DNA from: Lachnospiraceae bacterium
GTDB lineage: Bacteria > Bacillota > Clostridia > Lachnospirales > Lachnospiraceae
Assembly (NCBI GenBank): GCA_014804675.1
Contig: JAAUZH010000013.1
Span: 252,733-316,732 of the forward strand
DNA: 64,000 nucleotides
Direction: 5' to 3'
This document shows positions 1-64,000 of this stretch, piece by piece. A model generated the notes under the pieces. The model was given only the letters and a program-made list of their open reading frames with translations, was not told the DNA's origin and ran no database searches. Positions within the stretch are counted from its first letter, which is position 1. Each line of letters starts with the position of its first letter. The position numbers and the translations under genes are program-made.

Positions 1-498
1 AACAAAGATTCCTTTCTTTTCTTCTTTACACACATCCAAAAAGGGATTTACCCCATCAGAACCCAAATAGGGGTTTACTGTTACAAAATCTTCATCAAAT
101 CCATAATAGCTTTTGCTGCCTACAGTCACTTTGCCAAGGTGTCCAACTGCATAAGCAGAGGACGTAGAACCAATGTCACCTCTTTTTATGTCTCCAATCA
201 CTACCAGTCCCTTTTCCTTGCAGTAATCCACTGTTTTCTTAAAAGCAATCATCCCCGGAATCCCAAACTGTTCGTACATAGCAATCTGAGGCTTTACCGC
301 AGGAATCAGGTCACAGGTATTGTCCACGATTTCCTTATTGAACAGCCAGATAGCCTCTGCTGCACCTTCTAATGTCTCACCATGCTCTTCAAAAGCCTTT
401 TTTGTAATGTGCTCTGGAATAAAACTCATCATAGGATCTAATCCTACCACAATGGGAGCATTGGTTTGTTTGATTTTCTCCACCAGTTTGTTAATCAT
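1..498 (-). CDS. pyrF: Orotidine 5'-phosphate decarboxylase, 3' part cut by window edge
   Basis: The enzyme decarboxylates OMP to UMP, the last step of de novo pyrimidine synthesis. Reading the minus strand gives 166 open codons from MINKLVEK to the window edge. The early GLDP motif, an AVKPQ segment carrying the substrate-binding lysine, and the catalytic D-x-K-x-x-D signature (seen as GDIKRGDI) are all present. Spacing and insertions fit the longer 'type 2' OMPDC subfamily of about 300 residues, so a little over half is visible. The start is the ATG at 498, chosen because AGGAAAG sits just upstream and the frame closes at a stop above it. The gene reads leftward out of the window, where other pyr genes would be expected. 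Confidence 0.9.
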   Translation of the reverse strand, partial: MINKLVEKIKQTNAPIVVGLDPMMSFIPEHITKKAFEEHGETLEGAAEAIWLFNKEIVDNTCDLIPAVKPQIAMYEQFGIPGMIAFKKTVDYCKEKGLVVIGDIKRGDIGSTSSAYAVGHLGKVTVGSKSYYGFDEDFVTVNPYLGSDGVNPFLDVCKEEKKGIFV

Positions 499-566
499 TC
501 TTTCCTGTTCCTTTCCAATTCCTTTTAAGATTGATATTTTATTGCTGCCATAAGATTTTTCTCATT

Positions 567-968
567 CTATAAATCCGCTTTCTTTAAATCATTCAACACA
601 TAGCTGTTTTCAATATAATAAGAAAATTCCTCTTTTTTTATCCATTCAAATCCGCCGTATTCTTCTGACATTTCATAGCAGTCGTCCTCCGCTTCTGTAG
701 AGCAAAGATACGTAATTCCCACGCACTGGGTATCTCCCAGCATAGTAGACCATGTATATTCTATTTTCTCAATATTTCCGTCCACTCCCAGCCGCTCTCT
801 GATATTGCGCAGCATTGCCTCATCCGGAGCCTCTCCATGCTCTGCCTGCCCGTCAATGAACTCCCATACAAAAGGGTCCGGAATCCGGTCATCCACCCAT
901 CTTTTCAGTACCAGATACCGTTCATTTTTTTTAATAATTCCTTTTACCTTCAAATAAATATCCGACAT
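567..968 (-). CDS. Nudix-fold protein with a degenerate Nudix box
   Basis: A 133-residue single-domain protein. Nudix hydrolases cleave nucleoside diphosphates linked to another moiety, using the box G-x5-E-x7-R-E-U-x-E-E-x-G-U. Here the box lies at about residues 40-62 (G-QAEHG-E-APDEAML-R-N-I-R-E-R-L-G-V): the first glycine, the first Glu and the Arg are kept, but the Glu after Arg is Asn and the second Glu of the EE pair is Arg. Metal binding may therefore be weakened or lost. Its AGGAGG site overlaps the nrdD stop codon and the gap is 11 bp, so it is probably co-transcribed and translationally coupled with nrdD. It could act on nucleotides or be a binding or regulatory relic. The fold call is fairly safe; activity is uncertain. 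Confidence 0.75.
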   Translation of the reverse strand: MSDIYLKVKGIIKKNERYLVLKRWVDDRIPDPFVWEFIDGQAEHGEAPDEAMLRNIRERLGVDGNIEKIEYTWSTMLGDTQCVGITYLCSTEAEDDCYEMSEEYGGFEWIKKEEFSYYIENSYVLNDLKKADL

Positions 969-979
969 ACAATAGCCTC

Positions 980-3370
980 CTATACAACCATTTTGCTGTG
1001 GGCATCTGCATATTTCTTAATATTGGATGCATTTACATATTTTTGAAAAGTATCTCCGTTTATTTCTACCAGAGTAGGCGCCTGTAAGACTCCATAACGG
1101 TTAGCCAGTTCCATGTTCTCTTCCGCATCAATCACTACATATCTTTCCTCTTTCAAATATGTCTTTGCCAGCTTGCAGTTGGGACAGGTCTTCGTTATAA
1201 ATAAATACTTTACGTTATCCGGAGCCTTTATGGAAACCTCTGCTGACTTCTGTGAGCCCGATAAGGTTACCAGACTGCTGACAGGCTTTTTCATACAGGA
1301 AGAAGCTATATCATACTCGGTACGGTTCTCATATTCCTGCAGCTTGCCATCGTTCCAGTTCTGAACCGGCCGGTAATATCCGGTAATACGGCTGTAAATC
1401 TCTGTTACAGCGCCGCAATGAGGGCATTTCTTTTCTTCTCCCGGCAGGTATCCGTGCTGCTTGCAGATGGAATAAGTGGGAGACAGGGTATAATATGGCA
1501 GCCTGTAATTTTCTGCAATGGTACGAACTAAATTAGCCGCTGCTTTCCAGTCTGGAAGCTTTTCCCCCAAAAAGGCATGGAATACGGTTCCTGATGTATA
1601 TAATGTCTGCAATTCATCCTGAATGTCCAGCGCATCGAAAATATCTGTCGTATAATCCACCGGAAGATGTGAGGAATTAGTATAATAAGGAGTGTCCCCC
1701 ATTTTTCCTGCCGTCTTAATGGAGGGCCACTTGCTCTTATCATGCTTTGCAAGCCGGTAAGTAGTGCTTTCCGCAGGTGTTGCTTCCAGATTGTACAAAT
1801 CTCCATATTGCTCCTGATAGTCGGACAGACGGTTTCTCATATGATTTAAGACCTCTTTTGCAAAATCCTGCGTCTTTTTTTCCGTCATATCCCCACGAAG
1901 CCAGTTGGCATTTAATCCAACCTCATTCATGCCAATCAGACCTATGGTGGAAAAATGATTATCAAAGCTTCCAAGATAACGCTTTGTATATGGATACAAT
2001 CCTTCTGACAGCAGCTTGGAAATCACTTCCCTCTTAATCTTTAAGGAACGGGCAGCAATGTCCATCATACGGTTTAACCGTTTAAAGAAATCATCCTTAT
2101 CGGTTGACAAATAAGCAATTCTGGGCAAGTTGATGGTAACTACTCCTACGCTTCCGGTGCTCTCTCCGGAGCCAAAGAAGCCTCCTGTTTTCTTCCGAAG
2201 CTCCCTTAAATCCAACCGAAGCCTGCAGCACATGCTGCGCACATCCCCCGGCTCCATATCGGAATTGATATAGTTGGAAAAATAAGGGGTGCCATACTTG
2301 GAAGTCATTTCAAACAACAACCTGTTGTTTTCTGTATCGGACCAGTCAAACTCCCTTGTAATGGAATAAGTAGGAATCGGGTACTGGAATCCTCTGCCGT
2401 TTGCATCTCCTTCAATCATGGTCTCAATAAAGGCTTTATTGATCATGTCCATTTCTTTTTTGCAGTCGCCATAGGTAAAGTCCATTTCCTTTCCGGCTAC
2501 AATGGCTGGAAGCGCTGCCAGATCATTTGGAACGGTCCAATCTAAAGTAATGTTGGAAAAAGGAGCCTGTGTACCCCAGCGGCTGGGCGTATTCACTCCG
2601 TAAATAAATGCTTCAATGCATTTCTTGACCTCACTATAGGATAACTGATCCACCTTTACAAAAGGCGCCAGATATGTGTCAAAGGAGGAAAATGCCTGGG
2701 CGCCTGCCCATTCATTCTGCATGATTCCAAGGAAATTCACCATCTGATTGCAGAGCACGGATAAATGGGCTGCCGGAGCCGAAGTAATCTTTCCGGTAAT
2801 GCCTCCAAGCCCTTCCTGAATCAGCTGTTTCAAGCTCCAGCCGGCACAATAGCCTGTCAGCATGGATAAATCGTGAATATGGATATCCGCATTCCTGTGC
2901 GCCTCGGAAATTTCTTCATCATAAATCTCCGAAAGCCAGTAGTTGGCTGTAACCGCGCCGGAATTGCTTAAAATCAGTCCTCCAACCGAGTAGGTGACCG
3001 TGGAATTCTCCTTTACTCTCCAGTCCTCTATCTTTACGTAACTGTTTACCACTTCTTTATAGTCCAGAATGGTGGAAGTCATGGTGCGCATCTTTTCCCG
3101 CTGCTTCCGATATAAAATGTATGCCTTAGCCGCTTCCGCATATCCTGCCTGCTCCAATACCTTCTCTACACTGTCCTGTACATCCTCAATATGCACCCGG
3201 CCTTCTTTTACCTTTTCCTGAAAATCTGCCGTTACCCGCAGCGATAATAAATCTACGATATCATTGGTAAATACTACATCAGTGGCACGAAATGCTTTTA
3301 TAATGGCATCATTTATCCTGGTCAGATCAAATGCAGCCACCTCTCCGCTTCTCTTTATTACCTGTAACAC
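980..3370 (-). CDS. nrdD: Anaerobic (class III) ribonucleoside-triphosphate reductase with C-terminal redoxin domain
   Basis: It reduces ribonucleotides to deoxyribonucleotides with a glycyl radical under anaerobic conditions. In order: an N-terminal ATP-cone (about residues 1-95), the ten-stranded barrel core, a zinc site (CKQHGY followed by CPHC) and the glycyl-radical loop RITGYYRPV near residue 650. A thioredoxin/glutaredoxin-like domain follows (about residues 720-796), with CPNC near residue 729 and a cis-Pro motif QAPTLV. At 796 residues it is longer than a plain NrdD because of this tail. The redoxin probably supplies reducing electrons in cis, replacing free NrdH or thioredoxin; this is inferred. 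No nrdG activase gene follows: the next genes are Nudix and pyrF. Two NrdR boxes precede the promoter. Confidence 0.95.
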   Translation of the reverse strand: MLQVIKRSGEVAAFDLTRINDAIIKAFRATDVVFTNDIVDLLSLRVTADFQEKVKEGRVHIEDVQDSVEKVLEQAGYAEAAKAYILYRKQREKMRTMTSTILDYKEVVNSYVKIEDWRVKENSTVTYSVGGLILSNSGAVTANYWLSEIYDEEISEAHRNADIHIHDLSMLTGYCAGWSLKQLIQEGLGGITGKITSAPAAHLSVLCNQMVNFLGIMQNEWAGAQAFSSFDTYLAPFVKVDQLSYSEVKKCIEAFIYGVNTPSRWGTQAPFSNITLDWTVPNDLAALPAIVAGKEMDFTYGDCKKEMDMINKAFIETMIEGDANGRGFQYPIPTYSITREFDWSDTENNRLLFEMTSKYGTPYFSNYINSDMEPGDVRSMCCRLRLDLRELRKKTGGFFGSGESTGSVGVVTINLPRIAYLSTDKDDFFKRLNRMMDIAARSLKIKREVISKLLSEGLYPYTKRYLGSFDNHFSTIGLIGMNEVGLNANWLRGDMTEKKTQDFAKEVLNHMRNRLSDYQEQYGDLYNLEATPAESTTYRLAKHDKSKWPSIKTAGKMGDTPYYTNSSHLPVDYTTDIFDALDIQDELQTLYTSGTVFHAFLGEKLPDWKAAANLVRTIAENYRLPYYTLSPTYSICKQHGYLPGEEKKCPHCGAVTEIYSRITGYYRPVQNWNDGKLQEYENRTEYDIASSCMKKPVSSLVTLSGSQKSAEVSIKAPDNVKYLFITKTCPNCKLAKTYLKEERYVVIDAEENMELANRYGVLQAPTLVEINGDTFQKYVNASNIKKYADAHSKMVV

Positions 3371-3450
3371 CTAAACACCCCTCCACCTTCTCATTTGCTC
3401 CAAGCGAGCTTTTTCTCTTCTGCTTTACAGCATAAATTACGCATGTTTAC

Positions 3451-3479
3451 ATTTTATCATTGCCCTATGGAAAAGTCAA
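3451..3479 (-). promoter_or_regulatory. Sigma-A promoter of nrdD
   Basis: On the minus strand there is a -35 TTGACT, exactly 17 bp of spacer and a -10 TAAAAT, about 80 bp before the nrdD start codon. The NrdR box pair lies immediately upstream. Confidence 0.8.
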
Positions 3480-3485
3480 TAAAAA

Positions 3486-3533
3486 GCACTATATGTTATG
3501 TTAATGCTTTTATGTAAACACAATATATAGTGC
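3486..3533 (-). promoter_or_regulatory. NrdR box pair upstream of nrdD
   Basis: Two copies of the NrdR operator (consensus ACACWATATATWGTGT) are visible. Box 2 at 3518-3533 reads ACACAATATATAGTGC, 15 of 16 matching. Box 1 at 3486-3501 reads GCACTATATGTTATGT, 13 of 16. Their centres are 32 bp apart, the three-turn spacing typical of NrdR sites. Box 1 begins 6 bp upstream of the -35 hexamer. NrdR is the nucleotide-sensing repressor of ribonucleotide reductase genes, so nrdD and the coupled Nudix gene are probably repressed when dATP is abundant. Confidence 0.85.
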
Positions 3534-3547
3534 ATTTCCTTGCTTTT

Positions 3548-4612
3548 CTATCTTGTCTTTAAAAATTCATATTCCCTTACTGCTGTCCCATCATCTGGAT
3601 AAGCCTTTAAATATGCCTCCATCAGCACTTTTGCTTTCGTAAAATCCCCCAGATATTCATATGCCACGATTTCATTGTATTTCAGGTTTTGTGTCAGGCT
3701 GTTAGACTCAATCTGCATAGCCGTCTGAAATGCATTTAATGCTCCTTGATAATCTCCCGCTTCCAGTTTACATAATCCCAACTGATTGCAAATCTCCACA
3801 TCATTTGGATTGTCTGCCAGATAGCCTTCATATAAGACAGCCGCATAGTTATTATCCCCCAGCTGTTCATAGGTCTGACCCAGCATATATACAATGCTTC
3901 CTTCATTATTGGCTTTGTTTTTATTATCTGTCCTGGCAGTTTCCAAATAATTTCTGGCATTTTCATAATCCTTTAAATAATAGGAAATGGTGCCTTTTTC
4001 ATAGTCCGTCATAGAAGCACTCTTTTCCATAGCCTTGGTAAGATATGCATTTCCTTCCTCTTCTCTTCCGTTGTCCGCCAGCACCTTATATGCATCAATC
4101 AGCATTTCCGTAGAATTACCGGAAAACTCCATTGCCTTTTCCAAATCTGCCACGCCATTTTCTATGTCACCTGCCGCAATTTTTGCACTGCCTCTTAAAA
4201 AGTAAGCATCCCGGTTCTTTTTCTCAAGAGCCAGTATTCCGTCAAAAATACCGATGGCTCCCTGATAATCTCCCATCTTATATTTTGCCGTAGCCATGTA
4301 AAAATTAATGTCATACTCCAGTTCTCCCGGAAACATGCCGCTGCTTTTTAATGCCTTTTCAAATGAGGCAATTGCTTCCTCATATTGTGTCAACCCCATA
4401 TAGGCAATTCCCTGTCCCCGGTATGCCAGTTCCAAATCCTCACCATTTACGATTGCTTTCTCAAAACATGCCAATGCCTGGCTATATTCCAGATTTTCTA
4501 CAGCTGCCATTCCTTCATCGATATTTTCTGTCCCCTTTTTTCCACATCCGGCACAGGAACATATCATTAGTACCATGCACAGGAGCAGAAACCATTTTTT
4601 CATTGCTTTCAT
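3548..4612 (-). CDS. TPR-repeat lipoprotein
   Basis: A 354-residue secreted protein with a lysine-rich n-region, a hydrophobic stretch and a lipobox-like cluster (ICSC, then AGC, at residues 17-23), suggesting lipid anchoring outside the membrane. The remainder is a run of about seven to eight tetratricopeptide repeats. Typical repeat pieces are ALACFEKAIVNGEDLELAYR, AIASFEKAL, AYFLRGSAK and ALNAFQTAMQ. TPRs are protein-interaction scaffolds, so no enzymatic role is implied. GGAGGAAATAA precedes the ATG. It is the third gene of a minus-strand unit with the transglutaminase-like protein (47 bp upstream) and the hybrid kinase, which hints at a shared envelope function. The partner is unknown. 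Confidence 0.85.
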   Translation of the reverse strand: MKAMKKWFLLLCMVLMICSCAGCGKKGTENIDEGMAAVENLEYSQALACFEKAIVNGEDLELAYRGQGIAYMGLTQYEEAIASFEKALKSSGMFPGELEYDINFYMATAKYKMGDYQGAIGIFDGILALEKKNRDAYFLRGSAKIAAGDIENGVADLEKAMEFSGNSTEMLIDAYKVLADNGREEEGNAYLTKAMEKSASMTDYEKGTISYYLKDYENARNYLETARTDNKNKANNEGSIVYMLGQTYEQLGDNNYAAVLYEGYLADNPNDVEICNQLGLCKLEAGDYQGALNAFQTAMQIESNSLTQNLKYNEIVAYEYLGDFTKAKVLMEAYLKAYPDDGTAVREYEFLKTR

Positions 4613-4659
4613 TTATTTCCTCCAGTTGTATCGTTACTGCAATTATGTTATATAGAGGG

Positions 4660-5601
4660 TCATTCATCCGGCAGGCGGTACATATTCCGGATAAGCTCCT
4701 CATTTCTTGCAATTCTGTTACTTCTGCTATTTTCAGAAAAGCTTCTAAATAAGACCTTTATAAAAAACAACGCCAGAACAAGCCCACCAATTATCAGAGC
4801 CATTTTTATATTATCCCTTTGCTGGAAATCCGGAAAATCATATTTGGGAAAAGCATCGGGAACCGGATAGGATTGCGGTGCATCCGCCTCAGTAGGCCCA
4901 AGTCCGGTCCAGTCTTTATTGCTTTTCAGAAAATATTCATAATCAACGTTCCTACCGCCTCCATCACCCCAGGTTGCATCTAAATTGTACCAATATCCGT
5001 CCAGATACACGGTATTCCATGCGTGCTCAAGGTTATATGTATACTTACACGGAATTCCAAGCTCACCCATTACCATATAAAATGCACTGGCATATCCGTT
5101 GCAACAGGCATGCCCTGCCACCAGGGCATTATACGGTCCGTTTCTTGCACCATCATATTCACAGTTCAGTATGATATAGTCATAGACATATTTTATCTGC
5201 TGATATCTGCTAAGCCCCTCCACCTCTTTCGCAATGGCCTCGATTCTGGAGCGAAGCAGCTTTTCCTGTAAGCTTCCCATATAAAAGCGGGGTCTTATGC
5301 TGATTTCATACTGATTTCTCACAGGTTTTCCGTCCAGGGAAAGGTAAGAAAACAAAAATGCTATGTAAGGATCTTCTTCAAATGCCCTTCCCATCATTTC
5401 GTCAATACTGACCTCTGTAACAGGAAAATCTGCAAGAAACGTTTTTTTCATTACCTTTTTCTCCAACACACCGTATATTTCCTGATACAATTCTTCCGTG
5501 GATGCCACGTAGACCGGCTTTTCTTCCGCCAAGACCTTTATCGGCATATTGGCTAACATCAGTATCATCATAATTCCCATTAAACATACTTTTTTTATCA
5601 A
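4660..5601 (-). CDS. Secreted transglutaminase-like protein with C-terminal membrane anchor
   Basis: Residues from the TTG at 5601 give a signal peptide (MIKKVCLMG..., cleavage likely after VLA), then a transglutaminase-like cysteine-protease fold. The catalytic triad is visible as Cys in HACCNGYAS, His in LEHAWN and Asp in NLDATWGD. One transmembrane helix (ALIIGGLVLALFFIKVLF) near the C-terminus is followed by a short basic tail. Such domains usually act as cysteine peptidases or peptidoglycan-linked enzymes on the cell surface. I chose the TTG start because an AGCAGGTGA ribosome site overlaps the upstream kinase stop and the signal peptide begins right there. A longer in-frame ATG reading runs back inside the kinase gene and is unlikely. 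Confidence 0.8.
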   Translation of the reverse strand: MIKKVCLMGIMMILMLANMPIKVLAEEKPVYVASTEELYQEIYGVLEKKVMKKTFLADFPVTEVSIDEMMGRAFEEDPYIAFLFSYLSLDGKPVRNQYEISIRPRFYMGSLQEKLLRSRIEAIAKEVEGLSRYQQIKYVYDYIILNCEYDGARNGPYNALVAGHACCNGYASAFYMVMGELGIPCKYTYNLEHAWNTVYLDGYWYNLDATWGDGGGRNVDYEYFLKSNKDWTGLGPTEADAPQSYPVPDAFPKYDFPDFQQRDNIKMALIIGGLVLALFFIKVLFRSFSENSRSNRIARNEELIRNMYRLPDE

Positions 5602-5608
5602 TGCTTCA

Positions 5609-7678
5609 TCACCTGCTCTTTTGTACTGTACCATCGCCCAGATAATCATTGATTTCCTCAAGCGCTTCTTCATATAATTCCATAACCTTTTGATGATTTT
5701 CACAGATATAATGTATATCTCCATTTTTCCCTGCCATTTCCAAAAGCCTTGCCTGTTCCGACAGCCGTTCCGCACCTATCATTTTAGAGGTGCTCTTTAA
5801 GGCATGCACGAAAATGGTATAATCGGTAAAGTTCTGTCCATCATAGGAACCCTGTATCTCCTCTTTATTCTTATCCGCAGTGTCCCTAAAGGATTCTAAA
5901 AGGAACTTAAAGCATTCCACATCCCCTTCTGCCGACTCGATTGCAGTCAGTATATCCAGACATTGAAAAGAATATTTCTTCATAATCCTATCAGCGGTTT
6001 CCTGCCACAAGGTGCGGAAAACAGATTTCTCTATTTCATCATATTCCACCATTACGTATTTGTTGGCAGGCAGATACTTTAATATCTTTTCTTCCAGACG
6101 CTTGCCCTGGATTGGTTTTGACATATAATCCACAAAGCCTTCTTTTAAATACATTTCTCTTACGCCTGAAATAGCATTTGCAGTCAGAACGATCACCGGA
6201 GTATCTGCATTTGGGGAATCGCTCATTGCCTTTAACCGTTTCATGGTTTCAATTCCATCCATGCGCGGCATCATGTGATCCATTAAGATTACATCGTATT
6301 TAATGTCTCTGCAAAGCTCCAAAGCCTTTTCTCCATCAGCTGCTTTATCCACTTTGATTTCTGTATTCTTTAACAAGCCTTCCGCTACAGCCAGATTCAT
6401 GGCATTGTCATCCACCACCAAAATTCTTACGTCCGGTGCCACGAACATGGTCCTGTATTTCTTGTCCTTCTCCTTGCTGTAAGAATATTTCTCCCGGAAT
6501 TTGCCAATGGGCTTTCTATCCTTGATTCCCTGTCTTAAAGTAAAGGAGAAGGTAGAGCCCACCCCATATTCGCTGCGTACATTCAGTCTGCTGTCCATCA
6601 GTTCAAGCAGCTGCTTGGTAATGCTGAGTCCCAGACCATTTCCTTCTATGTTCCTGTTGCGCTCCTCTTCGATTCGTTCAAAGGAAACAAACAGACGGTT
6701 GACATCTTCTTCCCGAATGCCGATACCCGTATCCGTTACGGAAACAATCAGCATAATATGGGAATCACCTGCTTCCTTCCAATCGACCTTTAATACAACG
6801 CTTCCTTCTTTCGTGTATTTCACCGCATTAGTCAAAAGATTGATAATGACCTGCTTGATGCGAATTTCATCACCAAAAAGCAGATATGGAATGTTTTCCG
6901 ATATGACCGGAATGAATTCCAGATTTTTATTGGCTGCTTTTATTTCCACCATGTTGATGACTTCAGTCAATACATTTGCAATTTCATATTCTGCCGGAAG
7001 TATTTCCATTTTGCCGCATTCGATTTTGGAAAAATCAAGCAGATCATTTACAAGGGATAACAAGGTAGTAGCTGCTTCCCGAATGTTTTCCGCATATCCT
7101 TTTACTGATATCTCGGTTGTTTCCCTTAAAATAATTTCATCCATTCCCAGCACTGTATTGATGGGAGTACGGATTTCATGGCTCATATTCGCAAGAAAAT
7201 CTGATTTCGCCCTGTTGGCAGCATCCGCCATTTCCTTTAGTTCTTTTAACTTCTTATTTGTCCTGTAATGTCCTGTAATATCTACCAGCCATACAAATCT
7301 GCCCCTGACACTATCCTGCTCCTCCAAGGTTTCGGAACGTACTTCGTATATTTTGGACAATTCCTCGGAAACGTATTCCTCTTCCTGAAACAGCTTCTTT
7401 ATTTCCGGAAACTCTGAGATAGATTGTATATTCACAATATTGGGAAACAGCTGTCTGAACTCATGATTGTAAAACAACACTTTATTTTCAGTGGAAACAA
7501 TCAGAATGGCACCGATATCTTTATTCAGAATGCCCATAGTAACTACCTTTACTGAGTCATGCTCTTCCCCATGAGTTGTTGGAATTGCCGTACCCGTATT
7601 TGCAGCTGTCTTTAGTTTCCAGATGACAACTCCCATTCCGATTATGACAATCCCCATAACTACTACTAAAATTTCCAT
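5609..7678 (-). CDS. Membrane-anchored hybrid sensor histidine kinase with receiver and Hpt domains
   Basis: A 689-residue phosphorelay protein. One N-terminal transmembrane helix (residues 3-22) is followed by a PAS-like cytoplasmic segment (about 45-135). HisKA contains the phospho-His in SHEIRTP (H168). The HATPase has N-box NLLTNAVKY, G1 DTGIG and G2 GNGLGLS. The receiver has its phospho-Asp in VILMDHMMP, and a C-terminal Hpt domain has its His in VHALKSTSKM. All phosphotransfer steps up to an external response regulator are thus in one chain. No cognate regulator lies next to it. AAGGAGAATAT precedes the ATG. It heads an operon with the transglutaminase-like and TPR lipoprotein genes, so it may control or sense their envelope process. 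Confidence 0.92.
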   Translation of the reverse strand: MEILVVVMGIVIIGMGVVIWKLKTAANTGTAIPTTHGEEHDSVKVVTMGILNKDIGAILIVSTENKVLFYNHEFRQLFPNIVNIQSISEFPEIKKLFQEEEYVSEELSKIYEVRSETLEEQDSVRGRFVWLVDITGHYRTNKKLKELKEMADAANRAKSDFLANMSHEIRTPINTVLGMDEIILRETTEISVKGYAENIREAATTLLSLVNDLLDFSKIECGKMEILPAEYEIANVLTEVINMVEIKAANKNLEFIPVISENIPYLLFGDEIRIKQVIINLLTNAVKYTKEGSVVLKVDWKEAGDSHIMLIVSVTDTGIGIREEDVNRLFVSFERIEEERNRNIEGNGLGLSITKQLLELMDSRLNVRSEYGVGSTFSFTLRQGIKDRKPIGKFREKYSYSKEKDKKYRTMFVAPDVRILVVDDNAMNLAVAEGLLKNTEIKVDKAADGEKALELCRDIKYDVILMDHMMPRMDGIETMKRLKAMSDSPNADTPVIVLTANAISGVREMYLKEGFVDYMSKPIQGKRLEEKILKYLPANKYVMVEYDEIEKSVFRTLWQETADRIMKKYSFQCLDILTAIESAEGDVECFKFLLESFRDTADKNKEEIQGSYDGQNFTDYTIFVHALKSTSKMIGAERLSEQARLLEMAGKNGDIHYICENHQKVMELYEEALEEINDYLGDGTVQKSR

Positions 7679-7732
7679 ATATTCTCCTTCCCTCTTATCT
7701 GCCTAAAACAGAAACCCAATTGTTTTTGTTCT

Positions 7733-7761
7733 ATTATATCAACTAATTTCAAAACCTACAA
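7733..7761 (-). promoter_or_regulatory. Sigma-A promoter of the hybrid kinase operon
   Basis: Minus strand: -35 TTGTAG, a 17-bp spacer and -10 TATAAT, ending about 55 bp before the kinase start codon. Confidence 0.65.
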
Positions 7762-7962
7762 TGGGATTTTTTTATAAAAGTAGATGAAGCAGGAGGGGAG
7801 GATTTTTTGTTGCCGTAGCAGATGAAAAATATCGAAAGATTGTTAAAAATATAACAGAAATGGCAAATCGAGGCAAAACGGGGCAGATTCATTTTGGTAT
7901 TGGAATGCTGGTGCGTTTGCTTTTGCAGGAGATGAAACTGCTGTTTCCGTATCAGGTAAAGA

Positions 7963-8106
7963 TTACAAAGTGGCGGATAGGATTGCATCTGGATGGGGAA
8001 TTTGTGTATTATGCGTAATGTATGGAACTATAAAATAAGTCAAGCACACCAGACCTACAAGATTTAAGCATAAAAGTAATATTGAAAAGACTTTTTTTGC
8101 TTTCAT
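7963..8106 (-). pseudogene. Short or truncated membrane protein (47 aa)
   Basis: A small reading frame starts at the ATG at 8106 with a good site (GGAGGACATTT). It encodes MKAKKVFSILLL..., one strong hydrophobic helix, then YFIVPYITHNTQIPHPDA and a quick stop. The start, the helix and the IPHPDA turn resemble, from memory, the first third of small two-helix clostridial membrane proteins. I therefore read it as 3'-truncated rather than complete. It may still be translated. The 3' side up to 7762 shows no convincing continuation in any minus frame. Confidence 0.45.
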
Positions 8107-8251
8107 AAATGTCCTCCATCCGCCGATTTATTTATTTTTACTATTGATGTGATGTGCTTTTTATCCGTAAAAATAAAAACAAAATTATTGATACAGATGA
8201 AGTGAAGGAATTAGAATATACCGTTGCATTCAAAGAAATTGAAGAATAATA
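8107..8251. other. Intergenic stretch with a short coding-like tail
   Basis: On the plus strand, codons ending at the TAA at 8248-8250 read ...IIDTDEVKELEYTVAFKEIEE, which looks like a real protein C-terminus. There are only about 31 open codons, a stop lies directly upstream and there is no ribosome site, so it is best viewed as a gene remnant. Nothing else was recognised here. Confidence 0.25.
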
Positions 8252-8290
8252 CAAAAACGAAAGGCGCTTTCCGGTTGTTGAAAGCGCCTT
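8252..8290 (-). terminator. Intrinsic terminator after the DUF2085 gene
   Basis: Perfect 11-bp stem (AAGGCGCTTTC paired with GAAAGCGCCTT, positions 8261-8271 and 8280-8290) with an 8-nt loop. In the minus direction the stem is followed by CGTTTTTG, just after the stop codon of the minus-strand gene. On the plus strand T residues also follow, so it may work both ways. Confidence 0.8.
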
Positions 8291-8295
8291 TTTAT

Positions 8296-8694
8296 TTAAC
8301 CACCAAAATATTGTATCATTCGTTCTACAGAGACAGGATCTGCACCAAAAAGTCTCAAAATCATACCGGCAATCTGAAGACAGAAGCGATGAAAATATAT
8401 CAATGCAAAAATGAATGCAATTCCGAACAAGATTCCAGTGATGAGTCTTCGGATGTTACCGCTTTCATAAGAAGTCAGTCTCTGCAAAAAACCATCAAAA
8501 ACCAATGGAATCATCATTACCAGAACGATTCCAAATTGGGGACAGCCGCATAAAATCGCAATAGGGATACCTGCAATCATACCTATTAATTCGCCTGTGC
8601 ATCTTGCACAGATAGGGAACTGCTTCCCTCTGAAATAGAAAGAGCGATCCGGTCTGGCATGACAACCAAAAAAAATTTGCAGGAATTTTCCCAA
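8296..8694 (-). CDS. DUF2085-family membrane protein
   Basis: About 132 residues. The N-terminal half has the DUF2085 signature: FFGCHARPDRSF followed by FPICARCTGELIG, a conserved Cys/His set of unknown role. About three hydrophobic helices follow. Function is unknown. The family is common in Firmicutes and archaea, and the conserved cysteines suggest metal binding or redox work at the membrane. A GTG at 8727 would add 11 residues but has no ribosome site. The TTG at 8694 is preceded by GGCGGAG at good spacing, right at the end of the upstream gene, so I prefer it. It forms a two-gene unit with the small membrane protein upstream. Confidence 0.75.
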   Translation of the reverse strand: MGKFLQIFFGCHARPDRSFYFRGKQFPICARCTGELIGMIAGIPIAILCGCPQFGIVLVMMIPLVFDGFLQRLTSYESGNIRRLITGILFGIAFIFALIYFHRFCLQIAGMILRLFGADPVSVERMIQYFGG

Positions 8695-8695
8695 T

Positions 8696-8920
8696 TTAGA
8701 ATGCTCCGCCTGCAATTCCTGCTGCACCTATAATTACAAATACTACGATATAGTATACAACTGCAAGAACCACACTAACTAATGCACCTATTCCCGCTGC
8801 TTTTGCAGTTTTTGGCTTCTGATCCTTCCATACTAAAAATAATATCAGACCGACAATTGGAATACAGCATCCCAAAAGTCCCCATAAAAATCCGCCATTG
8901 TCATTTCCGTTATTTTCCAT
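8696..8920 (-). CDS. Small two-helix membrane protein
   Basis: About 74 residues: a polar N-terminus (MENNGNDNGG), a first helix (LLGCCIPIVGLILFLVW), a short basic turn (KDQKPKTAKAA) and a second glycine/alanine-rich helix to the end. The sequence fits small clostridial integral membrane proteins of unknown function. Two ATGs lie close together. The first (8926) is only one base from the GGAG site, and the second (8920) has 7-nt spacing, so I use the second. Its stop precedes the DUF2085 start by one base, implying translational coupling. Confidence 0.65.
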   Translation of the reverse strand: MENNGNDNGGFLWGLLGCCIPIVGLILFLVWKDQKPKTAKAAGIGALVSVVLAVVYYIVVFVIIGAAGIAGGAF

Positions 8921-8939
8921 ATTCATTCTCCTTACTGTT

Positions 8940-9247
8940 ATTTTTTAGTACTTATAAGCACATTATAGCGATAAATGTCGAAAGTGTCAATGTTTATATT
9001 TGATTTCCAATATTTCCAATATTTGAGTTCCAACATATAGGTATACCGTGTATATCGACACAAACATGCTCCAAGTTTTATGAATGCCATGAACAGGCAT
9101 TTAAGTGTTATGACCATATATTCTTACTATTCCTGTCAAACCAAGAAATGACAGACCGCCGCATATGGATTTAATCCATAGCGGCGACCTTACGCTTACT
9201 GATACAACTCTTTGTCATATGAAGGGAAAAATTCCCTAAAAATACAC
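8940..9247. other. Intergenic region with one hairpin
   Basis: No gene was found. A hairpin at 9157-9186 has a 13-bp stem with one bulged base, but no T-run follows on either strand. It may be a weak terminator or processing structure after the sulfite reductase gene. A direct repeat of CCAATATTT occurs near 9007-9026. Confidence 0.35.
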
Positions 9248-10807
9248 TTATTTATTGATATACCGCCCTGCAATCTCCCGAAGCTTCTCCGGATGTCTTT
9301 CATACCATCTTTCATAAACAGGCGTATCCGAAGCCGCAATGGTTTTTCCCAGCTCTACAAGAAATTCCGGTATATCTGCGGCAAGCATGGAACCTAAGCT
9401 TTCTCCAAACCGCTCCTCCTGCCTTGCCGCATTTCCTCCTACAAACAGATTAAATGCAGGCTGAGGCTTTTCATCCACCCGTTTTACAAAACCATGGAAT
9501 CCCATGCTTCCTACCTGATGAGTGCCGCAGGAGGATACACAACCCGAAATATGCAGCTTTGGCAGCACATGATCTGCAAATCCTTCTTTTCTCACTGCTT
9601 CCACAATTGCCTTTAAAAGTCCCTGGGAATCCTGCAGGCCGATTTGGCAGATAGAACTGCCGATACAGGCAACAGAAGCCTCCAGCCTGTTTCCGGCGCT
9701 GTCCTTTGTAATGTCCAGTATTGTTTCTGCCTCTTTCCCGTTCAGGTTCAGGATGTATACGCTTTCATCCGGGGAAAGAGCCAGCTCCACCTGATCCATA
9801 TCCTTTATGGCCTGATATAGTGCCTGTAACGTTTCCGGTGCAATGCAGCCGCCTATAGGATGATAATGAACAGCGCACAGTCCATCCTGCTTCTGTTTGA
9901 TAACACGTCCTGCCCTTCCTTCTGGTATCGTGTCTGCCTGCCCGGTTTTTGTAATGGTTCTTTCTTCTGCTTTTATATCCAGTTTTTCTCTTTCAAAAAC
10001 CTGCTTCAGCTTTTCTTCATATGCTTTTCTATATGGTTCAGGACCTCCCAGCGCTTCCTGCATATAGCGGGTTCTGGCTTTGTTTCGCTGCTGATAATTG
10101 CCATATTCCGTAAAGGTATCTACCATAGCCCTAATGTAATATAGAACTTTTTCCGGCTCTACTCCCTGGGCTACAAGAACGCCCATTTTATAATTGTTCC
10201 CAAGACCTCCTGCACTGTACACGTCAAAGGTATGATTTTTAGTGGCAACAAAACCCAGATCCCGGAAGGTTGCATGCACTATGTTATCCTTGGAATTAGA
10301 AAATGCCACCTTCAATTTCCTTGGCAGCTTTACCGTCTTAATAAGGGACAGCAGATAATCTGCAGCTTTTCTCGCAACGGGAAGCACATCGAATTCCTCT
10401 CCCTCTTCCACACCGGACAATGGCGAAACCATGACGTTTCTTGGGAAATCCCCGCCGCCTCCTCTTGTAATGATTCCAACCTGAAATGCTTTTTCCATAA
10501 TCTGACACACCGCTTCTTCCTCCAGATTATGGAGCTGTATAGTCTGACAGGTAGTAAAATGAATCTTATCAATTTCATATTTTTTTACCATATCTGCAAC
10601 AAATTTCAGTTGTTCCTGATTGATTCTGCCCCCTGCCAATCTCAGACGGAGCATACTTTTTTTCCCTCCTCTTTGGGCATAGCTGCCAAAGCCTCCGGAA
10701 ATTCCTTTATATTCTGCAGTAGTTACCTCTCCATTATAAAATCCTGCTGTTACCTTTTTGAATTGCTCCAAATCTTCTTTGAATTCCTGGCATAATTGTT
10801 CTTTCAT
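9248..10807 (-). CDS. Siroheme/4Fe-4S nitrite or sulfite reductase (single-chain)
   Basis: A 519-residue haemoprotein of the sulfite/nitrite reductase family, which performs six-electron reduction of sulfite to sulfide or nitrite to ammonia. Two repeats of the ferredoxin-like half and siroheme domain are present. The cluster and siroheme ligands appear as C-x5-C (ACIGSSICQIG) and C-x3-C (SGCVSSCGTHQ) around residues 395-450. Basic siroheme-carboxylate residues occur in the N-terminal half (RLRLAGGRIN and TTCQTIQLHN). No flavoprotein or ferredoxin partner gene is adjacent, so an independent ferredoxin is likely. It lies 47 bp downstream of the GTPase-nuclease gene and may share its transcript. 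Substrate choice cannot be settled from sequence. Confidence 0.88.
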   Translation of the reverse strand: MKEQLCQEFKEDLEQFKKVTAGFYNGEVTTAEYKGISGGFGSYAQRGGKKSMLRLRLAGGRINQEQLKFVADMVKKYEIDKIHFTTCQTIQLHNLEEEAVCQIMEKAFQVGIITRGGGGDFPRNVMVSPLSGVEEGEEFDVLPVARKAADYLLSLIKTVKLPRKLKVAFSNSKDNIVHATFRDLGFVATKNHTFDVYSAGGLGNNYKMGVLVAQGVEPEKVLYYIRAMVDTFTEYGNYQQRNKARTRYMQEALGGPEPYRKAYEEKLKQVFEREKLDIKAEERTITKTGQADTIPEGRAGRVIKQKQDGLCAVHYHPIGGCIAPETLQALYQAIKDMDQVELALSPDESVYILNLNGKEAETILDITKDSAGNRLEASVACIGSSICQIGLQDSQGLLKAIVEAVRKEGFADHVLPKLHISGCVSSCGTHQVGSMGFHGFVKRVDEKPQPAFNLFVGGNAARQEERFGESLGSMLAADIPEFLVELGKTIAASDTPVYERWYERHPEKLREIAGRYINK

Positions 10808-10854
10808 ATGATTTCTTTCCTTCCCGTCAATTCACTTTTTCTATCTTTTCCACT

Positions 10855-13488
10855 TTATTTACTATCCCGCTTTATGGCATCTATCTGTTTTGCGGTTTCT
10901 CCATTAATGGAATCCATAAAATAATGTTTCGTCTTCGGCTGATTTTCTTTATATTCCCTGCATATGCCTTCATTTGCCAGCCGGATTTCTTCTTTTAGCT
11001 CTCTTGCGGAAATCAGGCTGCATCCCTGCCCCCTTATGATAATCTGCTCAAGTCCGTCGGAGGTTGCCACAGTAACCCGGTATTTCCCTCCGTTTTCATG
11101 GGCAAATTTCTCTATATACTGGTCTGCAGTTTCCGCCTCTTTTGTATATACTACATGAATATTGTGATAATCCTCCATTTCCCTCTGATGCCCCGGTACC
11201 CGGTAAGCATCAAATACTGCAATCAGGTTACACTTTCGGATTCCCTGATAGTTGCACAGAATATCCAAAAGTCTTCCCCTGGCGCCATCAATACTTACTT
11301 TTGCAAGCTCTGCAAGCTCTTCCCATGCAAAAATAACGTTGTAACCGTCTATCAGCAGATATTCTTCTTTTGGCTCCTGTTTCTTTGCCGGACTGCTTTT
11401 TATGAGTACAGGCTCCCGGTTTCTTTCAGGCATACTCTTCTCTTTCTTATTGGCATGGTAGGTCCGGTTTAGAATCGCATCGATTTCTTCTGTTCCAATC
11501 CACTTTTCTTCCCCAGGCTTTTGCTCCGGACATTTTCTATTTTCCTCCTTTTCCGGCTCCTTTTCCACTTCCATCTGGCTTTCCACATGCCTGTAAGCTT
11601 TTACCTTATCCCATTTCACAGAAAAGCCGGCGCCATGGGCGCAGAATATGGAACCTGCAGGATTTTCCATATCCCTCTCCGAATCATACTTCATTGCTTC
11701 TATGACTTCTTCCTGATTATGGCATGGTTCATATCCCTTGAAAGCACAAGACAATCTTCCCTGCCCTCTTGTATAAGTATTGACTTCTTTCTGATAACCA
11801 TTCATAGAAGCTGCCGGAGCAAAACCGGTCAACACTGCCATATCCCCGTCAGATTGGAAAGGCGAAAAGCTTCCATGCATCCTTTCAATATCAGACATTG
11901 CCCTGCCAATGCTTTTTTCCGGCACCTCCAGCCGAAATTCATAATAAGGCTCTAACAATACCGACTTTGCTTCCTTCAGTCCCTGTCTTACCGCACGATA
12001 AGCAGCCTGTCTGAAATCCCCGCCTTCCGTATGCTTTTGATGGGCTCTGCCTCCCACCAGAGTTATTTTCATATCGGTAATGGGAGAGCCGGTAAGCACT
12101 CCCTTGTGCTCCTTTTCCTCCAGATGTGCCAAAACAAGCCTCTGCCAGTTCCTGTCAAGCAGCTCTTCACTGCACCGTGCGGCAAACTGCAGGCCGCTTC
12201 CGGGTTCTCCCGCTTCCAGCAAAAGATGGACTTCCGCATAGTGCCGAAGAGGTTCATAATGCCCTACTCCCTCTGCCCATTCCTCTATTGTCTCTTTATA
12301 AACAATATGCCCCTCTCCAAATTCCACTTCTACCCCAAACCGCTCTAAAATCAGGCTCTTTACTATTTCAATCTGCACTTCCCCCATAAACCGCACCTGA
12401 ATCTCTTTTGACTGTTGGTCCCAAAGGATATGAAGCTCCGGCTGTTCTTCCTGTAACTGTTCCAGTCTGGAAAGCATAACCGTTTTATCGCATTCCGGCG
12501 GCAGCTTTATCTGATAAGTAAGCACCGGCTCCAGTATAGGGCAAAAAACCGCCGCTTCTATTCCAAGCCCCATTCCCGGCCTTGTCCCGGAAAGGCCGGT
12601 TACCGCACAGACCGTTCCCGCCTCTGCCTCATCTGCCACTGTATATTTTTCTCCGGAATAAATACGAATCTGGGTTATCTTTTCCTGACTTTCTGCCGGC
12701 GCACTCCTTACTTTTAAGCTTCCTCCCGTAATCTTCATAAAGGTAAGTCTGTTTCCACGGTCATCTCTGGCAATCTTAAAAACTCTTGCACCAAATTCCT
12801 CCGGATAGGAGGGCATTTGAATATAGGCTTCCATATCAGCAAGCAGCTCCCCGACTCCTTCCAGCTTTAATGCCGAGCCAAAAAAGCAGGGAAAAAGCTT
12901 CCTTTTTAAAATCAGCCTTTTTATAGATTTCGTTTCCAGCTTTTTTGTTTCTAAGAACTGTTCCAAAGCCGCTTCATCGCACATGGCAATATTCTCATAA
13001 AAGGCCGGCTCCGTTTTTCTTCCAAAATCCACGCAATTTTCGTCCAGTTTTTCCTTTAATTGTTTCAAAAGCATTTCCCGATTGGTACCGTTTTGGTCCA
13101 TCTTATTGGCAAAAAGAAATACCGGAATACGGTATTTCTTTAAAAGCTGCCATAAAGTTCTGGTATGGGCCTGTACGCCATCCGCACCGTTAATGACCAG
13201 AATGGCATAATCAAGCACACTAAGAGTCCGCTCCATTTCCGCTGAAAAATCCACATGTCCCGGAGTGTCTAACAGCGTAATCTGCATATCCTTCAGGGAA
13301 AATACTGCCTGCTTGGAAAAAATCGTAATTCCCCTTTCCTTTTCCAAAGCATAGGTGTCCAGAAATGCATCCTTCTTATCCACCCTGCCCAGGCTGTGTA
13401 TGCTGCCGCTTTCATATAACAGGGCTTCCGATAAAGTTGTCTTTCCGGCATCTACATGAGCCAGAATTCCAATTGTCAATTGTTTCAT
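10855..13488 (-). CDS. TetM/EF-G-like translational GTPase fused to a YacP/Rae1-type NYN nuclease domain
   Basis: 877 residues. The first 640 or so follow the ribosome-protection-protein layout: G1 AHVDAGKTT, G2 RGIT, G3 DTPGH, G4 NKMD, then domains II-V ending in RGQGRLSCAFKGYEP. A charged linker (about 640-705) leads to an NYN domain (about 710-877). Four acidic motifs are visible there: LLIDGYN, AVFDAYR, ETADQY and ATSDG. These match the active site of YacP/Rae1, the ribosome-dependent mRNA endonuclease of Bacillus. Inference: the GTPase part docks at the ribosomal A site and delivers the nuclease. In TetM the domain IV tip carries a Pro-containing loop; here the aligned loop reads RAHQKHTEG, so tetracycline release is not assured. 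A promoter lies 60 bp upstream. Confidence 0.88.
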   Translation of the reverse strand: MKQLTIGILAHVDAGKTTLSEALLYESGSIHSLGRVDKKDAFLDTYALEKERGITIFSKQAVFSLKDMQITLLDTPGHVDFSAEMERTLSVLDYAILVINGADGVQAHTRTLWQLLKKYRIPVFLFANKMDQNGTNREMLLKQLKEKLDENCVDFGRKTEPAFYENIAMCDEAALEQFLETKKLETKSIKRLILKRKLFPCFFGSALKLEGVGELLADMEAYIQMPSYPEEFGARVFKIARDDRGNRLTFMKITGGSLKVRSAPAESQEKITQIRIYSGEKYTVADEAEAGTVCAVTGLSGTRPGMGLGIEAAVFCPILEPVLTYQIKLPPECDKTVMLSRLEQLQEEQPELHILWDQQSKEIQVRFMGEVQIEIVKSLILERFGVEVEFGEGHIVYKETIEEWAEGVGHYEPLRHYAEVHLLLEAGEPGSGLQFAARCSEELLDRNWQRLVLAHLEEKEHKGVLTGSPITDMKITLVGGRAHQKHTEGGDFRQAAYRAVRQGLKEAKSVLLEPYYEFRLEVPEKSIGRAMSDIERMHGSFSPFQSDGDMAVLTGFAPAASMNGYQKEVNTYTRGQGRLSCAFKGYEPCHNQEEVIEAMKYDSERDMENPAGSIFCAHGAGFSVKWDKVKAYRHVESQMEVEKEPEKEENRKCPEQKPGEEKWIGTEEIDAILNRTYHANKKEKSMPERNREPVLIKSSPAKKQEPKEEYLLIDGYNVIFAWEELAELAKVSIDGARGRLLDILCNYQGIRKCNLIAVFDAYRVPGHQREMEDYHNIHVVYTKEAETADQYIEKFAHENGGKYRVTVATSDGLEQIIIRGQGCSLISARELKEEIRLANEGICREYKENQPKTKHYFMDSINGETAKQIDAIKRDSK

Positions 13489-13547
13489 TTCAAATATCCC
13501 TTATTTTCTTCTTTTACCTTGTTCAGGTCCTTATTGCCATTGGATAG

Positions 13548-13576
13548 ATTTTACTATATGCGGGTGGTTTTTTCAA
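13548..13576 (-). promoter_or_regulatory. Sigma-A promoter of the GTPase-NYN gene
   Basis: Minus strand: -35 TTGAAA, a 17-bp spacer and -10 TAAAAT, with the start codon about 60 bp downstream. Confidence 0.75.
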
Positions 13577-13606
13577 GAGTGGGGGATATGGGGAATATGG
13601 GAGGTT

Positions 13607-13798
13607 GAAGATGGGGACGTAGGAGATGGCAGTTCATGGGAGCATGGAAAAGTCTTCTGGGCACGCTCTCGCTCTATGAAAACGCAGCGGTACTAATGCA
13701 CCAAAGTACGGTGCGTAAGGACCGGCGCTTTCATCAAGGCCCAAAAGACTTTTCCATGCTCCCATGAACTGCCATCTCCTACTGTTTATCGAAATGCC
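13607..13798 (+). repeat. Long-hairpin element, family 1, copy A
   Basis: Left arm 13619-13662 and right arm 13739-13782 (44 bp) are reverse complements except for one C/A pair. The core of 76 bp (13663-13738) is shared with the other copies and contains its own hairpin: the ATGAAA...TTTCAT stem and a GCACC-AAAGTAC-GGTGC tip. It sits between the GTPase-NYN promoter and family 2 copy G. The arm sequence is unique to this copy apart from the ends. Confidence 0.95.
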
Positions 13799-13980
13799 GA
13801 GGCTTGGAATTCAAGGATGTGCTGTTGCCTGATTGTCCGGAAAGAGGTTAGATATATTCTACATTTTATTCTGTTTTATCATATCTTATAAGGTATGATA
13901 TCTTTTATTATTTGAAATTACCCTTAAAAGCCCCATATTTTTTTGCAAACCAAAACTTATCACCCCAAAGAGTATCGGCT

Positions 13981-14245
13981 GAGACGAAACAGCGGCAGAG
14001 GGAGGCGGTATGGTTCTATGGGGTGGGGCATTGTTTTTGATGGCATTTTTCCTTAACAGGCTGCCCAATACCCAGGGTAAAATTGCCATGGACGGCAATT
14101 TTAGGCATATTGCGGCACGGACGCCGCTATATGCCGACCCGAACGGTACCAATACCCTCACCAGCCTGTTTAGGAAAAACACCATCAAAAACACCGCCCC
14201 GCCCCATAGAACCATACCGCCTCCCTCTGCCGCGTCCCCTTCTCC
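13981..14245 (+). repeat. Long-hairpin element, family 2, copy G
   Basis: Arms 13992-14063 and 14162-14233 (72 bp) are complementary with about six mismatches around a 98-bp core. The core is nearly identical to that of copy H (48992-49217) and contains the inner hairpin GGTAAAATTGCC...GGCAATTTT. The left edge reads GAGACGAAACAGC in both copies. The right arm overlaps the 3' end of the kinase gene ending at 14185. Confidence 0.92.
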
Positions 14246-15621
14246 TTCCCACTCTCCAAAGAAATCTCCCCGCCATGATTCTCTATAATATATTTACAAA
14301 TAGAAAGCCCCAGCCCGGAGCCAGGTACTTTTGTATTTCTTGATTTCTCTCCCCGATAAAATTTCTCAAACACAAAAGGAATATCCGCCCTGTCAATTCC
14401 CCTTCCGTTATCGGCAATCTTAACGAACAGGCAATTTTTTTCGTTTAAAAGCTCTACGGAAAACAAAATGCTTCCTCCCTGCTCTCTTCCATATTTTATG
14501 CTGTTATCGATCAGATTGGAAAATGCCTGGGAAAGTCTTCTTTCATCATAAGAAAGCACTAAATCAGGAGCTTGATTGACATAAGTAAACTGCATTTGAT
14601 GATTTTTAGCAAGCTGGCCAAACTCCAGCGCCAGACCATCGAAAAATTCTTTGGTATACTGCTCTTCCCGATGGATTGTCAGACGATTCAGCTCCGCCTG
14701 AAAATGTTCTGAAAGGTCTCCTATCATTTTCGTCACATATTCCGTCTTGGTTACGATAATGGAAGCAAATTTTTTTACCTTCTCCTTATCCCCTCCATCG
14801 ATTCCATCCCGGATTCCTTCCCCATATGCCTTAATAATAGAAATAGGAGTTTTAAAGTCATGGGAAATACAGGTCATAAGCTCCTTCTGGCTCCGCTTCA
14901 GTCCTTCCTCCCGTTCTGCCCTTGCCTTTAGCTCATCCCGCATCAGTTCAAAATGATAGGACAGCTTTTCAATATCATTGCCAAGAAGCCTTCCGCTTGC
15001 CGCCTTCAGCACCTGCACCTGATAATCCCCTTCCGTAATGGCTTTTGTGGAGCTTACCATCTCCTTTACCGGGTCTATGACTCTTTGCTTTGTATAAAAA
15101 AGAAAAAAAAGCAATAAAAGAAAGGCAGCTCCTATGCTGATGAAAACCGGAAGAAATACAGACATCTGCTCCTTTTGTTCCTTCTCTCTTCCCAAATAAG
15201 ATTTATCCAGCCAAAAAACAGCAAAACCACATACTCTTTCTTGTTCCTTTAAGGAAAAGGCAATTTTCAATGTCTGCTCCTCCTTTTGAAAAAAGCTTTG
15301 GTCCTGCTGTATTATCTCATTTATGTTAACTATATCGCCGGGAGAATATTCCTCTCTCATGCTAAAGAGCACTTTCCCTTCCAAATCCACTGCTACCGGA
15401 GTATATTCCTGGCCAATTCCCTTCCATTCCCCGGACTTCATTCCCCGTTCCAGTCTCTTTACCTCATCTGCTGTCAGCTCCCTTGCCCGGTTATAGTATA
15501 TTCCTTCCCTTCCCTGATACTCCTTTAGCCTTTTCATGCCGAAAAAAAGCCCGGCTGACAATATGAGCAAAACGAAAAAATACATAAAAGCCTGCATTTT
15601 CAATAACGATTGTTTTTTCAT
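14185..15621 (-). CDS. Membrane sensor histidine kinase with a repeat-derived C-terminus
   Basis: 478 residues: transmembrane helix 1 (about 12-30), an extracellular sensor of about 120 residues, transmembrane helix 2 (SIGAAFLLLLFFLFY), HAMP, HisKA with the phospho-His in SHDFKTP, and HATPase (N-box NLIDNSIKYG, G1 DNGRG, G2 GSGLGLS). A normal protein would finish with a GTxFxxxLP-like strand after SGKEKG. Here the last 15 residues (RQREAVWFYGAGRCF) are encoded inside hairpin element G. The final ATPase strand is therefore replaced, so kinase activity may be altered or lost. It is the last gene of the permease-ATPase-regulator-kinase operon, 6 bp after the regulator. Its sensor loop is unlike that of the loopless BceS kinases. 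Confidence 0.88.
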   Translation of the reverse strand: MKKQSLLKMQAFMYFFVLLILSAGLFFGMKRLKEYQGREGIYYNRARELTADEVKRLERGMKSGEWKGIGQEYTPVAVDLEGKVLFSMREEYSPGDIVNINEIIQQDQSFFQKEEQTLKIAFSLKEQERVCGFAVFWLDKSYLGREKEQKEQMSVFLPVFISIGAAFLLLLFFLFYTKQRVIDPVKEMVSSTKAITEGDYQVQVLKAASGRLLGNDIEKLSYHFELMRDELKARAEREEGLKRSQKELMTCISHDFKTPISIIKAYGEGIRDGIDGGDKEKVKKFASIIVTKTEYVTKMIGDLSEHFQAELNRLTIHREEQYTKEFFDGLALEFGQLAKNHQMQFTYVNQAPDLVLSYDERRLSQAFSNLIDNSIKYGREQGGSILFSVELLNEKNCLFVKIADNGRGIDRADIPFVFEKFYRGEKSRNTKVPGSGLGLSICKYIIENHGGEISLESGKEKGTRQREAVWFYGAGRCF

Positions 15622-15627
15622 AATCCT

Positions 15628-16299
15628 TTATTCCTCTGCAAAAAATTTATAACCTACACCCCAAACTGTTTTAATATAATCCATGGAATGTGCCCGGAGC
15701 TTTTCCCGTATTCGTTTTATGTAAACTGCAACGCTGCTAATATCTCCAAATTCATTCATGCCCCATATGCTTTCATAAAGCTGTTCCTTAGAAAACACCT
15801 GATTTTCATGTTTTTTTAGGAAATATAACATTTCAAATTCTTTCGTGGTCAGCTCAAGCACCTGCCCGTCCGCATAAGCGGTATAGCTTTCCCGCTTTAA
15901 TATAAGACGTTCCGTATCCGGTCCTTCCCCGCCTTTTGGGGCCCGCCTTAAATGAGCCTTTACTCTTGCCACCAGCTCTAAAGGGCTGAAAGGCTTTGTT
16001 ACATAATCATCTGCCCCGATTCCAAGGCAGATGACCTTATCCATTTCTCCGCTTTTTGCAGAAAGCATAATAATTGGAATCTCATGCTTCTCCCGAATCC
16101 GCCTGCAGACCTCCATTCCATCCATTCCAGGAAGCATGATGTCCAAAATCACCAAATCCGGCAGATACCGGGAAAGAAGGGCAAGCCCTTCCTTTCCATC
16201 CGGTGCCAGAATCGCTTCATATCCTTCTACCTTCAAATATTCTCCTAAAATTTCCGCCAGCTCTTTTTCATCTTCAATAATCAAAATCTTCTTTTCCAT
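15628..16299 (-). CDS. OmpR/PhoB-family response regulator
   Basis: 223 residues. The receiver domain has acidic pocket IEDE, phospho-Asp in LVILDIMLPG (D53 region), the SAK switch residues and KPF. It is joined to a winged-helix output domain with recognition segment VAVYIKRIREKLR and the closing WGVGYKF. It is the transcriptional arm for the downstream histidine kinase. Its start overlaps the end of the ABC ATPase gene by almost zero spacing, so the four genes form one unit. A pair of direct repeats over the operon promoter (19470-19502) is a candidate binding site and would mean autoregulation of the transporter operon. Confidence 0.93.
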   Translation of the reverse strand: MEKKILIIEDEKELAEILGEYLKVEGYEAILAPDGKEGLALLSRYLPDLVILDIMLPGMDGMEVCRRIREKHEIPIIMLSAKSGEMDKVICLGIGADDYVTKPFSPLELVARVKAHLRRAPKGGEGPDTERLILKRESYTAYADGQVLELTTKEFEMLYFLKKHENQVFSKEQLYESIWGMNEFGDISSVAVYIKRIREKLRAHSMDYIKTVWGVGYKFFAEE

Positions 16300-16300
16300 T

Positions 16301-17059
16301 TTACCAATTCCGTTCTTTTAAAAATTCATACAGCATTCTTTCTCTTGCCTCTTCTTCCTCTTGCCGAAAAGGTCCCTGTTCCAGCTCTCCGTCAATTCTT
16401 CCGTCTCTTAAGAAAATCACCCTGCTGCCCCGGACGGCTGCCTTTAAGTCATGGGTGACCATGACAATGCTCTGCCCATCCTCATGAAGCTTCGTAAAAG
16501 TATCTAAAACCCCTTTTCCAGCATTGGAATTCAGTGCTCCCGTAGGCTCATCCGCAAACAATACCTGCGGTTGATTCATCAGTGCCCTGCAGATAGCGGT
16601 TCTTTGCTTCTGTCCACCTGAAAGCTGATTTGGAAATTTATTCTTGTGAGCCGACAGTTCCATTTTTTCAATCAGCATCTCTGCCCTTTTTTTCTTCTCT
16701 TCTTTTTTTATTTTTGACTGATAAGAAGGGCTCAATACGTTTTCCAATAAAGTTAAATCAGGAATTAAGTTCATGTTTTGAAACACAAAGCCTATGAAAT
16801 CCTTCCTGATATCCGCCATGGCATTTTCCTTCAGTGCGGTAATCTCCTGTTCCTTTAAATATACCTTACCGCTTGTTACTTTGTCCATACCGCTTAGTAA
16901 ATATAATAAAGTGGATTTTCCAGAACCGGAGCTGCCCATGATTACGGTAAAATCCTCCTGATACAGCTTCATATCCAGATTTTTTATTACATTATTCACT
17001 TCTCCATCGCTTACGAAGCTTTTACATATTTTTTCCGTTTCTATAACGCATGTTTTCAT
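16301..17059 (-). CDS. ABC transporter ATP-binding protein (MacB/BceA-like)
   Basis: 252 residues with Walker A GSSGSGKST, Q-loop, signature LSGGQKQR, Walker B VLFADEPTGAL and the switch His in MVTHD. The EPTGALN context places it in the MacB/LolD/BceA group, which partners FtsX-type permeases. These systems handle antimicrobial peptides, lipoproteins or cell-wall signals by mechanotransmission rather than classical transport. It lies 35 bp after the permease gene and directly before its response regulator, so it probably defends against or senses an envelope-active compound. The substrate is unknown. Confidence 0.92.
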   Translation of the reverse strand: MKTCVIETEKICKSFVSDGEVNNVIKNLDMKLYQEDFTVIMGSSGSGKSTLLYLLSGMDKVTSGKVYLKEQEITALKENAMADIRKDFIGFVFQNMNLIPDLTLLENVLSPSYQSKIKKEEKKKRAEMLIEKMELSAHKNKFPNQLSGGQKQRTAICRALMNQPQVLFADEPTGALNSNAGKGVLDTFTKLHEDGQSIVMVTHDLKAAVRGSRVIFLRDGRIDGELEQGPFRQEEEEARERMLYEFLKERNW

Positions 17060-17094
17060 TTCTATTTCTCCTTATTTTCTCATGATTTTATTGT

Positions 17095-19398
17095 TTATTC
17101 ACTTGTCAGTTCCGAAATCGGATTATCATATAGGGATTTGGAGGCAACAAGTACACTGAGCAAATACACAGCCAAGGTTCCCAGGTTACTTATCGCAACT
17201 ACTGTTATGTCATAAGAAACCGGATACTCCCGGAATCCCATTACAGAAAAAGCAAGCACCATCGTCTTAGGAAAGGCCGCTATAAAAACCGGTATCGTAA
17301 TGCACATAGAAAACAATGCAACCAAAAAAACATATGTTATATTTGTCTTCAACAAGTGCCATGAAGAATATCCAATTGCTTTATAAATGCTTTGGGTTTT
17401 CCGATTGTCCATATTTTTCAAATAGACGATTGCAATAATATTCAATCCCCCAAGCAAAATCACTATTATCATAAAAGGTCTGACAGCCAGCATTGACGGT
17501 CCGCTTATCATGTTCAGTATATTTCCATACTTTTCTGCCCGAACTATCAGCTTCCCGTCCGATTCATATTTCTTTCCATGGTCTTTTAAAAACTTCTCCG
17601 GCTCTATTCCCTCCTTTAAATAAACCGAAGCCTCCGTATATTGAAAAGACACATCCTTTTCTTCCAGAGTCTTCCCTAACAGCCGGCAGCTTTTCCCCAT
17701 GTCATAAAGGCTTTGATAAGTGCCACATAATAAAAGAGTCACTTTCTGATTTCCGTTAAAGTAAATATCCACATAATCCCCTACCTGCTTGTTCATTTTT
17801 TCCGCCATAAGGCTTCCCATTGCGATTTCATCGGAATGGGCGGGATTTCTTCCCTGAATCACAGGCATATCCAGATTTTCATAGGTATCATAAACCATGG
17901 TGCTTAAAATTGTGTCCCCCATCCCCTTTTCCCACGGAACGGATATTGCTATTTGTGTGGTTGTTTTAATTACCTTTTCCACCTCGTTCTCTTTTTCCAG
18001 CTTTTCCACAGTATTTTCATAAGTTTTTAGATCTGCGGAAGAGAACGAAACATCATGCTTGTCAAAGCCAAGCCAATAGTAATTCTTCGCTTTAAAATTG
18101 TCACCTTCCAGTATTCCCATTGCAGTCGCCGCAAAATTTACGCAATAGGCAGCCATGATACAAGTAATCACAAGCATACAGGTATTTTTTTTATCTCTGA
18201 AAATCATCCGCATTGCCATATGTATGGGAGAAAAGCCCAGTACTTTTCCATCATTTTTTTGTTTTTTTCCACTATATGCCCCTTCGTTTCGAAAAACCTC
18301 CATAGGCCTGATTTTTCCCACAATTCTTAGTAGTAAATATACACAAATCAACGCATAGGCAATGATAATGCCACTACACAGCATTCCGGCAGATATTATG
18401 CTGCTGCTGGATGTAACCCCCAGATTCCGAAAAGTGTTCTTAGTAAAGGAATCGGAAATCACCTTTGAAAGGCTGCTTCCCAAAACGGTTCCCACCACTA
18501 CTAAAAATCCATAGAATTTCAGGTATATGGAAATAATTCTACTGCTTTTATAACCCATCATCTTATAAATAGCAATTGTTTTCTTTTCAGAAATCAAGGT
18601 GCTTTTTATCATGTAGCGAATCATGATACCGCTGATGAACAAAATTACCACACTGATTCCCAACAGGATTCCTCCAACAATCAGTTCTGCCATCTGATTG
18701 TTCTGAATCCTTGCTTCCAGAGTGATTGCCTTTCCTTCCAAAATCCCGTCATTTAGCTCCCTATAAGCATCTACCACTTCATCTCCGCTGCTCCCCTCTT
18801 TTGCAAAAACATGAACCTGATATTCCAAGTCTTCCGATGGTGGGTTTTCTTTTACAATAATTTCCGAATCAAAAGAAAGATTCATATTATAAGGGTCCGC
18901 ATAAATACCGCTTACCTGATAGGAAATACCGTTCCCCATATTCAATGTATCTCCCGGCTTGATTTCTTCGGAATTAGAAAGAACTGCCGAAATCAGGCAT
19001 TGCCCCTCCTTTAGCTCCCTGCTTCCTTCTAACATACGGATACTTCCGTGGGTTCTGTCATCCCAGGGAATCAAATGAAAAAAATAGTCTTCCATGGTTC
19101 CTTTCCCATCTATCTGGATTTTCTCAAGTATATAATAATAAGGAATCACTTCCACCTGTTCTACCATATCCAGCTTCTCCATGTTTTCTTTGATCTGCTC
19201 TGCAATGACCGGGTCTTTACTTTGAAACGGATAGATTTTCACTATGGGCGAGCCACATTCTTCTGTCAGCTCCTTATATGGCGTATCACCTGCTGTCATA
19301 ATAACCAAAGAACTGGTCATCAGCATGGAACAGACCATTAAAATGAGCACAATAAATATGCTTTGTATCTTTTTCTTTCTTATTTTCTTAAACCACAT
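17095..19398 (-). CDS. FtsX-like ABC transporter permease
   Basis: 767 residues. The N-terminal helix (residues 12-33) is followed by an extracellular domain of about 200 residues. A three-helix FtsX bundle spans about 235-350, then comes another helix (about 410-430), a second large extracellular domain (about 440-640) and a final three-helix FtsX bundle (about 645-760). About eight helices and two duplicated FtsX halves differ from the ten-helix BceB layout and look more like the macrolide/lipoprotein-export permeases. Motifs such as SEKKTIAIYKMMGYKSS and RKTQSIYKAIGYSS mark the two coupling regions that touch the ATPase. It is first in the operon with ATPase, regulator and kinase. Confidence 0.9.
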   Translation of the reverse strand: MWFKKIRKKKIQSIFIVLILMVCSMLMTSSLVIMTAGDTPYKELTEECGSPIVKIYPFQSKDPVIAEQIKENMEKLDMVEQVEVIPYYYILEKIQIDGKGTMEDYFFHLIPWDDRTHGSIRMLEGSRELKEGQCLISAVLSNSEEIKPGDTLNMGNGISYQVSGIYADPYNMNLSFDSEIIVKENPPSEDLEYQVHVFAKEGSSGDEVVDAYRELNDGILEGKAITLEARIQNNQMAELIVGGILLGISVVILFISGIMIRYMIKSTLISEKKTIAIYKMMGYKSSRIISIYLKFYGFLVVVGTVLGSSLSKVISDSFTKNTFRNLGVTSSSSIISAGMLCSGIIIAYALICVYLLLRIVGKIRPMEVFRNEGAYSGKKQKNDGKVLGFSPIHMAMRMIFRDKKNTCMLVITCIMAAYCVNFAATAMGILEGDNFKAKNYYWLGFDKHDVSFSSADLKTYENTVEKLEKENEVEKVIKTTTQIAISVPWEKGMGDTILSTMVYDTYENLDMPVIQGRNPAHSDEIAMGSLMAEKMNKQVGDYVDIYFNGNQKVTLLLCGTYQSLYDMGKSCRLLGKTLEEKDVSFQYTEASVYLKEGIEPEKFLKDHGKKYESDGKLIVRAEKYGNILNMISGPSMLAVRPFMIIVILLGGLNIIAIVYLKNMDNRKTQSIYKAIGYSSWHLLKTNITYVFLVALFSMCITIPVFIAAFPKTMVLAFSVMGFREYPVSYDITVVAISNLGTLAVYLLSVLVASKSLYDNPISELTSE

Positions 19399-19461
19399 AA
19401 CACGTTCCTCTCCTTACAGGGCTTCATGCTCCTATTTTGTGGAGCAGCCCCTTTTTTATTT

Positions 19462-19502
19462 ATTATCATAAAGTGGGAATTTGAAATAAAAAGAGGGAAT
19501 TT
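19462..19502 (-). promoter_or_regulatory. Operon promoter with candidate response-regulator operator
   Basis: A 13-mer AAAGTGGGAATTT (19470-19482) recurs as AAAGAGGGAATTT (19490-19502), 12 of 13 identical and 20 bp apart. On the minus strand these repeats cover the -35 region in front of a -10-like GATAAT (19462-19467). Direct repeats spaced by about two helical turns over a poor -35 are typical of OmpR-family activator sites. Confidence 0.5.
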
Positions 19503-19556
19503 ATGAAAAATTATGAACAGGACTATATCTGCAGAAATATAACAAAAAGGACTCGC

Positions 19557-20090
19557 TTATGTAAACCGGGTCCTTTCCTTTTTCCATATTTCATGAATAT
19601 ATGTTAAGAATGCTTCTTTTGACTGTTTTAAGGGAGCTGAATTGTCAAATTTGTAATCATACTCATATTGTTCCACGCAGTCGTCGGATTCATTTCCGTA
19701 AACCTGTTGATTCATCGTATCGTTATAAATCAAGAGGGTTACGCACTTTCCATCTACCGCCTCCACGAATTTCCGTATTTCCTCTCCTTCTCTAATATGT
19801 ACGAACATAATCCGGTCATCGCTGTCTAAAAATGCCTGATACTGCTTTAGCAGATATCTGGTAGGAAGGTCATTGTAATTGGTAAAGGCTCTTTTCAATT
19901 CCGATAAGAAACGTCTGGCCTTTTCATCCTTTTCTCCCTGCCAGCCATATTCCTGAGCGATTTCTTTGATGGGGGTAATGGCAGATACGTTTAATATTTT
20001 GTATTCAGCAGTAATGCTTTCGCATAATGTATCTTTTCCAACACCGCCTTTTCCGTTTATGACGATAACCAACTTCTCATTTTTTTCCAT
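19557..20090 (-). CDS. P-loop nucleoside/nucleotide kinase-like protein
   Basis: 177 residues. The Walker A motif is INGKGGVGKDTLCE (residues 12-25), followed by a region VSAITPIKEIA and a lid-like basic stretch. The layout resembles small kinases such as deoxynucleoside monophosphate kinases and dephospho-CoA kinase-like proteins. No family-specific substrate motif could be recognised, so the substrate is open. It has its own promoter (20163-20191) and stands alone between the transporter operon and the Rpn-type gene. Confidence 0.6.
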   Translation of the reverse strand: MEKNEKLVIVINGKGGVGKDTLCESITAEYKILNVSAITPIKEIAQEYGWQGEKDEKARRFLSELKRAFTNYNDLPTRYLLKQYQAFLDSDDRIMFVHIREGEEIRKFVEAVDGKCVTLLIYNDTMNQQVYGNESDDCVEQYEYDYKFDNSAPLKQSKEAFLTYIHEIWKKERTRFT

Positions 20091-20162
20091 TTGCTGCTTC
20101 CTCGGTCTTCCATGGTGTTATTCTTTGCTGTTCCATGCCTTTTAAGGGGCTGTGCATGTTTT

Positions 20163-20191
20163 ATCATAACATTCCTTTTTGGATTAGTAAA
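20163..20191 (-). promoter_or_regulatory. Sigma-A promoter of the P-loop kinase gene
   Basis: Minus strand: -35 TTTACT, 17-bp spacer, -10 TATGAT, about 75 bp before the start codon. Confidence 0.6.
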
Positions 20192-20237
20192 TGGTTTTTT
20201 GGAGAGAAGCGATGGAGTATGACAGTTTAACCTGCTA

Positions 20238-21146
20238 TTATTGAATATACTTTTCCGCTTCCTGCCTTGTCAGTTGGTTTTCTTCCATGATTGCCTGGAT
20301 GATAATTTCCATGGAGACTCCTGATAATAGCATCCTTTTTGCAAAAGCTTTCATTCCTTCCATTTTTCCCTCTAACTTCATATCTGCAAATGCCTTGCAC
20401 ATATCGTATCCTCCTTCCTTTGTTTCATACTTTTTCTTTTCCAACAACAGACTGCTCTGCCCAGACAGGCAGCTGATCATTTTAAAAGTCTCTTCACTTA
20501 AAAAACGATATGACTCATCCTGTTCCAATAAGCTTTTTAAAGCTTTCCGATCCCCATCCTTTTGGAGAAATTGAAAACACTGCCTGATGTCTGTCCTGAA
20601 GCAGTCTGCCTTATCCTGCCTTGCCCTGAAAAGATTGATTTGATAATTGTTCAGATATGGCAGCATTTCCTTTGGAATACTATCCATCTGAAACATGTCA
20701 AATAAATCTTTTGCTCCATCCCATGGCTTCTTTCCAAAATAAATCACGGCTGTAATGACGGGAATCAGCTTATCCTTCCTGCCAAATCCGGATAGGTATT
20801 CCTCTCCTGTTAAGTCTCTTCTTTTTTGATGGCTTTTTCGTATTCTGTCCAGCTGTTCCTGATAGCTGATTCCATCATAGACGAAACTTCTTACAGGCAT
20901 GGCATAATGTACGGCTGTCTGATTTTCAATTCCAAGCAGCATAAGCTCTGTTCCCTGATATCGCTTCTTTAATATGTCCCGATACATATACCTGTCCGTA
21001 TTCCCTTTTAATATCCCGCGAATCTCCTGACTTTCCAAGTGCTCCGGAAAAATCACCGGTTTTCCCTGAAACACATATCCGTTAAAAAAATCCGCAAACC
21101 GTTCATTATCCTGAAAATATTCTGTAATCCCTGTATCTTTTCCCAA
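20238..21146 (-). CDS. Rpn-type PD-(D/E)XK nuclease / transposase-family protein
   Basis: 302 residues with features of the Rpn/transposase_31 group: an N-terminal segment of the type seen in 'YFQDNERFADFFNGYVF', a nuclease core with ELMLLGIENQT (the E-x-Q part of a PD-(D/E)XK site), then VHYAMPVRSFVYDGISY and a C-terminal region rich in Lys/Glu ending in TRQEAEKYIQ. E. coli Rpn proteins stimulate RecA-independent recombination. In Clostridia such genes are numerous and may be domesticated. The first catalytic Asp is not obvious, so activity is uncertain. It has its own promoter and lies about 300 bp from hairpin copy B; a link is speculative. Confidence 0.7.
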   Translation of the reverse strand: MGKDTGITEYFQDNERFADFFNGYVFQGKPVIFPEHLESQEIRGILKGNTDRYMYRDILKKRYQGTELMLLGIENQTAVHYAMPVRSFVYDGISYQEQLDRIRKSHQKRRDLTGEEYLSGFGRKDKLIPVITAVIYFGKKPWDGAKDLFDMFQMDSIPKEMLPYLNNYQINLFRARQDKADCFRTDIRQCFQFLQKDGDRKALKSLLEQDESYRFLSEETFKMISCLSGQSSLLLEKKKYETKEGGYDMCKAFADMKLEGKMEGMKAFAKRMLLSGVSMEIIIQAIMEENQLTRQEAEKYIQ

Positions 21147-21240
21147 ATGATGACTCCCTTTATTTTGCTGCTGCGTATGCTTTTAGACAGTTTTTCATAT
21201 TCTTTGATACAGATTGATAAACAGTTATTTTTATATCACT

Positions 21241-21269
21241 ATTATATAATATCCCTTGATAATTTTCAA
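21241..21269 (-). promoter_or_regulatory. Sigma-A promoter of the Rpn-type gene
   Basis: Minus strand: -35 TTGAAA, 17-bp spacer and a perfect -10 TATAAT, about 95 bp upstream of the start codon. Confidence 0.75.
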
Positions 21270-21456
21270 TAAAAATGTTAATTACTGTTCTTATTTTCGT
21301 TTATTTTTCCGTATCCAAAAACTGCTTCTGTTCTTTTCCTGCTTTCTTGCTTTTTGCTGAAAAAATGGCGAAATGCCAAGATGATTGGTTGACCATGGAC
21401 AGCAATGATTGCTGTATTTGAAGGATACTTTATTTTTGATTTTTTGTCAAGGTGGA

Positions 21457-21635
21457 TTTGGATAAACGGACGTAGGGGCTGTCATATCATATTTTAGTCT
21501 TACGGGCACGCTTTCGCTCTGCAAAGACGCAGCGGTACTAACGCACCAAAATACGGTGCGTAAGTGCCGGCGACTTTGCCAAGGCCCATAAGACTAAAAT
21601 ATGATATGACAGCCCCTACTGTGTATCGAAATGCC
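21457..21635 (+). repeat. Long-hairpin element, family 1, copy B
   Basis: Arms 21472-21507 and 21584-21619 (36 bp) are complementary with a single C/A mismatch, around a 76-bp core. The core stem reads GCAAAG...CTTTGC where copies A, E and F have ATGAA...TTCAT, a two-sided change. Imperfect outer ends TTTGGATAAAC and GTGTATCGAAA are also roughly inverted. The copy lies 85 bp past the end of the carboxynorspermidine decarboxylase gene and may also end its transcript. Confidence 0.95.
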
Positions 21636-21719
21636 ATTGCTTTGGAGATGGTCTGCAGGTGCTCTGGATTTAGAATGCTTCTCACTCTTCCAAGTCCTTT
21701 GTACCCCTCTTGCCTCCCC

Positions 21720-22847
21720 TTAAGACAACCTCATTTTAAAATCCTCATACCCAAACTCTCTGACAATCTCACACCTGCCATCCACTCTCCTAACCCCAAT
21801 AGCCGGAAGAGGCATTCCATTAAACGTGTTATTCTTTACCATGGAGTAAATGGCCATATCCTCAAAAAACAACCGTTTTCCAACCTGCAGCGGCTGTTCG
21901 AAGGAATAATCCCCAATCACATCACCCGCAAGGCAGGTAGGGCCTGCAAGCCGATAAGTATAGGATTTTTCCTCTGGGTTGCCGGAGTTTGATAAGGGCG
22001 GACGATAAGGCATTTCCAGCACGTCCGGCATATGGCAGGCTGCGGAAGTGTCTAATATGGCAATTTGCATCTCATTTTCCAGAATTTCCAATACGCTTGT
22101 TATTAAATATCCCGCATTCAATGCCACTGCCTCTCCCGGCTCTAAATATACCTGCACCTGATAAGTTTCCTGAATATGCCTGATACAGCTTTCCAATAAG
22201 GAAATATCATAATCACTTCTTGTAATATGATGCCCGCCGCCAAAATTAATCCATTTCATCTGCTTCATCCACGGACCGAACTTTTCTTCCACCGCCTGAA
22301 GAGTTTCCAAAAGGGCATCTGCATTCTGCTCACACAACGTATGAAAATGCAATCCTTCCACCCCTTCTAACAGTTCCGGTCTGAATGCAGAAAGGGGAAT
22401 CCCAAGCCTTGAGCCTCTGGCACAGGGGTCATAGATTTCATGTCCTTCCTGAGTGGAATGCTCCGGATTGATACGAAGCCCTATGCTGGCGCCTTTTTCC
22501 CTTACCCTTTTCCCAAACCGTTCCAGCTGGGAAAAAGAATTAAATACCACATGTCCGCATAAAGAAGCAATCTCATCCATTTCCTCTTCCTTATAGGCCG
22601 GAGAAAAAATATGATTCTCCTTTCCCATATATTCCTTTGCAAGCCTTGCTTCATAAAGCCCGCTGGCAGTAGCGCCGCTTAAATAACTGCCTATCAGCGG
22701 ATACATGGAAAACATGGAAAATGCCTTCTGTGCAAGAAGAATCTTACACCCCGTCCTGTCCATAACCCCTTTTAAAATCTCCAGATTTTTTATTAGCTTC
22801 TCTTCCTCTATCAGATAACAGGGGGTTGGCAGTTTCTCTATTCTCAA
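21720..22847 (-). CDS. nspC: Carboxynorspermidine/carboxyspermidine decarboxylase
   Basis: A PLP-dependent alanine-racemase-fold decarboxylase that turns carboxy(nor)spermidine into (nor)spermidine, the last step of the CASDH/CASDC route. Visible motifs: TPCYLIEE near the start, the PLP lysine in LLAQKAFS, HFHTLCEQ, NFGGGHHIT (phosphate-binding glycines), EPGEA, and the C-terminal active-site Cys in GPTCLAGD. The start is placed at TTG 22847, preceded by AAGGAGG at 8-nt spacing, giving 375 residues, close to the family length. A longer TTG start at 22904 would draw its codons from the edge of hairpin copy C and has no ribosome site. Copy C separates it from the synthase gene. Confidence 0.93.
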   Translation of the reverse strand: MRIEKLPTPCYLIEEEKLIKNLEILKGVMDRTGCKILLAQKAFSMFSMYPLIGSYLSGATASGLYEARLAKEYMGKENHIFSPAYKEEEMDEIASLCGHVVFNSFSQLERFGKRVREKGASIGLRINPEHSTQEGHEIYDPCARGSRLGIPLSAFRPELLEGVEGLHFHTLCEQNADALLETLQAVEEKFGPWMKQMKWINFGGGHHITRSDYDISLLESCIRHIQETYQVQVYLEPGEAVALNAGYLITSVLEILENEMQIAILDTSAACHMPDVLEMPYRPPLSNSGNPEEKSYTYRLAGPTCLAGDVIGDYSFEQPLQVGKRLFFEDMAIYSMVKNNTFNGMPLPAIGVRRVDGRCEIVREFGYEDFKMRLS

Positions 22848-22895
22848 CTCATCCGCCTCCTTTTTCGCTCGTATTTTTTGTCCACTTTTTTTATG

Positions 22896-23232
22896 TTTTT
22901 TCAATACACAGTGGGAGCTTTTATAGCCTATGTTAGTCTTTCAGGCCTTGGCAAAGTCGCCGGTCCTTATGCACCGTACTTTGGTGCGTAAGGAACTGTA
23001 TGAAAATAACTTTTACAATTTTCTGAGGATAAATCTTCGAGAGTGCCCTGCAAAAACCGGAGGCATAGCGGGCTATGTTGAGGATTTTTGCAGGGTGCTC
23101 TCGGAGATTTAGACCTGAAAAGTGTGAAAGTTATTTTCGTACAGTTCCTTAGTACCGCTGCGTCTTTGCAGAGCGAAAGCGTGCCCGGAAGGCTATCATA
23201 GGCTGTCCCAGCTCCCACGTCCGGTTATCAAA
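22896..23232 (-). repeat. Long-hairpin element, family 1, copy C, reversed and interrupted
   Basis: This copy is in the opposite orientation to the other five. Its arms begin at 22911 and end at 23218 and have drifted: several internal positions no longer pair, unlike the nearly perfect arms elsewhere. The core is split at its tip by a separate palindrome (22990-23150). Core halves CAAAGTCGCCGGTCC and CCGCTGCGTCTTTG flank it. It occupies almost the whole 413-bp gap between nspC and the carboxynorspermidine synthase gene. Confidence 0.9.
22990..23150. mobile_element. MITE-like palindrome inserted in hairpin copy C
   Basis: A 161-bp imperfect palindrome with terminal inverted repeats AAGGAACTGTA and TACAGTTCCTT, and long internal arms (GAAAATAACTTT..., CCCTGCAAAAA...). 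The centre is CATAGC-GG-GCTATG. It splits the loop region of copy C. TA is present at both junctions, consistent with TA target duplication as in IS630/mariner-type MITEs, although one flanking T is missing. It encodes no protein. Confidence 0.8.
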
Positions 23233-23260
23233 CTCTCCCTAAAAAACCGCCCGTTACTAT

Positions 23261-24463
23261 TTAGTCCACCAACTCAGGCTCCTCCGAAATCTTCCACGGA
23301 AGCCCCCACTGATTCAAAGCATCCATAAACGGATCCGGATCAAACTCCTCTATATTATAAACACCTGCTTTTTTCCAAGTTCCCGTCATAAGCATCATAG
23401 CCCCAATCATAGCCGGCACTCCCGTAGTATAAGCCACTGCCTGGGAGCCAACCTCTTTATAGCACTCCTGATGGTCACAAGTATTATAAATATAAAGCTT
23501 CTTTTCCACACCATCCTTCTTCCCAACAAAAATACATCCGATATTGGTCTTTCCCTTAGTACGGGGTCCTAAAGAGGATGGGTCCGGCAATACTGCCTTT
23601 AAAAACTGCAACGGTACGATTTCCTTTCCTTCATACATAATCGGTTCAATGGAAGTCATCCCAACATTTTCCAGACATTTTAAATGCGTCAGATAGCTTT
23701 GTCCAAAGGTCATAAAGAAACGGATTCTTTTAATGCCCGGAATGTTCAAAGCCAGCGATTCGATTTCCTCATGGTGCAGAAGGTACATATCCTTCTCCCC
23801 GATTTCCGGAAAATCATATACTCTCTTAATTTCCATAGGCTCGGTTTCCACCCAGTGCCCATCCTCCCAATAGGAGCCTTTTGCAGACACCTCCCGGATA
23901 TTGATTTCCGGATTGAAGTTGGTGGCAAAGGGATAGCCATGATCTCCTGCATTACAGTCTAAAATATCAATGTAATTGATTTCATCGAAGTAATGCTTTA
24001 GGGCATAAGCGGAAAACACACTGGTAACCCCCGGGTCAAAACCGCTGCCAAGAAGGGCGGTAATGCCCGCCTGCTCAAACCGTTCCCTGTATGCCCACTG
24101 CCATTTGTACTCAAACTTTGCCGTATCCTCCGGCTCGTAATTGGCAGTATCCATATAATGGGTTTTGGTGGCAAGACATGCATCCATAATCGTAAGGTCC
24201 TGATAAGGAAGAGCCAGATTCATTACTACATCCGGCTTTTCCTTTTCAATGAGGGCAATCAGCTCCTCTACCTGGTCCGCATCTACCTTTGCGGTAGTAA
24301 TTTTTGTTTTTGTGGTTCCTTCCAATTTTGCTTTCAAATCATCACATTTTTGTTTTGTTCTGCTGGCAATGCAGATTTCTTCAAATACATCGCTGTTCTG
24401 ACAGCATTTGTGGATTGCTACGCTGGCAACGCCTCCGCAGCCTATAATAAGCGCTTTTCCCAT
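23261..24463 (-). CDS. Carboxynorspermidine synthase (saccharopine dehydrogenase family)
   Basis: 400 residues. The NAD(P)-binding Rossmann motif GCGGVASVAIH at the N-terminus and the saccharopine-dehydrogenase-like catalytic part (MDTANYEPED, GSGFDPGVTSVF, DHGYPFATNFNPEINIREV) match carboxynorspermidine dehydrogenase (CASDH). This enzyme condenses aspartate semialdehyde with putrescine or diaminopropane. The adjacent decarboxylase completes the route to spermidine or norspermidine. AGGAGGAAAAGAAAG precedes the ATG. A 165-bp gap separates it from speB; no clean promoter was found there, so it may be read from the upstream spe genes. Confidence 0.93.
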   Translation of the reverse strand: MGKALIIGCGGVASVAIHKCCQNSDVFEEICIASRTKQKCDDLKAKLEGTTKTKITTAKVDADQVEELIALIEKEKPDVVMNLALPYQDLTIMDACLATKTHYMDTANYEPEDTAKFEYKWQWAYRERFEQAGITALLGSGFDPGVTSVFSAYALKHYFDEINYIDILDCNAGDHGYPFATNFNPEINIREVSAKGSYWEDGHWVETEPMEIKRVYDFPEIGEKDMYLLHHEEIESLALNIPGIKRIRFFMTFGQSYLTHLKCLENVGMTSIEPIMYEGKEIVPLQFLKAVLPDPSSLGPRTKGKTNIGCIFVGKKDGVEKKLYIYNTCDHQECYKEVGSQAVAYTTGVPAMIGAMMLMTGTWKKAGVYNIEEFDPDPFMDALNQWGLPWKISEEPELVD

Positions 24464-24628
24464 CTTTCTTTTCCTCCTGAACTATTGTTTTCTTTTTCTA
24501 AATTGGTTTTCTTTTGAAAAATAATTATCCTATTTCCCGGAATGTTATATCATCCAATTTTTGTTTACATAATTTTGTTTCTGGTGCTGCCCAACCTGCC
24601 GCACGATCTGCTACCGCCCAGTTCCCTG

Positions 24629-25480
24629 TCACACAAGGCTCAACAGCAACTCCCTCACCACTTTACACGCCGTAGCAGTTGAAATCCCGCTTGGATCATA
24701 AGCCGGGCTTAATTCATTTACGTCACAGGCAACAACTCTGCTCCCTGCACATACTGTATAAATAGCATGAAGCAGCTCCAAAAAGGACACTCCTCCCGCT
24801 TCCGGCGTTCCGGTTCCCGGAAAAACAGAAGGGTCCAGCACATCCAGGTCGATGGTAAAATAGACAGGCTTCCCTTTCAGTTGTTCCACCACCTGTTCTA
24901 ATCCTTCAAAGTCAAACTTCCTTGTAAACACATGCTCTTTTCCCCACTGAAATTCTTCCCTGTCGCCGGAACGGATGCCAAACTGAAAAATCCGGCCGTC
25001 CCCTAAAATGCCGTGACATCTTCTAAGGACACAGGCATGGGACAACCCTGCACCCAGATATTCATCCCGCAAATCCGCATGGGCATCAAAATGAATAATA
25101 TGCAGATCCGGATATTTATCCGCTGCTGCTCTCACTGCCCCTAACGTAACAAGGTGCTCCCCTCCAATCATAAAAGGAAGCTTTCCATCCTCCAGAATGA
25201 TTTCCGCCCTTTCCCGGATAGCATCCAAAGCCAGCTCACTATCTCCAAAACAAAGTTCCAGATCGCCGCTGTCAAAAAAGGAATAGTCCGTTAAATCCTT
25301 ATCCAGATAAGGGCTGTAGGTTTCCAGTCCAAAGGATTCTCCCCTGATTGCCCGGCTCCCAAACCGGGTGCCCGGACGGTTGGAGGTAGTAGAATCAAAG
25401 GGCGCTCCAAACAGCACCACCTTTGCCTCTTCATATTCACAATCACATCCAATAAAAGTCTCTATATTTTTACTCAACAT
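24629..25480 (-). CDS. speB: Agmatinase
   Basis: 283-residue member of the ureohydrolase family, hydrolysing agmatine to putrescine and urea. The binuclear manganese site is complete: GGEHLVT, FDAHADLRDEY and DLDVLDPS, with the closing NELSPAYDPSG. The substrate loop RPGTRFGSRAIRG near the N-terminus fits agmatinase. Its start overlaps the end of speE by about 10 bp, so the two are translated together. It links the arginine decarboxylase two genes upstream to putrescine, the substrate of both the SpeE and the CASDH steps in this cluster. Confidence 0.95.
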   Translation of the reverse strand: MLSKNIETFIGCDCEYEEAKVVLFGAPFDSTTSNRPGTRFGSRAIRGESFGLETYSPYLDKDLTDYSFFDSGDLELCFGDSELALDAIRERAEIILEDGKLPFMIGGEHLVTLGAVRAAADKYPDLHIIHFDAHADLRDEYLGAGLSHACVLRRCHGILGDGRIFQFGIRSGDREEFQWGKEHVFTRKFDFEGLEQVVEQLKGKPVYFTIDLDVLDPSVFPGTGTPEAGGVSFLELLHAIYTVCAGSRVVACDVNELSPAYDPSGISTATACKVVRELLLSLV

Positions 25481-26321
25481 CTCTTAACATTTCCTCCACA
25501 TAAGCCGGCAGGGCAAAACAGCCCCCGTGAAGCCTTGGTGTATAGTATCTGGTATTGATTCCAAGCATGTTCCATTTAGTAGCATCAAAATCATGAAGGG
25601 GATGGTACTTTTTGGAGGCAAAGCCAAAAAGCCAGTGCCCCGATGGATATGTGGGAATGTGAACCTGATATACCCTGCTGATTGGGAAGCTTTCCACAAT
25701 CCGCTTATGTGCCCGCTGACAGGCAATGGCATCCTCCGGATAAAATGGGCTTTCATGCTGGTTTACCATAATTCCGTCTTCTTTTAATGCTTTATAGCAG
25801 TTTCCATAAAACTCCTTTGTAAACAGCCCTTCTCCCGGTCCAAAGGGGTCTGTGGAATCTACAATAATCAAATCGTATACATTTTCCTTGGAACGAATAA
25901 AGCGAAGCCCGTCTTCATAATAAATATGAAGCCTTGGATCATCAAAGCGGCATGCTGTCTGGGGAAGATATTTCTTACATACCTCCACCACCAGAGGATC
26001 GATTTCCACCATATCGATTTCCTTAATGGAAGCATAACGGGTCAGCTCTCTGATTACCCCGCCGTCTCCGGCTCCTATAACCAACACCTTCTCCACATCG
26101 GGATGAACTGCCATAGGCACATGGGTAATCATTTCATGATAAATGAATTCATCCTTTTCCGTCAACATCATATAGCCGTTCAGGGTAAGAAACCGCCCGA
26201 ATTCCTTGGAGTCAAACACATCAATCCGCTGAAAATCACTGTGACCGCTGTATAGCTGCCTGTCCACCCGAATGGAAAACTTCACATTTGGGGTATGGCG
26301 TTCCGTAAACCATAGTTCCAT
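25470..26321 (-). CDS. speE: Spermidine synthase (aminopropyltransferase)
   Basis: 283 residues. It transfers an aminopropyl group from decarboxylated AdoMet to putrescine. An N-terminal beta-strand domain (VDRQLYSGHSDFQ) precedes a Rossmann-like methyltransferase fold with VIGAGDGGVIREL, EIDPLVVE and the catalytic-loop motif VDSTDPFGPGEGLFT. The residues PSGHWLFGF at the end of the fold are typical. It lies 4 bp after speA and overlaps speB, in the order speD-speA-speE-speB, so the aminopropyl donor is made by SpeD at the operon head. Confidence 0.95.
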   Translation of the reverse strand: MELWFTERHTPNVKFSIRVDRQLYSGHSDFQRIDVFDSKEFGRFLTLNGYMMLTEKDEFIYHEMITHVPMAVHPDVEKVLVIGAGDGGVIRELTRYASIKEIDMVEIDPLVVEVCKKYLPQTACRFDDPRLHIYYEDGLRFIRSKENVYDLIIVDSTDPFGPGEGLFTKEFYGNCYKALKEDGIMVNQHESPFYPEDAIACQRAHKRIVESFPISRVYQVHIPTYPSGHWLFGFASKKYHPLHDFDATKWNMLGINTRYYTPRLHGGCFALPAYVEEMLRDVE

Positions 26322-26325
26322 TTTC

Positions 26326-27780
26326 TTACACTCCCTTCAACACATTCAGTTTTTCTATATTGGCATCCTCCGGTCCTGTCATGGAGCAGCCTTTTTTCCT
26401 TGCATACTGTATATATTCGATAATCTGCTTGGTAATCCGCTCTCCGGGAGCGATAATGGGAATGCCCGGCGGATAGCACATAACAAATTCGCTGCAGATC
26501 CGCCCTGCCGATTCCTCTAAGGATACCGATTCCTTTTCTGCATAAAATGCTTCCTGAGGAGTTACCTCCACCTTTGGTTCAATATATTCCTGAGTCAAAA
26601 GTCCCGCCTTATCTTTCTTATAGCGTCGCTTTACTTCCGCCAGGGCGCTTACCAGCCGTTCCACATCCTGCCTTCTGTCTCCTACGGAAATATAGGCAAG
26701 AATATTGCCAAAATCCCCAAACTCAATCTGGATGTCATACTCATCCCTTAAAATATCATATACTTCAATCCCCGCAAGCCCTATATCCAACGTATTGACG
26801 GAAAGCTTGGTCACGTCAAAGTCATAAATACTGCTGCCGTTTATCAGCTCTCTGGAATACGCATAATAATCCCCGATCTGGTTGATTTCCGCTCTGGCAT
26901 ATTCGGCAAGCTCCACCACTCTTGCATATTCTTCCTTTCCACGAAGAGCCAGATTTCTTCTGGAAATATCAAGGCTGGATAATAACAGATAGGAACCGCT
27001 TGTGGTCTGGGTCAGATTGATGATCTGCCTTGCATAGCCTGCATTGATATCGGGCCCTGCCAGTAAAAAAGAGCTCTGTGTCAGGCTTCCTCCCGATTTA
27101 TGCATACTGACCGCTGCCATATCCGCTCCTGCCTTCATGGCGGATATTGGAAGATTTTCCCCAAAATACAGATGGGTTCCATGAGCTTCATCCGCTAACA
27201 CTTTCATGCCATGGCTGTGGGCAAGCTTTACAATAGAAGATAGATCAGAACAAATCCCATAATAGGTAGGATTATTTACCAAAACTGCCACCGCATCCGG
27301 ATGGTCCAGAATCGCCTGCTCCACCTGGGCGGTTTCCATTCCAAGGGAAATTCCAAGGCGCTGGTTCACTTCCGGGTTTACATAAACCGGCTTTGCCCCG
27401 CATAATACAAGTGCATTGATGACGCTTCTGTGTACATTTCTTGGAAGAATGATTTTATCGCCCCTCTTACATACTGTCAGCACCATGCTCTGGACGGAGG
27501 AGGTAGTCCCTCCTACCATTAAAAAGGCTTCTGCTGCCCCAAATGCTTCCGCCGCCAGCTTTTCCGCTTCCCTGATAACGGAAATGGGATGACAGAGATT
27601 ATCCAGAGGCTTCATGGAATTCACATCAAGACTGACACATTGTTCGCCTAAAAGCCGCACCAGCTCCGGGTTTCCTCTTCCTCTTTTATGTCCGGGCACA
27701 TCAAAAGGCACTACCCGCATTTTCCGAAACCGTTCCAATGCCTCGAAAATCGGGGCATCCTTCTGAGAATATTCTCCCAT
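26326..27780 (-). CDS. speA: Arginine (Orn/Lys/Arg) decarboxylase, Bacillus SpeA type
   Basis: A fold-type-I PLP decarboxylase of about 484 residues, the short SpeA form. Motifs: the N-terminal VPFDVPGHKRG, MVGGTTSSVQ (phosphate loop), ADEAHGTHLYF and the PLP lysine in SMHKSGGSLTQSS. A C-terminal PPGIPIIAPGE motif is characteristic. Next to agmatinase, arginine is the likely substrate (arginine to agmatine to putrescine). Start: the ATG at 27780 has GAAGGAG at 9-nt spacing right after the speD stop. An ATG at 27798 inside speD is possible. Confidence 0.93.
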   Translation of the reverse strand: MGEYSQKDAPIFEALERFRKMRVVPFDVPGHKRGRGNPELVRLLGEQCVSLDVNSMKPLDNLCHPISVIREAEKLAAEAFGAAEAFLMVGGTTSSVQSMVLTVCKRGDKIILPRNVHRSVINALVLCGAKPVYVNPEVNQRLGISLGMETAQVEQAILDHPDAVAVLVNNPTYYGICSDLSSIVKLAHSHGMKVLADEAHGTHLYFGENLPISAMKAGADMAAVSMHKSGGSLTQSSFLLAGPDINAGYARQIINLTQTTSGSYLLLSSLDISRRNLALRGKEEYARVVELAEYARAEINQIGDYYAYSRELINGSSIYDFDVTKLSVNTLDIGLAGIEVYDILRDEYDIQIEFGDFGNILAYISVGDRRQDVERLVSALAEVKRRYKKDKAGLLTQEYIEPKVEVTPQEAFYAEKESVSLEESAGRICSEFVMCYPPGIPIIAPGERITKQIIEYIQYARKKGCSMTGPEDANIEKLNVLKGV

Positions 27781-27781
27781 G

Positions 27782-28552
27782 CTATCTATCTCCTTCATAT
27801 CGTTCCTGTCCGTTAAATATCTCCATCATTTCTTTTTGCAGGCTTTTTTCAATCTCATGTCTTGTTTCCATAGGAAGCTCATCCACATCTGTCTTAAACA
27901 GATAATCCTGCAATTTCCGCTCCTTTAACATCATCTTTGTATGAAAGATATTTGCCTTTTCCAGGTTGATGTCCACAATATCATATTTTTTCAATATCTC
28001 CTCATCAATATAATTTTGAATAGAAGACATCTTATGATCCATAAACAGCTTTTTCCCGGATACATCTCTTGTAAAACCCCGCACCCGGTAATCCATTGTA
28101 ATGATATCCGAATCAAAAGAGTGAATCAGATAATCCAATGTAGAAAGAGGAGTAATCTTTCCACAGGTTTCCACATCGATATCTACCCGAAAGGTGGCAA
28201 GACAGTTTTCCGGATGGTATTCCGGATAGGTATGGACCGTTACATGGCTTTTATCCAAATGGGCCACTATCGTATCTCCCATGGGCACCATAGAGTCCTC
28301 TGCAATGAGAATCGTCACGCTCGCCCCCTGAGGGTCATAATCCTGACGGGAAATATTTAATATCTTTGCCCCGATCATTTCCACTACATCCACCAATATC
28401 TTCGTAAGGCGTTCTGAATTGTATTCCTGATCGATATAAGAAATATAGTCCATCTGCTCGGCAAAGGTCTCCGCATAGCACACATCATATATATTAAAAC
28501 TCAAAGATTTTGTCAGATTATTGAAACCGTATAATTTTAATTTCCCTTCCAT
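27782..28552 (-). CDS. speD: S-adenosylmethionine decarboxylase proenzyme, E. coli type
   Basis: About 256 residues, long form like E. coli SpeD (264 aa) rather than the short Bacillus/Thermotoga SpeH form. The self-cleavage region is [19 protein letters not shown]; the serine after Lys becomes the pyruvoyl group. Further conserved pieces are [19 protein letters not shown] and [10 protein letters not shown]. It decarboxylates AdoMet to give the aminopropyl donor for SpeE. Start: ATG at 28552 with GAAAGGAAG at 6-nt spacing. An upstream TTG lacks support. Expression probably depends on the long leader with the terminator at 28603-28645. Confidence 0.94.
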
Positions 28553-28602
28553 GAAAATCTTCCTTTCCAACAGACTTGACTCCTGCTCATTCTTGGAGGA
28601 AT

Positions 28603-28645
28603 AAAAAACGCAGATAAATGGCTTTCACAACCTTTACCTGCGTTA
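28603..28645 (-). terminator. Intrinsic terminator in the speD leader (attenuator)
   Basis: Minus strand stem AACGCAGGTAAAG paired with ATTTATCTGCGTT (28632-28644 and 28607-28619), nearly perfect, followed by TTTTTTAT. It lies about 50 nt before the speD start and so would block the polyamine operon unless prevented. The 5' arm overlaps the stop codon of the 17-codon leader frame, the geometry expected for translation-controlled attenuation. Confidence 0.85.
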
Positions 28646-28696
28646 CGCTTCATCTGACAATTTTTTCAAAATTATACGAAAATTTGGCATTTCCAT
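28643..28696 (-). CDS. Candidate leader peptide of the polyamine operon (17 aa)
   Basis: The frame starts at the ATG at 28696 (a second ATG two codons later) and encodes MEMPNFRIILKKLSDEA with TAA at 28645-28643. The stop overlaps the first base of the terminator 5' arm, so a ribosome held at the end of this frame would cover that arm and prevent termination. The ribosome site is weak (CGGAATCC). There is no run of one regulatory codon, so an arrest peptide or polyamine-dependent stop would be the model rather than classical amino-acid attenuation. Inferred from position, not homology. Confidence 0.45.
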   Translation of the reverse strand: MEMPNFRIILKKLSDEA

Positions 28697-28903
28697 GGAT
28701 TCCGTATATGGTATTGAAGTAAAAACAGATTATGACCAGAGTCTATATAGCAAATATATTACTTTTACTACTCTTATTGACCGTTTCACAAGTTTTGTGC
28801 ACTGCGTGTACACGGGTTATGAAGTAACCAACTTATAAAATTTGAGCTTTTAACTCAATCAATAAGGAAACCAATGAACAAAATCTGTTTCCATACGTGT
28901 TTT

Positions 28904-28932
28904 AATATAGCATAGGATGAGGGGTCTGTCAA
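28904..28932 (-). promoter_or_regulatory. Sigma-A promoter of the spe operon leader
   Basis: Minus strand: consensus -35 TTGACA, 17-bp spacer, -10 TATATT. It implies a transcript beginning near 28897 and a roughly 340-nt leader before speD. Between promoter and leader peptide are small hairpins, for example GGTTA-CTTCA-TAACC and CACAA-AAC-TTGTG, which suggest a structured RNA. No known riboswitch consensus was recognised. Confidence 0.8.
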
Positions 28933-29015
28933 TGAATCTGGAAATTTTTTTGATTGTGCAAATGATTTTAGATTTGTAACAATTCAGATTGTTTTGTCAG
29001 GTGGGGAGGAGGGGG

Positions 29016-29203
29016 TGGATAAGGGGACGTGGGAGACGGCATGGCAGGGGATAGGATAGTCTTAGGGGCACGCTTTCGCTCTGCAAAGACGCAACGGTAC
29101 TAACGCACCAAAGTACGGTGCGTAAGGACCGGCGTCTTTGCCAAGGCCTCTAAGACTATCCTATCCCCTGCCATGCCGTCTCCCACTGTGTATCGAAAAG
29201 GCC
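29016..29203 (+). repeat. Long-hairpin element, family 1, copy D
   Basis: Arms 29029-29069 and 29146-29186 (41 bp) are complementary with one G/T pair, around a 76-bp core. Here the core stem GCAAAGACGC...GCGTCTTTGC pairs perfectly. The element ends one or two bases before the flagellin stop codon, and on the other side lies the spe leader promoter, so it separates two minus-strand units. Confidence 0.95.
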
Positions 29204-29204
29204 A

Positions 29205-29966
29205 TCAGTTGAACAGCCTTAATATCATGGAATTCTGATTCATCTGATTTCTCAGCATCAGGTTTTTGTATTGACCCAGAAGCTCCTGTTTCTTTTTCTC
29301 TGTAATTGCCTGGGGCATATCCAGGTCTTCTATACGGCTTCTGGCGCTTAACTGCTCCAGCTTAGCCGAAGTATTATAGGAATAAGCATACTCCAAACGA
29401 TTAGTTGAAGCACCCAGACCGGTTCTTTTCTCAGATACCAACTTCATGGCATTATCAACAGCATCCAGACTAAAGCTATCAGATGTCACATCAAAATCCG
29501 CAATGCCCAATGCTTCTAACGTGGAGTTCACCATTCCGATTTTCATGCCGGTTCCATCAGGGTTAATGGCCAGTTCCAAATCCGCCATGCTTCCATCTAA
29601 TAACTTATATTCGTTAAAGGTTGTACTCTTAGCCAATGACTGGATACCTTCCTTTAACTGATCGATTTCTGTCTGATACGTTTGCCTATCTGAGTCAGAA
29701 TTGGTGCCATTCATAGATTTCAGGGCAAGCTCACGAATTCTCTGCAGGGAATCCATAATGCCATCCAGAGCCCCGTCTGCTACATTCAGCGCGCTAATAC
29801 CGTCCCTGGCATTCTGGGCGCCCACACCAAGACCTGTCTCTTCTCTTTCCATCTTTTTTCCAATGGCAAGCCCTGCCGCATCATCTGCTGCAGTATTAAT
29901 CCTCTTTCCACTGGAAATATGGGAATATGAATCATAAATTCCACTGCTTACAGACATAGTACTCAT
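29205..29966 (-). CDS. Flagellin (short form)
   Basis: 253 residues with the two conserved D0/D1 ends. The N-terminal part has SSGKRINTAADDAAGLAIGKKM, ARDGISALNVADGAL and IMDSLQRIRELALKSMNG. The C-terminal part has RTGLGASTNRLEYAYSY, ARSRIEDLDMPQAI and a final NSMILRLFN. The variable middle is almost absent, as in other compact clostridial flagellins. It forms the flagellar filament outside the cell after export by the flagellar type III system. The usual start region (MRINNN...) is replaced by MSTMSVSSGIYDS, so the N-terminus is slightly short. AGGAGG with 7-nt spacing supports ATG 29966. No other flagellar genes are adjacent; chemotaxis genes occur at the far right end. Confidence 0.92.
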   Translation of the reverse strand: MSTMSVSSGIYDSYSHISSGKRINTAADDAAGLAIGKKMEREETGLGVGAQNARDGISALNVADGALDGIMDSLQRIRELALKSMNGTNSDSDRQTYQTEIDQLKEGIQSLAKSTTFNEYKLLDGSMADLELAINPDGTGMKIGMVNSTLEALGIADFDVTSDSFSLDAVDNAMKLVSEKRTGLGASTNRLEYAYSYNTSAKLEQLSARSRIEDLDMPQAITEKKKQELLGQYKNLMLRNQMNQNSMILRLFN

Positions 29967-30011
29967 AAACACACCTCCTTTTGTGAACCACTAAATCCGC
30001 TATTTATGATA

Positions 30012-30045
30012 ATTATATTATATATTCTTTTTCCATATATTACAA
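30012..30045 (-). promoter_or_regulatory. Promoter of the flagellin gene
   Basis: Minus strand: -35 TTGTAA, 17-bp spacer, -10 TATAAT (a second overlapping TATAAT follows), about 50 bp before the start codon. This is a sigma-A-like promoter; I did not see a sigma-28 (TAAA-N15-GCCGATAA) motif here. Confidence 0.6.
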
Positions 30046-30208
30046 CTGGTTCTTGAAAATATCATTATTCCTTTTTACTTTTAAGGCAAAATACATGGTA
30101 ACTCCAAATAACATGCTCCACTAAACAAATGCCTATGGAAAAAACCTCTAATTTTCACGCATAACTCCCTATCTTCTGCACATACTACCCATGAAAGGAC
30201 GGTGCCCT

Positions 30209-30361
30209 ATGGATTCTAAAAACACAACCAAAACTACCGATTACCAAAACCCCTCAAATTCTTATGATGACGGAAACATCCCCAAGGAAGACCTTCCCGG
30301 AAAGAACGTGATTCCTGATGAGGTTCCCCGTAAGAACGGACCAGGCGGAGAAGGGAAATAA
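30209..30361 (+). CDS. Small hydrophilic protein (50 aa)
   Basis: ATG at 30209 after AAAGGACGGTGCCCT. The protein is MDSKNTTKTTDYQNPSN... ending in PRKNGPGGEGK, polar, with no helix or cysteine. The C-terminal (R/K)-(K/D)-(N/D)-GPGGE tail is, from memory, shared by small proteins of related Clostridia. Function unknown. It lies convergent to the MATE gene. An imperfect hairpin at its stop codon (CGGAGAAGGGA with TCCCTTTTCCG) may terminate both transcripts, though it lacks a clear T-run. Confidence 0.5.
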   Translation: MDSKNTTKTTDYQNPSNSYDDGNIPKEDLPGKNVIPDEVPRKNGPGGEGK

Positions 30362-30392
30362 TCCCTTTTCCGTATTTCCGACAGCTTATTGC

Positions 30393-31718
30393 TCAAACTT
30401 TCATGCTCCTTTTCAACGCAATACAGCCTGCCACATCCGCCAAAAGCCAGCCAATGGGGATTGCCCACCAGATTCCATATACGCCGATTTGGGGAACAGG
30501 CGCCAATACATAAGCTAACAGCACTCTCATCCCCAAAGATATTACCGTAAGTACAATGGACATTTCCGGTCTGCCCATTCCCCGAAAGTAGCCATACAAC
30601 AAAAATAATAAACCGATACCACAATAACAGGCTCCTTCAATCCGCAGATATCCGGTTCCTATTACTACAATTTCCAGCTCTCCTTTTGGAAGAAAGGCTC
30701 CCATCAGCCACGGAGACATTATGTAAACGAAAATTGATATTATGACACAAAACAGACAGGATACTCCAATAGCCCATTTTGTTCCCTGCTTTAGCCTTTC
30801 CCTTTTATTAGCGCCATGATTCTGAGAGATGAACAAGGAATAGGCATTGGCAAACTCCTGGGCAGGCATATAAGCCAGCGTATCAATTTTCACCGCTGCT
30901 GCAAAAGCAGCCATTACCCCATTTCCAAAGCTGTTTACCAGCCCCTGTATCATCAGGATTCCAAAATTCATAACAGACTGCTGGATGCAGGCAGCTACGG
31001 AAAACCGCACCACTTCCCATAAGGAATTTCCGTTAACGGAGAAATGCACGCCCAAAGGATTTAGCTTTGGGTGAAACAGCACCGTATAAAATCCGATTCC
31101 AACACCGGAAAATGCCTGCGCCAGCACAGTGGCTATGGCTGCTCCCTTTATGCCCCATGAAAAGGCCGCCACAAACAACAGGTCAAGGACTATGTTAAGC
31201 ACTGCTGCCGCTGCCAGAAAATATAATGGTGTAAGAGAATTACCCACAGCCCTTAGCAAATATGCAAAATAATTATATAAGAAAACGAAGAAAATCCCAA
31301 AATAAATAATCCACACATACTCCCACATAATCCCATAAACCGATTGTGGAACCTTTAACAGCTTTAAAATCAAATCAATTCCCAAAAATGCCGCTCCATT
31401 TAACAGAATCGTAATCAGGCAGATAAAAAGAAAGGCGGATTTATTAGCCCTTTGAAAGCTTTCTTCCTCATTTTTCCCAAAATAAAAAGAAAACAGGGAA
31501 CTGCTCCCCATACATAACCCTATCAATACAGAGGTCAAAAAGGTCATCAGCGTATAAGCAGAGCCTACTGCTGCCAGGGCATCCGGTCCTAAAAAACGCC
31601 CTACAATCAGGCTGTCCGCTATGTTATAGCACTGCTGCAGCAGGTTTCCCAAAATCATTGGAGCCGCAAAAAGCAGCATTGTCTTTATTACATTTCCTTT
31701 TGTTAAGTCTTTCTGCAT
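30393..31718 (-). CDS. MATE-family multidrug/sodium antiporter
   Basis: A 441-residue polytopic protein with about 12 helices in two homologous halves. The N-terminal half carries the MATE pattern FAAPMILGNLLQQCYNIADSLIVGRFLGPDALAAVG and the second half PAQEFANAYSLFISQNHGANKRERLKQG. These exporters use H+ or Na+ gradients to expel cationic compounds. ATG 31718 is preferred: GGAGAAAG lies 5-8 nt before it. An upstream ATG at 31766 would add 16 polar residues and has a weak site. It follows the YyaL gene with a short gap, so they may be co-transcribed. Confidence 0.9.
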   Translation of the reverse strand: MQKDLTKGNVIKTMLLFAAPMILGNLLQQCYNIADSLIVGRFLGPDALAAVGSAYTLMTFLTSVLIGLCMGSSSLFSFYFGKNEEESFQRANKSAFLFICLITILLNGAAFLGIDLILKLLKVPQSVYGIMWEYVWIIYFGIFFVFLYNYFAYLLRAVGNSLTPLYFLAAAAVLNIVLDLLFVAAFSWGIKGAAIATVLAQAFSGVGIGFYTVLFHPKLNPLGVHFSVNGNSLWEVVRFSVAACIQQSVMNFGILMIQGLVNSFGNGVMAAFAAAVKIDTLAYMPAQEFANAYSLFISQNHGANKRERLKQGTKWAIGVSCLFCVIISIFVYIMSPWLMGAFLPKGELEIVVIGTGYLRIEGACYCGIGLLFLLYGYFRGMGRPEMSIVLTVISLGMRVLLAYVLAPVPQIGVYGIWWAIPIGWLLADVAGCIALKRSMKV

Positions 31719-31781
31719 TGTTCTTTCTCCATGTATGAAGTCATTTTTGTATAGAACATTTTCCAACTCAAAAAGCAGTTC

Positions 31782-33776
31782 CTATAAGTCTAACTGTTTA
31801 AAATCCATTACCGGCGCCCTGCAGGCTCCATTTTCACAAAGGTAATAGACTGCACCGCTTTCCGGAATGGGATAATTTTTCGTAAAAGGCGCACATTCTG
31901 AAAGGCTTTCTGCATTCTCAGGAGTTTTTACCAATACGCACAATTCATTTCGGGGCGTTTCTTTCAAATACTCCGTCAGTTCTTCCGGCACCTTGCCCTT
32001 TACTGCACATATCAGCTCCTTTTTAGGAGAAAAGGCTTTTATCATTGCCAGTAGGGCAAAGCTGTAGCCTGCCGGATATTCATCCATTTCACCTGCCAGA
32101 AATGTAAGCTGCCTCCATGCTGCCTCCTGCCATTTTGTTTCTCCCGTCAATGCTGCAAGCTCCTGTAAAACCATTGCCGCTGCGGAATTGCCGGAAGGGA
32201 TGGCTCCGTCATAGGTTTCCTTTGGACGCAAAATCAGCCTTCCCGCATCCTTGGCAGTCATATAATATCCCCCTTTTTCGTCTGCAAAAAACTCTGTCAT
32301 ATACTCTGCAAGCCTGATTGCTTCCTTCAGATATTTCACGCAAAAGGTAATTCGGTACAATTCCAACATTGCCAAAGCATACACCCCATAATCCTCCAGC
32401 TGTGCCTGATGTGCGGCTTCTCCATCGAAAAAACGCAGGTACAGATGCCCTTTCTCATCCTTCATATGCTCTTCCAAAAAGTTCTCTGCCCCAAATGCCC
32501 CATTTAAATACTGCTCCCTGGAAAGAATCCATCCTGCCCGGGCAAGGGCCAGAATGGTCCAGGCATTCCAGGAAAGCAGGCATTTCTTATCCTTATGAAG
32601 CTTCGTACGTTCCCTTCGATAGTCATACAGCTTCTTAATCCTCACATCATCTTCCTTCCATCCCTTACCGGCCTGCCCAATCCGGTTCGGAATACTCTTT
32701 CCCTGAAAATTCCCTTCTTTGGTAATTCCATACAGACGGCAAAATTCCATTCCATCCTCTTTTCCTAAGACGGATAGCACTTCTTCCCAGGTAAAACAGT
32801 AATATTTCCCCTCCACACCGTCGCTGTCCGCATCCTGTCCACAATAGAAACCTCCCTGTGCATCCGTCAACTCCCTAAGGATATAATCTGCCGTAGAGCA
32901 CACAATTTGTCCATAATCTTTCTTTCCGGTAATCTGATATGCTTTCAAATAGGCCAAAATAAGCAGTGCATTATCATAGAGCATTTTTTCAAAATGAGGA
33001 ATCAGCCATTTTTCATCAGTAGAATACCGGGAAAATCCACCGCCAATATGATCATGGATGCCGCCCCGTGCCATCGCATACAGGGTTTCCTCTGCCATCT
33101 TCCCGGCATCCGGAATGTCTTCCATCAGAGAATACTCCATCAGAAATAATAAATTGTGTGGTGTTGGAAACTTAGGCTCACTGCCAAAACCGCCCCAGCT
33201 TTCATCAAACTGCCTCTTAAACTGTTCATATGCCTTTTTTAATACATCCCTTCCCGGTTCTTTCCTGACCGGGATTCTTCTTTCACAGATTGCTGCCGTT
33301 ATCTCAGCTCCTGTAATCTGCAGTTCCTCCTTCTCATTTTTCCATAAATCCGCAGCTCTTTTTAAAATATCCATAAGTCCCGGCTGTCCGTAACGATATT
33401 GTTTCGGAAAATAGGTTCCGGCAAAGAAGGGCTTCTGCTTTGGTGTCATGATAATGGTAAGAGGCCATCCGCCAGAGCCGGTAACCGCCTGGCAGACAGA
33501 CATATAGACCGCATCAATATCCGGCCGTTCTTCCCTGTCCACCTTGATACAGACAAAATCCCTATTGAGCAGCTTTGCGATTTCCTCATCCTCAAAGGAT
33601 TCATGAGCCATCACATGGCACCAGTGGCAGGTAGAATAGCCAATGCTTAAAAATACCGGTTTATCCTCCCTTTCTGCTTTTTCAAATGCTTCTTCGCACC
33701 AGGGATACCAGTCTACCGGATTTTCTCCATGCTGTAATAAGTACGGAGACTTTTCGTTTCTTAATCTGTTTGACAT
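31782..33776 (-). CDS. YyaL-like thioredoxin-domain protein (DUF255)
   Basis: 664 residues. The N-terminal DUF255 thioredoxin-like domain (about 1-165) has the conserved [16 protein letters not shown] and the redox-type motif [16 protein letters not shown]. It is followed by an (alpha/alpha)6 barrel resembling N-acylglucosamine 2-epimerase or glycosyl hydrolases ([41 protein letters not shown]). Homologues occur from bacteria to human SPATA20; the enzymatic role is unknown. Length is normal for the family (about 630-690). Confidence 0.92.
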
Positions 33777-33860
33777 ATACTTTCCTCCTAAAAAGGCTGT
33801 TTTTCTGTATAGTGTCTCCCTGTATGCCTATGCTATGCGTTTTCTCCGGCAAGCTTTCTT

Positions 33861-34070
33861 TCAATATTCCTTGGGAACGGCGCTCAAACCATACATTGCC
33901 ATGAATGCCTCCAAGTCCTTTTCTCCATTTATCAGCATGATTTCTTCAAATTTTCCGGTATGGATATTTTTAAAGCCTGCAACCTGCTCTCCGGTGCATA
34001 TGCTGCAGCGGATTACCGGCTTTTGATTTTCCACATCATATTCCTTCTGCTTGATTTTCTTATGAAACAT
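33861..34070 (-). CDS. Small conserved clostridial protein (69 aa)
   Basis: 69 residues: MFHKKIKQKEYD..., a Cys pair in IRCSICTGEQVAGF, then GKFEEIMLINGEKDLEAF and MYGL near the end. The same pattern (KPVI-x-CSICTGEQVAGFK) is familiar, from memory, in many Clostridia; some records call it aspartate dehydrogenase, which the short length does not support. The sequence suggests a small alpha/beta protein, maybe metal-binding. AAGGGATGGGAAA precedes the ATG. A long leader with a hairpin (34149-34207) lies upstream. Confidence 0.7.
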   Translation of the reverse strand: MFHKKIKQKEYDVENQKPVIRCSICTGEQVAGFKNIHTGKFEEIMLINGEKDLEAFMAMYGLSAVPKEY

Positions 34071-34148
34071 TTTCCCATCCCTTCATCTATGCATTCACCA
34101 TCAGCTTAGCAAATTGCATTCCCCATGGCTTCCCATATCCCTATCCGG

Positions 34149-34207
34149 AAAAAATACCCCTCCTTAAAAGAACCGGTTTCCTACCAGAAACCTTCTACTT
34201 CAGGAGG
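34149..34207 (-). terminator. Hairpin with T-run in the leader of the 69-aa gene
   Basis: Minus strand: CCTCCT (34202-34207) pairs with AGGAGG (34159-34164), an inner GGTTTC/GAAACC helix stacks inside, then GGTATTTTTT follows. It lies about 90 bp upstream of the start at 34070 and downstream of a -10-like TATACT at 34301-34306. It could be an attenuator or the terminator of an unseen short transcript. No riboswitch class was recognised. Confidence 0.45.
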
Positions 34208-34403
34208 AGCATTCAAAATACTGTTCTTTTCTTAAATCCACTGTGATATATCCCCTGAACCGGCAGCAGCGGATAAATAATGCTGATTTGTTATGGATAG
34301 AGTATATCACAAAATATTGGAAAATTCATCTTCTTTTCGGAACAATTCCCACAATGATGTAACAGTTTTTATTTCTTTTTCAGCCCATCACGGAAAATGG
34401 TTA

Positions 34404-34433
34404 TTTACATCCTCCCACACAAAATAGTATAAT
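34404..34433 (+). promoter_or_regulatory. Promoter of the MoxR operon
   Basis: Plus strand: -35 TTTACA, 18-bp spacer, -10 TATAAT. The start codon lies about 120 bp downstream, leaving a leader with weak secondary structure. Confidence 0.65.
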
Positions 34434-34554
34434 ATCCTCATGCAGCATTTTCGTATGCCAGATAAGCATACTTCTTTATTCCATACAGGTATTTGGCATC
34501 TTTTAAACGGAATGCTAAGATAAATAAAATACATGCTTTAAGGAGGCCTGTTCT

Positions 34555-35487
34555 TTGAACCGTTCATTAGAAGCCGTAAAAGAGGAAATCAAAAAAGTAT
34601 TAAGAGGAAAGGATACCGTTATCGATATGGTGCTCTGCACCCTGTTGGCAAAAGGGCATATTTTATTAGAGGATATTCCCGGCGTCGGAAAGACTACTCT
34701 TGCCGTTGCCTTATCGAAAACGCTTTCCATGGATTATAAAAGAATGCAGTTTACTCCGGATGTGCTGCCCAGCGACATTCTGGGCTTTCAAATGTATGAT
34801 AAGAATACCGGGGAATTTCATTTTATGACAGGGGCTATTTTCTGTAACTTGTTTCTGGCAGATGAGATCAACCGTACTTCTCCAAAGACCCAGTCCGCTC
34901 TGTTGGAGGTCATGGAGGAAAGAAAGGTTACGATAGACGGAAAGACCTCCGATCTTCCCAATCCTTTTTTTGTTATTGCTACGCAGAATCCCATTGGCGC
35001 TTCCGGCACCCAGAAGCTTCCGGATTCCCAGCTTGACCGCTTTTTTGTGCGCTTAAGCATCGGCTATCCCGACCGGACAAGTGCAGCAGAAATCCTGATG
35101 GGAAAATCATCCGAACAGTTAAGTTCCGTAAATCCGGTCCTTACCATTGATGAGCTGCTTGCCATGCAGGAACAGACAGAGCGGGTATTCGTAGACAACA
35201 GCCTTTATGAATATATTGTAGATCTTGTAGAGAAAACAAGAAACACCAACTATCTGTCCCAGGGCATCAGCCCAAGGGGAAGCATTGCCATCCTGAAGCT
35301 GGCAAAGGCTTATGCCTTCTATAACAATCGGGACTTTTTAACTCCTGATGATATTTTATCTGTTTTTTACAGTGTAGCCAACCACCGCCTTATGCTAAGC
35401 ACTAAGGCAAAAGCAGAGGGACTAAGCGATTATGACGTAATAGAAAGCCTTTTGGGACAGGTTCCCGTTCCCAAGCTTTCTAAATAA
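34555..35487 (+). CDS. MoxR-family AAA+ ATPase
   Basis: 310 residues. Walker A GVGKTT (in LEDIPGVGKTTLA), Walker B LFLADEINRTSP, sensor 1 ATQNP and arginine finger region QLDRFFVRLSIGYP are all visible. MoxR ATPases act as chaperones, often for a von Willebrand-type or DUF58 partner. It heads a three-gene plus-strand operon with DUF58 and transglutaminase-type membrane proteins, the standard MoxR-DUF58-TGase set. TTG at 34555 is chosen because AGGAGG lies 8 nt before it. Confidence 0.93.
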   Translation: MNRSLEAVKEEIKKVLRGKDTVIDMVLCTLLAKGHILLEDIPGVGKTTLAVALSKTLSMDYKRMQFTPDVLPSDILGFQMYDKNTGEFHFMTGAIFCNLFLADEINRTSPKTQSALLEVMEERKVTIDGKTSDLPNPFFVIATQNPIGASGTQKLPDSQLDRFFVRLSIGYPDRTSAAEILMGKSSEQLSSVNPVLTIDELLAMQEQTERVFVDNSLYEYIVDLVEKTRNTNYLSQGISPRGSIAILKLAKAYAFYNNRDFLTPDDILSVFYSVANHRLMLSTKAKAEGLSDYDVIESLLGQVPVPKLSK

Positions 35488-35505
35488 CAGACTTTAGGTG
35501 ATTCT

Positions 35506-36552
35506 ATGAAACGACTGATACAAAACTGGCTCTCTTATATCATGCTTATGGTTGTCACATTGCTTTTTACCATATATTACAGGCAATCTTTTTTTCTTGT
35601 GCTGTTTTTGCTGCTCTGCTTCCTTCCTGTGATTTCCTATTTCTCATGCAGCTATGGATTTAAGCATATAACCGTTTCCCTTGCTTCCAAAGCATATATG
35701 GCGGATAAGCCTGCCACTCTCCCTCTTTTTGTTACCATTGAAAACGAATCCCATATTCCCTTTACCCATTTTGAAGTTACCCTTCACAGCTTTTGCTGCT
35801 TCTATCCGAAGCAGCAGCTGGAAAAGCTGGTGCTTCCTGCTCATGCCAAAAAGCATTCGGTCAACTCCTTTCCCATTACCTACAAAAAATCCGGATGTTA
35901 TCAGACAAAGCTGTTGGAAATCACCACCTATGACTTTTTACAGTTATTCCGCTATTCCAGACCCTGCAATACCCAGACAGAGGTCCAGATCATGCCCACA
36001 GCCACTGGTGAGTTTTCTTATCAAAACAAAATCTACGGAGAAGGCTTCGACGAATATGAAGAAACCTCCTTAAAGGGAAACGTCTCCTCCAATGTAACGG
36101 ATGTGCGGGAATACCGGCCCGGTGACAGACTGCAGAAAATCCATTGGAAGCTTTCCGCCAAATCGGACAACCTTATGGTAAAAGAAAATGAGGCAACTAC
36201 CTCTAACCGCTTTTTTCTGCTGGCAGAGCTTTACTCACCAGCTGCTTCTTCCTCCGCTCCACAAGACTTTGATTTATTGGACAAGACCATTGATTATGCT
36301 TTTATGCTGGGTAATGAACTGCTTATGGCTGGGGAAAGCTTTTTTCTGGGCTGTTATTCCATAAAAAGAAACGACTTTTCCACTTTCTTTGTCAGAAATA
36401 AAGAGGAGTTCCTCCTTGCCTTTTCCCAGCTTTTTTATGAAAGCACCTATCAGGTGGAAAATCTGGGCAGGAGCATTTACGAAAAATCCCAGTTGAACCA
36501 AGGAACTTTATTGCATATTACCCACAAAGGAGTCGAAGATGTTCTTTTTTAA
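35506..36552 (+). CDS. DUF58 membrane protein
   Basis: 348 residues. Two adjacent N-terminal hydrophobic helices (about 9-48) are followed by a beta-rich domain and the DUF58 signature EYRPGDRLQKIHWKLSAKSDNLMVKENE (about residues 200-230). The C-terminal part resembles a vWA-like fold. The family is always encoded beside MoxR and probably is its client. It starts 18 bp after moxR and overlaps the transglutaminase gene by 14 bp. Exact function is unknown; its position suggests a membrane complex acting at the envelope. Confidence 0.88.
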   Translation: MKRLIQNWLSYIMLMVVTLLFTIYYRQSFFLVLFLLLCFLPVISYFSCSYGFKHITVSLASKAYMADKPATLPLFVTIENESHIPFTHFEVTLHSFCCFYPKQQLEKLVLPAHAKKHSVNSFPITYKKSGCYQTKLLEITTYDFLQLFRYSRPCNTQTEVQIMPTATGEFSYQNKIYGEGFDEYEETSLKGNVSSNVTDVREYRPGDRLQKIHWKLSAKSDNLMVKENEATTSNRFFLLAELYSPAASSSAPQDFDLLDKTIDYAFMLGNELLMAGESFFLGCYSIKRNDFSTFFVRNKEEFLLAFSQLFYESTYQVENLGRSIYEKSQLNQGTLLHITHKGVEDVLF

Positions 36553-39058
36553 AACGAAAAAAAACACTATATCCGATGAAACTTTATACGGCTTTTCCTT
36601 TCCGGCAGAGCCTGCTTCCTTTACTCCAAACATGGCGGTGCTTTGTACAGTCAAGGCAATGCTTGTCTTTTGTGCCACCTGGGGGACAATCGGAGGGCTG
36701 CTTTCCGCCTTTTCCATCCGGTATAATTCCGCCCTTGTAATGACGGCTCTTTTGCTGATTTCTTTTATTCTGGCATTTTTGCACTATAATGCAGTCATAT
36801 TCAATATGGTATATCCTGTCCTTTTTGTGATATTTACCTATGCCATCATTCAATGCCGTATAATTGCCAACAGTGGATTCCAATCCTTTATTTCTGTTTT
36901 ATTTGAAGAATACAGCTCTTATTTCAACTTATCCTTAAGCAGGGAAGTAACCATAAGCTTTGGGGACCAGTATCTTGCCATAACCGTTGCCTCCATATTT
37001 GTGGGCTTCTTTCTTGCCCTGCTTTTAAACATTGCCATTTCCACGTATATGAGTCTGTTACTTACATTAATGCTGACATTTCCTCTTTTACAGCTTGCCA
37101 TATACATTGAAAAGTATCCGGATATTCCCTTTTTGTGCTTTATACTGTCTTCTTATGTCATAGTGGGGATACTTGGCCGGAGCCGGCACTATGACCTTCC
37201 CTTAAAGAAGAAAAAAAGAACCTTTTTCCATGTTACGAAAAAAAAGAAGAAAAAAAGCTCCTACACGCTGCACAACTATAAGGCAAGCGGTACTATCCTT
37301 CTGGAAACTGCCAGCCGGCTGGTTATTTTATCTGCCTTGTTCATGATAGCTTCTTATTCCCTGTTGATCAATCACGATGCCCAGCAGACCGTTTCCAATA
37401 GCCTGAAAGCAAAAACCGATGAATATCTGAAGATTTTTGTACAGTCAGGCTTATCAGGCTTTTTTGACCGATATTCTGCTACCGGAGGCATCAGCGGAGG
37501 CAAGCTGGGAGGCGTCAGCTCTGTCCGTCCGGATTATCAGCCCGATTTAAAGGTTACCTTTGCTCCTTACAGCTATGATACGATTTACTTAAAGGCCTTT
37601 ACAGGTGCGGATTATACCGGAAACGAATGGCTTCCTCCTTCTCATTCAGAAGATTCCGTCAAAAAAATATTCGGGAGTGGTTATGGTTATACAAAGTTTC
37701 TGAAATACAGTGCAGGTATCGAAGGAAAAAGACTTGCTTATTTATTTGAACATTCCGGCAATAATCTGAAAGGTAAGATGAAAATTGAGAATTTAGATGC
37801 AGATGCAGATTATTTATACCTGCCTTACTACATTGACTATATATTCGGACAATACCATACAGAACAAAGCATTTTTTCCGGTTCTCTGCCTATAGGCAGC
37901 ACTTTGGAGGTTTCCTATTATCCTCCTGTAAATGCCGGGCTTTTGACCGGAAGCTTCAGTGAAACCGAAATCCCGGAATTGTCCTCTTCCTTTCCTCTGA
38001 ATGCTACACAAATTGAAGAATCCTATTACGAAATCTACAATATGAACAATCAGATTTATTACAAAAGTATTCCCCCTTCCTTAGAGCCTGTTTTAAATGA
38101 GATACGGGATGAAATCGGCAAGGTAGAGCTTTTGGAAGATCAAATACTATTGATACAGGATTATCTAAGCCAGAATTATAGCTATTCCATGAGCCCTGGA
38201 ACCACTCCTGTAAACGAAGATTTTGTCAATTATTTTTTAACGCACCAGAAGCAGGGCTATTGTGTTCATTTTGCATCGGCTGCCACTATGCTCTTTCGTT
38301 CTTATGGGTATCCGGCCCGATATGTGGAAGGCTATGTGATTACTTTCCAGGATATGGCAAATGCCCAGGCAATTGACGAACCATATGAGGATTACCTGCA
38401 GGGAGATGCTCCTCTCGGCAGGACAGGTGTGATTGAAGCAAATATTACAGACGGAAATGCCCATGCCTGGGTAGAAGTTTACAAGGAAGGCTTTGGCTGG
38501 ATTCCGGTGGAGGTTACTCCGCCCTCCTCCGAGGGAGACAACACTTATTCGGATTTCTGGGATGTGTTCTCCGGACTGTTTTCCGTATCAGGCACCCAGA
38601 ATATCACTGCAGGCAATGCAGCCGGAGAAACCGAGCTAAGTAGATGGGATGCTTTCTTAAGCAGTACTGATCTGATTACCGGTCCAATTTTCCTATTGGC
38701 AGGCTGTATGCTGCTTATTCCAATACTGCTTTGGCTATTCCGGAAATTATTTATAATCCTCAAAATGCTGGCTGCCTTCCAAAAAGGCTCCTATGTTCCA
38801 ATGCTTTCTTATTATTATCAGAAGCTGGTAAGAAAACTGAAAAAGAAAAAGCTGCTAAAGGAATCCGATCCTACCCCTGAACAATTAAAGAAGCTTTTGC
38901 TTTCTCTGCTTCTGGAAACAAATGGGGATGCTGCGTCTTCTCTGGAGGAATATACAGCCCTGTTGGAAAAAGGCTGCTATTCCAAAGAAGGACTGTCCAA
39001 AGAGCAGGCGCTTACCTTCCGGACAATGACCAGACAATTTATAAAAAGGATTGATTAG
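36539..39058 (+). CDS. Transglutaminase-like membrane protein (DUF3488/DUF4129-type layout)
   Basis: 839 residues. The N-terminal half has about six helices (residues 36-220) and another near 265-285. A large extracellular region follows, with the transglutaminase core: Cys in KQGYCVHFASAATMLFRSYG, His in NAHAWVEVY and Asp-equivalent in WIPVEVTPP (Glu-Val here, so the third residue is unclear). A further helix (IFLLAGCMLLIPILLWLF) is followed by a cytoplasmic tail. Members act as surface cysteine-type enzymes in peptidoglycan or protein processing. The 3' end overlaps the convergent tetR gene by four bases. Confidence 0.85.
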   Translation: MFFFKTKKNTISDETLYGFSFPAEPASFTPNMAVLCTVKAMLVFCATWGTIGGLLSAFSIRYNSALVMTALLLISFILAFLHYNAVIFNMVYPVLFVIFTYAIIQCRIIANSGFQSFISVLFEEYSSYFNLSLSREVTISFGDQYLAITVASIFVGFFLALLLNIAISTYMSLLLTLMLTFPLLQLAIYIEKYPDIPFLCFILSSYVIVGILGRSRHYDLPLKKKKRTFFHVTKKKKKKSSYTLHNYKASGTILLETASRLVILSALFMIASYSLLINHDAQQTVSNSLKAKTDEYLKIFVQSGLSGFFDRYSATGGISGGKLGGVSSVRPDYQPDLKVTFAPYSYDTIYLKAFTGADYTGNEWLPPSHSEDSVKKIFGSGYGYTKFLKYSAGIEGKRLAYLFEHSGNNLKGKMKIENLDADADYLYLPYYIDYIFGQYHTEQSIFSGSLPIGSTLEVSYYPPVNAGLLTGSFSETEIPELSSSFPLNATQIEESYYEIYNMNNQIYYKSIPPSLEPVLNEIRDEIGKVELLEDQILLIQDYLSQNYSYSMSPGTTPVNEDFVNYFLTHQKQGYCVHFASAATMLFRSYGYPARYVEGYVITFQDMANAQAIDEPYEDYLQGDAPLGRTGVIEANITDGNAHAWVEVYKEGFGWIPVEVTPPSSEGDNTYSDFWDVFSGLFSVSGTQNITAGNAAGETELSRWDAFLSSTDLITGPIFLLAGCMLLIPILLWLFRKLFIILKMLAAFQKGSYVPMLSYYYQKLVRKLKKKKLLKESDPTPEQLKKLLLSLLLETNGDAASSLEEYTALLEKGCYSKEGLSKEQALTFRTMTRQFIKRID

Positions 39059-39075
39059 CTTTCGCTAATCAATCC
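39048..39075. terminator. Bidirectional hairpin spanning two convergent stop codons
   Basis: Perfect 12-bp stem (GGATTGATTAGC with GCTAATCAATCC, 39048-39059 and 39064-39075) with a TTTC loop. It contains the stop codons of both the transglutaminase gene and tetR, which overlap tail to tail. In the minus direction TTTTTAT follows, giving a good terminator for tetR; in the plus direction the T-run is weaker. Confidence 0.8.
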
Positions 39076-39639
39076 TTTCATCATATAAAGTATTTCCCTG
39101 TTTACCGTTTCTTCCGTAATTCCCATTGTCTGCGCACAGACCTTTAACCCTTCTAACACATACATCATATTCCTTGCCGCCCCCAAAGGATCGTCACAGA
39201 TGAATTCCCCGGCTTCCACGCCATCCATAATCAACTGCTGGATAATCTTAACGGCACTGTTAAACTGAATCCGTACCGGATTTTCCTTTTTAGGTACCTT
39301 ATTGGCAAAAAAGAATTCATATATGGCAACTGTCAGATTTTCTCCCTTATTCAGAATTTCCTTTTTCTGCTCCTTTAAGAACAAAGCCAGAATATCCGAA
39401 CCGGTACTTTCCTCTGTCATGGCTTCGGAAAAGGTATCGTCTGCCTCCTCCCCTTCCAGCCTTAATACCTCAAGAAAAATTTCCCTGGTACTTTCAAAAT
39501 ATAAATAAAGACCTCCACGGCTAATCTGACAGGCATCAATAATGTCCTGCATGGTAACACTTTTAAACCCCTTTTGGGCAAACACGCTTTTTGCCTTCTC
39601 CAATATGTATTGCTTTTTTTGTATTGATTTACTACCCAT
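39055..39639 (-). CDS. TetR/AcrR-family transcriptional regulator
   Basis: 194 residues. The N-terminal helix-turn-helix KSVFAQKGFKSVTMQDIIDACQISRGGLYLYF is standard for TetR proteins. The C-terminal ligand-binding helical domain is variable, so the inducer is unknown. It lies 24 bp downstream of an unknown 168-residue gene, and both probably share a transcript and a local promoter. Its target may be that gene or its own promoter. Confidence 0.9.
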   Translation of the reverse strand: MGSKSIQKKQYILEKAKSVFAQKGFKSVTMQDIIDACQISRGGLYLYFESTREIFLEVLRLEGEEADDTFSEAMTEESTGSDILALFLKEQKKEILNKGENLTVAIYEFFFANKVPKKENPVRIQFNSAVKIIQQLIMDGVEAGEFICDDPLGAARNMMYVLEGLKVCAQTMGITEETVNREILYMMKGLISES

Positions 39640-39663
39640 TTTCCTACCCTCTTATTCCGTCTC

Positions 39664-40170
39664 CTAAACGGGGCCGGTCCCCTGAAAAGACAGCTCATTC
39701 TCTTCTTCCGATGCAATCGGCTTATCCCAAAATTCCACAATTTCTTTTGTTTTTTTCAATATCTTAAGAAATATCTCGTACTCTACGCCATTTTTCCAAT
39801 AAATAGACTTGGTCATACCTCCAAGCACATACTTAGACATAATGCCGCACAATATCCCCATATGCATAATATCCGCTTTTTCTATAGCCTTCCATTCATC
39901 TTCAACGGTCTTTATCTGATTTCTGGTATATACATACTGATAATTTTTATCCATAAAATTCGTCATGGATACATCATTGACAAAAGTCAACAGCGTACTG
40001 TCATATACCGGAATGGAAAAACTTTGTTTGATTTTCCCGTCTCCTTTATAAGAATACGATACTGTTTGCCCCGTCTGCTTTTCAAGCCACGGAATGTAGC
40101 GGACCAAAAATTCAAGCGTAGGCTTAAATTTCTCAACAATTTCTTCTCTGCTTTCTCTTATATTGTCCAT
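39664..40170 (-). CDS. Unknown protein, 168 aa, co-transcribed with tetR
   Basis: No recognised family. It has N-terminal charged helix sequence (NIRESREEIVEKFKPTLEFL), an aromatic-rich middle (YSYKGDGKIKQSFSIPVYD), DVSMTNFMDKNYQYVY and a C-terminal part with YWKNGVEYEIFLKILKKTKEI. There is no signal peptide or helix long enough to span a membrane, so it is probably cytoplasmic. Start: ATG 40170 with GGAGG at 7-nt spacing; an ATG at 40197 would add nine residues. Confidence 0.65.
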   Translation of the reverse strand: MDNIRESREEIVEKFKPTLEFLVRYIPWLEKQTGQTVSYSYKGDGKIKQSFSIPVYDSTLLTFVNDVSMTNFMDKNYQYVYTRNQIKTVEDEWKAIEKADIMHMGILCGIMSKYVLGGMTKSIYWKNGVEYEIFLKILKKTKEIVEFWDKPIASEEENELSFQGTGPV

Positions 40171-40394
40171 GTTGTTCCCTCCAAAAGCCTTTTCCAAAAA
40201 GCAATTTGATAATATAAAACTGACACTCCAATCACTTTCTACTTATTTTAGCATAAATTTATAAAAAGTACAGCAAAAACCAACATTATACTCAAGATTA
40301 TTGAGATTTTTTTCTGGGAATATGCTATACTATATTTGTTCTTTTCCTATAGAAATGAGAAGGGACAAAACCTACAAGAAATAGAGGAATCATT

Positions 40395-42665
40395 ATGGCA
40401 AATATTTCAATCAAAAAAGGAACTATTATTTATAAAGAAGGAACCACAGTCACTACAATAAGCCGAATTATAAGCGGAGCGGTAAAAATGATATGCGCCT
40501 GTGGAGAAATCACATTAGAAAAAGATGACTTATTGGGTGTCGTGGACTTAACTATTTTAACTCACAGTTCTACTTATATTGCAGCAGAGGACACTGTTCT
40601 TTCCACCTACGTTTTCAACGCTCAAACGGAGCTTTCTGCTTTTTTGTCAGAAAATGAAGGGCTTACTACGGCACTTTTAAGAAGTGCCGTAAAACAGATT
40701 TGTTCTGCCTTGGATGAAGAAGTCTTCTTCCAGTATGAGTGCAACAATATGTATTCTTACTTATCCGAAAGCTATGAGGAATACAAAAAGCTTTGCAACA
40801 AATATGCAGTACCTGTAAAAACCCTTCCCGGACTTTTGGAGGTGGATTCCTTCCATGCTGAGGATGATATCCCTGACTGGCTTGGAAGTTATTATGAAGA
40901 ATCTGCGGATATGCTTTCCAGTTCCATTGCCGCTGCCCTTTTTCAATATCCTGCCCTAAATGCCGGGTATCTTATGCGTTTTTGCGAGGATTTCCATACG
41001 GTGTTAAAGGCCTGCCGGGAAATGGTAGAATACCGTTCAAAACTGTCATTTCTTCTAATGAATAGAAACGGCATGGATTTATTTGATTTATATACCAATC
41101 TGTTGTTCCGGATTATGCGTGATGGCATTGATACTTTGTCTTTATCGGCTGCTATTTCCAAGATTCTGATCCATATAGAAAGCATTCCTTCCTTTCAAAA
41201 GGAGCTTTACAATATACGGGTGCAGGAATATAAGAAAACCCTTGCAAATATTGAGGAAGAACTGGCATCAGGTATTACGTCCTCTGCATCCTTAAACAAT
41301 TCTTCTCTGGAAAATTCCCTGGATGCGATTCTGAAATATGCCAACTGCAGTGATGAGACAAGCCTTTCCTTTAAACGGGCTATTTCCGCTTATAAAAAAC
41401 AAGTGGATAAAAGCGCCACTACGGATGAATTGCGGACATTGCGCCGGGAGATTACCTCTCTGTTCTATGAAATATATACTTGCGCTTTTCAGGCAAGCAC
41501 CCGTGACAGCAATATCCCTACTGTATTGAAAATGTTCCTGAAATTCGGATATGTGGACGAAGAACTGGCCGGTCCCGAAAATGCCGCTTATTTATATTCC
41601 ATTGCGGATTCCTATACCGGTAACAAGAAATATCATGTTTACACTATATTTGACTGGCTGAATGAAATCCATCAGGGCAATAAGGAACCGCGCCGAAATG
41701 AATTCGATGTGGATTATGCAGGCCATGTTCATGAACTGAAGACCTCTGGCAAAATTGATGCCAATAAAGAAAAGGAAATGTTAACCGACACGAATGAAAA
41801 GGTTCTATTTGAAATCCAGAATATGTTTACCCTTGCCAATAAAATGACTTCCGGAAGAATTGCTACCTTTACACCGGTTTTTTCCGAACATACCGTGCTT
41901 GCTTCCCTGGAATCTATTTTGGCAACACCGGAAAAAATAGCATCTTCCCTTATACAGATACAGAAAATCGACTATTCCGCTTTTTACCGGGATGCTCTCT
42001 TTTATAATGCTTCCCTTCCTATTCCTAAGGAGAACATAAAACGAAAAATCCTTCCGGATATTATCTTAATGCCTAACATGGGCAACCGAGGCGTTATGTG
42101 GCAGGAATTAGAAGGCAAATCCAGAAGCACGCCAGCCTGCTATATCCTTCCTACCTTTTGTCAGGAAGAGCTGGCTCTTTTGCTTCTGCGTGCTACCGGT
42201 GAATACCGCTGGGAAATCTGCCGCCGTACCCAGGGAGCCAGATGGAATGATCTGTCCGATCCTTCCCTTACAAGCGAATACTTTGATTATGTACAGTTTT
42301 ATCGAAAAAACAGCGAATTATCTCCGGATGCCAAGGAAAAAATCAAAACTGCCCTTGCAAAAGCCCGCAACAGCTTTAAGGAAATGTTCGTAAATGACTA
42401 CATTATCTGGGTACTCTATGAAGGAAAAGGCTCTCCTCGTATGAATAAGGTTGCAAGGAGAATCTTATTTACCTACTGTCCTTTCCCACAGGCAATCAGA
42501 GATCAGTTAAAAAGCAATCCTCTTTACGGTGAAATTATGGAAAAGTGGCAGATCAAAAGAGCACAGGAAAACCATCGTCTTTCCAACATACTGAAGAGGC
42601 TGGAAAATTCCGGCATCGAAATTCCAAAGGAGCTGCAGGCGCAGCAGGCTTTTCTGAATATGTGA
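40395..42665 (+). CDS. Large protein with an N-terminal cyclic-nucleotide-binding-like domain
   Basis: 756 residues. The first 110 or so look like a cNMP-binding beta barrel (IKKGTIIYKEGTTVTTISRIISGAVKM, then LGVVDLTIL), but a canonical phosphate-binding cassette with conserved Arg is not obvious, so it may not bind cAMP. The rest is helical and soluble: KAISAYKKQVDKSATTDE-type stretches, then a late region with conserved-looking SEHTVLASLESILATPEK, LPDIILMPNMGNRG, ATGEYRWEICRRTQGARWN and NDYIIWVLYEGKGSPRMNK. No known catalytic motif was found. The family seems to be clostridial. GAGGAATCATT precedes ATG 40395. Confidence 0.7.
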   Translation: MANISIKKGTIIYKEGTTVTTISRIISGAVKMICACGEITLEKDDLLGVVDLTILTHSSTYIAAEDTVLSTYVFNAQTELSAFLSENEGLTTALLRSAVKQICSALDEEVFFQYECNNMYSYLSESYEEYKKLCNKYAVPVKTLPGLLEVDSFHAEDDIPDWLGSYYEESADMLSSSIAAALFQYPALNAGYLMRFCEDFHTVLKACREMVEYRSKLSFLLMNRNGMDLFDLYTNLLFRIMRDGIDTLSLSAAISKILIHIESIPSFQKELYNIRVQEYKKTLANIEEELASGITSSASLNNSSLENSLDAILKYANCSDETSLSFKRAISAYKKQVDKSATTDELRTLRREITSLFYEIYTCAFQASTRDSNIPTVLKMFLKFGYVDEELAGPENAAYLYSIADSYTGNKKYHVYTIFDWLNEIHQGNKEPRRNEFDVDYAGHVHELKTSGKIDANKEKEMLTDTNEKVLFEIQNMFTLANKMTSGRIATFTPVFSEHTVLASLESILATPEKIASSLIQIQKIDYSAFYRDALFYNASLPIPKENIKRKILPDIILMPNMGNRGVMWQELEGKSRSTPACYILPTFCQEELALLLLRATGEYRWEICRRTQGARWNDLSDPSLTSEYFDYVQFYRKNSELSPDAKEKIKTALAKARNSFKEMFVNDYIIWVLYEGKGSPRMNKVARRILFTYCPFPQAIRDQLKSNPLYGEIMEKWQIKRAQENHRLSNILKRLENSGIEIPKELQAQQAFLNM

Positions 42666-42693
42666 TGTTTGGATTGTGATTATTTAGAAAGGT

Positions 42694-42925
42694 ATTGGAA
42701 TACAGGACGCAGGAGCAGGCAGAGCCGCAGCAGGCGGCAGGGGAGTCTCCCATTATAAAACTCTTAGGGGCACGTTTTCACTCTATGAAGACGCAGCGGT
42801 ACTAACGCACCAAAGTACGGTGCGTAAGTGCCGGCGACTTCATGAAGGCCCTTAAGAGTTTTATAATGGGAGACTCCCCTGCCGCCTGCTGCGGCTCTGC
42901 CTGCTCCTACTGGGTATTGGAAGGC
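42694..42925 (+). repeat. Long-hairpin element, family 1, copy E
   Basis: Arms 42709-42771 and 42848-42910 (63 bp, the longest set) are complementary with two mismatches, around a 76-bp core with the ATGAAG...CTTCAT stem. The outer 22 nt of the arm, GCAGGAGCAGGCAGAGCC plus CAG, are shared with copy F, but the inner arm is different. It starts about 30 bp after the cNMP-binding-like gene and may act as its transcript end. Confidence 0.95.
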
Positions 42926-43017
42926 TATTTGATAAACTTCCTTTTTGGAAAGGTGTTTCTATTAACTACTCGATAAATATGCTTATTAAAATCTGAATTG
43001 TACTTCAAAAAGCAGGT

Positions 43018-43527
43018 TTATACTTTATTCCGTGTTAAGAAAATTCCAACAATTGCCCCTATAAAGATAATAGGCGCTAATCTGACAAACAGCCATTCAA
43101 ATGCATGAAAAGCCACTCCCACAACGGCGGCTTCCGGATTACTATAATCCCAGCCTGAGTATGGACTATTTAATGTTATTAAGGCCGCAGAAATGGTTAC
43201 TATGACCGCACATACTAAGATAAGCAGCCAATGAAGTACTTTTCGTCTCGTGATTTTCCTTTGTGCAAGCTGCAGGTTTATAATTTCCAGTTTTTCGGCA
43301 ATTACTTTTAAGTCATCAGCCTTTGACTCAATAACAGCTTCTCCAAGCAAAGTGCTTACGGGTGTTTCAAGTACTTCCGATATGGAGAGCAACATATCAG
43401 AATCAGGAACTGATAGCCCATTCTCCCATTTAGAAATTGTTTGTCGGACTACGTTCAGCTTGACAGCAAGTTCTTCTTGGGAAAGTCCTTTTGATTTTCT
43501 GATTGCTTTCATGTTTTCGTTTAGCAT
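43018..43527 (-). CDS. XRE-family regulator with C-terminal membrane helices
   Basis: 169 residues. The N-terminal helix-turn-helix is SKGLSQEELAVKLNVVRQTISKWENGLSVPD. A short linker leads to two hydrophobic helices (VLHWLLILVCAVIVTISAALI and FVRLAPIIFIGAIVGIFL). The domain order, DNA-binding plus membrane anchor, is common in clostridial transcription factors that sense envelope conditions, but the signal is unknown. ATG 43527 is used: GTGAGG lies 9 nt upstream; a GTG at 43542 is part of that site. Confidence 0.85.
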   Translation of the reverse strand: MLNENMKAIRKSKGLSQEELAVKLNVVRQTISKWENGLSVPDSDMLLSISEVLETPVSTLLGEAVIESKADDLKVIAEKLEIINLQLAQRKITRRKVLHWLLILVCAVIVTISAALITLNSPYSGWDYSNPEAAVVGVAFHAFEWLFVRLAPIIFIGAIVGIFLTRNKV

Positions 43528-43793
43528 TAGGGATAACCTCACTTTCTTTCAGTCGTTACCACTATTGTATAGGGAACTGACCGTTGCCGCAAGCAACGCA
43601 TATTAACATTCAAGTTTTATGATCATGGCATACTATTTGGAATGCTGGCAAAGAAGAAAGTTGATAAAAAACAAATTTGCCCCATTTCTTGTATGTCTTA
43701 ATTTTTTATGAATTTCATGGAAAATACTTATTTTTTGTGTATAATGTGTTGATAGTTACGGATGAATGGGTATTTTGGAAATGAGGAATGTTT

Positions 43794-44339
43794 ATGAGAA
43801 AGTTTATTAAGTATTTGCTTTTGTTTATTAAGCATCTGCTGCGGTTTGTATTAAAGCCTTTATCTTTTGTACCTGCTATTGTGGTAATGTATATGATTTT
43901 TTCTTTTTCCAGACAGGATGGGGCTTCTTCTTCTGCATTAAGCTATAAGGTAAGCAGCAAAATTGTTTCAGCTGCTGATAAAGCTTTTGATATGCAGTTA
44001 TCTTATGCCGAAACCGAGCATTACATTGACCGGATTCATTATTATGTAAGAAAAGGAGCGCATTTTACGGAATATTTTATTCTGGCTGTTACAGTAGCCT
44101 TTCCTCTTTATGTGTATGGTATGCGGGGAATCTGGCTGGTGCTGTTTGCAGGGGCCTTTTGTGTGGGTTTTGCCTGCTTAGATGAATATCATCAGTCCTT
44201 TGTTTCCGGCAGGACCCCTGCCAAAAAGGATGTAATCATTGATAGCTGCGGAGCTTTTCTTGGAATCATGATTACCCGGATTGTATGCTTTATCGGAAGA
44301 AAGACGGTATTTGCGCCGCTTTCTTTGAAGAGGGATTAA
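43794..44339 (+). CDS. VanZ-like membrane protein
   Basis: 181 residues with about four helices and the VanZ signature VRKGAHFTEYFILA followed by LDEYHQSFVSGRTPAKKDVIIDSCGA. VanZ gives low-level teicoplanin resistance in enterococci. The family is widespread and its general function in the envelope is not settled, so glycopeptide resistance is not implied. The first ATG (43788) is too close to GAGG; the second (43794) has 7-nt spacing. A strong terminator follows at 44345-44390. Confidence 0.85.
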   Translation: MRKFIKYLLLFIKHLLRFVLKPLSFVPAIVVMYMIFSFSRQDGASSSALSYKVSSKIVSAADKAFDMQLSYAETEHYIDRIHYYVRKGAHFTEYFILAVTVAFPLYVYGMRGIWLVLFAGAFCVGFACLDEYHQSFVSGRTPAKKDVIIDSCGAFLGIMITRIVCFIGRKTVFAPLSLKRD

Positions 44340-44344
44340 TGGAA

Positions 44345-44390
44345 AAAATGAGAGGCAACAGGAGTGTGTGTATCCTTTGCCTCTCATTTT
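44345..44390. terminator. Bidirectional intrinsic terminator
   Basis: 14-bp perfect stem (AAAATGAGAGGCAA with TTGCCTCTCATTTT) with an 18-nt loop between the convergent VanZ-like and GNAT genes. T residues end the stem on the plus strand, and A residues opposite give a T-run for the minus strand. Confidence 0.85.
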
Positions 44391-44404
44391 GAGAAATATC
44401 CTTT

Positions 44405-44863
44405 CTATGGAACTATGTATTCAAAAGCAATATCTCCTCTGACATATTCATAGTCTTCCAACTCCACCTTATGGAATCCATATTTTTCATAAATATGCAA
44501 TGCTGCTTTCAATTTACTATTGGATAATATAAAAAGCCTTTTTGCCTTATGCTGTATCGCCCATTTCATAGATGCTTCAAAAACGGCACTTCCCGCCCCT
44601 TTATGTGGAAGATGTTTGTTAGAACCCAGTTTACACAATTCCCATGTCCCGTCATTCCCCAGCGGTTTTGCCATGCATGTTGCTAAAACATTTCCATTTT
44701 CTATGGCAAAATAAATCATTGCTCCATTGTGCAAGCTTTCTTCAATATGATTGAACGTGTTTAAGTCTTCCTTTTCCAGGTGTCCGAAATGCTCTTCAAT
44801 CCATTCTGTATTAAATTGTATAAAATTCTTTTTATATTTCTCTTGATATGGAATCACTTTCAT
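44405..44863 (-). CDS. GNAT-family N-acetyltransferase
   Basis: 152 residues. It has a GNAT fold with beta-strand 4 MIYFAIENGNVLATCMAKPL, an acetyl-CoA loop HLPHKGAGSAVFEASM (variant of Q/R-x-x-G-x-G/A), and a final motif IYEKYGFHKVE typical of the family. The substrate is unknown. It begins 2 bp after the cupin gene, so the two are translationally coupled, and the divergent LysR gene is the likely regulator of both. Confidence 0.9.
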   Translation of the reverse strand: MKVIPYQEKYKKNFIQFNTEWIEEHFGHLEKEDLNTFNHIEESLHNGAMIYFAIENGNVLATCMAKPLGNDGTWELCKLGSNKHLPHKGAGSAVFEASMKWAIQHKAKRLFILSNSKLKAALHIYEKYGFHKVELEDYEYVRGDIAFEYIVP

Positions 44864-44865
44864 TT

Positions 44866-45195
44866 TTACAAATAATCCTCCCTTTGTGGTGTAAATACAT
44901 CAATAACCTCTCCTGCTTCCAATACCTTGAAAGAATGCGGCATATTTCCCGGAATGGCATAACTGTCGCCTGCTTCCAGAATAAACTCCTTTTCTTCTAT
45001 CGTCATGAGATATTTTCCAGAAATTACATAACCACATTGCTCGTGTGGGTGTGTATGCTCTGCCGCATAATTTCCAATAACGTAATTCATCTTCGTTACC
45101 ATTGATTTTTCACCCACTGCCAGAGAATCTAACTGCACCCCCTTAAACACTTTCTTTTTTGCATCTTCTTTTTTTACAATAGTTCTTTCGCCCAT
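44866..45195 (-). CDS. Cupin-domain protein
   Basis: 109 residues, single cupin-2 barrel with motif 1 AAEHTHPHEQCGYVISGKY (two His and a Gln/Glu set) and motif 2 DSYAIPGNMPHSFKVLEAG. The metal ligands are mostly present, so it may bind Mn/Fe/Zn and be an isomerase or sensor. The substrate is unknown. It lies head to head with the LysR gene (101-bp spacer containing AT-rich promoter elements) and forms an operon with the GNAT gene. Confidence 0.88.
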   Translation of the reverse strand: MGERTIVKKEDAKKKVFKGVQLDSLAVGEKSMVTKMNYVIGNYAAEHTHPHEQCGYVISGKYLMTIEEKEFILEAGDSYAIPGNMPHSFKVLEAGEVIDVFTPQREDYL

Positions 45196-45296
45196 ATAAA
45201 ATCAACTCCTTGCATTTCTTTTTATTTCAATATATACTTTTATATAAAATAAGTAAAACAAAAATATCTAATGCTAATATAAGGAATTGTGAATTT

Positions 45297-46166
45297 ATGA
45301 ACAGATATATTGCTCTTCAAAAAATTATTGAATTAGGAAGCTTTTCCAAGGCAGCGGAGGTTATGGGATATTCCCAATCAGCCATGAGCCAAATGATAGC
45401 CTCTTTAGAGGAAGAAATGTCATTAAAACTTGTAAACCGTTTTCGTACCGGTGCAACACTTACCTTAGAAGGGGAGGAACTGTATCCACATATCGAAAAA
45501 CTAATCTATCAGTATTATTCCGTTCAGGAAAAGATAAAAGAAATAAAAGGATTAAAAACAGGTACTATCCGAATGGGAACTCTTGCCAGTATTTCTGCAC
45601 ACTGGCTTCCCGGTCTGCTAAAGGAATTTCAGGAGCAATATCCGGAGGTTGAATTTGTAATTCATCAGGGGGATTATACATCTATTTATGAGTGGATAAA
45701 AACAGGGGCTGTTGATTTTGGTTTTGTGAATCCAAAAGCAGTTGCCGGAATCGAAACCATTGTATTAAAGGAAGGGGCTATGCTGGCTGTTCTCCCAGAA
45801 AATCACCCTCTCAGCAACAATACGGTAATTCCTCTTGATTTATTAGCAAAAGAGCCCTTTATACTTTTAGAAGAGGGACATTATTATGAACCCTTAGAGG
45901 CTTTTAAGGCCATGGGAACCTCTCCCAATATTAAATATACCATTCACGATGATTATGCTATCATGACTATGGTAGAAGCCGGACTGGGAGTAAGCATTTT
46001 GGCAGAATTGGTGTTACACAGAACAAACTATAAAATCAAGCTTTGTGCAACCGAGCCGAGAATATCCAGAACAATCGCAATTGGCTATAAGGATAAATCC
46101 AGTATGCCGATTGCCTGCAAGAGGTTTATTGAACTTTTGCAAGCTCATTTGAATGAACTTCCATAA
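45297..46166 (+). CDS. LysR-family transcriptional regulator
   Basis: 289 residues. The HTH is RYIALQKIIELGSFSKAAEVMGYSQSAMSQMIASLEEEM. A type-2 periplasmic-binding-like effector domain follows (TIRMGTLASISAHWLPGLL, and VEAGLGVSILAELVL). The start is the ATG at 45297, because an upstream ATG at 45210 would add 29 residues before the HTH that are not typical. The divergent orientation relative to the cupin-GNAT pair makes these genes its probable target. Confidence 0.92.
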   Translation: MNRYIALQKIIELGSFSKAAEVMGYSQSAMSQMIASLEEEMSLKLVNRFRTGATLTLEGEELYPHIEKLIYQYYSVQEKIKEIKGLKTGTIRMGTLASISAHWLPGLLKEFQEQYPEVEFVIHQGDYTSIYEWIKTGAVDFGFVNPKAVAGIETIVLKEGAMLAVLPENHPLSNNTVIPLDLLAKEPFILLEEGHYYEPLEAFKAMGTSPNIKYTIHDDYAIMTMVEAGLGVSILAELVLHRTNYKIKLCATEPRISRTIAIGYKDKSSMPIACKRFIELLQAHLNELP

Positions 46167-46211
46167 AAAGAATAATCTCCAAGCACCTGTTGTTTCTTCA
46201 TAAAATCGTTC

Positions 46212-46250
46212 ATACAGGGATGCCGTTCATAAAAAACAGCATCCCTGTAT
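46212..46250. terminator. Terminator hairpin between lysR and htpG
   Basis: 12-bp stem (ATACAGGGATGC with GCATCCCTGTAT) with a 15-nt loop, lying between the convergent lysR and htpG genes. The T-runs are short, so efficiency is uncertain. Confidence 0.65.
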
Positions 46251-46277
46251 TGTTATATCATCCAACTAATAATCATT

Positions 46278-48404
46278 TCATTGCTCATTATCTGATTCGT
46301 TATTTTTTGCCAAAAGCAACATAATATCATTACTTCTTGCCACAAACTTGGTCATAGCTTCCGGAGATAACGGTGCGTTCTGCAGGCTTGCCAAATCGTA
46401 AAGCTGCTCGCAGATCATGGAAACGTTTTCCCCCTCTTTATTGTCCAGCACGTATTGTACCAGCGGATGATTTGCATTTAATACGAGGGTTTCTCCGGAC
46501 TGACCGCCAAACATGTTCATATCCATGCCGGGCATTGCATACATCTTCATCATGTCCTGCATACGTCTGCTTTCTTCCGATACGGTAATCATGGAAGAAA
46601 TCTTTTTGTTTTTCAGTTTATCTACTTTCACCTGAATATTTTCTTTTTTCAGCGCTTTTTTAAATACTTTAGAAAGCTCTTCTGCCGCTTCCTCCAATTC
46701 CTTCTGAGCCTTTTTGGAGGTTTTTGCCTTAAAGGTATCTGTCAAATCTGCATCGATACGGCTGAATTTAATGCCTTCATTCTTTGCTTCCAGCTGGGAA
46801 ATAAAAGGCTGGTCAATATTGTCAGTAAGGATGACTGCATCCATCTTTGCCTGCTTAAACATGTTAATGTACTGGCTCTGCTGCTTTTCATCGGTTACAT
46901 AGTAAATGACCTTTTCCTTCTTTTCTTCTTCCTCACTGTCTTCTTCGGAAGCGGGCTCTTCCGTAACCACTTCTGCTTCTACCTTTTCACCGTTTTCATC
47001 CACCACATCGGCTTTTTCCTCTTCCGTGTCAATGGGCTTCACTTCCAGACATTCCGGCAGGGTCATGAAATTGCCGTCCAGATTCTTAAACAGGATATAA
47101 TCGGTCATCTTCTCGCAGAATTTATCATCCTTCAGGCAGCCGAACTTGATAAACGGGCTGATGTCATCCCAGTATTTTTCATATTCTTCCTTTTCGGTCT
47201 TGCACATGCCGGATAATTTATCGGCAACCTTTTTGGAAATATAATCGGAAATCTTCTTTACGAAGCCATCGTTCTGCAATGCGCTTCTGGACACATTTAA
47301 AGGCAGGTCCGGACAGTCGATGACACCCTTTAAGAGCATTAAGAACTCGGGAATGACTTCTTTGATATTGTCCGCAATAAATACCTGATTGTTGTAAAGC
47401 TTGATGGTTCCTTCTATGGATTCGTATTCCATATTTATCTTTGGGAAATACAAAATACCTTTCAAATTAAAAGGATAATCCATATTCAAATGAATCCAGA
47501 ACAAAGGCTCCTTGTAATCCTGAAATACCTTCCGGTAAAATTCCAGATATTCTTCCTTTGTACACTCATTGGGATGCTTTGCCCAAAGAGGATTGGTATC
47601 ATTTAATAATTCCGGGCGCTTTTTAATCTTCAGCTTTTCTACCGGTGGCTCCTTTTCTCCTGTTTCCTTGCCTTCCTCATCCAGAACCGGCTTGCCCTCT
47701 TCCGTAATATTCTCTACCACTTCATCCGTATCCAGTTTTTCATCAGTCAGGATAATCTGTGTCTCTGTGGTATTTTCCTTGCTTAAATAGATTTCCGTAG
47801 GCATGAAAGAACAATATTTCTTTATCACCTCTCTTGCCTTATATTCATTGCAGAATTCCAGGCATTCTTCATTTAAGAACAGAGTGATCTTCGTTCCTAC
47901 TTCTGCCTTATCCCCTTCCTTCATATCATATTCCGTACCGCCGTCACATTCCCAATGTACCGGCTTTGCGCCTTCTTTATAAGAAAGAGTATCAATGTGT
48001 ACCTCATCTGCTACCATAAAGGCAGAATAAAATCCAAGTCCGAAATGACCGATAATCTGATCCTCATTTGTTTTATCCTTATACTTTTCAATAAAATCCG
48101 TTGCACCGGAGAAAGCAATCTGGTTAATGTACTCTTCTACTTCTTCGCTTGTCATGCCGATACCATTATCTATAAAAGTAAGTGTTTTCTTTTCCGGATT
48201 TACAAATACTTCCATCTTGGCTTTATAATCATCCGGAAGAGAATATTCTCCCATCATATCCAGCTTTTTTAATTTTGTAATGGCATCGCAGCCATTTGAA
48301 ATCAATTCCCTGTAAAAAATATCATGGTCCGAATACAACCATTTCTTAATAATCGGAAATATATTATCGCTGTTAATTGACAAATTTCCATGCTTTTCTG
48401 ACAT
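46278..48404 (-). CDS. htpG: Hsp90-family chaperone HtpG
   Basis: About 708 residues. The ATP-binding N-domain has ELISNGCDAITK, DNGIGM, GHFGLGFYSAF and a DGGTEY strand. The middle domain has NVSRSALQ, and the C-terminal dimer domain ends with NHPLVQY and AMTKFVARSND. Bacterial HtpG is usually about 620-650 residues; this one is longer owing to acidic insertions (residues near 235-265 and about 455-505, Glu-rich). The substrates are broad. It has a heat-shock-type promoter with a perfect CIRCE operator upstream. Confidence 0.95.
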   Translation of the reverse strand: MSEKHGNLSINSDNIFPIIKKWLYSDHDIFYRELISNGCDAITKLKKLDMMGEYSLPDDYKAKMEVFVNPEKKTLTFIDNGIGMTSEEVEEYINQIAFSGATDFIEKYKDKTNEDQIIGHFGLGFYSAFMVADEVHIDTLSYKEGAKPVHWECDGGTEYDMKEGDKAEVGTKITLFLNEECLEFCNEYKAREVIKKYCSFMPTEIYLSKENTTETQIILTDEKLDTDEVVENITEEGKPVLDEEGKETGEKEPPVEKLKIKKRPELLNDTNPLWAKHPNECTKEEYLEFYRKVFQDYKEPLFWIHLNMDYPFNLKGILYFPKINMEYESIEGTIKLYNNQVFIADNIKEVIPEFLMLLKGVIDCPDLPLNVSRSALQNDGFVKKISDYISKKVADKLSGMCKTEKEEYEKYWDDISPFIKFGCLKDDKFCEKMTDYILFKNLDGNFMTLPECLEVKPIDTEEEKADVVDENGEKVEAEVVTEEPASEEDSEEEEKKEKVIYYVTDEKQQSQYINMFKQAKMDAVILTDNIDQPFISQLEAKNEGIKFSRIDADLTDTFKAKTSKKAQKELEEAAEELSKVFKKALKKENIQVKVDKLKNKKISSMITVSEESRRMQDMMKMYAMPGMDMNMFGGQSGETLVLNANHPLVQYVLDNKEGENVSMICEQLYDLASLQNAPLSPEAMTKFVARSNDIMLLLAKNNESDNEQ

Positions 48405-48502
48405 ACTAATCACATTCCTTCCGTTTTTCTTTTCTTCGTTCTTATTCCGGCGCGGGCACTACTTCCTTCTGCCCTCTGCCCGGAATTCTTTTCACAAAAT
48501 AT

Positions 48503-48531
48503 AGTTTAAGCCTCCCTTATTTAAAAGTCAA
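48503..48531 (-). promoter_or_regulatory. Sigma-A promoter of htpG
   Basis: Minus strand: -35 TTGACT, 17-bp spacer, -10 TAAACT, about 100 bp before the start codon. Confidence 0.8.
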
Positions 48532-48538
48532 GAGGAAA

Positions 48539-48565
48539 TTAGCACTCATTTTTGACGAGTGCTAA
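48539..48565 (-). promoter_or_regulatory. CIRCE operator (HrcA site) upstream of htpG
   Basis: A perfect TTAGCACTC-N9-GAGTGCTAA inverted repeat immediately upstream of the htpG -35 box. HrcA represses from CIRCE until heat shock. In Bacillus htpG is not HrcA-controlled, so its placement here is a lineage-specific regulon choice. Confidence 0.95.
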
Positions 48566-48640
48566 TAATTCTTGGGAAAGTGCGTAAATACTGGGGTTTT
48601 GGAATTCTAAAATTTTTCTAAATTGGGAAATGATGGGTGG

Positions 48641-48873
48641 TTTGGATAAAGAGGGACGCAGGAGCAGGCAGAGCCACAGGGGTGCAGGGCAGATTGGGGG
48701 AATAACAAGTCTTAGGGGCACGCTCCCGCTCTATGAAGACGCAGCGGTACTAACGCACCAAAGTACGGTGCGTAAGGACCGGCGCCTTCATTAAGGCCCT
48801 TAAGACTTGTTATTCCCCCAATCTGCCCTGCACCCCTGCGGCTCTGCCTGCTCCTGCTGGATATGGAAATGCC
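48641..48873 (+). repeat. Long-hairpin element, family 1, copy F
   Basis: Arms 48658-48719 and 48796-48857 (62 bp) are complementary with two mismatches (A/C and G/T), around the 76-bp core with ATGAAG...CTTCAT. Its outer 18 bp are identical to copy E; the inner arm is unique. Family 2 copy H starts about 110 bp further on, so both families are paired here as they are at 13.6-14.2 kb. Confidence 0.95.
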
Positions 48874-48980
48874 AAGGTATAAAGGGGCTTAAAAGCCTGC
48901 AAATTCAAATCAACCTGAAAATTCTATAAGGGAAATCATAAAATATCACATTCATCCATCACTTTCTAAGAATAATGCCT

Positions 48981-49230
48981 GAGACGAAACAGCAAAAGAG
49001 GGAGGGGAAGGATTTCACTGCATTGTTTTTGACAGCACTTTTCCTTAACAGCCCGCCCAAAACCCAGGGTAAAATTGCCACGGACGGCAATTTTAGGCAT
49101 ATTGCGGCACGGATGCCGCTATATGCCGACCCGGACGGTACCAGCACCCTCTCCGGGCTGTTTAGGAAAAGCGCTGCCAAAAACACCGCAGTGAAATCCT
49201 TCCCCTCCCTCTTTTGCGTCCCTCCTGCCA
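48981..49230 (+). repeat. Long-hairpin element, family 2, copy H
   Basis: Arms 48992-49055 and 49154-49217 (64 bp) are complementary with the same mismatch positions as copy G (for example CATTG/CGGTG and CTTAA/CTAAA). The 98-bp core is almost identical to copy G. The outer half of the arms is quite different from G yet still self-complementary. The element ends about 35 bp before the stop codon side of the PrsA-like gene. Confidence 0.92.
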
Positions 49231-49264
49231 CTCCCAAAAGCCCGCAACACTCTTTTCTCACTAC

Positions 49265-50356
49265 CTACTTTTCTTGAAAAACCCCCTGAAAATACTTATC
49301 ATATATCTGAAAAAACTCCACCGTATCCATATTTTCTCCCGCTTCCAAAGTAACGCTGTCCCAAAGCTCTTCATTTAAATTCCGCACCTGGCTTTTCACG
49401 AAATCATCATAAACCTGATTAAAAGCTTCCTTTTTTCTCTGTTCCACGATTTTTACTTTATTGACATCGGTTTCCTTCCGGTCAAAGGTGCTGACGCATT
49501 TAATAATATAGTAACCATACTCTGTTTCCACCACATTGCTGATGGCATCTGTGCTTAAGTTAAAGGCGGCTTCCTCAAGGACAGCTTCCATTTCCCCCTT
49601 TCCAAAGGAATAGGTGCTGTTCTCATCCTCACTGTATTGGTTGATCAATGTATCAAAATCTTCACCTGACCTTGCCAATGCCAATATTTCCTCCGCCTTT
49701 TTTTTCGTGTCGGCTTTTGTTTCTTCTGTATAAGGAATCCTGTTCTTTTCGCCATCCAGGGAATAGTTCTTTAAGAAAATCACTTTCACCGTAATGGTTC
49801 TTGCTTCATCGTCACTTATTTCCGGGTTCACATCCTGTATAATGGAATAATAGATTTTATCTGAAAGGGCATATTCCCCATAAAGCTGCTCAATCAATTG
49901 CTCATTGGCACTCAGATACTCTATTTCTTCTGCTGAAAGGGTCTGGTAATACTCCAAAGCCGCCTGGCTTACCAGTTTCTGCTCATGCTCCGAAAGTGCA
50001 ATCTCATGTTCCTGTGCCAGAAGGTTCATAGTCTTTATCTGGGCAACTCTCGCAATGACTGTGTCCTTTACTTTTTCTTCCAGAGTGCCATCCTCCAGCC
50101 TGGTATTCCAAATCCGGGCTCCGTAAATGCTTTCGTACTGATTTTTCGTATTTAGCAGGTAAACCTTGATTTCCGGCAGCATACAGGAGCTTTTTCCAAT
50201 GCGGAATATTTCATCCGCTGCAAAGCCCGTTGTAAGCACTACCTTTGTTTCACCTCCATCATCTTCTGTTCCTTTTTTGCAACCTGTCACTGCTGTCAGA
50301 AATATCAAAAGGACTATGAATACCATCATTCCTTTTTTTCCGTTTCTTTCTCTCAC
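49265..50356 (-). CDS. PrsA/SurA-like peptidyl-prolyl isomerase lipoprotein
   Basis: 363 residues. A basic start and hydrophobic segment with lipobox AVTGC (residues 22-26) suggest lipid anchoring. A SurA-type N-terminal helical domain (about 60-180) is followed by a parvulin rotamase domain (about 185-300) with AKKKAEEILALARSGEDFD-like and YGYYIIKC motifs. It probably helps fold secreted proteins. The GTG start at 50356 overlaps the sbcC stop (GTGA), with GGAGG about 10 nt upstream, so it is coupled to sbcC despite the different function. An internal ATG at residue 10 is a less likely start. Confidence 0.85.
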   Translation of the reverse strand: MRERNGKKGMMVFIVLLIFLTAVTGCKKGTEDDGGETKVVLTTGFAADEIFRIGKSSCMLPEIKVYLLNTKNQYESIYGARIWNTRLEDGTLEEKVKDTVIARVAQIKTMNLLAQEHEIALSEHEQKLVSQAALEYYQTLSAEEIEYLSANEQLIEQLYGEYALSDKIYYSIIQDVNPEISDDEARTITVKVIFLKNYSLDGEKNRIPYTEETKADTKKKAEEILALARSGEDFDTLINQYSEDENSTYSFGKGEMEAVLEEAAFNLSTDAISNVVETEYGYYIIKCVSTFDRKETDVNKVKIVEQRKKEAFNQVYDDFVKSQVRNLNEELWDSVTLEAGENMDTVEFFQIYDKYFQGVFQEK

Positions 50357-53025
50357 TTTGTATAATCCTCCACTATGATTTTACTTCCTTTCACGGACTT
50401 CTCCACCAGAATCTTTTCCGGTATCCGTTCCCGAAGCTCCGGCACATGGGAAATGATTCCAATCATCCGGTCATGCTCCACAAGGGAATAAAGAGCCTTT
50501 ACCGCCTGGTCCAAAGATTCCCCGTCAAGAGCTCCAAATCCTTCATCCACGAACAAGGTCTCCACCTGGATTCCTCCCCGGTTCTGCTGTATCACATCGC
50601 TAAGCCCCAAGGACAAAGACAAGGAGGCTTTCAAAGCTTCGCCGCCAGACAGGGTTTTTACCGAACGGCTTTTTCCCGTATAATGGTCAAATACGGCAAT
50701 TTCCAGATTGTCCTTGGTCCTGCCGTCCCCTACTTCCGAAACCCTTTCCATCAAGAAACGGTTCCCTGTCATTTTTTCAAACCGAAGATTGGCAGCCTCT
50801 AAAATCTCATCAAAATATCCGGTCAGCACATATTGTTCAAATACCAGTCTTTTTTTATTATTCCCGGCGGCAGTATTTTCCAATCCTTTTATAATCCCAT
50901 ATTCTTCCTGTACCTTTTCCCACTGCTCCAGCTTTTCTTTCAGTCCTTTTATGACTCTTTTCATGGTGTCTAAGCCTATGACCAGTTTTTCCTTTTCCTT
51001 TAATGCTTCATCCCGTTTTTTCTTTATTTCCTCCGCTTCCTGCTTCAGCAAGGACAAGTCCACTCGTTCAAGCTTCCTGCATTCTTTCACAAGCGCCTTA
51101 TTTTGTTCTGTCAGAGTATGAAGCTTTTTCTGATAGTCGTCCAGCCTTTTCCGTTCTGCCTCCAGCTTTTCCGGCTCCATGCGTTTTTCCAAAAAAGCTT
51201 TCTCTCCGGAAAACTTCTGTTCCTTCAAGGCTTCCTTCCAACGGGCAGCAGCTTCCTTTTCTCTTTCCTTTGCCTGTTCCTTTTCTTTTGTTGCTGCCTC
51301 TAACAGAGAGCTTATGGAAATAAGCTCTTTTTCCAGCTCCTCCCACTGCTTACGCTTTTCTTCATAAACAGGCTTTAAGGCACACAACTCTTCCTCCGGA
51401 ATATGCTCTGCCTCCTTTTTCTGTCCGGTCTGTAAAATGCTAACAATCTCTTTCCTCTTTTCTATTAGTTTACATAACCTATCCTTCTTTGCCGAAACTT
51501 CGTTGGAAAGCTCTTCTGACTGGTGGCAAAGAGCCTGCACCCGCTCCAGCATTTTACTTGCCTCCCCATGAATTTGAAACAACTCTTTCTCTTCTTTTTC
51601 ATAGGCTTCCTTTAGCTCCCTTAGCTCTTCTTCACTTAAAATACCCTCTTCCGCCCTGGCAATATGGGGATGTGTCAGGGAGCCGCAGACAGGGCAGGGC
51701 TTTCCTTCTTCCAAAAGAGAGGCAGCAAGACCGATGGCTGCCCGCTTTCGTTCTCTGTCCTTTTCCTCATACAACTCCTTTTTCTGCTTTACGATTTTAT
51801 CCTTTTCTTCATAGCTCTTTTGGCGGCTTTCCAGCTTTTGTTCCTCTTTTTTTCTTTGCTTTTCCTTTTCGGACAAATCTTTCTTTAATTGCAGAAGGTC
51901 TTCTGATAATTGAAAAAGTTCCTGATAAACGGCTTCCTTTTCCTTGAAAATCTTCAGCTCCCCTTGCTTTTCCTTTCGTGCTCTTTTTTTGGAACTGTAA
52001 TCTTTTTCTCTTTCCGTCACCTGCAGGACTGCTTTTTTTAGCTCCATCCATTCCCGGTATGGAGCTTCTATGTAAACCGCCTTCTGGGCAGCGGCTGCTG
52101 CCTCTTGGCGCTTTTTCATTTCCGCTTCATCTGCTTTCAGCTCCATCAGGCTCTTTTCTGTTTTTTCCTGCTCATCCAGCTTTCCATTTGCCTGCTTTGC
52201 CTGTTCCAGCTTTTTGTTTATTTTTTCATATTGAAGCTCCAGTTTTTTGATTGCTTCCTCTTCCTTCTTTTTAAAGGCTTCCTGTTTCTTTTTTTCTTCC
52301 TCTAAATAGTCCTTGATCTGCTCATAGTGATAGCTTTCTCCCTGAGTAAGCTCCTGCCAGGCTGCCTCTTCCATGGAAATATGGGCGATATCCTCATCCA
52401 TTTTATCTTTTAAGGACTTTCCTTCTGCGTACAATGCCTTTGTCCTTGTCTTTAACTCCCCTGTAAATTTATCATACAGTGTGGTGCCGAAAATCTCCCG
52501 GAATATTTTCGTCTTGTCCTGAGGTGAGGCATACAAAAGCCGTGTAAATTCTCCCTGGGCAAGCATGGTGGTCTGCTTAAACTGCCTGTAATCCAACGCA
52601 AGAAGCTGCCGTATCCTTTTGGTAACTTCCTTTGGTCCTTCCACTACCGTTCCATCAGGCAGAAAAAGCCTTGCCCGCTCCTTTTCCTCCGCCAGCTCCC
52701 CAACTCCTTTTTTCCGCTTTTTAGGTCTGAAATATTTGGGATTTCTCTCAATCCGGTAGACTTCTCCTTTATGGGAAAAAACCAGATTCACATAGGTTTC
52801 CGTCCCTTCCTTGGAAAAATCGCTCCGAAGTGTTTCCCTTTCCCGCATTTCTCCGCTTGTCTCCCCGTAAAGGGCAAAGGTGATTCCGTCAAATATAGTA
52901 GTTTTTCCCCCTCCGGTAGGTCCTGTAATCAAAAACAATCCCTTTCCCTCAAAGGGGGAAAAATCAATGGTTTCCTTTTCCCGGTACGGTCCCCAGGCGG
53001 AAAGTGTCATTTCAATAGGCTTCAT
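50353..53025 (-). CDS. sbcC: SbcC, ATPase subunit of the SbcCD nuclease
   Basis: 890 residues. Split ATPase: the N-terminal Walker A GPTGGGKTTIFDGITFALYGE, a long coiled coil with the zinc-hook KPCPVCGSLTHP near the middle, and a C-terminal signature TLSGGEALKASLSLSLGLSD and Walker B TLFVDEGFGALD. SbcCD (Rad50-Mre11 type) opens DNA hairpins and trims blocked ends. It lies 32 bp after sbcD. It is noteworthy that this window is rich in long perfect inverted repeats, the known DNA substrate of this complex. Confidence 0.95.
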   Translation of the reverse strand: MKPIEMTLSAWGPYREKETIDFSPFEGKGLFLITGPTGGGKTTIFDGITFALYGETSGEMRERETLRSDFSKEGTETYVNLVFSHKGEVYRIERNPKYFRPKKRKKGVGELAEEKERARLFLPDGTVVEGPKEVTKRIRQLLALDYRQFKQTTMLAQGEFTRLLYASPQDKTKIFREIFGTTLYDKFTGELKTRTKALYAEGKSLKDKMDEDIAHISMEEAAWQELTQGESYHYEQIKDYLEEEKKKQEAFKKKEEEAIKKLELQYEKINKKLEQAKQANGKLDEQEKTEKSLMELKADEAEMKKRQEAAAAAQKAVYIEAPYREWMELKKAVLQVTEREKDYSSKKRARKEKQGELKIFKEKEAVYQELFQLSEDLLQLKKDLSEKEKQRKKEEQKLESRQKSYEEKDKIVKQKKELYEEKDRERKRAAIGLAASLLEEGKPCPVCGSLTHPHIARAEEGILSEEELRELKEAYEKEEKELFQIHGEASKMLERVQALCHQSEELSNEVSAKKDRLCKLIEKRKEIVSILQTGQKKEAEHIPEEELCALKPVYEEKRKQWEELEKELISISSLLEAATKEKEQAKEREKEAAARWKEALKEQKFSGEKAFLEKRMEPEKLEAERKRLDDYQKKLHTLTEQNKALVKECRKLERVDLSLLKQEAEEIKKKRDEALKEKEKLVIGLDTMKRVIKGLKEKLEQWEKVQEEYGIIKGLENTAAGNNKKRLVFEQYVLTGYFDEILEAANLRFEKMTGNRFLMERVSEVGDGRTKDNLEIAVFDHYTGKSRSVKTLSGGEALKASLSLSLGLSDVIQQNRGGIQVETLFVDEGFGALDGESLDQAVKALYSLVEHDRMIGIISHVPELRERIPEKILVEKSVKGSKIIVEDYTK

Positions 53026-53057
53026 GCTTTCCTCTCTTCATTCCTTTAAATTCTATT

Positions 53058-54182
53058 TTATTTCATCAGGGCTTTGTCCATCATTTCTTCTGCTGCAGCA
53101 AGCTGCTTTTCACTCATGTCCTTTTCCTCTACATAAGTGTAAAAATCCCGAAACAGCTCAATTCCGCTTTTTTTCTTTCTGGTAATCTGCTGCCTTCTTT
53201 GGTTAACATTCGCTAACTCTTTTTCCTTTAATATAATTTCCATGGCATTAGGATATACGCTGCGAAGCACTGCCATTGGCTCCATAAGGGCTTCCTCATT
53301 GGTAAGCACCGCCCGGATATAATCCTCTCTGTTTTCCAGGGCTGCAATCTGCTCCTTAGTAAGCTCCCACAAATCCCCTTCCACGGTCCGCACCTGTCTT
53401 AAGGGCTTTAAGGGCACCTTTTTTACCACTACCTCTCCCGGCTTTAAAAGCTCCACCAGCTGTACGGTTTTGCTGCTGTTTTCCGAAAAGGAATAGGCAA
53501 GGGGCGATCCAGCATAATATACATGGTTTTTCCCTACCTTCTGTGCCTTATGGAGATGTCCTAATGCCACGTAATCAAATTCCTCAAAAAGGGCAGGAGA
53601 CACCATATCGATTCCGCCTACATATACGGTATTTTCCGATTCGGAAAGCTCAGGCTCACAGTTCTTTCCCCCTACAAAGTAATGGGTCATCAGCACATTC
53701 CGCTTCCCTTTGTCCAGAGAAACGGCTTCCTTCATGATTTTTTCCACGCCTTCCCCTTCCGTCCTTGCCTGAAGCTGTCCCGGTCTGACAAAGGGAAGCA
53801 GGAAAAAGTCCACCTCTCCGTATTCATCCTCTAAGGTTACCTGCTTCACCTGTCCTTCCCAGGTGCCTGCAATGTAAAGCCTGTTTTCTTCAAACAGTCT
53901 TCCCCCAAAGGAAAGCCGCTCCGGAGAATCGTGGTTGCCGCTTATGACCATGGTAACGATTCCCTCCTTGACACAGGCGGTAAGAAACTCGTCAAAAACC
54001 GTTACCGCCTCTGTAGAAGGAATGCTCCTGTCATAAATATCCCCTGCCAGCAAAAGCACATCCACCTGCTCCTTTCTGGCAATCTCCAGTATTTGATTCA
54101 ATATATATGCCTGATCCTCATACAAGGGAAATTCATACATGGTCTTTCCAATATGAAGATCTGCCGTATGTAATAATTTCAT
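53058..54182 (-). CDS. sbcD: SbcD, Mre11-type nuclease subunit
   Basis: About 374 residues from ATG 54182. The phosphodiesterase motifs are complete: TADLHIGK, LLLAGDIYDR, VISGNHDSPERLSF, and later ALGHLHKAQKV with the closing YAGSPLAYSFSE. It cuts DNA hairpins with SbcC. AAGGG lies 6 nt before the chosen ATG. A longer frame adds MDWDEKGKE, which is the relic of the alpha-amylase gene upstream rather than SbcD. This is the first gene of sbcD-sbcC-prsA-like. Confidence 0.95.
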   Translation of the reverse strand: MKLLHTADLHIGKTMYEFPLYEDQAYILNQILEIARKEQVDVLLLAGDIYDRSIPSTEAVTVFDEFLTACVKEGIVTMVISGNHDSPERLSFGGRLFEENRLYIAGTWEGQVKQVTLEDEYGEVDFFLLPFVRPGQLQARTEGEGVEKIMKEAVSLDKGKRNVLMTHYFVGGKNCEPELSESENTVYVGGIDMVSPALFEEFDYVALGHLHKAQKVGKNHVYYAGSPLAYSFSENSSKTVQLVELLKPGEVVVKKVPLKPLRQVRTVEGDLWELTKEQIAALENREDYIRAVLTNEEALMEPMAVLRSVYPNAMEIILKEKELANVNQRRQQITRKKKSGIELFRDFYTYVEEKDMSEKQLAAAEEMMDKALMK

Positions 54183-54421
54183 TTCCTTCCCTTTTTCATC
54201 CCAGTCCACTCCGTCAAAGCAGGTCCAGTCCCATTGAAACTCCGAATAAGCGCCTTTGCCGTTTCAACTTCATCTGCACCCATCTATGATTCAGAACTAT
54301 ATCTCTAGCCCCCAAATGCCTGCCTTCTGCAGTTTCCGGATAGCCTGTATGTACTCTTTCTTCGTTCCATATTTAGTAGGTATGGTGTCCTTCTGGTAAA
54401 ATTAGACACCATAACCTACAT
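54183..54421 (-). pseudogene. Remnant of a cytoplasmic alpha-amylase gene
   Basis: Broken minus-strand fragments match the GH13 alpha-amylase (AmyA type) in order. VGYGV is followed by a stop, then IPTKYGTKKEYIQAIRKLQ, then after a frameshift DIVLNH and MGADEVETAK. A large deletion follows, then YSEFQWDWTCFDGVDWDEK just before sbcD. The usual gene has these as PTKYG, NHRMGADE and YSDF-W-W-HFDGVDWDE. At least one frameshift, two stop codons and two deletions are visible, so it is non-functional. Confidence 0.85.
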
Positions 54422-54481
54422 CCCGATTTGACGGATTTTGCAATATTTTCACGTCTCCTACAACAGTTTACCACATGGAGA

Positions 54482-54509
54482 AGAAAAAAACAGGATTTTT
54501 CTCCTGTTT
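54482..54509 (-). terminator. Intrinsic terminator after the multi-PAS kinase
   Basis: 8-bp stem AAACAGGA/TCCTGTTT with a 6-nt loop and a T-run TTTTTTT on the minus strand, about 150 bp beyond the stop codon of the kinase ending at 54657. The stretch between this and the kinase is A/T-rich and no gene was seen in it. Confidence 0.75.
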
Positions 54510-54656
54510 CTCTTAAAAAATGGTTTGATGGGATGGCATGGGGCGGACAGCTCTGCAGCTTCTAAATCAATTTTCGCTTCAATCACTGCCGCCTTCCCAT
54601 TTCTCTTTCGTCACCCGCTGTTTCAAATCCTATTCTCATACAAATTCGTTGTCTGT

Positions 54657-57419
54657 TTAATCCAATATCTTCTCCAGTGTATCAAAAAGTTTTTCCACAT
54701 CAATAGGCTTTGCTATATGCCCATTCATTCCGCATTTCAAAGCCTCCTGCCTATCTTCTTCAAACGCATTTGCTGTCATGGCTATAATTGGTATTGTTGC
54801 CAGCTCTTTATTGTCCAGCTTTCGGATTGCCTTGGTAGCTTCATAGCCGTTCATTACCGGCATCTGAACATCCATCAGCACCAGCTTATAATATCCCGGC
54901 TTGGATTTTCTTAACATCTCCACGGCAATCTGTCCATTTCTTGCAACATCCGTGTCAAATCCCGCATCACCTAAAATCGCTACGGCAATTTCCTGATTCA
55001 ATTCCACATCTTCCGCCAGCAGGATCCGTCCTGTAAGATGTTTTTCCGATTCTTTGCCGCTTTTCTTTTCCTTCCTTTCCTCTGTGCTTATCTTTTCTCC
55101 CAAATGCAGGCGGAAGGTAACGGAAACGATAACCTTGGTGCCGATACCCTGTTCGCTTTTTACTTCAATGGAGCCGCCCATCATGTCTACGATATTTTTC
55201 GTAATGGCCATCCCCAGACCTGTCCCCTGAATCCCGCTAATCGTAGAGTTCTTTTCTCTCTCGAAAGGTTCAAAAATATGAGATACGAATTCCTCACTCA
55301 TACCATTTCCGTTATCCTCTACGCAAAATTCATAGTTTGCATGACCAGCAGGCACTCCGGATTTTTCCTTGACCTTCATACTGACAATTCCTCCCTCATT
55401 GGTATATTTAACGGAATTGCTAAGCAGGTTCAAAAGCACCTGATTCAGCCTCAGCTTGTCGCAATAAAATTCCTCATGTTGAACATCCTCCGAATCAATA
55501 TGAAGCTCCAGCTGTCTGGCAAGGACATCTGCCTGTAAAATATTGCGCAGCCCGTGCAAAATCTCCTTCAGACTGCACGGCTTCTCCTCTAACTGAATCT
55601 TACCGCTTTCGATACGGCTCATATCCAGCACATCATTGATCAGGCTCAGCAGATGATTCCCCGATGCCATGATCTTTTTCAGATATTCCTCTATCTGTTC
55701 CTTATTATCAATATGGGAAAGAGCCAGGGATGTAAAGCCCACGATGGCATTCATCGGAGTCCGGATATCATGAGACATATTGGAAAGAAATGCACTTTTT
55801 GCCTTATTGGCTTTATTTGCCTGCAAAAGCGCTTCTTCCAGCATATTTTTCTTTTCCATTTCATTGCGGATTTCCTCATCTACGCTGCGGAATCCTATGA
55901 CAATGCCCTGATTGCCTTCCCATACTCCAGCAGGCACGACTCTCACTTGGTAGTATTTCATCTCGTTGTCAAAGAAAGTACGATAGTTCACATAATACAA
56001 TTTCTTTTCTGTCAGCTCTTCCTTCAGCCACTCCCGCCTGAAAGCCTGACGCAGCATTTCCCTGTCATCCTCATAAACAAACTTCTGTATATAAAACTCC
56101 AGACTTTCTTCCAGGGATATATTTCCCAGAAAAGCAGAATCAAACATAAAACGGTACTCATCATCAATCCGCAGGGGCATACCGGCACCTGTATCAAGGT
56201 CGAAGTAGCAGACAAGATTGTAATCTATGCCCAGCGCCTGAATCAATTCCATATGATGTTTATCCTTTTTACTCCGTTCCTGATGTTCCTTTATCTTTTG
56301 AGTAGTACAATCTAAAAGGAAACGCTGATAGAACAGCTCGCCATTTTCTTTCATGAGCTTGATATTGCCCATTACGTGCAATATTTCTCCACTGTCGTGT
56401 TGTACACGATACTCTACCGTGACACTGTCACCCTCTTTTTTCAGTTCTTCCATAGCCTTCAGAATCTTTGGCTTATCTTGCTCCATGACGGATGATGCCA
56501 CCATATCAAAGCCTTTGCTCATCAATTCATCCTGGGATCTATATCCCAAAATCCGAAGGGCAGCTTTGTTTATTCTGATAAGACGTGTTCCATCCAGTGT
56601 ATGGCACATGACTCCGCAATCCATGCCGGTAAAAATGACTTCCAAAATACGGTTCTTCTTTATGATTTCCGCTTCATAATTGCGTTCCTGTGTCACATCA
56701 ATTGCCACACCTACAGTTCCCATAACGCTTCCGTCCAGATCATACAATGGGGATTTGTAGGTAGTAAGCATCCGAGTCCCTTCTCCGGTTTTAATAACTT
56801 CTCCGGATACACAGGTCTCTCTCTTGTTCATGACTTCAAGCTCTGATTCGATACAGGCAGGGTCGTCCTCTTCCACGTCCCAGATATAAGCATGTGTCCT
56901 TCCTTCCACCTGTTGTTTTGTCTTATTGACCGTTTTACAGAAGCTGTCGTTTACCTTTTTATGTATGCCTTCTTTATCCTTATACCAGATCATGTTGGGA
57001 GTATTGTTAATGACAGCCTCCAAATACTGCTCAGTCTGCCAGAAATCCTTCCTGAGCTTACAATCCTGCTGCCACCTGAAAAAACGAAAGCGTATTTCCT
57101 CATCCTCCATGGACATGGTCCATATATCCTTAATTTCGGACAAATAATCTGACACTAACGGCACCTGCTCTTTATTGGCAAGCAGAATAAGCTCAGCATC
57201 CCCCTTCTTTTCTGTAACAAGCGTCTGTAAAGCTTCTCCAACATCCATATCCTGTAAATAAGCAAAGATTACATCAGCTTTGGATATTAACGGTGTTTCA
57301 AGCTTAATCCCTTCAGAAAACTCGTGTGTAAAATGTTCAAACGGCGACATTTCCTTTATTATTTCAAATGCCCTGTTCTTAACTCCTACTAAAAAGAAAT
57401 GAATATGGCAATGATACAT
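54657..57419 (-). CDS. Cytoplasmic multi-PAS hybrid histidine kinase
   Basis: 920 residues, no transmembrane helix. A divergent N-terminal domain (about 1-115, possibly receiver-like) is followed by two PAS domains (TPNMIWYKDKEGIHKKVN; DCGVMCHTLDGTRLIRINKAA) and a third PAS-like segment. HisKA has SHDIRTPMNAI. The HATPase has NLLSNSVKYT, DNGNGM and GTGLGM. A C-terminal receiver has its phospho-Asp in LVLMDVQMP and KPI. Start: ATG 57419 with GGAGG at about 10-nt spacing; an in-frame ATG upstream is unlikely. No response regulator with an output domain is adjacent, and no Hpt was seen, so the downstream relay is unknown. Confidence 0.92.
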   Translation of the reverse strand: MYHCHIHFFLVGVKNRAFEIIKEMSPFEHFTHEFSEGIKLETPLISKADVIFAYLQDMDVGEALQTLVTEKKGDAELILLANKEQVPLVSDYLSEIKDIWTMSMEDEEIRFRFFRWQQDCKLRKDFWQTEQYLEAVINNTPNMIWYKDKEGIHKKVNDSFCKTVNKTKQQVEGRTHAYIWDVEEDDPACIESELEVMNKRETCVSGEVIKTGEGTRMLTTYKSPLYDLDGSVMGTVGVAIDVTQERNYEAEIIKKNRILEVIFTGMDCGVMCHTLDGTRLIRINKAALRILGYRSQDELMSKGFDMVASSVMEQDKPKILKAMEELKKEGDSVTVEYRVQHDSGEILHVMGNIKLMKENGELFYQRFLLDCTTQKIKEHQERSKKDKHHMELIQALGIDYNLVCYFDLDTGAGMPLRIDDEYRFMFDSAFLGNISLEESLEFYIQKFVYEDDREMLRQAFRREWLKEELTEKKLYYVNYRTFFDNEMKYYQVRVVPAGVWEGNQGIVIGFRSVDEEIRNEMEKKNMLEEALLQANKANKAKSAFLSNMSHDIRTPMNAIVGFTSLALSHIDNKEQIEEYLKKIMASGNHLLSLINDVLDMSRIESGKIQLEEKPCSLKEILHGLRNILQADVLARQLELHIDSEDVQHEEFYCDKLRLNQVLLNLLSNSVKYTNEGGIVSMKVKEKSGVPAGHANYEFCVEDNGNGMSEEFVSHIFEPFEREKNSTISGIQGTGLGMAITKNIVDMMGGSIEVKSEQGIGTKVIVSVTFRLHLGEKISTEERKEKKSGKESEKHLTGRILLAEDVELNQEIAVAILGDAGFDTDVARNGQIAVEMLRKSKPGYYKLVLMDVQMPVMNGYEATKAIRKLDNKELATIPIIAMTANAFEEDRQEALKCGMNGHIAKPIDVEKLFDTLEKILD

Positions 57420-57574
57420 ATATTTGTTTCCTCCCTGTATCTTACAAGTCAATTTACCTATATTATATTCTAGCAAGCGTGTGAATTCATGTCAATATTT
57501 TGGATACCATGCATATCCTTGCCAACAAGGCCATTTACTATCCCTGGAAATCAGGAACGTACGGGCTTACCATA

Positions 57575-58342
57575 TTACACCGATTCATCAATGCTTCCCC
57601 CCGCCGCTTCTACAGGCGCTTCCATTACAGGGACCGGCATTTCCGTTCCGGAAAGCTCAAGAGATACACCGCTGGAAGCAGCAGCCTGCCTTTCTTTCTC
57701 AAGTTTCCCAAAAAGAGCCTTTAAATACTTCATATCGGCTTCCATAATTTCCCGCAGCTCTTTGGACCTGTGCTTTTTCTTTAAAAGCTCCAGATCAGCC
57801 GGGTCCATATCCTCCCTTACCGTCTCTGTCAATTCTTCCAGCCCGTTTTCATTTTCCAGCTCCCTAATAGCCTCTTCCATTTCCCTCATAAGCGCCTTTG
57901 CTTCTTTGCTGTCTAATTCAAAGCCGTCCTGTATTTCCATGTCCTCAAAGCTTTCCTTTTCCTCAAGCTCCCCCTGGCATATGCCGCCGGATTTTTTTGC
58001 TCTTTCTTCCTCTTCCAAATGCTTTACCCTCTTTTGGGCAATCCTTACCATCTGATCCGCATGGATGATGGCGCTGTTCACCTCGCTGTCATCATACTCG
58101 CCGCATCTAAGCTTTTTACGAAGGTTTGCTGCCTCGCTTCGGGCCATTGTTATTACCATTCTTGCGCTGCCGGCTGTCTTTGCAGCCATAAGCTGGGAAG
58201 AAATCCTCTTATATTTATATTGCAGCCGTTTTGTCTTTTTTACGCTTGGCTTGCTGACCGTTATGCTGCCTGCCACAGTTCCATCTGGGTTTTTAAAAGT
58301 ATACCTTTCCACATTTGAATTGCCGATTCCCATCATGCCCAT
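57575..58342 (-). CDS. Unknown charged helical protein, 255 aa
   Basis: No recognised family. The start has MGMMGIGNSNVERYTFKNPDG (a short beta-like stretch), then a long Lys/Arg-rich helix region (KKTKRLQYKYKRISSQLMAAKTAGSARMVITMARSEAANLRKKL), then acidic coiled-coil-like parts, and a Pro/Ala/Val-rich tail (PVPVMEAPVEAAGG). It is likely cytoplasmic and possibly a structural or regulatory protein. ATG 58342 has AGGAGG at 8-nt spacing; an ATG at 58414 without a site was rejected. It lies between the kinase and another unknown gene. Confidence 0.65.
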   Translation of the reverse strand: MGMMGIGNSNVERYTFKNPDGTVAGSITVSKPSVKKTKRLQYKYKRISSQLMAAKTAGSARMVITMARSEAANLRKKLRCGEYDDSEVNSAIIHADQMVRIAQKRVKHLEEEERAKKSGGICQGELEEKESFEDMEIQDGFELDSKEAKALMREMEEAIRELENENGLEELTETVREDMDPADLELLKKKHRSKELREIMEADMKYLKALFGKLEKERQAAASSGVSLELSGTEMPVPVMEAPVEAAGGSIDESV

Positions 58343-58452
58343 ACCATTCTCCTCCTTGATCCATGTAATATTGAGCGTATTGAATAATTTTTTGCTTACT
58401 TTAAATATCGGCATTTTATCATAAAAAATGAATTTATATCCATCCTGTAAAA

Positions 58453-58493
58453 AAATCAGGAAAGTGTCTAAAGAACAGCCACTTTCCTGATTT
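58453..58493 (-). terminator. Intrinsic terminator after the 141-aa gene
   Basis: 14-bp stem (AAATCAGGAAAGTG with CACTTTCCTGATTT) with a 13-nt loop and, on the minus strand, TTTTTTT following. It lies 18 bp after the stop codon. Confidence 0.85.
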
Positions 58494-58510
58494 ATCAGGC
58501 TTTCACCTGA

Positions 58511-58936
58511 TTATAACCTTGTATGTATCAATTTTTTAATTGCATCTTCAATCTGCTTGTCTGTCATAAGGGACGCTTCACCTTCTATTTTAGAAAGCTT
58601 CATCAAGTCATCATTATTTAATGTGATCACATGCTCCTTCTCACTCTCCGGCTTCGGAATCACATATTGATCCATTTCTTTTTCCAGTTCATTCAACTGA
58701 CGCATGATGCTTGTAATCTGACTTTTTCCCAGACTCACTGCCTCGGTCAGTTCATCATAATTTTCCATTATCCTCTGGCATTCTGGAATATCTGCATATA
58801 TTTCTTCCGGATTGCTCATAATCCCTGATTCATTACCGTTTCCATAAACATATCGGTTATCTTTGATATTCCTGTCCAGAAAATTCAATGTTTGTGTGAT
58901 TTTTCCACCTTCAACTGTTATGATCAGTTTTGCCAT
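58511..58936 (-). CDS. Unknown protein, 141 aa
   Basis: No recognised family. MAKLIITVEGGKITQTLNFLDRNIKD... then coiled-coil-like YDELTEAVSLGKSQITSIMRQLNELEKEMDQ and a C-terminal helix LMTDKQIEDAIKKLIHTRL. It is soluble and polar. It has its own promoter at 59036-59065 and a terminator, so it is a monocistronic unit; ATG 58936 is supported by AGGAGAGAG-like spacing. Function unknown. Confidence 0.65.
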   Translation of the reverse strand: MAKLIITVEGGKITQTLNFLDRNIKDNRYVYGNGNESGIMSNPEEIYADIPECQRIMENYDELTEAVSLGKSQITSIMRQLNELEKEMDQYVIPKPESEKEHVITLNNDDLMKLSKIEGEASLMTDKQIEDAIKKLIHTRL

Positions 58937-59035
58937 AATCCTCTCTCCTTTATCATGCTTTCATTTGAATGGGATGGCATGAAAATAAAAAATGCTATGC
59001 TGTTACCCATACCATCTTCTTCCTATGATGGGTAA

Positions 59036-59065
59036 ATTATACCATAAATCATTTCGATAATTCAA
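59036..59065 (-). promoter_or_regulatory. Promoter of the 141-aa gene
   Basis: Minus strand: -35 TTGAAT, 18-bp spacer, -10 TATAAT, about 100 bp before the start codon. The -35 lies inside the last codons of the subtilase gene. Confidence 0.7.
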
Positions 59066-60828
59066 TAAGAACCCGACAGACTATTTTCGACGCACAGCGC
59101 CCCATACCCCACTCTTTCATTAGGATAACTCATATTCTCAAACAGCGGCAAAGCCCCCCGCCGAAGCACTGCCTTCATCTTCTCCCCATACAGATAAGGG
59201 TCATTCCCCCGGACAAGCCCCCATTCCATCAAAAGGGCTGCTGCTCCCGTCACAAAGGGTGTGGCAAAAGAAGTGCCCGTAACGGCTTGCGTTCCGGTTG
59301 GGGTGGCTGCCAAAATCCCCACTCCCGGCGCAACAAGGTCCGGCTTTGTGCTTCCGATCAGGCCGGCTGCCTGTTCTACATAGCCCCTGCCGGAAAAATC
59401 CGCATAAGCACGGTATCTTGCATCATAGGCTCCAACCGTAATGATTTTCCCCGCCGTGGAAGGAATGGTCAGGGTGCGAAGAGTGCTGGGGGTGAGAAAT
59501 CTGGTAGCGCTGCCTCTTACAGTAGAGCTTGGCATATACAGCTTGTATTCTCCTACTACGATTTTTCTCGGAAGAAAGGTGACCTTCCAGATACCGTTAG
59601 GGATATAGTTATCCCTTGGAAGAAAATCCAGAAAAATTTCCTGATTTACCCCATATGGTTTTGGAACTCCTATAAAAAGCAGCAGCTCTGTTTCAGTCAG
59701 CCTTCTTCTCTGTGTGCCCGTTTCATTCAGATTGATTATGATGGACTCCAAAGATGGAGCCGTAAGCTCAATAGAAAAATCATCCACATAATTTTTCCAT
59801 ATTTGCAGGTTAAAGCTTCTTTCATATTCCCCTATGGAAAACTCAATTACCTGGTTTTCTGTACTTCCCGGAAATCTGCCCGATACATGGCCGGAGGCAG
59901 CTCCTTCATTTCCGCTTCCTACGCATATGACCGTCCTTCCTATTTCCGAAACATTGTCTAAAAACCGCTCCACCAAAGACGTACCATCATGGGAACCATA
60001 GGTGTTGCCAAAGCTTAAGTTTATTGCTATCGGCATTTTTAAAGCCATTGCTTTCATGACCACATAATGAAATGCCCGCATTAAGTTAGTTGTCATGGGA
60101 AAGCTGTTCTGACCTTTTGTATCCAGCTTGACGATAATAAGCTGGCTTTCTGTGGCAGCCCCTTGAAGCAGAATATCGTTTTCATTGGCTGTTCCGCCTG
60201 CCGTATTGGAATAGACCTTTCCTGCCGCAATGGAGGCAACTGCCGTACCATGCCCCGTAATGTCCCTGCTTGGCACGATTTCATTTCCCTCCTGTCTTGT
60301 CTGGGCGCTTAATGCCTGATTGATTTCCTCTGCCGTAAATTCCCGCCCCAGGGACTGGTCAAATAAATACAGGATTCTGGTAGAGCCGTCAGCATTCCGG
60401 AAGCTGCTGTTATAGATGTCAATGCCCGAATCAATTACTCCAATCAACACTCCTCTTCCCGTCAGATTAGGCGCCCCCACCGTAACAGAAGTAATGCAGG
60501 AAGCAATATTCCCTTCATAATCACTGGGATAAATGCTTTTTGGCTTTTCTACAAATTCTATTTCTTCCATGGCAGCCAAAGGCTCAATAAAAGACTCCGG
60601 CAGGGTAATGATCCCATACCCCGCAATCAGTTCTTCCACCTGAATCTGCTCGCTATTGAGCGCAGAGATATCACCGTGATATTTTACAATGACCTCCCAA
60701 ATCGGTTCTGCTTCTCTTTCTATGATTCCATCCCGCAGAATGGGGGATTTTTCCAGCTCCGCTTCTGTAGCCGAAAGACTTAAATTCAAAAGGTTTTCCA
60801 CCTTTTCACTTTGATTTTCATCTGGCAT
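59062..60828 (-). CDS. Subtilisin-like serine protease (S8 family, clostridial Csp-like)
   Basis: 588 residues. The catalytic Asp lies in GVLIGVIDSGID, the His in DITGHGTAVASIAAG and the Ser in GTSFATPFVTGAAALL; all are present. A propeptide-like N-terminal region (about 1-110) and the insertion between His and Ser, with a jelly-roll-type stretch, fit the clostridial CspB-like group. No signal peptide is visible, so it may be cytoplasmic or act inside spores or be released by lysis. The role may be in spore germination, but no Csp-specific partner (SleC) lies nearby. CGGAG at 9-nt spacing supports ATG 60828. Confidence 0.92.
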   Translation of the reverse strand: MPDENQSEKVENLLNLSLSATEAELEKSPILRDGIIEREAEPIWEVIVKYHGDISALNSEQIQVEELIAGYGIITLPESFIEPLAAMEEIEFVEKPKSIYPSDYEGNIASCITSVTVGAPNLTGRGVLIGVIDSGIDIYNSSFRNADGSTRILYLFDQSLGREFTAEEINQALSAQTRQEGNEIVPSRDITGHGTAVASIAAGKVYSNTAGGTANENDILLQGAATESQLIIVKLDTKGQNSFPMTTNLMRAFHYVVMKAMALKMPIAINLSFGNTYGSHDGTSLVERFLDNVSEIGRTVICVGSGNEGAASGHVSGRFPGSTENQVIEFSIGEYERSFNLQIWKNYVDDFSIELTAPSLESIIINLNETGTQRRRLTETELLLFIGVPKPYGVNQEIFLDFLPRDNYIPNGIWKVTFLPRKIVVGEYKLYMPSSTVRGSATRFLTPSTLRTLTIPSTAGKIITVGAYDARYRAYADFSGRGYVEQAAGLIGSTKPDLVAPGVGILAATPTGTQAVTGTSFATPFVTGAAALLMEWGLVRGNDPYLYGEKMKAVLRRGALPLFENMSYPNERVGYGALCVENSLSGSY

Positions 60829-60982
60829 ATATAAAAACTCCGTTTTTTATCAGTCTATGATTTCCTGGCCATAAATAGACGATGAGGAACTAACGCAAGT
60901 ATTTATGATACAAAAAATTAACAATCTCTCTGCCAAATTTCTCCATTGAATAAAACATTTGGAACCTGTGCCCTAGGCATAC

Positions 60983-61018
60983 AAAAAGGAGCCGGACACA
61001 CATTTGTGCCCCGGCTCC
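60983..61018 (-). terminator. Intrinsic terminator of the chemotaxis operon
   Basis: 8-bp GC stem (GGAGCCGG with CCGGCTCC) and a 15-nt loop, followed on the minus strand by TTTTTG, about 30 bp after the mcp stop codon. Confidence 0.85.
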
Positions 61019-61045
61019 AAAATTTATTTTTTTGATTATTTTTGA

Positions 61046-62506
61046 TTAGTATTTTCCAAAACCATCTCCGAGAGAAATTACCTGCTCGTTTGCGCTTGCT
61101 ACAGAATCCTGTGAGGAGCTTCTGTAAGCGGAACCGCTGCCTGAACCCAGATTGTAGATAGAAAGCATCTCTCTCATTCTGGAAGCCTGGTTGGACAGTT
61201 CTTCACTGGCTGCTGCACATTCCTGGCTGGTAGCAGAGTTGGTCTGTACTACCTGTGATACCTGTGTGATTGCCTGCTCAATCTGTGCAACTGCAGTTGC
61301 CTGATAATTGGAGGATTCTGCAATGCCGTTAATGATTGCTTCACTTTCCTGTACAACCTTGGAAATTTCTTCCATGGCTTTTGCTGTTTCATCTGCAATC
61401 TTAGAACCTGCGTTTACTCTGTTAATGGATTCTTCTATTAATTCTGCTGTCTCACCGGATGCTGCCGCACTCTTAGCTGCCAGGCTTCTAACCTCTTCCG
61501 CAACAACTGCAAAGCCTTTTCCTGCCTCGCCTGCTCTTGCAGCTTCCACTGCTGCATTTAATGCAAGAATATTGGTCTGGAATGCAATATCGTCAATGGT
61601 CTTAATAATTTTTGAAATGCTCTCAGATGACTTATTGATATCCTGCATAGCAGTCATCATATCCTTCATCTGTGCGTTACCTCTTTGTACATCGGAAATT
61701 GCACGTGCTACCAGTCCTGCTGCAGAATTTGCCTCTTCTGCATTCTCTTTTGTCTTTTCTGCGATTTCATCGATAGAAGCTGTAATCTCTTCAATTGCAC
61801 TTGCCTGTTCAGTAGAACCCTGAGCCAACGCCTGACTTGCACTTGCTACCTGTGAAGAGCTTACTGTAACCTGAGAACCTGCATCACTGATATTGGATAA
61901 TGCATGCAGATTGTCATCTACCAGTTTCTTTAATGCGCCAGTCAGTACATCATCACTGGATTTCACATCAACCTGAACGGTAAGGTTGCCATTGGCTACC
62001 TCTTCAGCAATGCTTGCCTGATATTTCATGTTGTTGATTACCTTCATATACTCATCAACCAATTCACCAAACTCATCGTTATGGTATTTTACCATCTCAA
62101 CATCCACACGCCCTGCTGCAATCTCCCTTGCCGCCCGCGCCAGCTGTTCAACAGATTTGCTGATAAGCTTAATCAGGCTTGTGGACATGATCATGAGGAA
62201 GACTGCTGCTACCACCAGCATACCGATATTGAACAGTTCAGTGTTTTTTGCAAAGCTTTCAATCTTTGCCATTTCATCGGCCTGTTCCTCTGTTATGGCA
62301 TTCACTATAATTTCTGCTTTCTGCTCATCTGCGCCAACTTTTTCCATGCTGGTCTTAATCACTTCAAGCTGCTGTACCTCTATGACTTCTATCTGCTTTC
62401 TGATATTATTGATTGCGGCCGTTGCCAGCAATACGTTAATGATTAAAAATATTACAGGAATCGCAAAACCTATAATCATCTTTGTTTTTATCTTTACGTT
62501 ATTCAT
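61046..62506 (-). CDS. Methyl-accepting chemotaxis protein
   Basis: 486 residues. A first helix near the start ([23 protein letters not shown]) and a second (about 90-112) enclose a short periplasmic loop of about 55 residues. HAMP follows, then a long signalling coiled coil with the conserved hairpin tip [40 protein letters not shown]. It senses a ligand and controls CheA. The small sensor loop is unusual for ligand binding, suggesting an indirect or internal signal. ATG 62506 is chosen: the AGGAGAGG site overlaps the end of the cheW gene. It is third in cheA-cheW-mcp. Confidence 0.94.
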
Positions 62507-62510
62507 ATTC

Positions 62511-63059
62511 TTATACCTCTCCTTCTTCATCCATATTCATATCATTTGCCTGCTCTACAATTGATAAATCCTCATCATTTAATAATTTATCAGGGTCTAA
62601 CAGCAGTTTAACGGCATTTCCTACCTTACCGATACCATATACATATTTATTCTGAGCCTTATCCGCATGACCAATTTTGGGAGGCGGTAGTATATTATCT
62701 TCATTGATTTCAACCACCTCTGCAATTTTCTCCACAATCAATCCTACCACTGCGGCTTTTACCTTAATAACAATGATACATGTTCTGTCATTATATTCCA
62801 ATGGCTCCTGCTTAAATCGCAGTCTCACATCGATGACTGGAACAACCTTTCCCCGCAGATTAATCAGACCTTTGATATAATCCTCTGTTTCGGGAATTGC
62901 CGTGATTTCCTGCATTTGGATGATTTCATTCACATACTGAATTGCTAATCCAAAATACTCATTTCCGGATTTAAAGGTCATGTACTTTCCCTTTTCATTG
63001 TTATCCTCATCCGAAACGGAGCCGGCTGACAATCTCTTCAATTCGCTTGTTTCGTCCAT
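62511..63059 (-). CDS. cheW: Chemotaxis adaptor CheW
   Basis: 182 residues. Two SH3-like beta subdomains of CheW, with motifs [48 protein letters not shown] and [10 protein letters not shown], then [16 protein letters not shown] charged N-terminal tail (about 25 residues) and an acidic C-terminal tail ([14 protein letters not shown]) are extensions. It joins MCP to CheA. It starts 26 bp after cheA and ends 4 bp before the mcp start. Confidence 0.93.
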
Positions 63060-63085
63060 ATTCTTACCGTTCCTTTCTCTATTTT

Positions 63086-64000
63086 TTATTCCATTAATCC
63101 GGTGGCATCCAGGATCAATGCAATACTTCCGTCACCAAGCTGCGTACAGCCGGATAAACCTTTCACCTTCTTGATGTAAGAAGGAATTGGCTTCACAACA
63201 ATCTCCTGTTCTCCAATCAGCCTGTCAACCAGGAGACACACTTTCTGCTCCTCTACTTCCAGAATCAACATGACTCCATCTTCAACGGATTCGCAGTATT
63301 CTTTTAAACCATACCACCTTCCCAGCCGAAGTACCGGATAACACTCACCTCGTATCATGATATATTCATCGCCATTCGGTTCATAAATCATCATATCCTC
63401 TTTCACACGGACAAACTCTTTAATGACACCAGTCTCTAATACAAAAGAAGATTTTCCTGTTTCCAAAACAATGCCATCTATGATAGCAAGCGTCAATGGA
63501 ATCTTCAGGCTCATGGTGCTGCCCATTCCGGCTGTGCTTTCAATATCCAGCGTGCCGCCGATTGACTGAATATTCTGGACTACCACATCCATGCCTACTC
63601 CCCGGCCCGAATATTCGGTAACCTCCTCATTGGTGGAAAAGCCCGGTAACGTTATGAACTGGTACACTTCCTTATCCGTATATGCTTCATCCGGCTTATT
63701 ATCATCCAAAATTCCCTGTTTTCTAGCCTTTGCAAGTATTTTTTCTCTGTTAAGACCTTTTCCGTCATCTGTAACACTGATCCATACTTTTCCAGCCTCT
63801 GTTTTTGCTGATAAAATAACCTTGCCCTTTTCCGGCTTGCCGCTTTCTAAGCGTTCCTCTCTTTCTTCAATTCCATGGTCTACGGAATTTCTTACGATAT
63901 GCATCAACGGATCAGAGATTTTCTCAATAATGTTCTTATCCACCTCTGTCTGTTCGCCTACCATCTCAAATTCAATGTCTTTTCCCAGTTTCCGGGATAC
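63086..64000 (-). CDS. cheA: Chemotaxis histidine kinase CheA, C-terminal part, cut by window edge
   Basis: Only the last 304 residues are in the window; the frame runs open to position 64000. The P4 ATPase domain is visible with N-box HIVRNSVDHGIE, DDGKGL, and G2 YSGRGVGMDVV. A P5 CheW-like regulatory domain follows (GIVLETGKSSFVLET to IALILDATGLM). CheA phosphorylates CheY and CheB. The missing part (P1-P3) lies to the right. It is the first visible gene of the cheA-cheW-mcp unit. Confidence 0.95.
   Translation of the reverse strand, partial: VSRKLGKDIEFEMVGEQTEVDKNIIEKISDPLMHIVRNSVDHGIEEREERLESGKPEKGKVILSAKTEAGKVWISVTDDGKGLNREKILAKARKQGILDDNKPDEAYTDKEVYQFITLPGFSTNEEVTEYSGRGVGMDVVVQNIQSIGGTLDIESTAGMGSTMSLKIPLTLAIIDGIVLETGKSSFVLETGVIKEFVRVKEDMMIYEPNGDEYIMIRGECYPVLRLGRWYGLKEYCESVEDGVMLILEVEEQKVCLLVDRLIGEQEIVVKPIPSYIKKVKGLSGCTQLGDGSIALILDATGLME

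Follow-up and report, generated by a model that had tools for sequence, protein, structure and literature searches.

Rae1 (YacP) of Bacillus subtilis has been described as a ribosomal A-site mRNA endonuclease, and its cuts permit rescue by tmRNA (PMC12320835). A study that likewise presents B. subtilis Rae1 as a ribosomal A-site endonuclease describes that loss of rae1 suppresses the swarming defect of an efp mutant, and that rae1 is adjacent to and co-transcribed with yacO (PMC6613710). Tet-type GTPases are described as entering the A site of paused ribosomes and as needing GTP hydrolysis to leave it, and Pro509 of TetM is located in the drug site (PMC8161019). The two types are united in a protein that Atkinson et al. 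(PMC4342817; BMC Genomics 16:78, 2015) reported in ten clostridial species, with a translational GTPase of the Tet subfamily in front of a YacP-like NYN RNase domain. The statement given to this Tet–NYN fusion in that paper is short and proposes a resistance mechanism with no test; replacement of rae1 and a distinct domain IV tip are not part of what it reports. A literature search found no experimental work or biochemistry on any fusion member. In public records, relatives are annotated as "translation factor GTPase family protein" or as "TetM/TetW/TetO/TetS family". The fusion architecture has been known since 2015 and is not new here. The replacement of rae1 by the fusion and the assignment of its GTPase to a subfamily appear to be new, and together they make a testable claim of what had been an oddity of annotation.

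The stretch of DNA analyzed here (hereafter the window) comprises 64,000 nucleotides of a Lachnospiraceae genome. A single minus-strand ORF at 10855–13488 (ATG start, coordinates including the stop, no internal stops) codes for 877 amino acids; all parts of this gene given below are on the minus strand. A sequence-only reading of the window had claimed a TetM-like GTPase with intact G motifs, fused to a Rae1/YacP-type NYN domain with its four acidic residues. Both halves are present in this ORF and the observation of a GTPase–NYN fusion is confirmed. Pfam matches, all of which exceed their own cut-offs, identify the five EF-G domains: the G domain (PF00009, GTP_EFTU, E 2.4e-52; residues 4–224, 12817–13479), domain II (PF22042, EFG_D2; residues 232–302, 12583–12795), domain III (PF14492, EFG_III; residues 320–391, 12316–12531), domain IV (PF03764, EFG_IV, and the AlphaFold2 model; residues 394–508, 11965–12309) and domain V (PF00679, EFG_C; residues 510–592, 11713–11961). 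They are followed by a complete NYN_YacP (Rae1-type) endoribonuclease domain (PF05991, E 1.3e-51; residues 711–873, 10870–11358). Hence, a Tet-type GTPase and a YacP-like NYN domain form a single clostridial protein, with an architecture identical to that of the fusions of Atkinson et al. The closest PDB relatives of the whole protein are TetO, TetM and EF-G. The AlphaFold2 model has a mean pLDDT of 79.9 with confident GTPase and NYN domains, and a Foldseek search of this model against the PDB places EF-G structures on top.

The GTPase half carries the G1–G5 motifs of an EF-G-type translational GTPase (AHVDAGKTT, RGITI, DTPGH with the catalytic His, NKMD and GSALK) and the EF-G-like domains G, II, III, IV and V of tetracycline ribosomal protection proteins. 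Among the named genome loci the G motifs are nearly invariant: T55, D74 to G77, K129 and D131 are unsubstituted, and H78 is changed once. Domain IV is the part of TetM and EF-G that enters the A site. Its tip in the fusion had been noted to be unlike that of TetM, and this holds for both loops compared. Loop I (EGVGHYEPLRHYAEVH; residues 406–421, 12226–12273) has invariant columns and is a subfamily signature at the place where TetM has PPNPFWAS, while loop III (residues 480–493, 12010–12051) reads GRAHQKHTEGGDFR and not YYSPVSTPADFR. The drug-displacing Pro509 of TetM aligns with Lys485, which is nearly invariant in the fusions.

Three groups of GTPases were compared, the fusions (group A), unfused relatives of 640–690 aa (group B; 41–48% identity) and canonical Tet proteins (group C; 31–37%). 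Groups A and B have in common the domain IV loops GHFEPLRHYAEV and AH.KHT.GGDFR, from which the domain IV loops of group C differ. They also have in common a conserved extension at the C terminus of the GTPase (CHN...Y..D...S.FC.HG..F.V.W; residues 589–633, 11590–11724). In the tree, a long, fully supported branch splits A and B from C and EF-G, and the fusion clade is separate from TetM/O/W and TetB(P)-like proteins. The best-matching NCBIfam model is tet_protect (NF012153), although the score of 427.7 bits is below its cut-off of 775; the TetM/W/O/S model gives 314.7 bits against a cut-off of 1100. Judged by sequence and phylogeny, the fusion GTPase belongs to a Tet-like subfamily of its own, which has a distinctive domain IV tip. 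Compared with Tet(M) and Tet(O), with which it shares the five EF-G-like domains and the GTPase motifs at ~32% identity, the fusion has other loops I and III and another C-terminal extension, is without P509, adds the NYN domain and is a chromosomal near-core gene. The unfused group B proteins, in contrast, share with the fusion both the domain IV signature (GHFEPLRHYAEV, HT.GGDFR) and the C-terminal extension, are without linker and NYN domain, and were never found alongside the fusion. One example with 51% identity (Clostridia members, 41–48%) is LSL_RS10690 on the megaplasmid pMP118 of Ligilactobacillus salivarius UCC118 (L168, 3986–5920). This gene adjoins rpsN (ribosomal protein S14) and is annotated as tetracycline resistance, and its loop III deviates (KASNVHTVGGDFR).

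Turning to the nuclease half, the NYN_YacP match scores 175.3 bits against a cut-off of 24.6 and covers positions 1–165 of the 166 in the profile. In a phmmer search of the PDB with the NYN part, B. subtilis YacP/Rae1 was the only protein matched (5MQ8 and 5MQ9, E ~2e-23). The four catalytic residues, Asp714 (codon at 11347–11349), Asp760 (11209–11211), Asp789 (11122–11124) and Asp811 (11056–11058), are invariant in the 38 fusions of one sample and in all 79 aligned named genome loci, about 117 fusions in total. The latter were fetched independently and chosen by their GTPase motifs, so that their NYN residues constitute an unbiased test. A lack of conservation of these residues in orthologues had been named by the sequence-only reading as an outcome that would speak against it; the opposite was found. 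Rae1 and the fused NYN domain share the full-length domain, all four acidic residues and the motifs DGYN, VFDA, TKE.ETAD..IEK and VATSD..EQ. However, B. subtilis makes Rae1 as a small separate protein from a gene that lies between rlmB and sigH, whereas the NYN domain of the fusion is C-terminal to a 630-residue GTPase and encoded at an unrelated locus. A highly divergent fusion was also seen (L127; G149:C1:1210700–1213900), in which the GTPase has expansions, the domain IV signature is gone and the NYN motif is altered (ESADFTLTKL) with part of it lost. It is perhaps a decaying or re-purposed member; decay of fusions occurs, yet looks rare.

The two halves are joined by a linker (residues 634–708, 11365–11589) that is predicted to be mostly disordered, with pLDDT below 50 at residues 642–665 and 676–705 of the AlphaFold2 model. 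The distance from W626, the last conserved residue of the GTPase, to the NYN domain is 79–154 residues in 61 fusions (median 93). Amid the disorder, the model has a short helix (residues 666–680, EEIDAILNRTYHANK; 11449–11493) with the motif EE[LI]..I..RTY, which is partly conserved in fusions. This helix might serve for docking to a partner, either ribosomal or tRNA.

The distribution of the two forms of the nuclease was surveyed in 150 Lachnospiraceae (one genome per genus), 243 Clostridia and 101 genomes across the phylum; Bacilli were sampled as far as they fell in the phylum draw, and through plasmids. NYN_YacP was found in 137 of the 150 Lachnospiraceae, stand-alone in 8 and fused in ~129, with a few fusions truncated where a contig ends or the frame breaks. 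The remaining 13 genera are without both halves, so that some lineages can do without the gene. Among the 243 Clostridia the fusion is present in 88 and stand-alone NYN_YacP in at least 65, and the stand-alone form prevails across the phylum, with the fusion in a minority of families. Named hosts of the fusion are Butyrivibrio, Ruminococcus flavefaciens, Intestinimonas butyriciproducens, Anaerovorax odorimutans, Fusibacter, Monoglobus pectinilyticus and Agathobacter rectalis.

These two forms exclude each other. A genome search showed that the fusion is the sole NYN_YacP domain in the source genome, and no genome with both the fusion and a resolved stand-alone NYN_YacP was found among the 150 Lachnospiraceae, the 243 Clostridia and the 101 phylum genomes. 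In three genomes an apparent second NYN domain was rejected, being a sub-threshold false positive of the Lrp/AsnC type. One genome with 5% contamination (G030) has the fusion and an NYN fragment at a contig edge and is ambiguous. The exclusion in the class sample has a Fisher p of 6e-16, a nominal value as the genomes share ancestry. The evidence from the locus is independent of this p-value. In most Lachnospiraceae with the stand-alone gene the order is cysS–mrnC–rlmB–NYN–sigH, which matches the surroundings of B. subtilis rae1, where sigH comes next. In the source genome (G000:C9, locus L289; cysS, rlmB and sigH identified by NCBIfam), on the other hand, the sigH frame starts 24 nt after rlmB with nothing between, so that the ancestral rae1 slot of this operon is empty, and the fused gene is elsewhere. 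The same empty slot is present in most fusion-bearing Lachnospiraceae examined. Together, the empty slot between rlmB and sigH and the lack of genomes with both forms indicate that the fusion has replaced rae1; it is the usual single copy of the Rae1-type nuclease in Lachnospiraceae, in place of the stand-alone gene.

Both states occur inside each of four families (f1, f21, f22 and f26). Moreover, in one genus (g181), one genome (G200) has the NYN gene before sigH and two fusion-bearing genomes (G171 and G323) do not. These patterns suggest that the replacement probably happened several times. In both trees, the fusion of the source genome groups with fusions of other families and not with those of other Lachnospiraceae, a placement that hints at horizontal transfer. 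The reverse process was also considered, since a first NYN tree nested the stand-alone NYNs of Lachnospiraceae within the fusions, as expected if fission had removed the GTPase; this reading was withdrawn. A single clade of stand-alone NYNs is not rejected (p-AU 0.42), and most stand-alone NYNs occupy the rlmB–NYN–sigH slot, which makes retained ancestral genes more likely than fission in Lachnospiraceae.

The fusion also avoids the unfused GTPases of group B. In the class sample, group B occurs in 0 of the 88 genomes with the fusion and in 16 of the 155 without it (p = 7e-4), and the corresponding numbers for Lachnospiraceae are 0/129 and 6/21 (p = 4e-6); part of this non-coexistence is shared ancestry. 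In contrast, canonical Tet proteins (group C) co-occur freely with the fusion, in 7 of the 88 class-sample genomes (p = 0.5) and in ~20 fusion-bearing Lachnospiraceae. A genome with the fusion thus seems to need neither rae1 nor a group B GTPase as separate genes, while a canonical resistance protein is not made redundant. A group B GTPase is encoded at a distant locus in 6 of the 8 Lachnospiraceae genomes with a stand-alone NYN; since these NYNs form one clade, the link may be a single event. We do not claim that the unfused GTPase and stand-alone rae1 are linked in general, as the association is strong in Lachnospiraceae and not significant elsewhere (10/16, p = 0.11). Group B GTPases often occur with no NYN_YacP in the genome (6/16), which indicates that this GTPase has a role of its own. 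Two class Clostridia genomes (G255 and G362) have two group B GTPases, or a group B GTPase and a canonical Tet-type protein.

The domain make-up, the conserved catalytic residues, the replacement of rae1 and the non-coexistence with group B are directly supported by the data, and the fusion is likely to supply the Rae1 activity of the cell. We propose that it serves these bacteria as their Rae1, with the nuclease mounted on a translational GTPase that would bind in the A site. In this model, the EF-G/TetM-like half would bind paused or stalled ribosomes on which the A site stays vacant. GTP hydrolysis and release of the GTPase half would make room in the A site for the NYN half, which, tethered by the ~90-residue linker, would take the A site as domain IV leaves and cut the mRNA. 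The cut would start decay of the message, and the ribosome on the truncated mRNA would be left for rescue by tmRNA. Domain IV and Rae1 would compete for the A site, so that the two modules probably work in succession, via the long flexible linker, and not together. Ribosome binding, sequential hand-over, A-site cleavage and the rescue outcome are here drawn by analogy from Rae1, TetM and EF-G, and we give the scheme as a whole, in which a GTPase that seeks out vacant-A-site ribosomes carries a ribosome-dependent mRNA endonuclease with the function of Rae1, an even chance. Weighing against it are the genera that lack both halves, the group B GTPases in genomes without NYN_YacP, the part of the non-coexistence that is due to shared ancestry, and the competition of domain IV and Rae1 for one site. 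More tentatively, the fusion might be a GTP-gated A-site mRNA endonuclease whose GTPase senses vacant A sites and passes the site on to the nuclease tethered to it, and which is the standard factor for both rescue and mRNA decay in most Lachnospiraceae, having displaced stand-alone Rae1 several times. If this is true, most Lachnospiraceae of the human gut unite target search (the GTPase) and mRNA cutting (the nuclease) in one molecule, a design that to our knowledge is undescribed for any known bacterial rescue factor. The presence of a gene labeled as tetracycline resistance in nearly every such genome would likewise be accounted for, and counts of gut resistance genes that include the fusion would be inflated. 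Since the fusion replaces rae1, the idea is directly testable by complementation in B. subtilis.

Could the two halves instead have independent jobs on one chain? The NYN domain would then be an ordinary Rae1 and the GTPase a separate ribosome factor, acting in back-translocation, A-site clearing or subunit assembly, with the link reflecting co-expression or shared residence on the ribosome and not delivery. The long, mostly disordered linker is compatible with this, and each half can evidently work alone, as group B GTPases and stand-alone rae1 exist separately, at distant loci in Lachnospiraceae, and outside this family are not significantly tied to each other. However, the halves have been kept fused across very many lineages with both active sites retained, the fusion excludes the separate rae1 and the separate GTPase alike, and the two parent proteins share their site of action on the ribosome. 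We therefore view independent jobs as possible but doubtful. Processing of stable RNA is less probable still. Here, the NYN domain would process tRNA or rRNA, and the GTPase would place it on ribosomal particles for assembly or quality control. NYN domains were indeed first proposed to act in tRNA/rRNA maturation (Anantharaman and Aravind 2006, as cited in PMC4342817), yacO and rae1 are described as belonging to one pathway in B. subtilis (PMC6613710), and the ancestral operon neighbor rlmB modifies 23S rRNA. Yet the YacP that has been characterized, Rae1, has mRNA in the ribosomal A site as its substrate, and the fused NYN domain keeps the Rae1 sequence signature over its whole length, which makes this explanation improbable.

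The role proposed by Atkinson et al. (2015), protection of the ribosome against tetracycline or another A-site drug with the added RNase as part of the resistance mechanism, has the Tet-like five-domain architecture in its favor, together with tet_protect as the best NCBIfam model and the public labeling of relatives as TetM/TetW/TetO/TetS family. Moreover, an intrinsic chromosomal tetM of the Bacillus cereus group, which may not belong to the fusion subfamily, confers resistance when expressed (PMC5209696). Against this, the score is far under the tet_protect cut-off, Lys485 replaces the Pro509 of TetM, loops I and III are wholly different, and the fusions form a clade apart from the TetM/O/W and TetB(P)-like proteins. 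The gene is also near-universal in Lachnospiraceae in a context that is not mobile, and, as discussed above, some of its hosts additionally carry canonical Tet genes. A resistance role is less likely on these grounds, and we consider it unlikely overall; the literature search found no tetracycline MIC data for any fusion member. The warning that a drug-resistance label alone would be misleading is borne out by the separate subfamily, the absence of P509 and the near-universal, single-copy chromosomal gene, with further support from the genomes that have both the fusion and canonical Tet genes. With the domains, the intact catalytic residues and this warning upheld, the interpretation given in the sequence-only reading is supported in part. 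An A-site endonuclease carried by a translational GTPase remains the reading that we prefer.

With respect to expression, a possible sigma-A promoter of its own with a short leader (TTGAAA-17-TAAAAT, 13548–13576, minus strand) precedes the gene; it is a consensus match only, in a region with 6 such matches against 4.9 expected. Upstream of the fusion there is no RNA family and no credible terminator that would point to attenuator or leader control as in tetM. A promoter with no attenuator is consistent with a housekeeping rather than a drug-induced gene. Among 21 fusion neighborhoods no widely shared neighbor genes and no conserved operon partners were found. In the window, a nitrite/sulfite reductase-like gene (9248–10807, minus strand) begins 47 bp past the fusion gene on the same strand, a pairing that is absent from the 20 other neighborhoods. 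The TwoAYGGAY RNA motif (Rfam RF01731) occurs twice in the window, at 14030–14195 (plus strand, 90.3 bits) and 49022–49187 (plus strand, 86.2 bits); one copy has the fusion gene on one side and a histidine kinase gene on the other, amid mirrored short ORFs on both strands.
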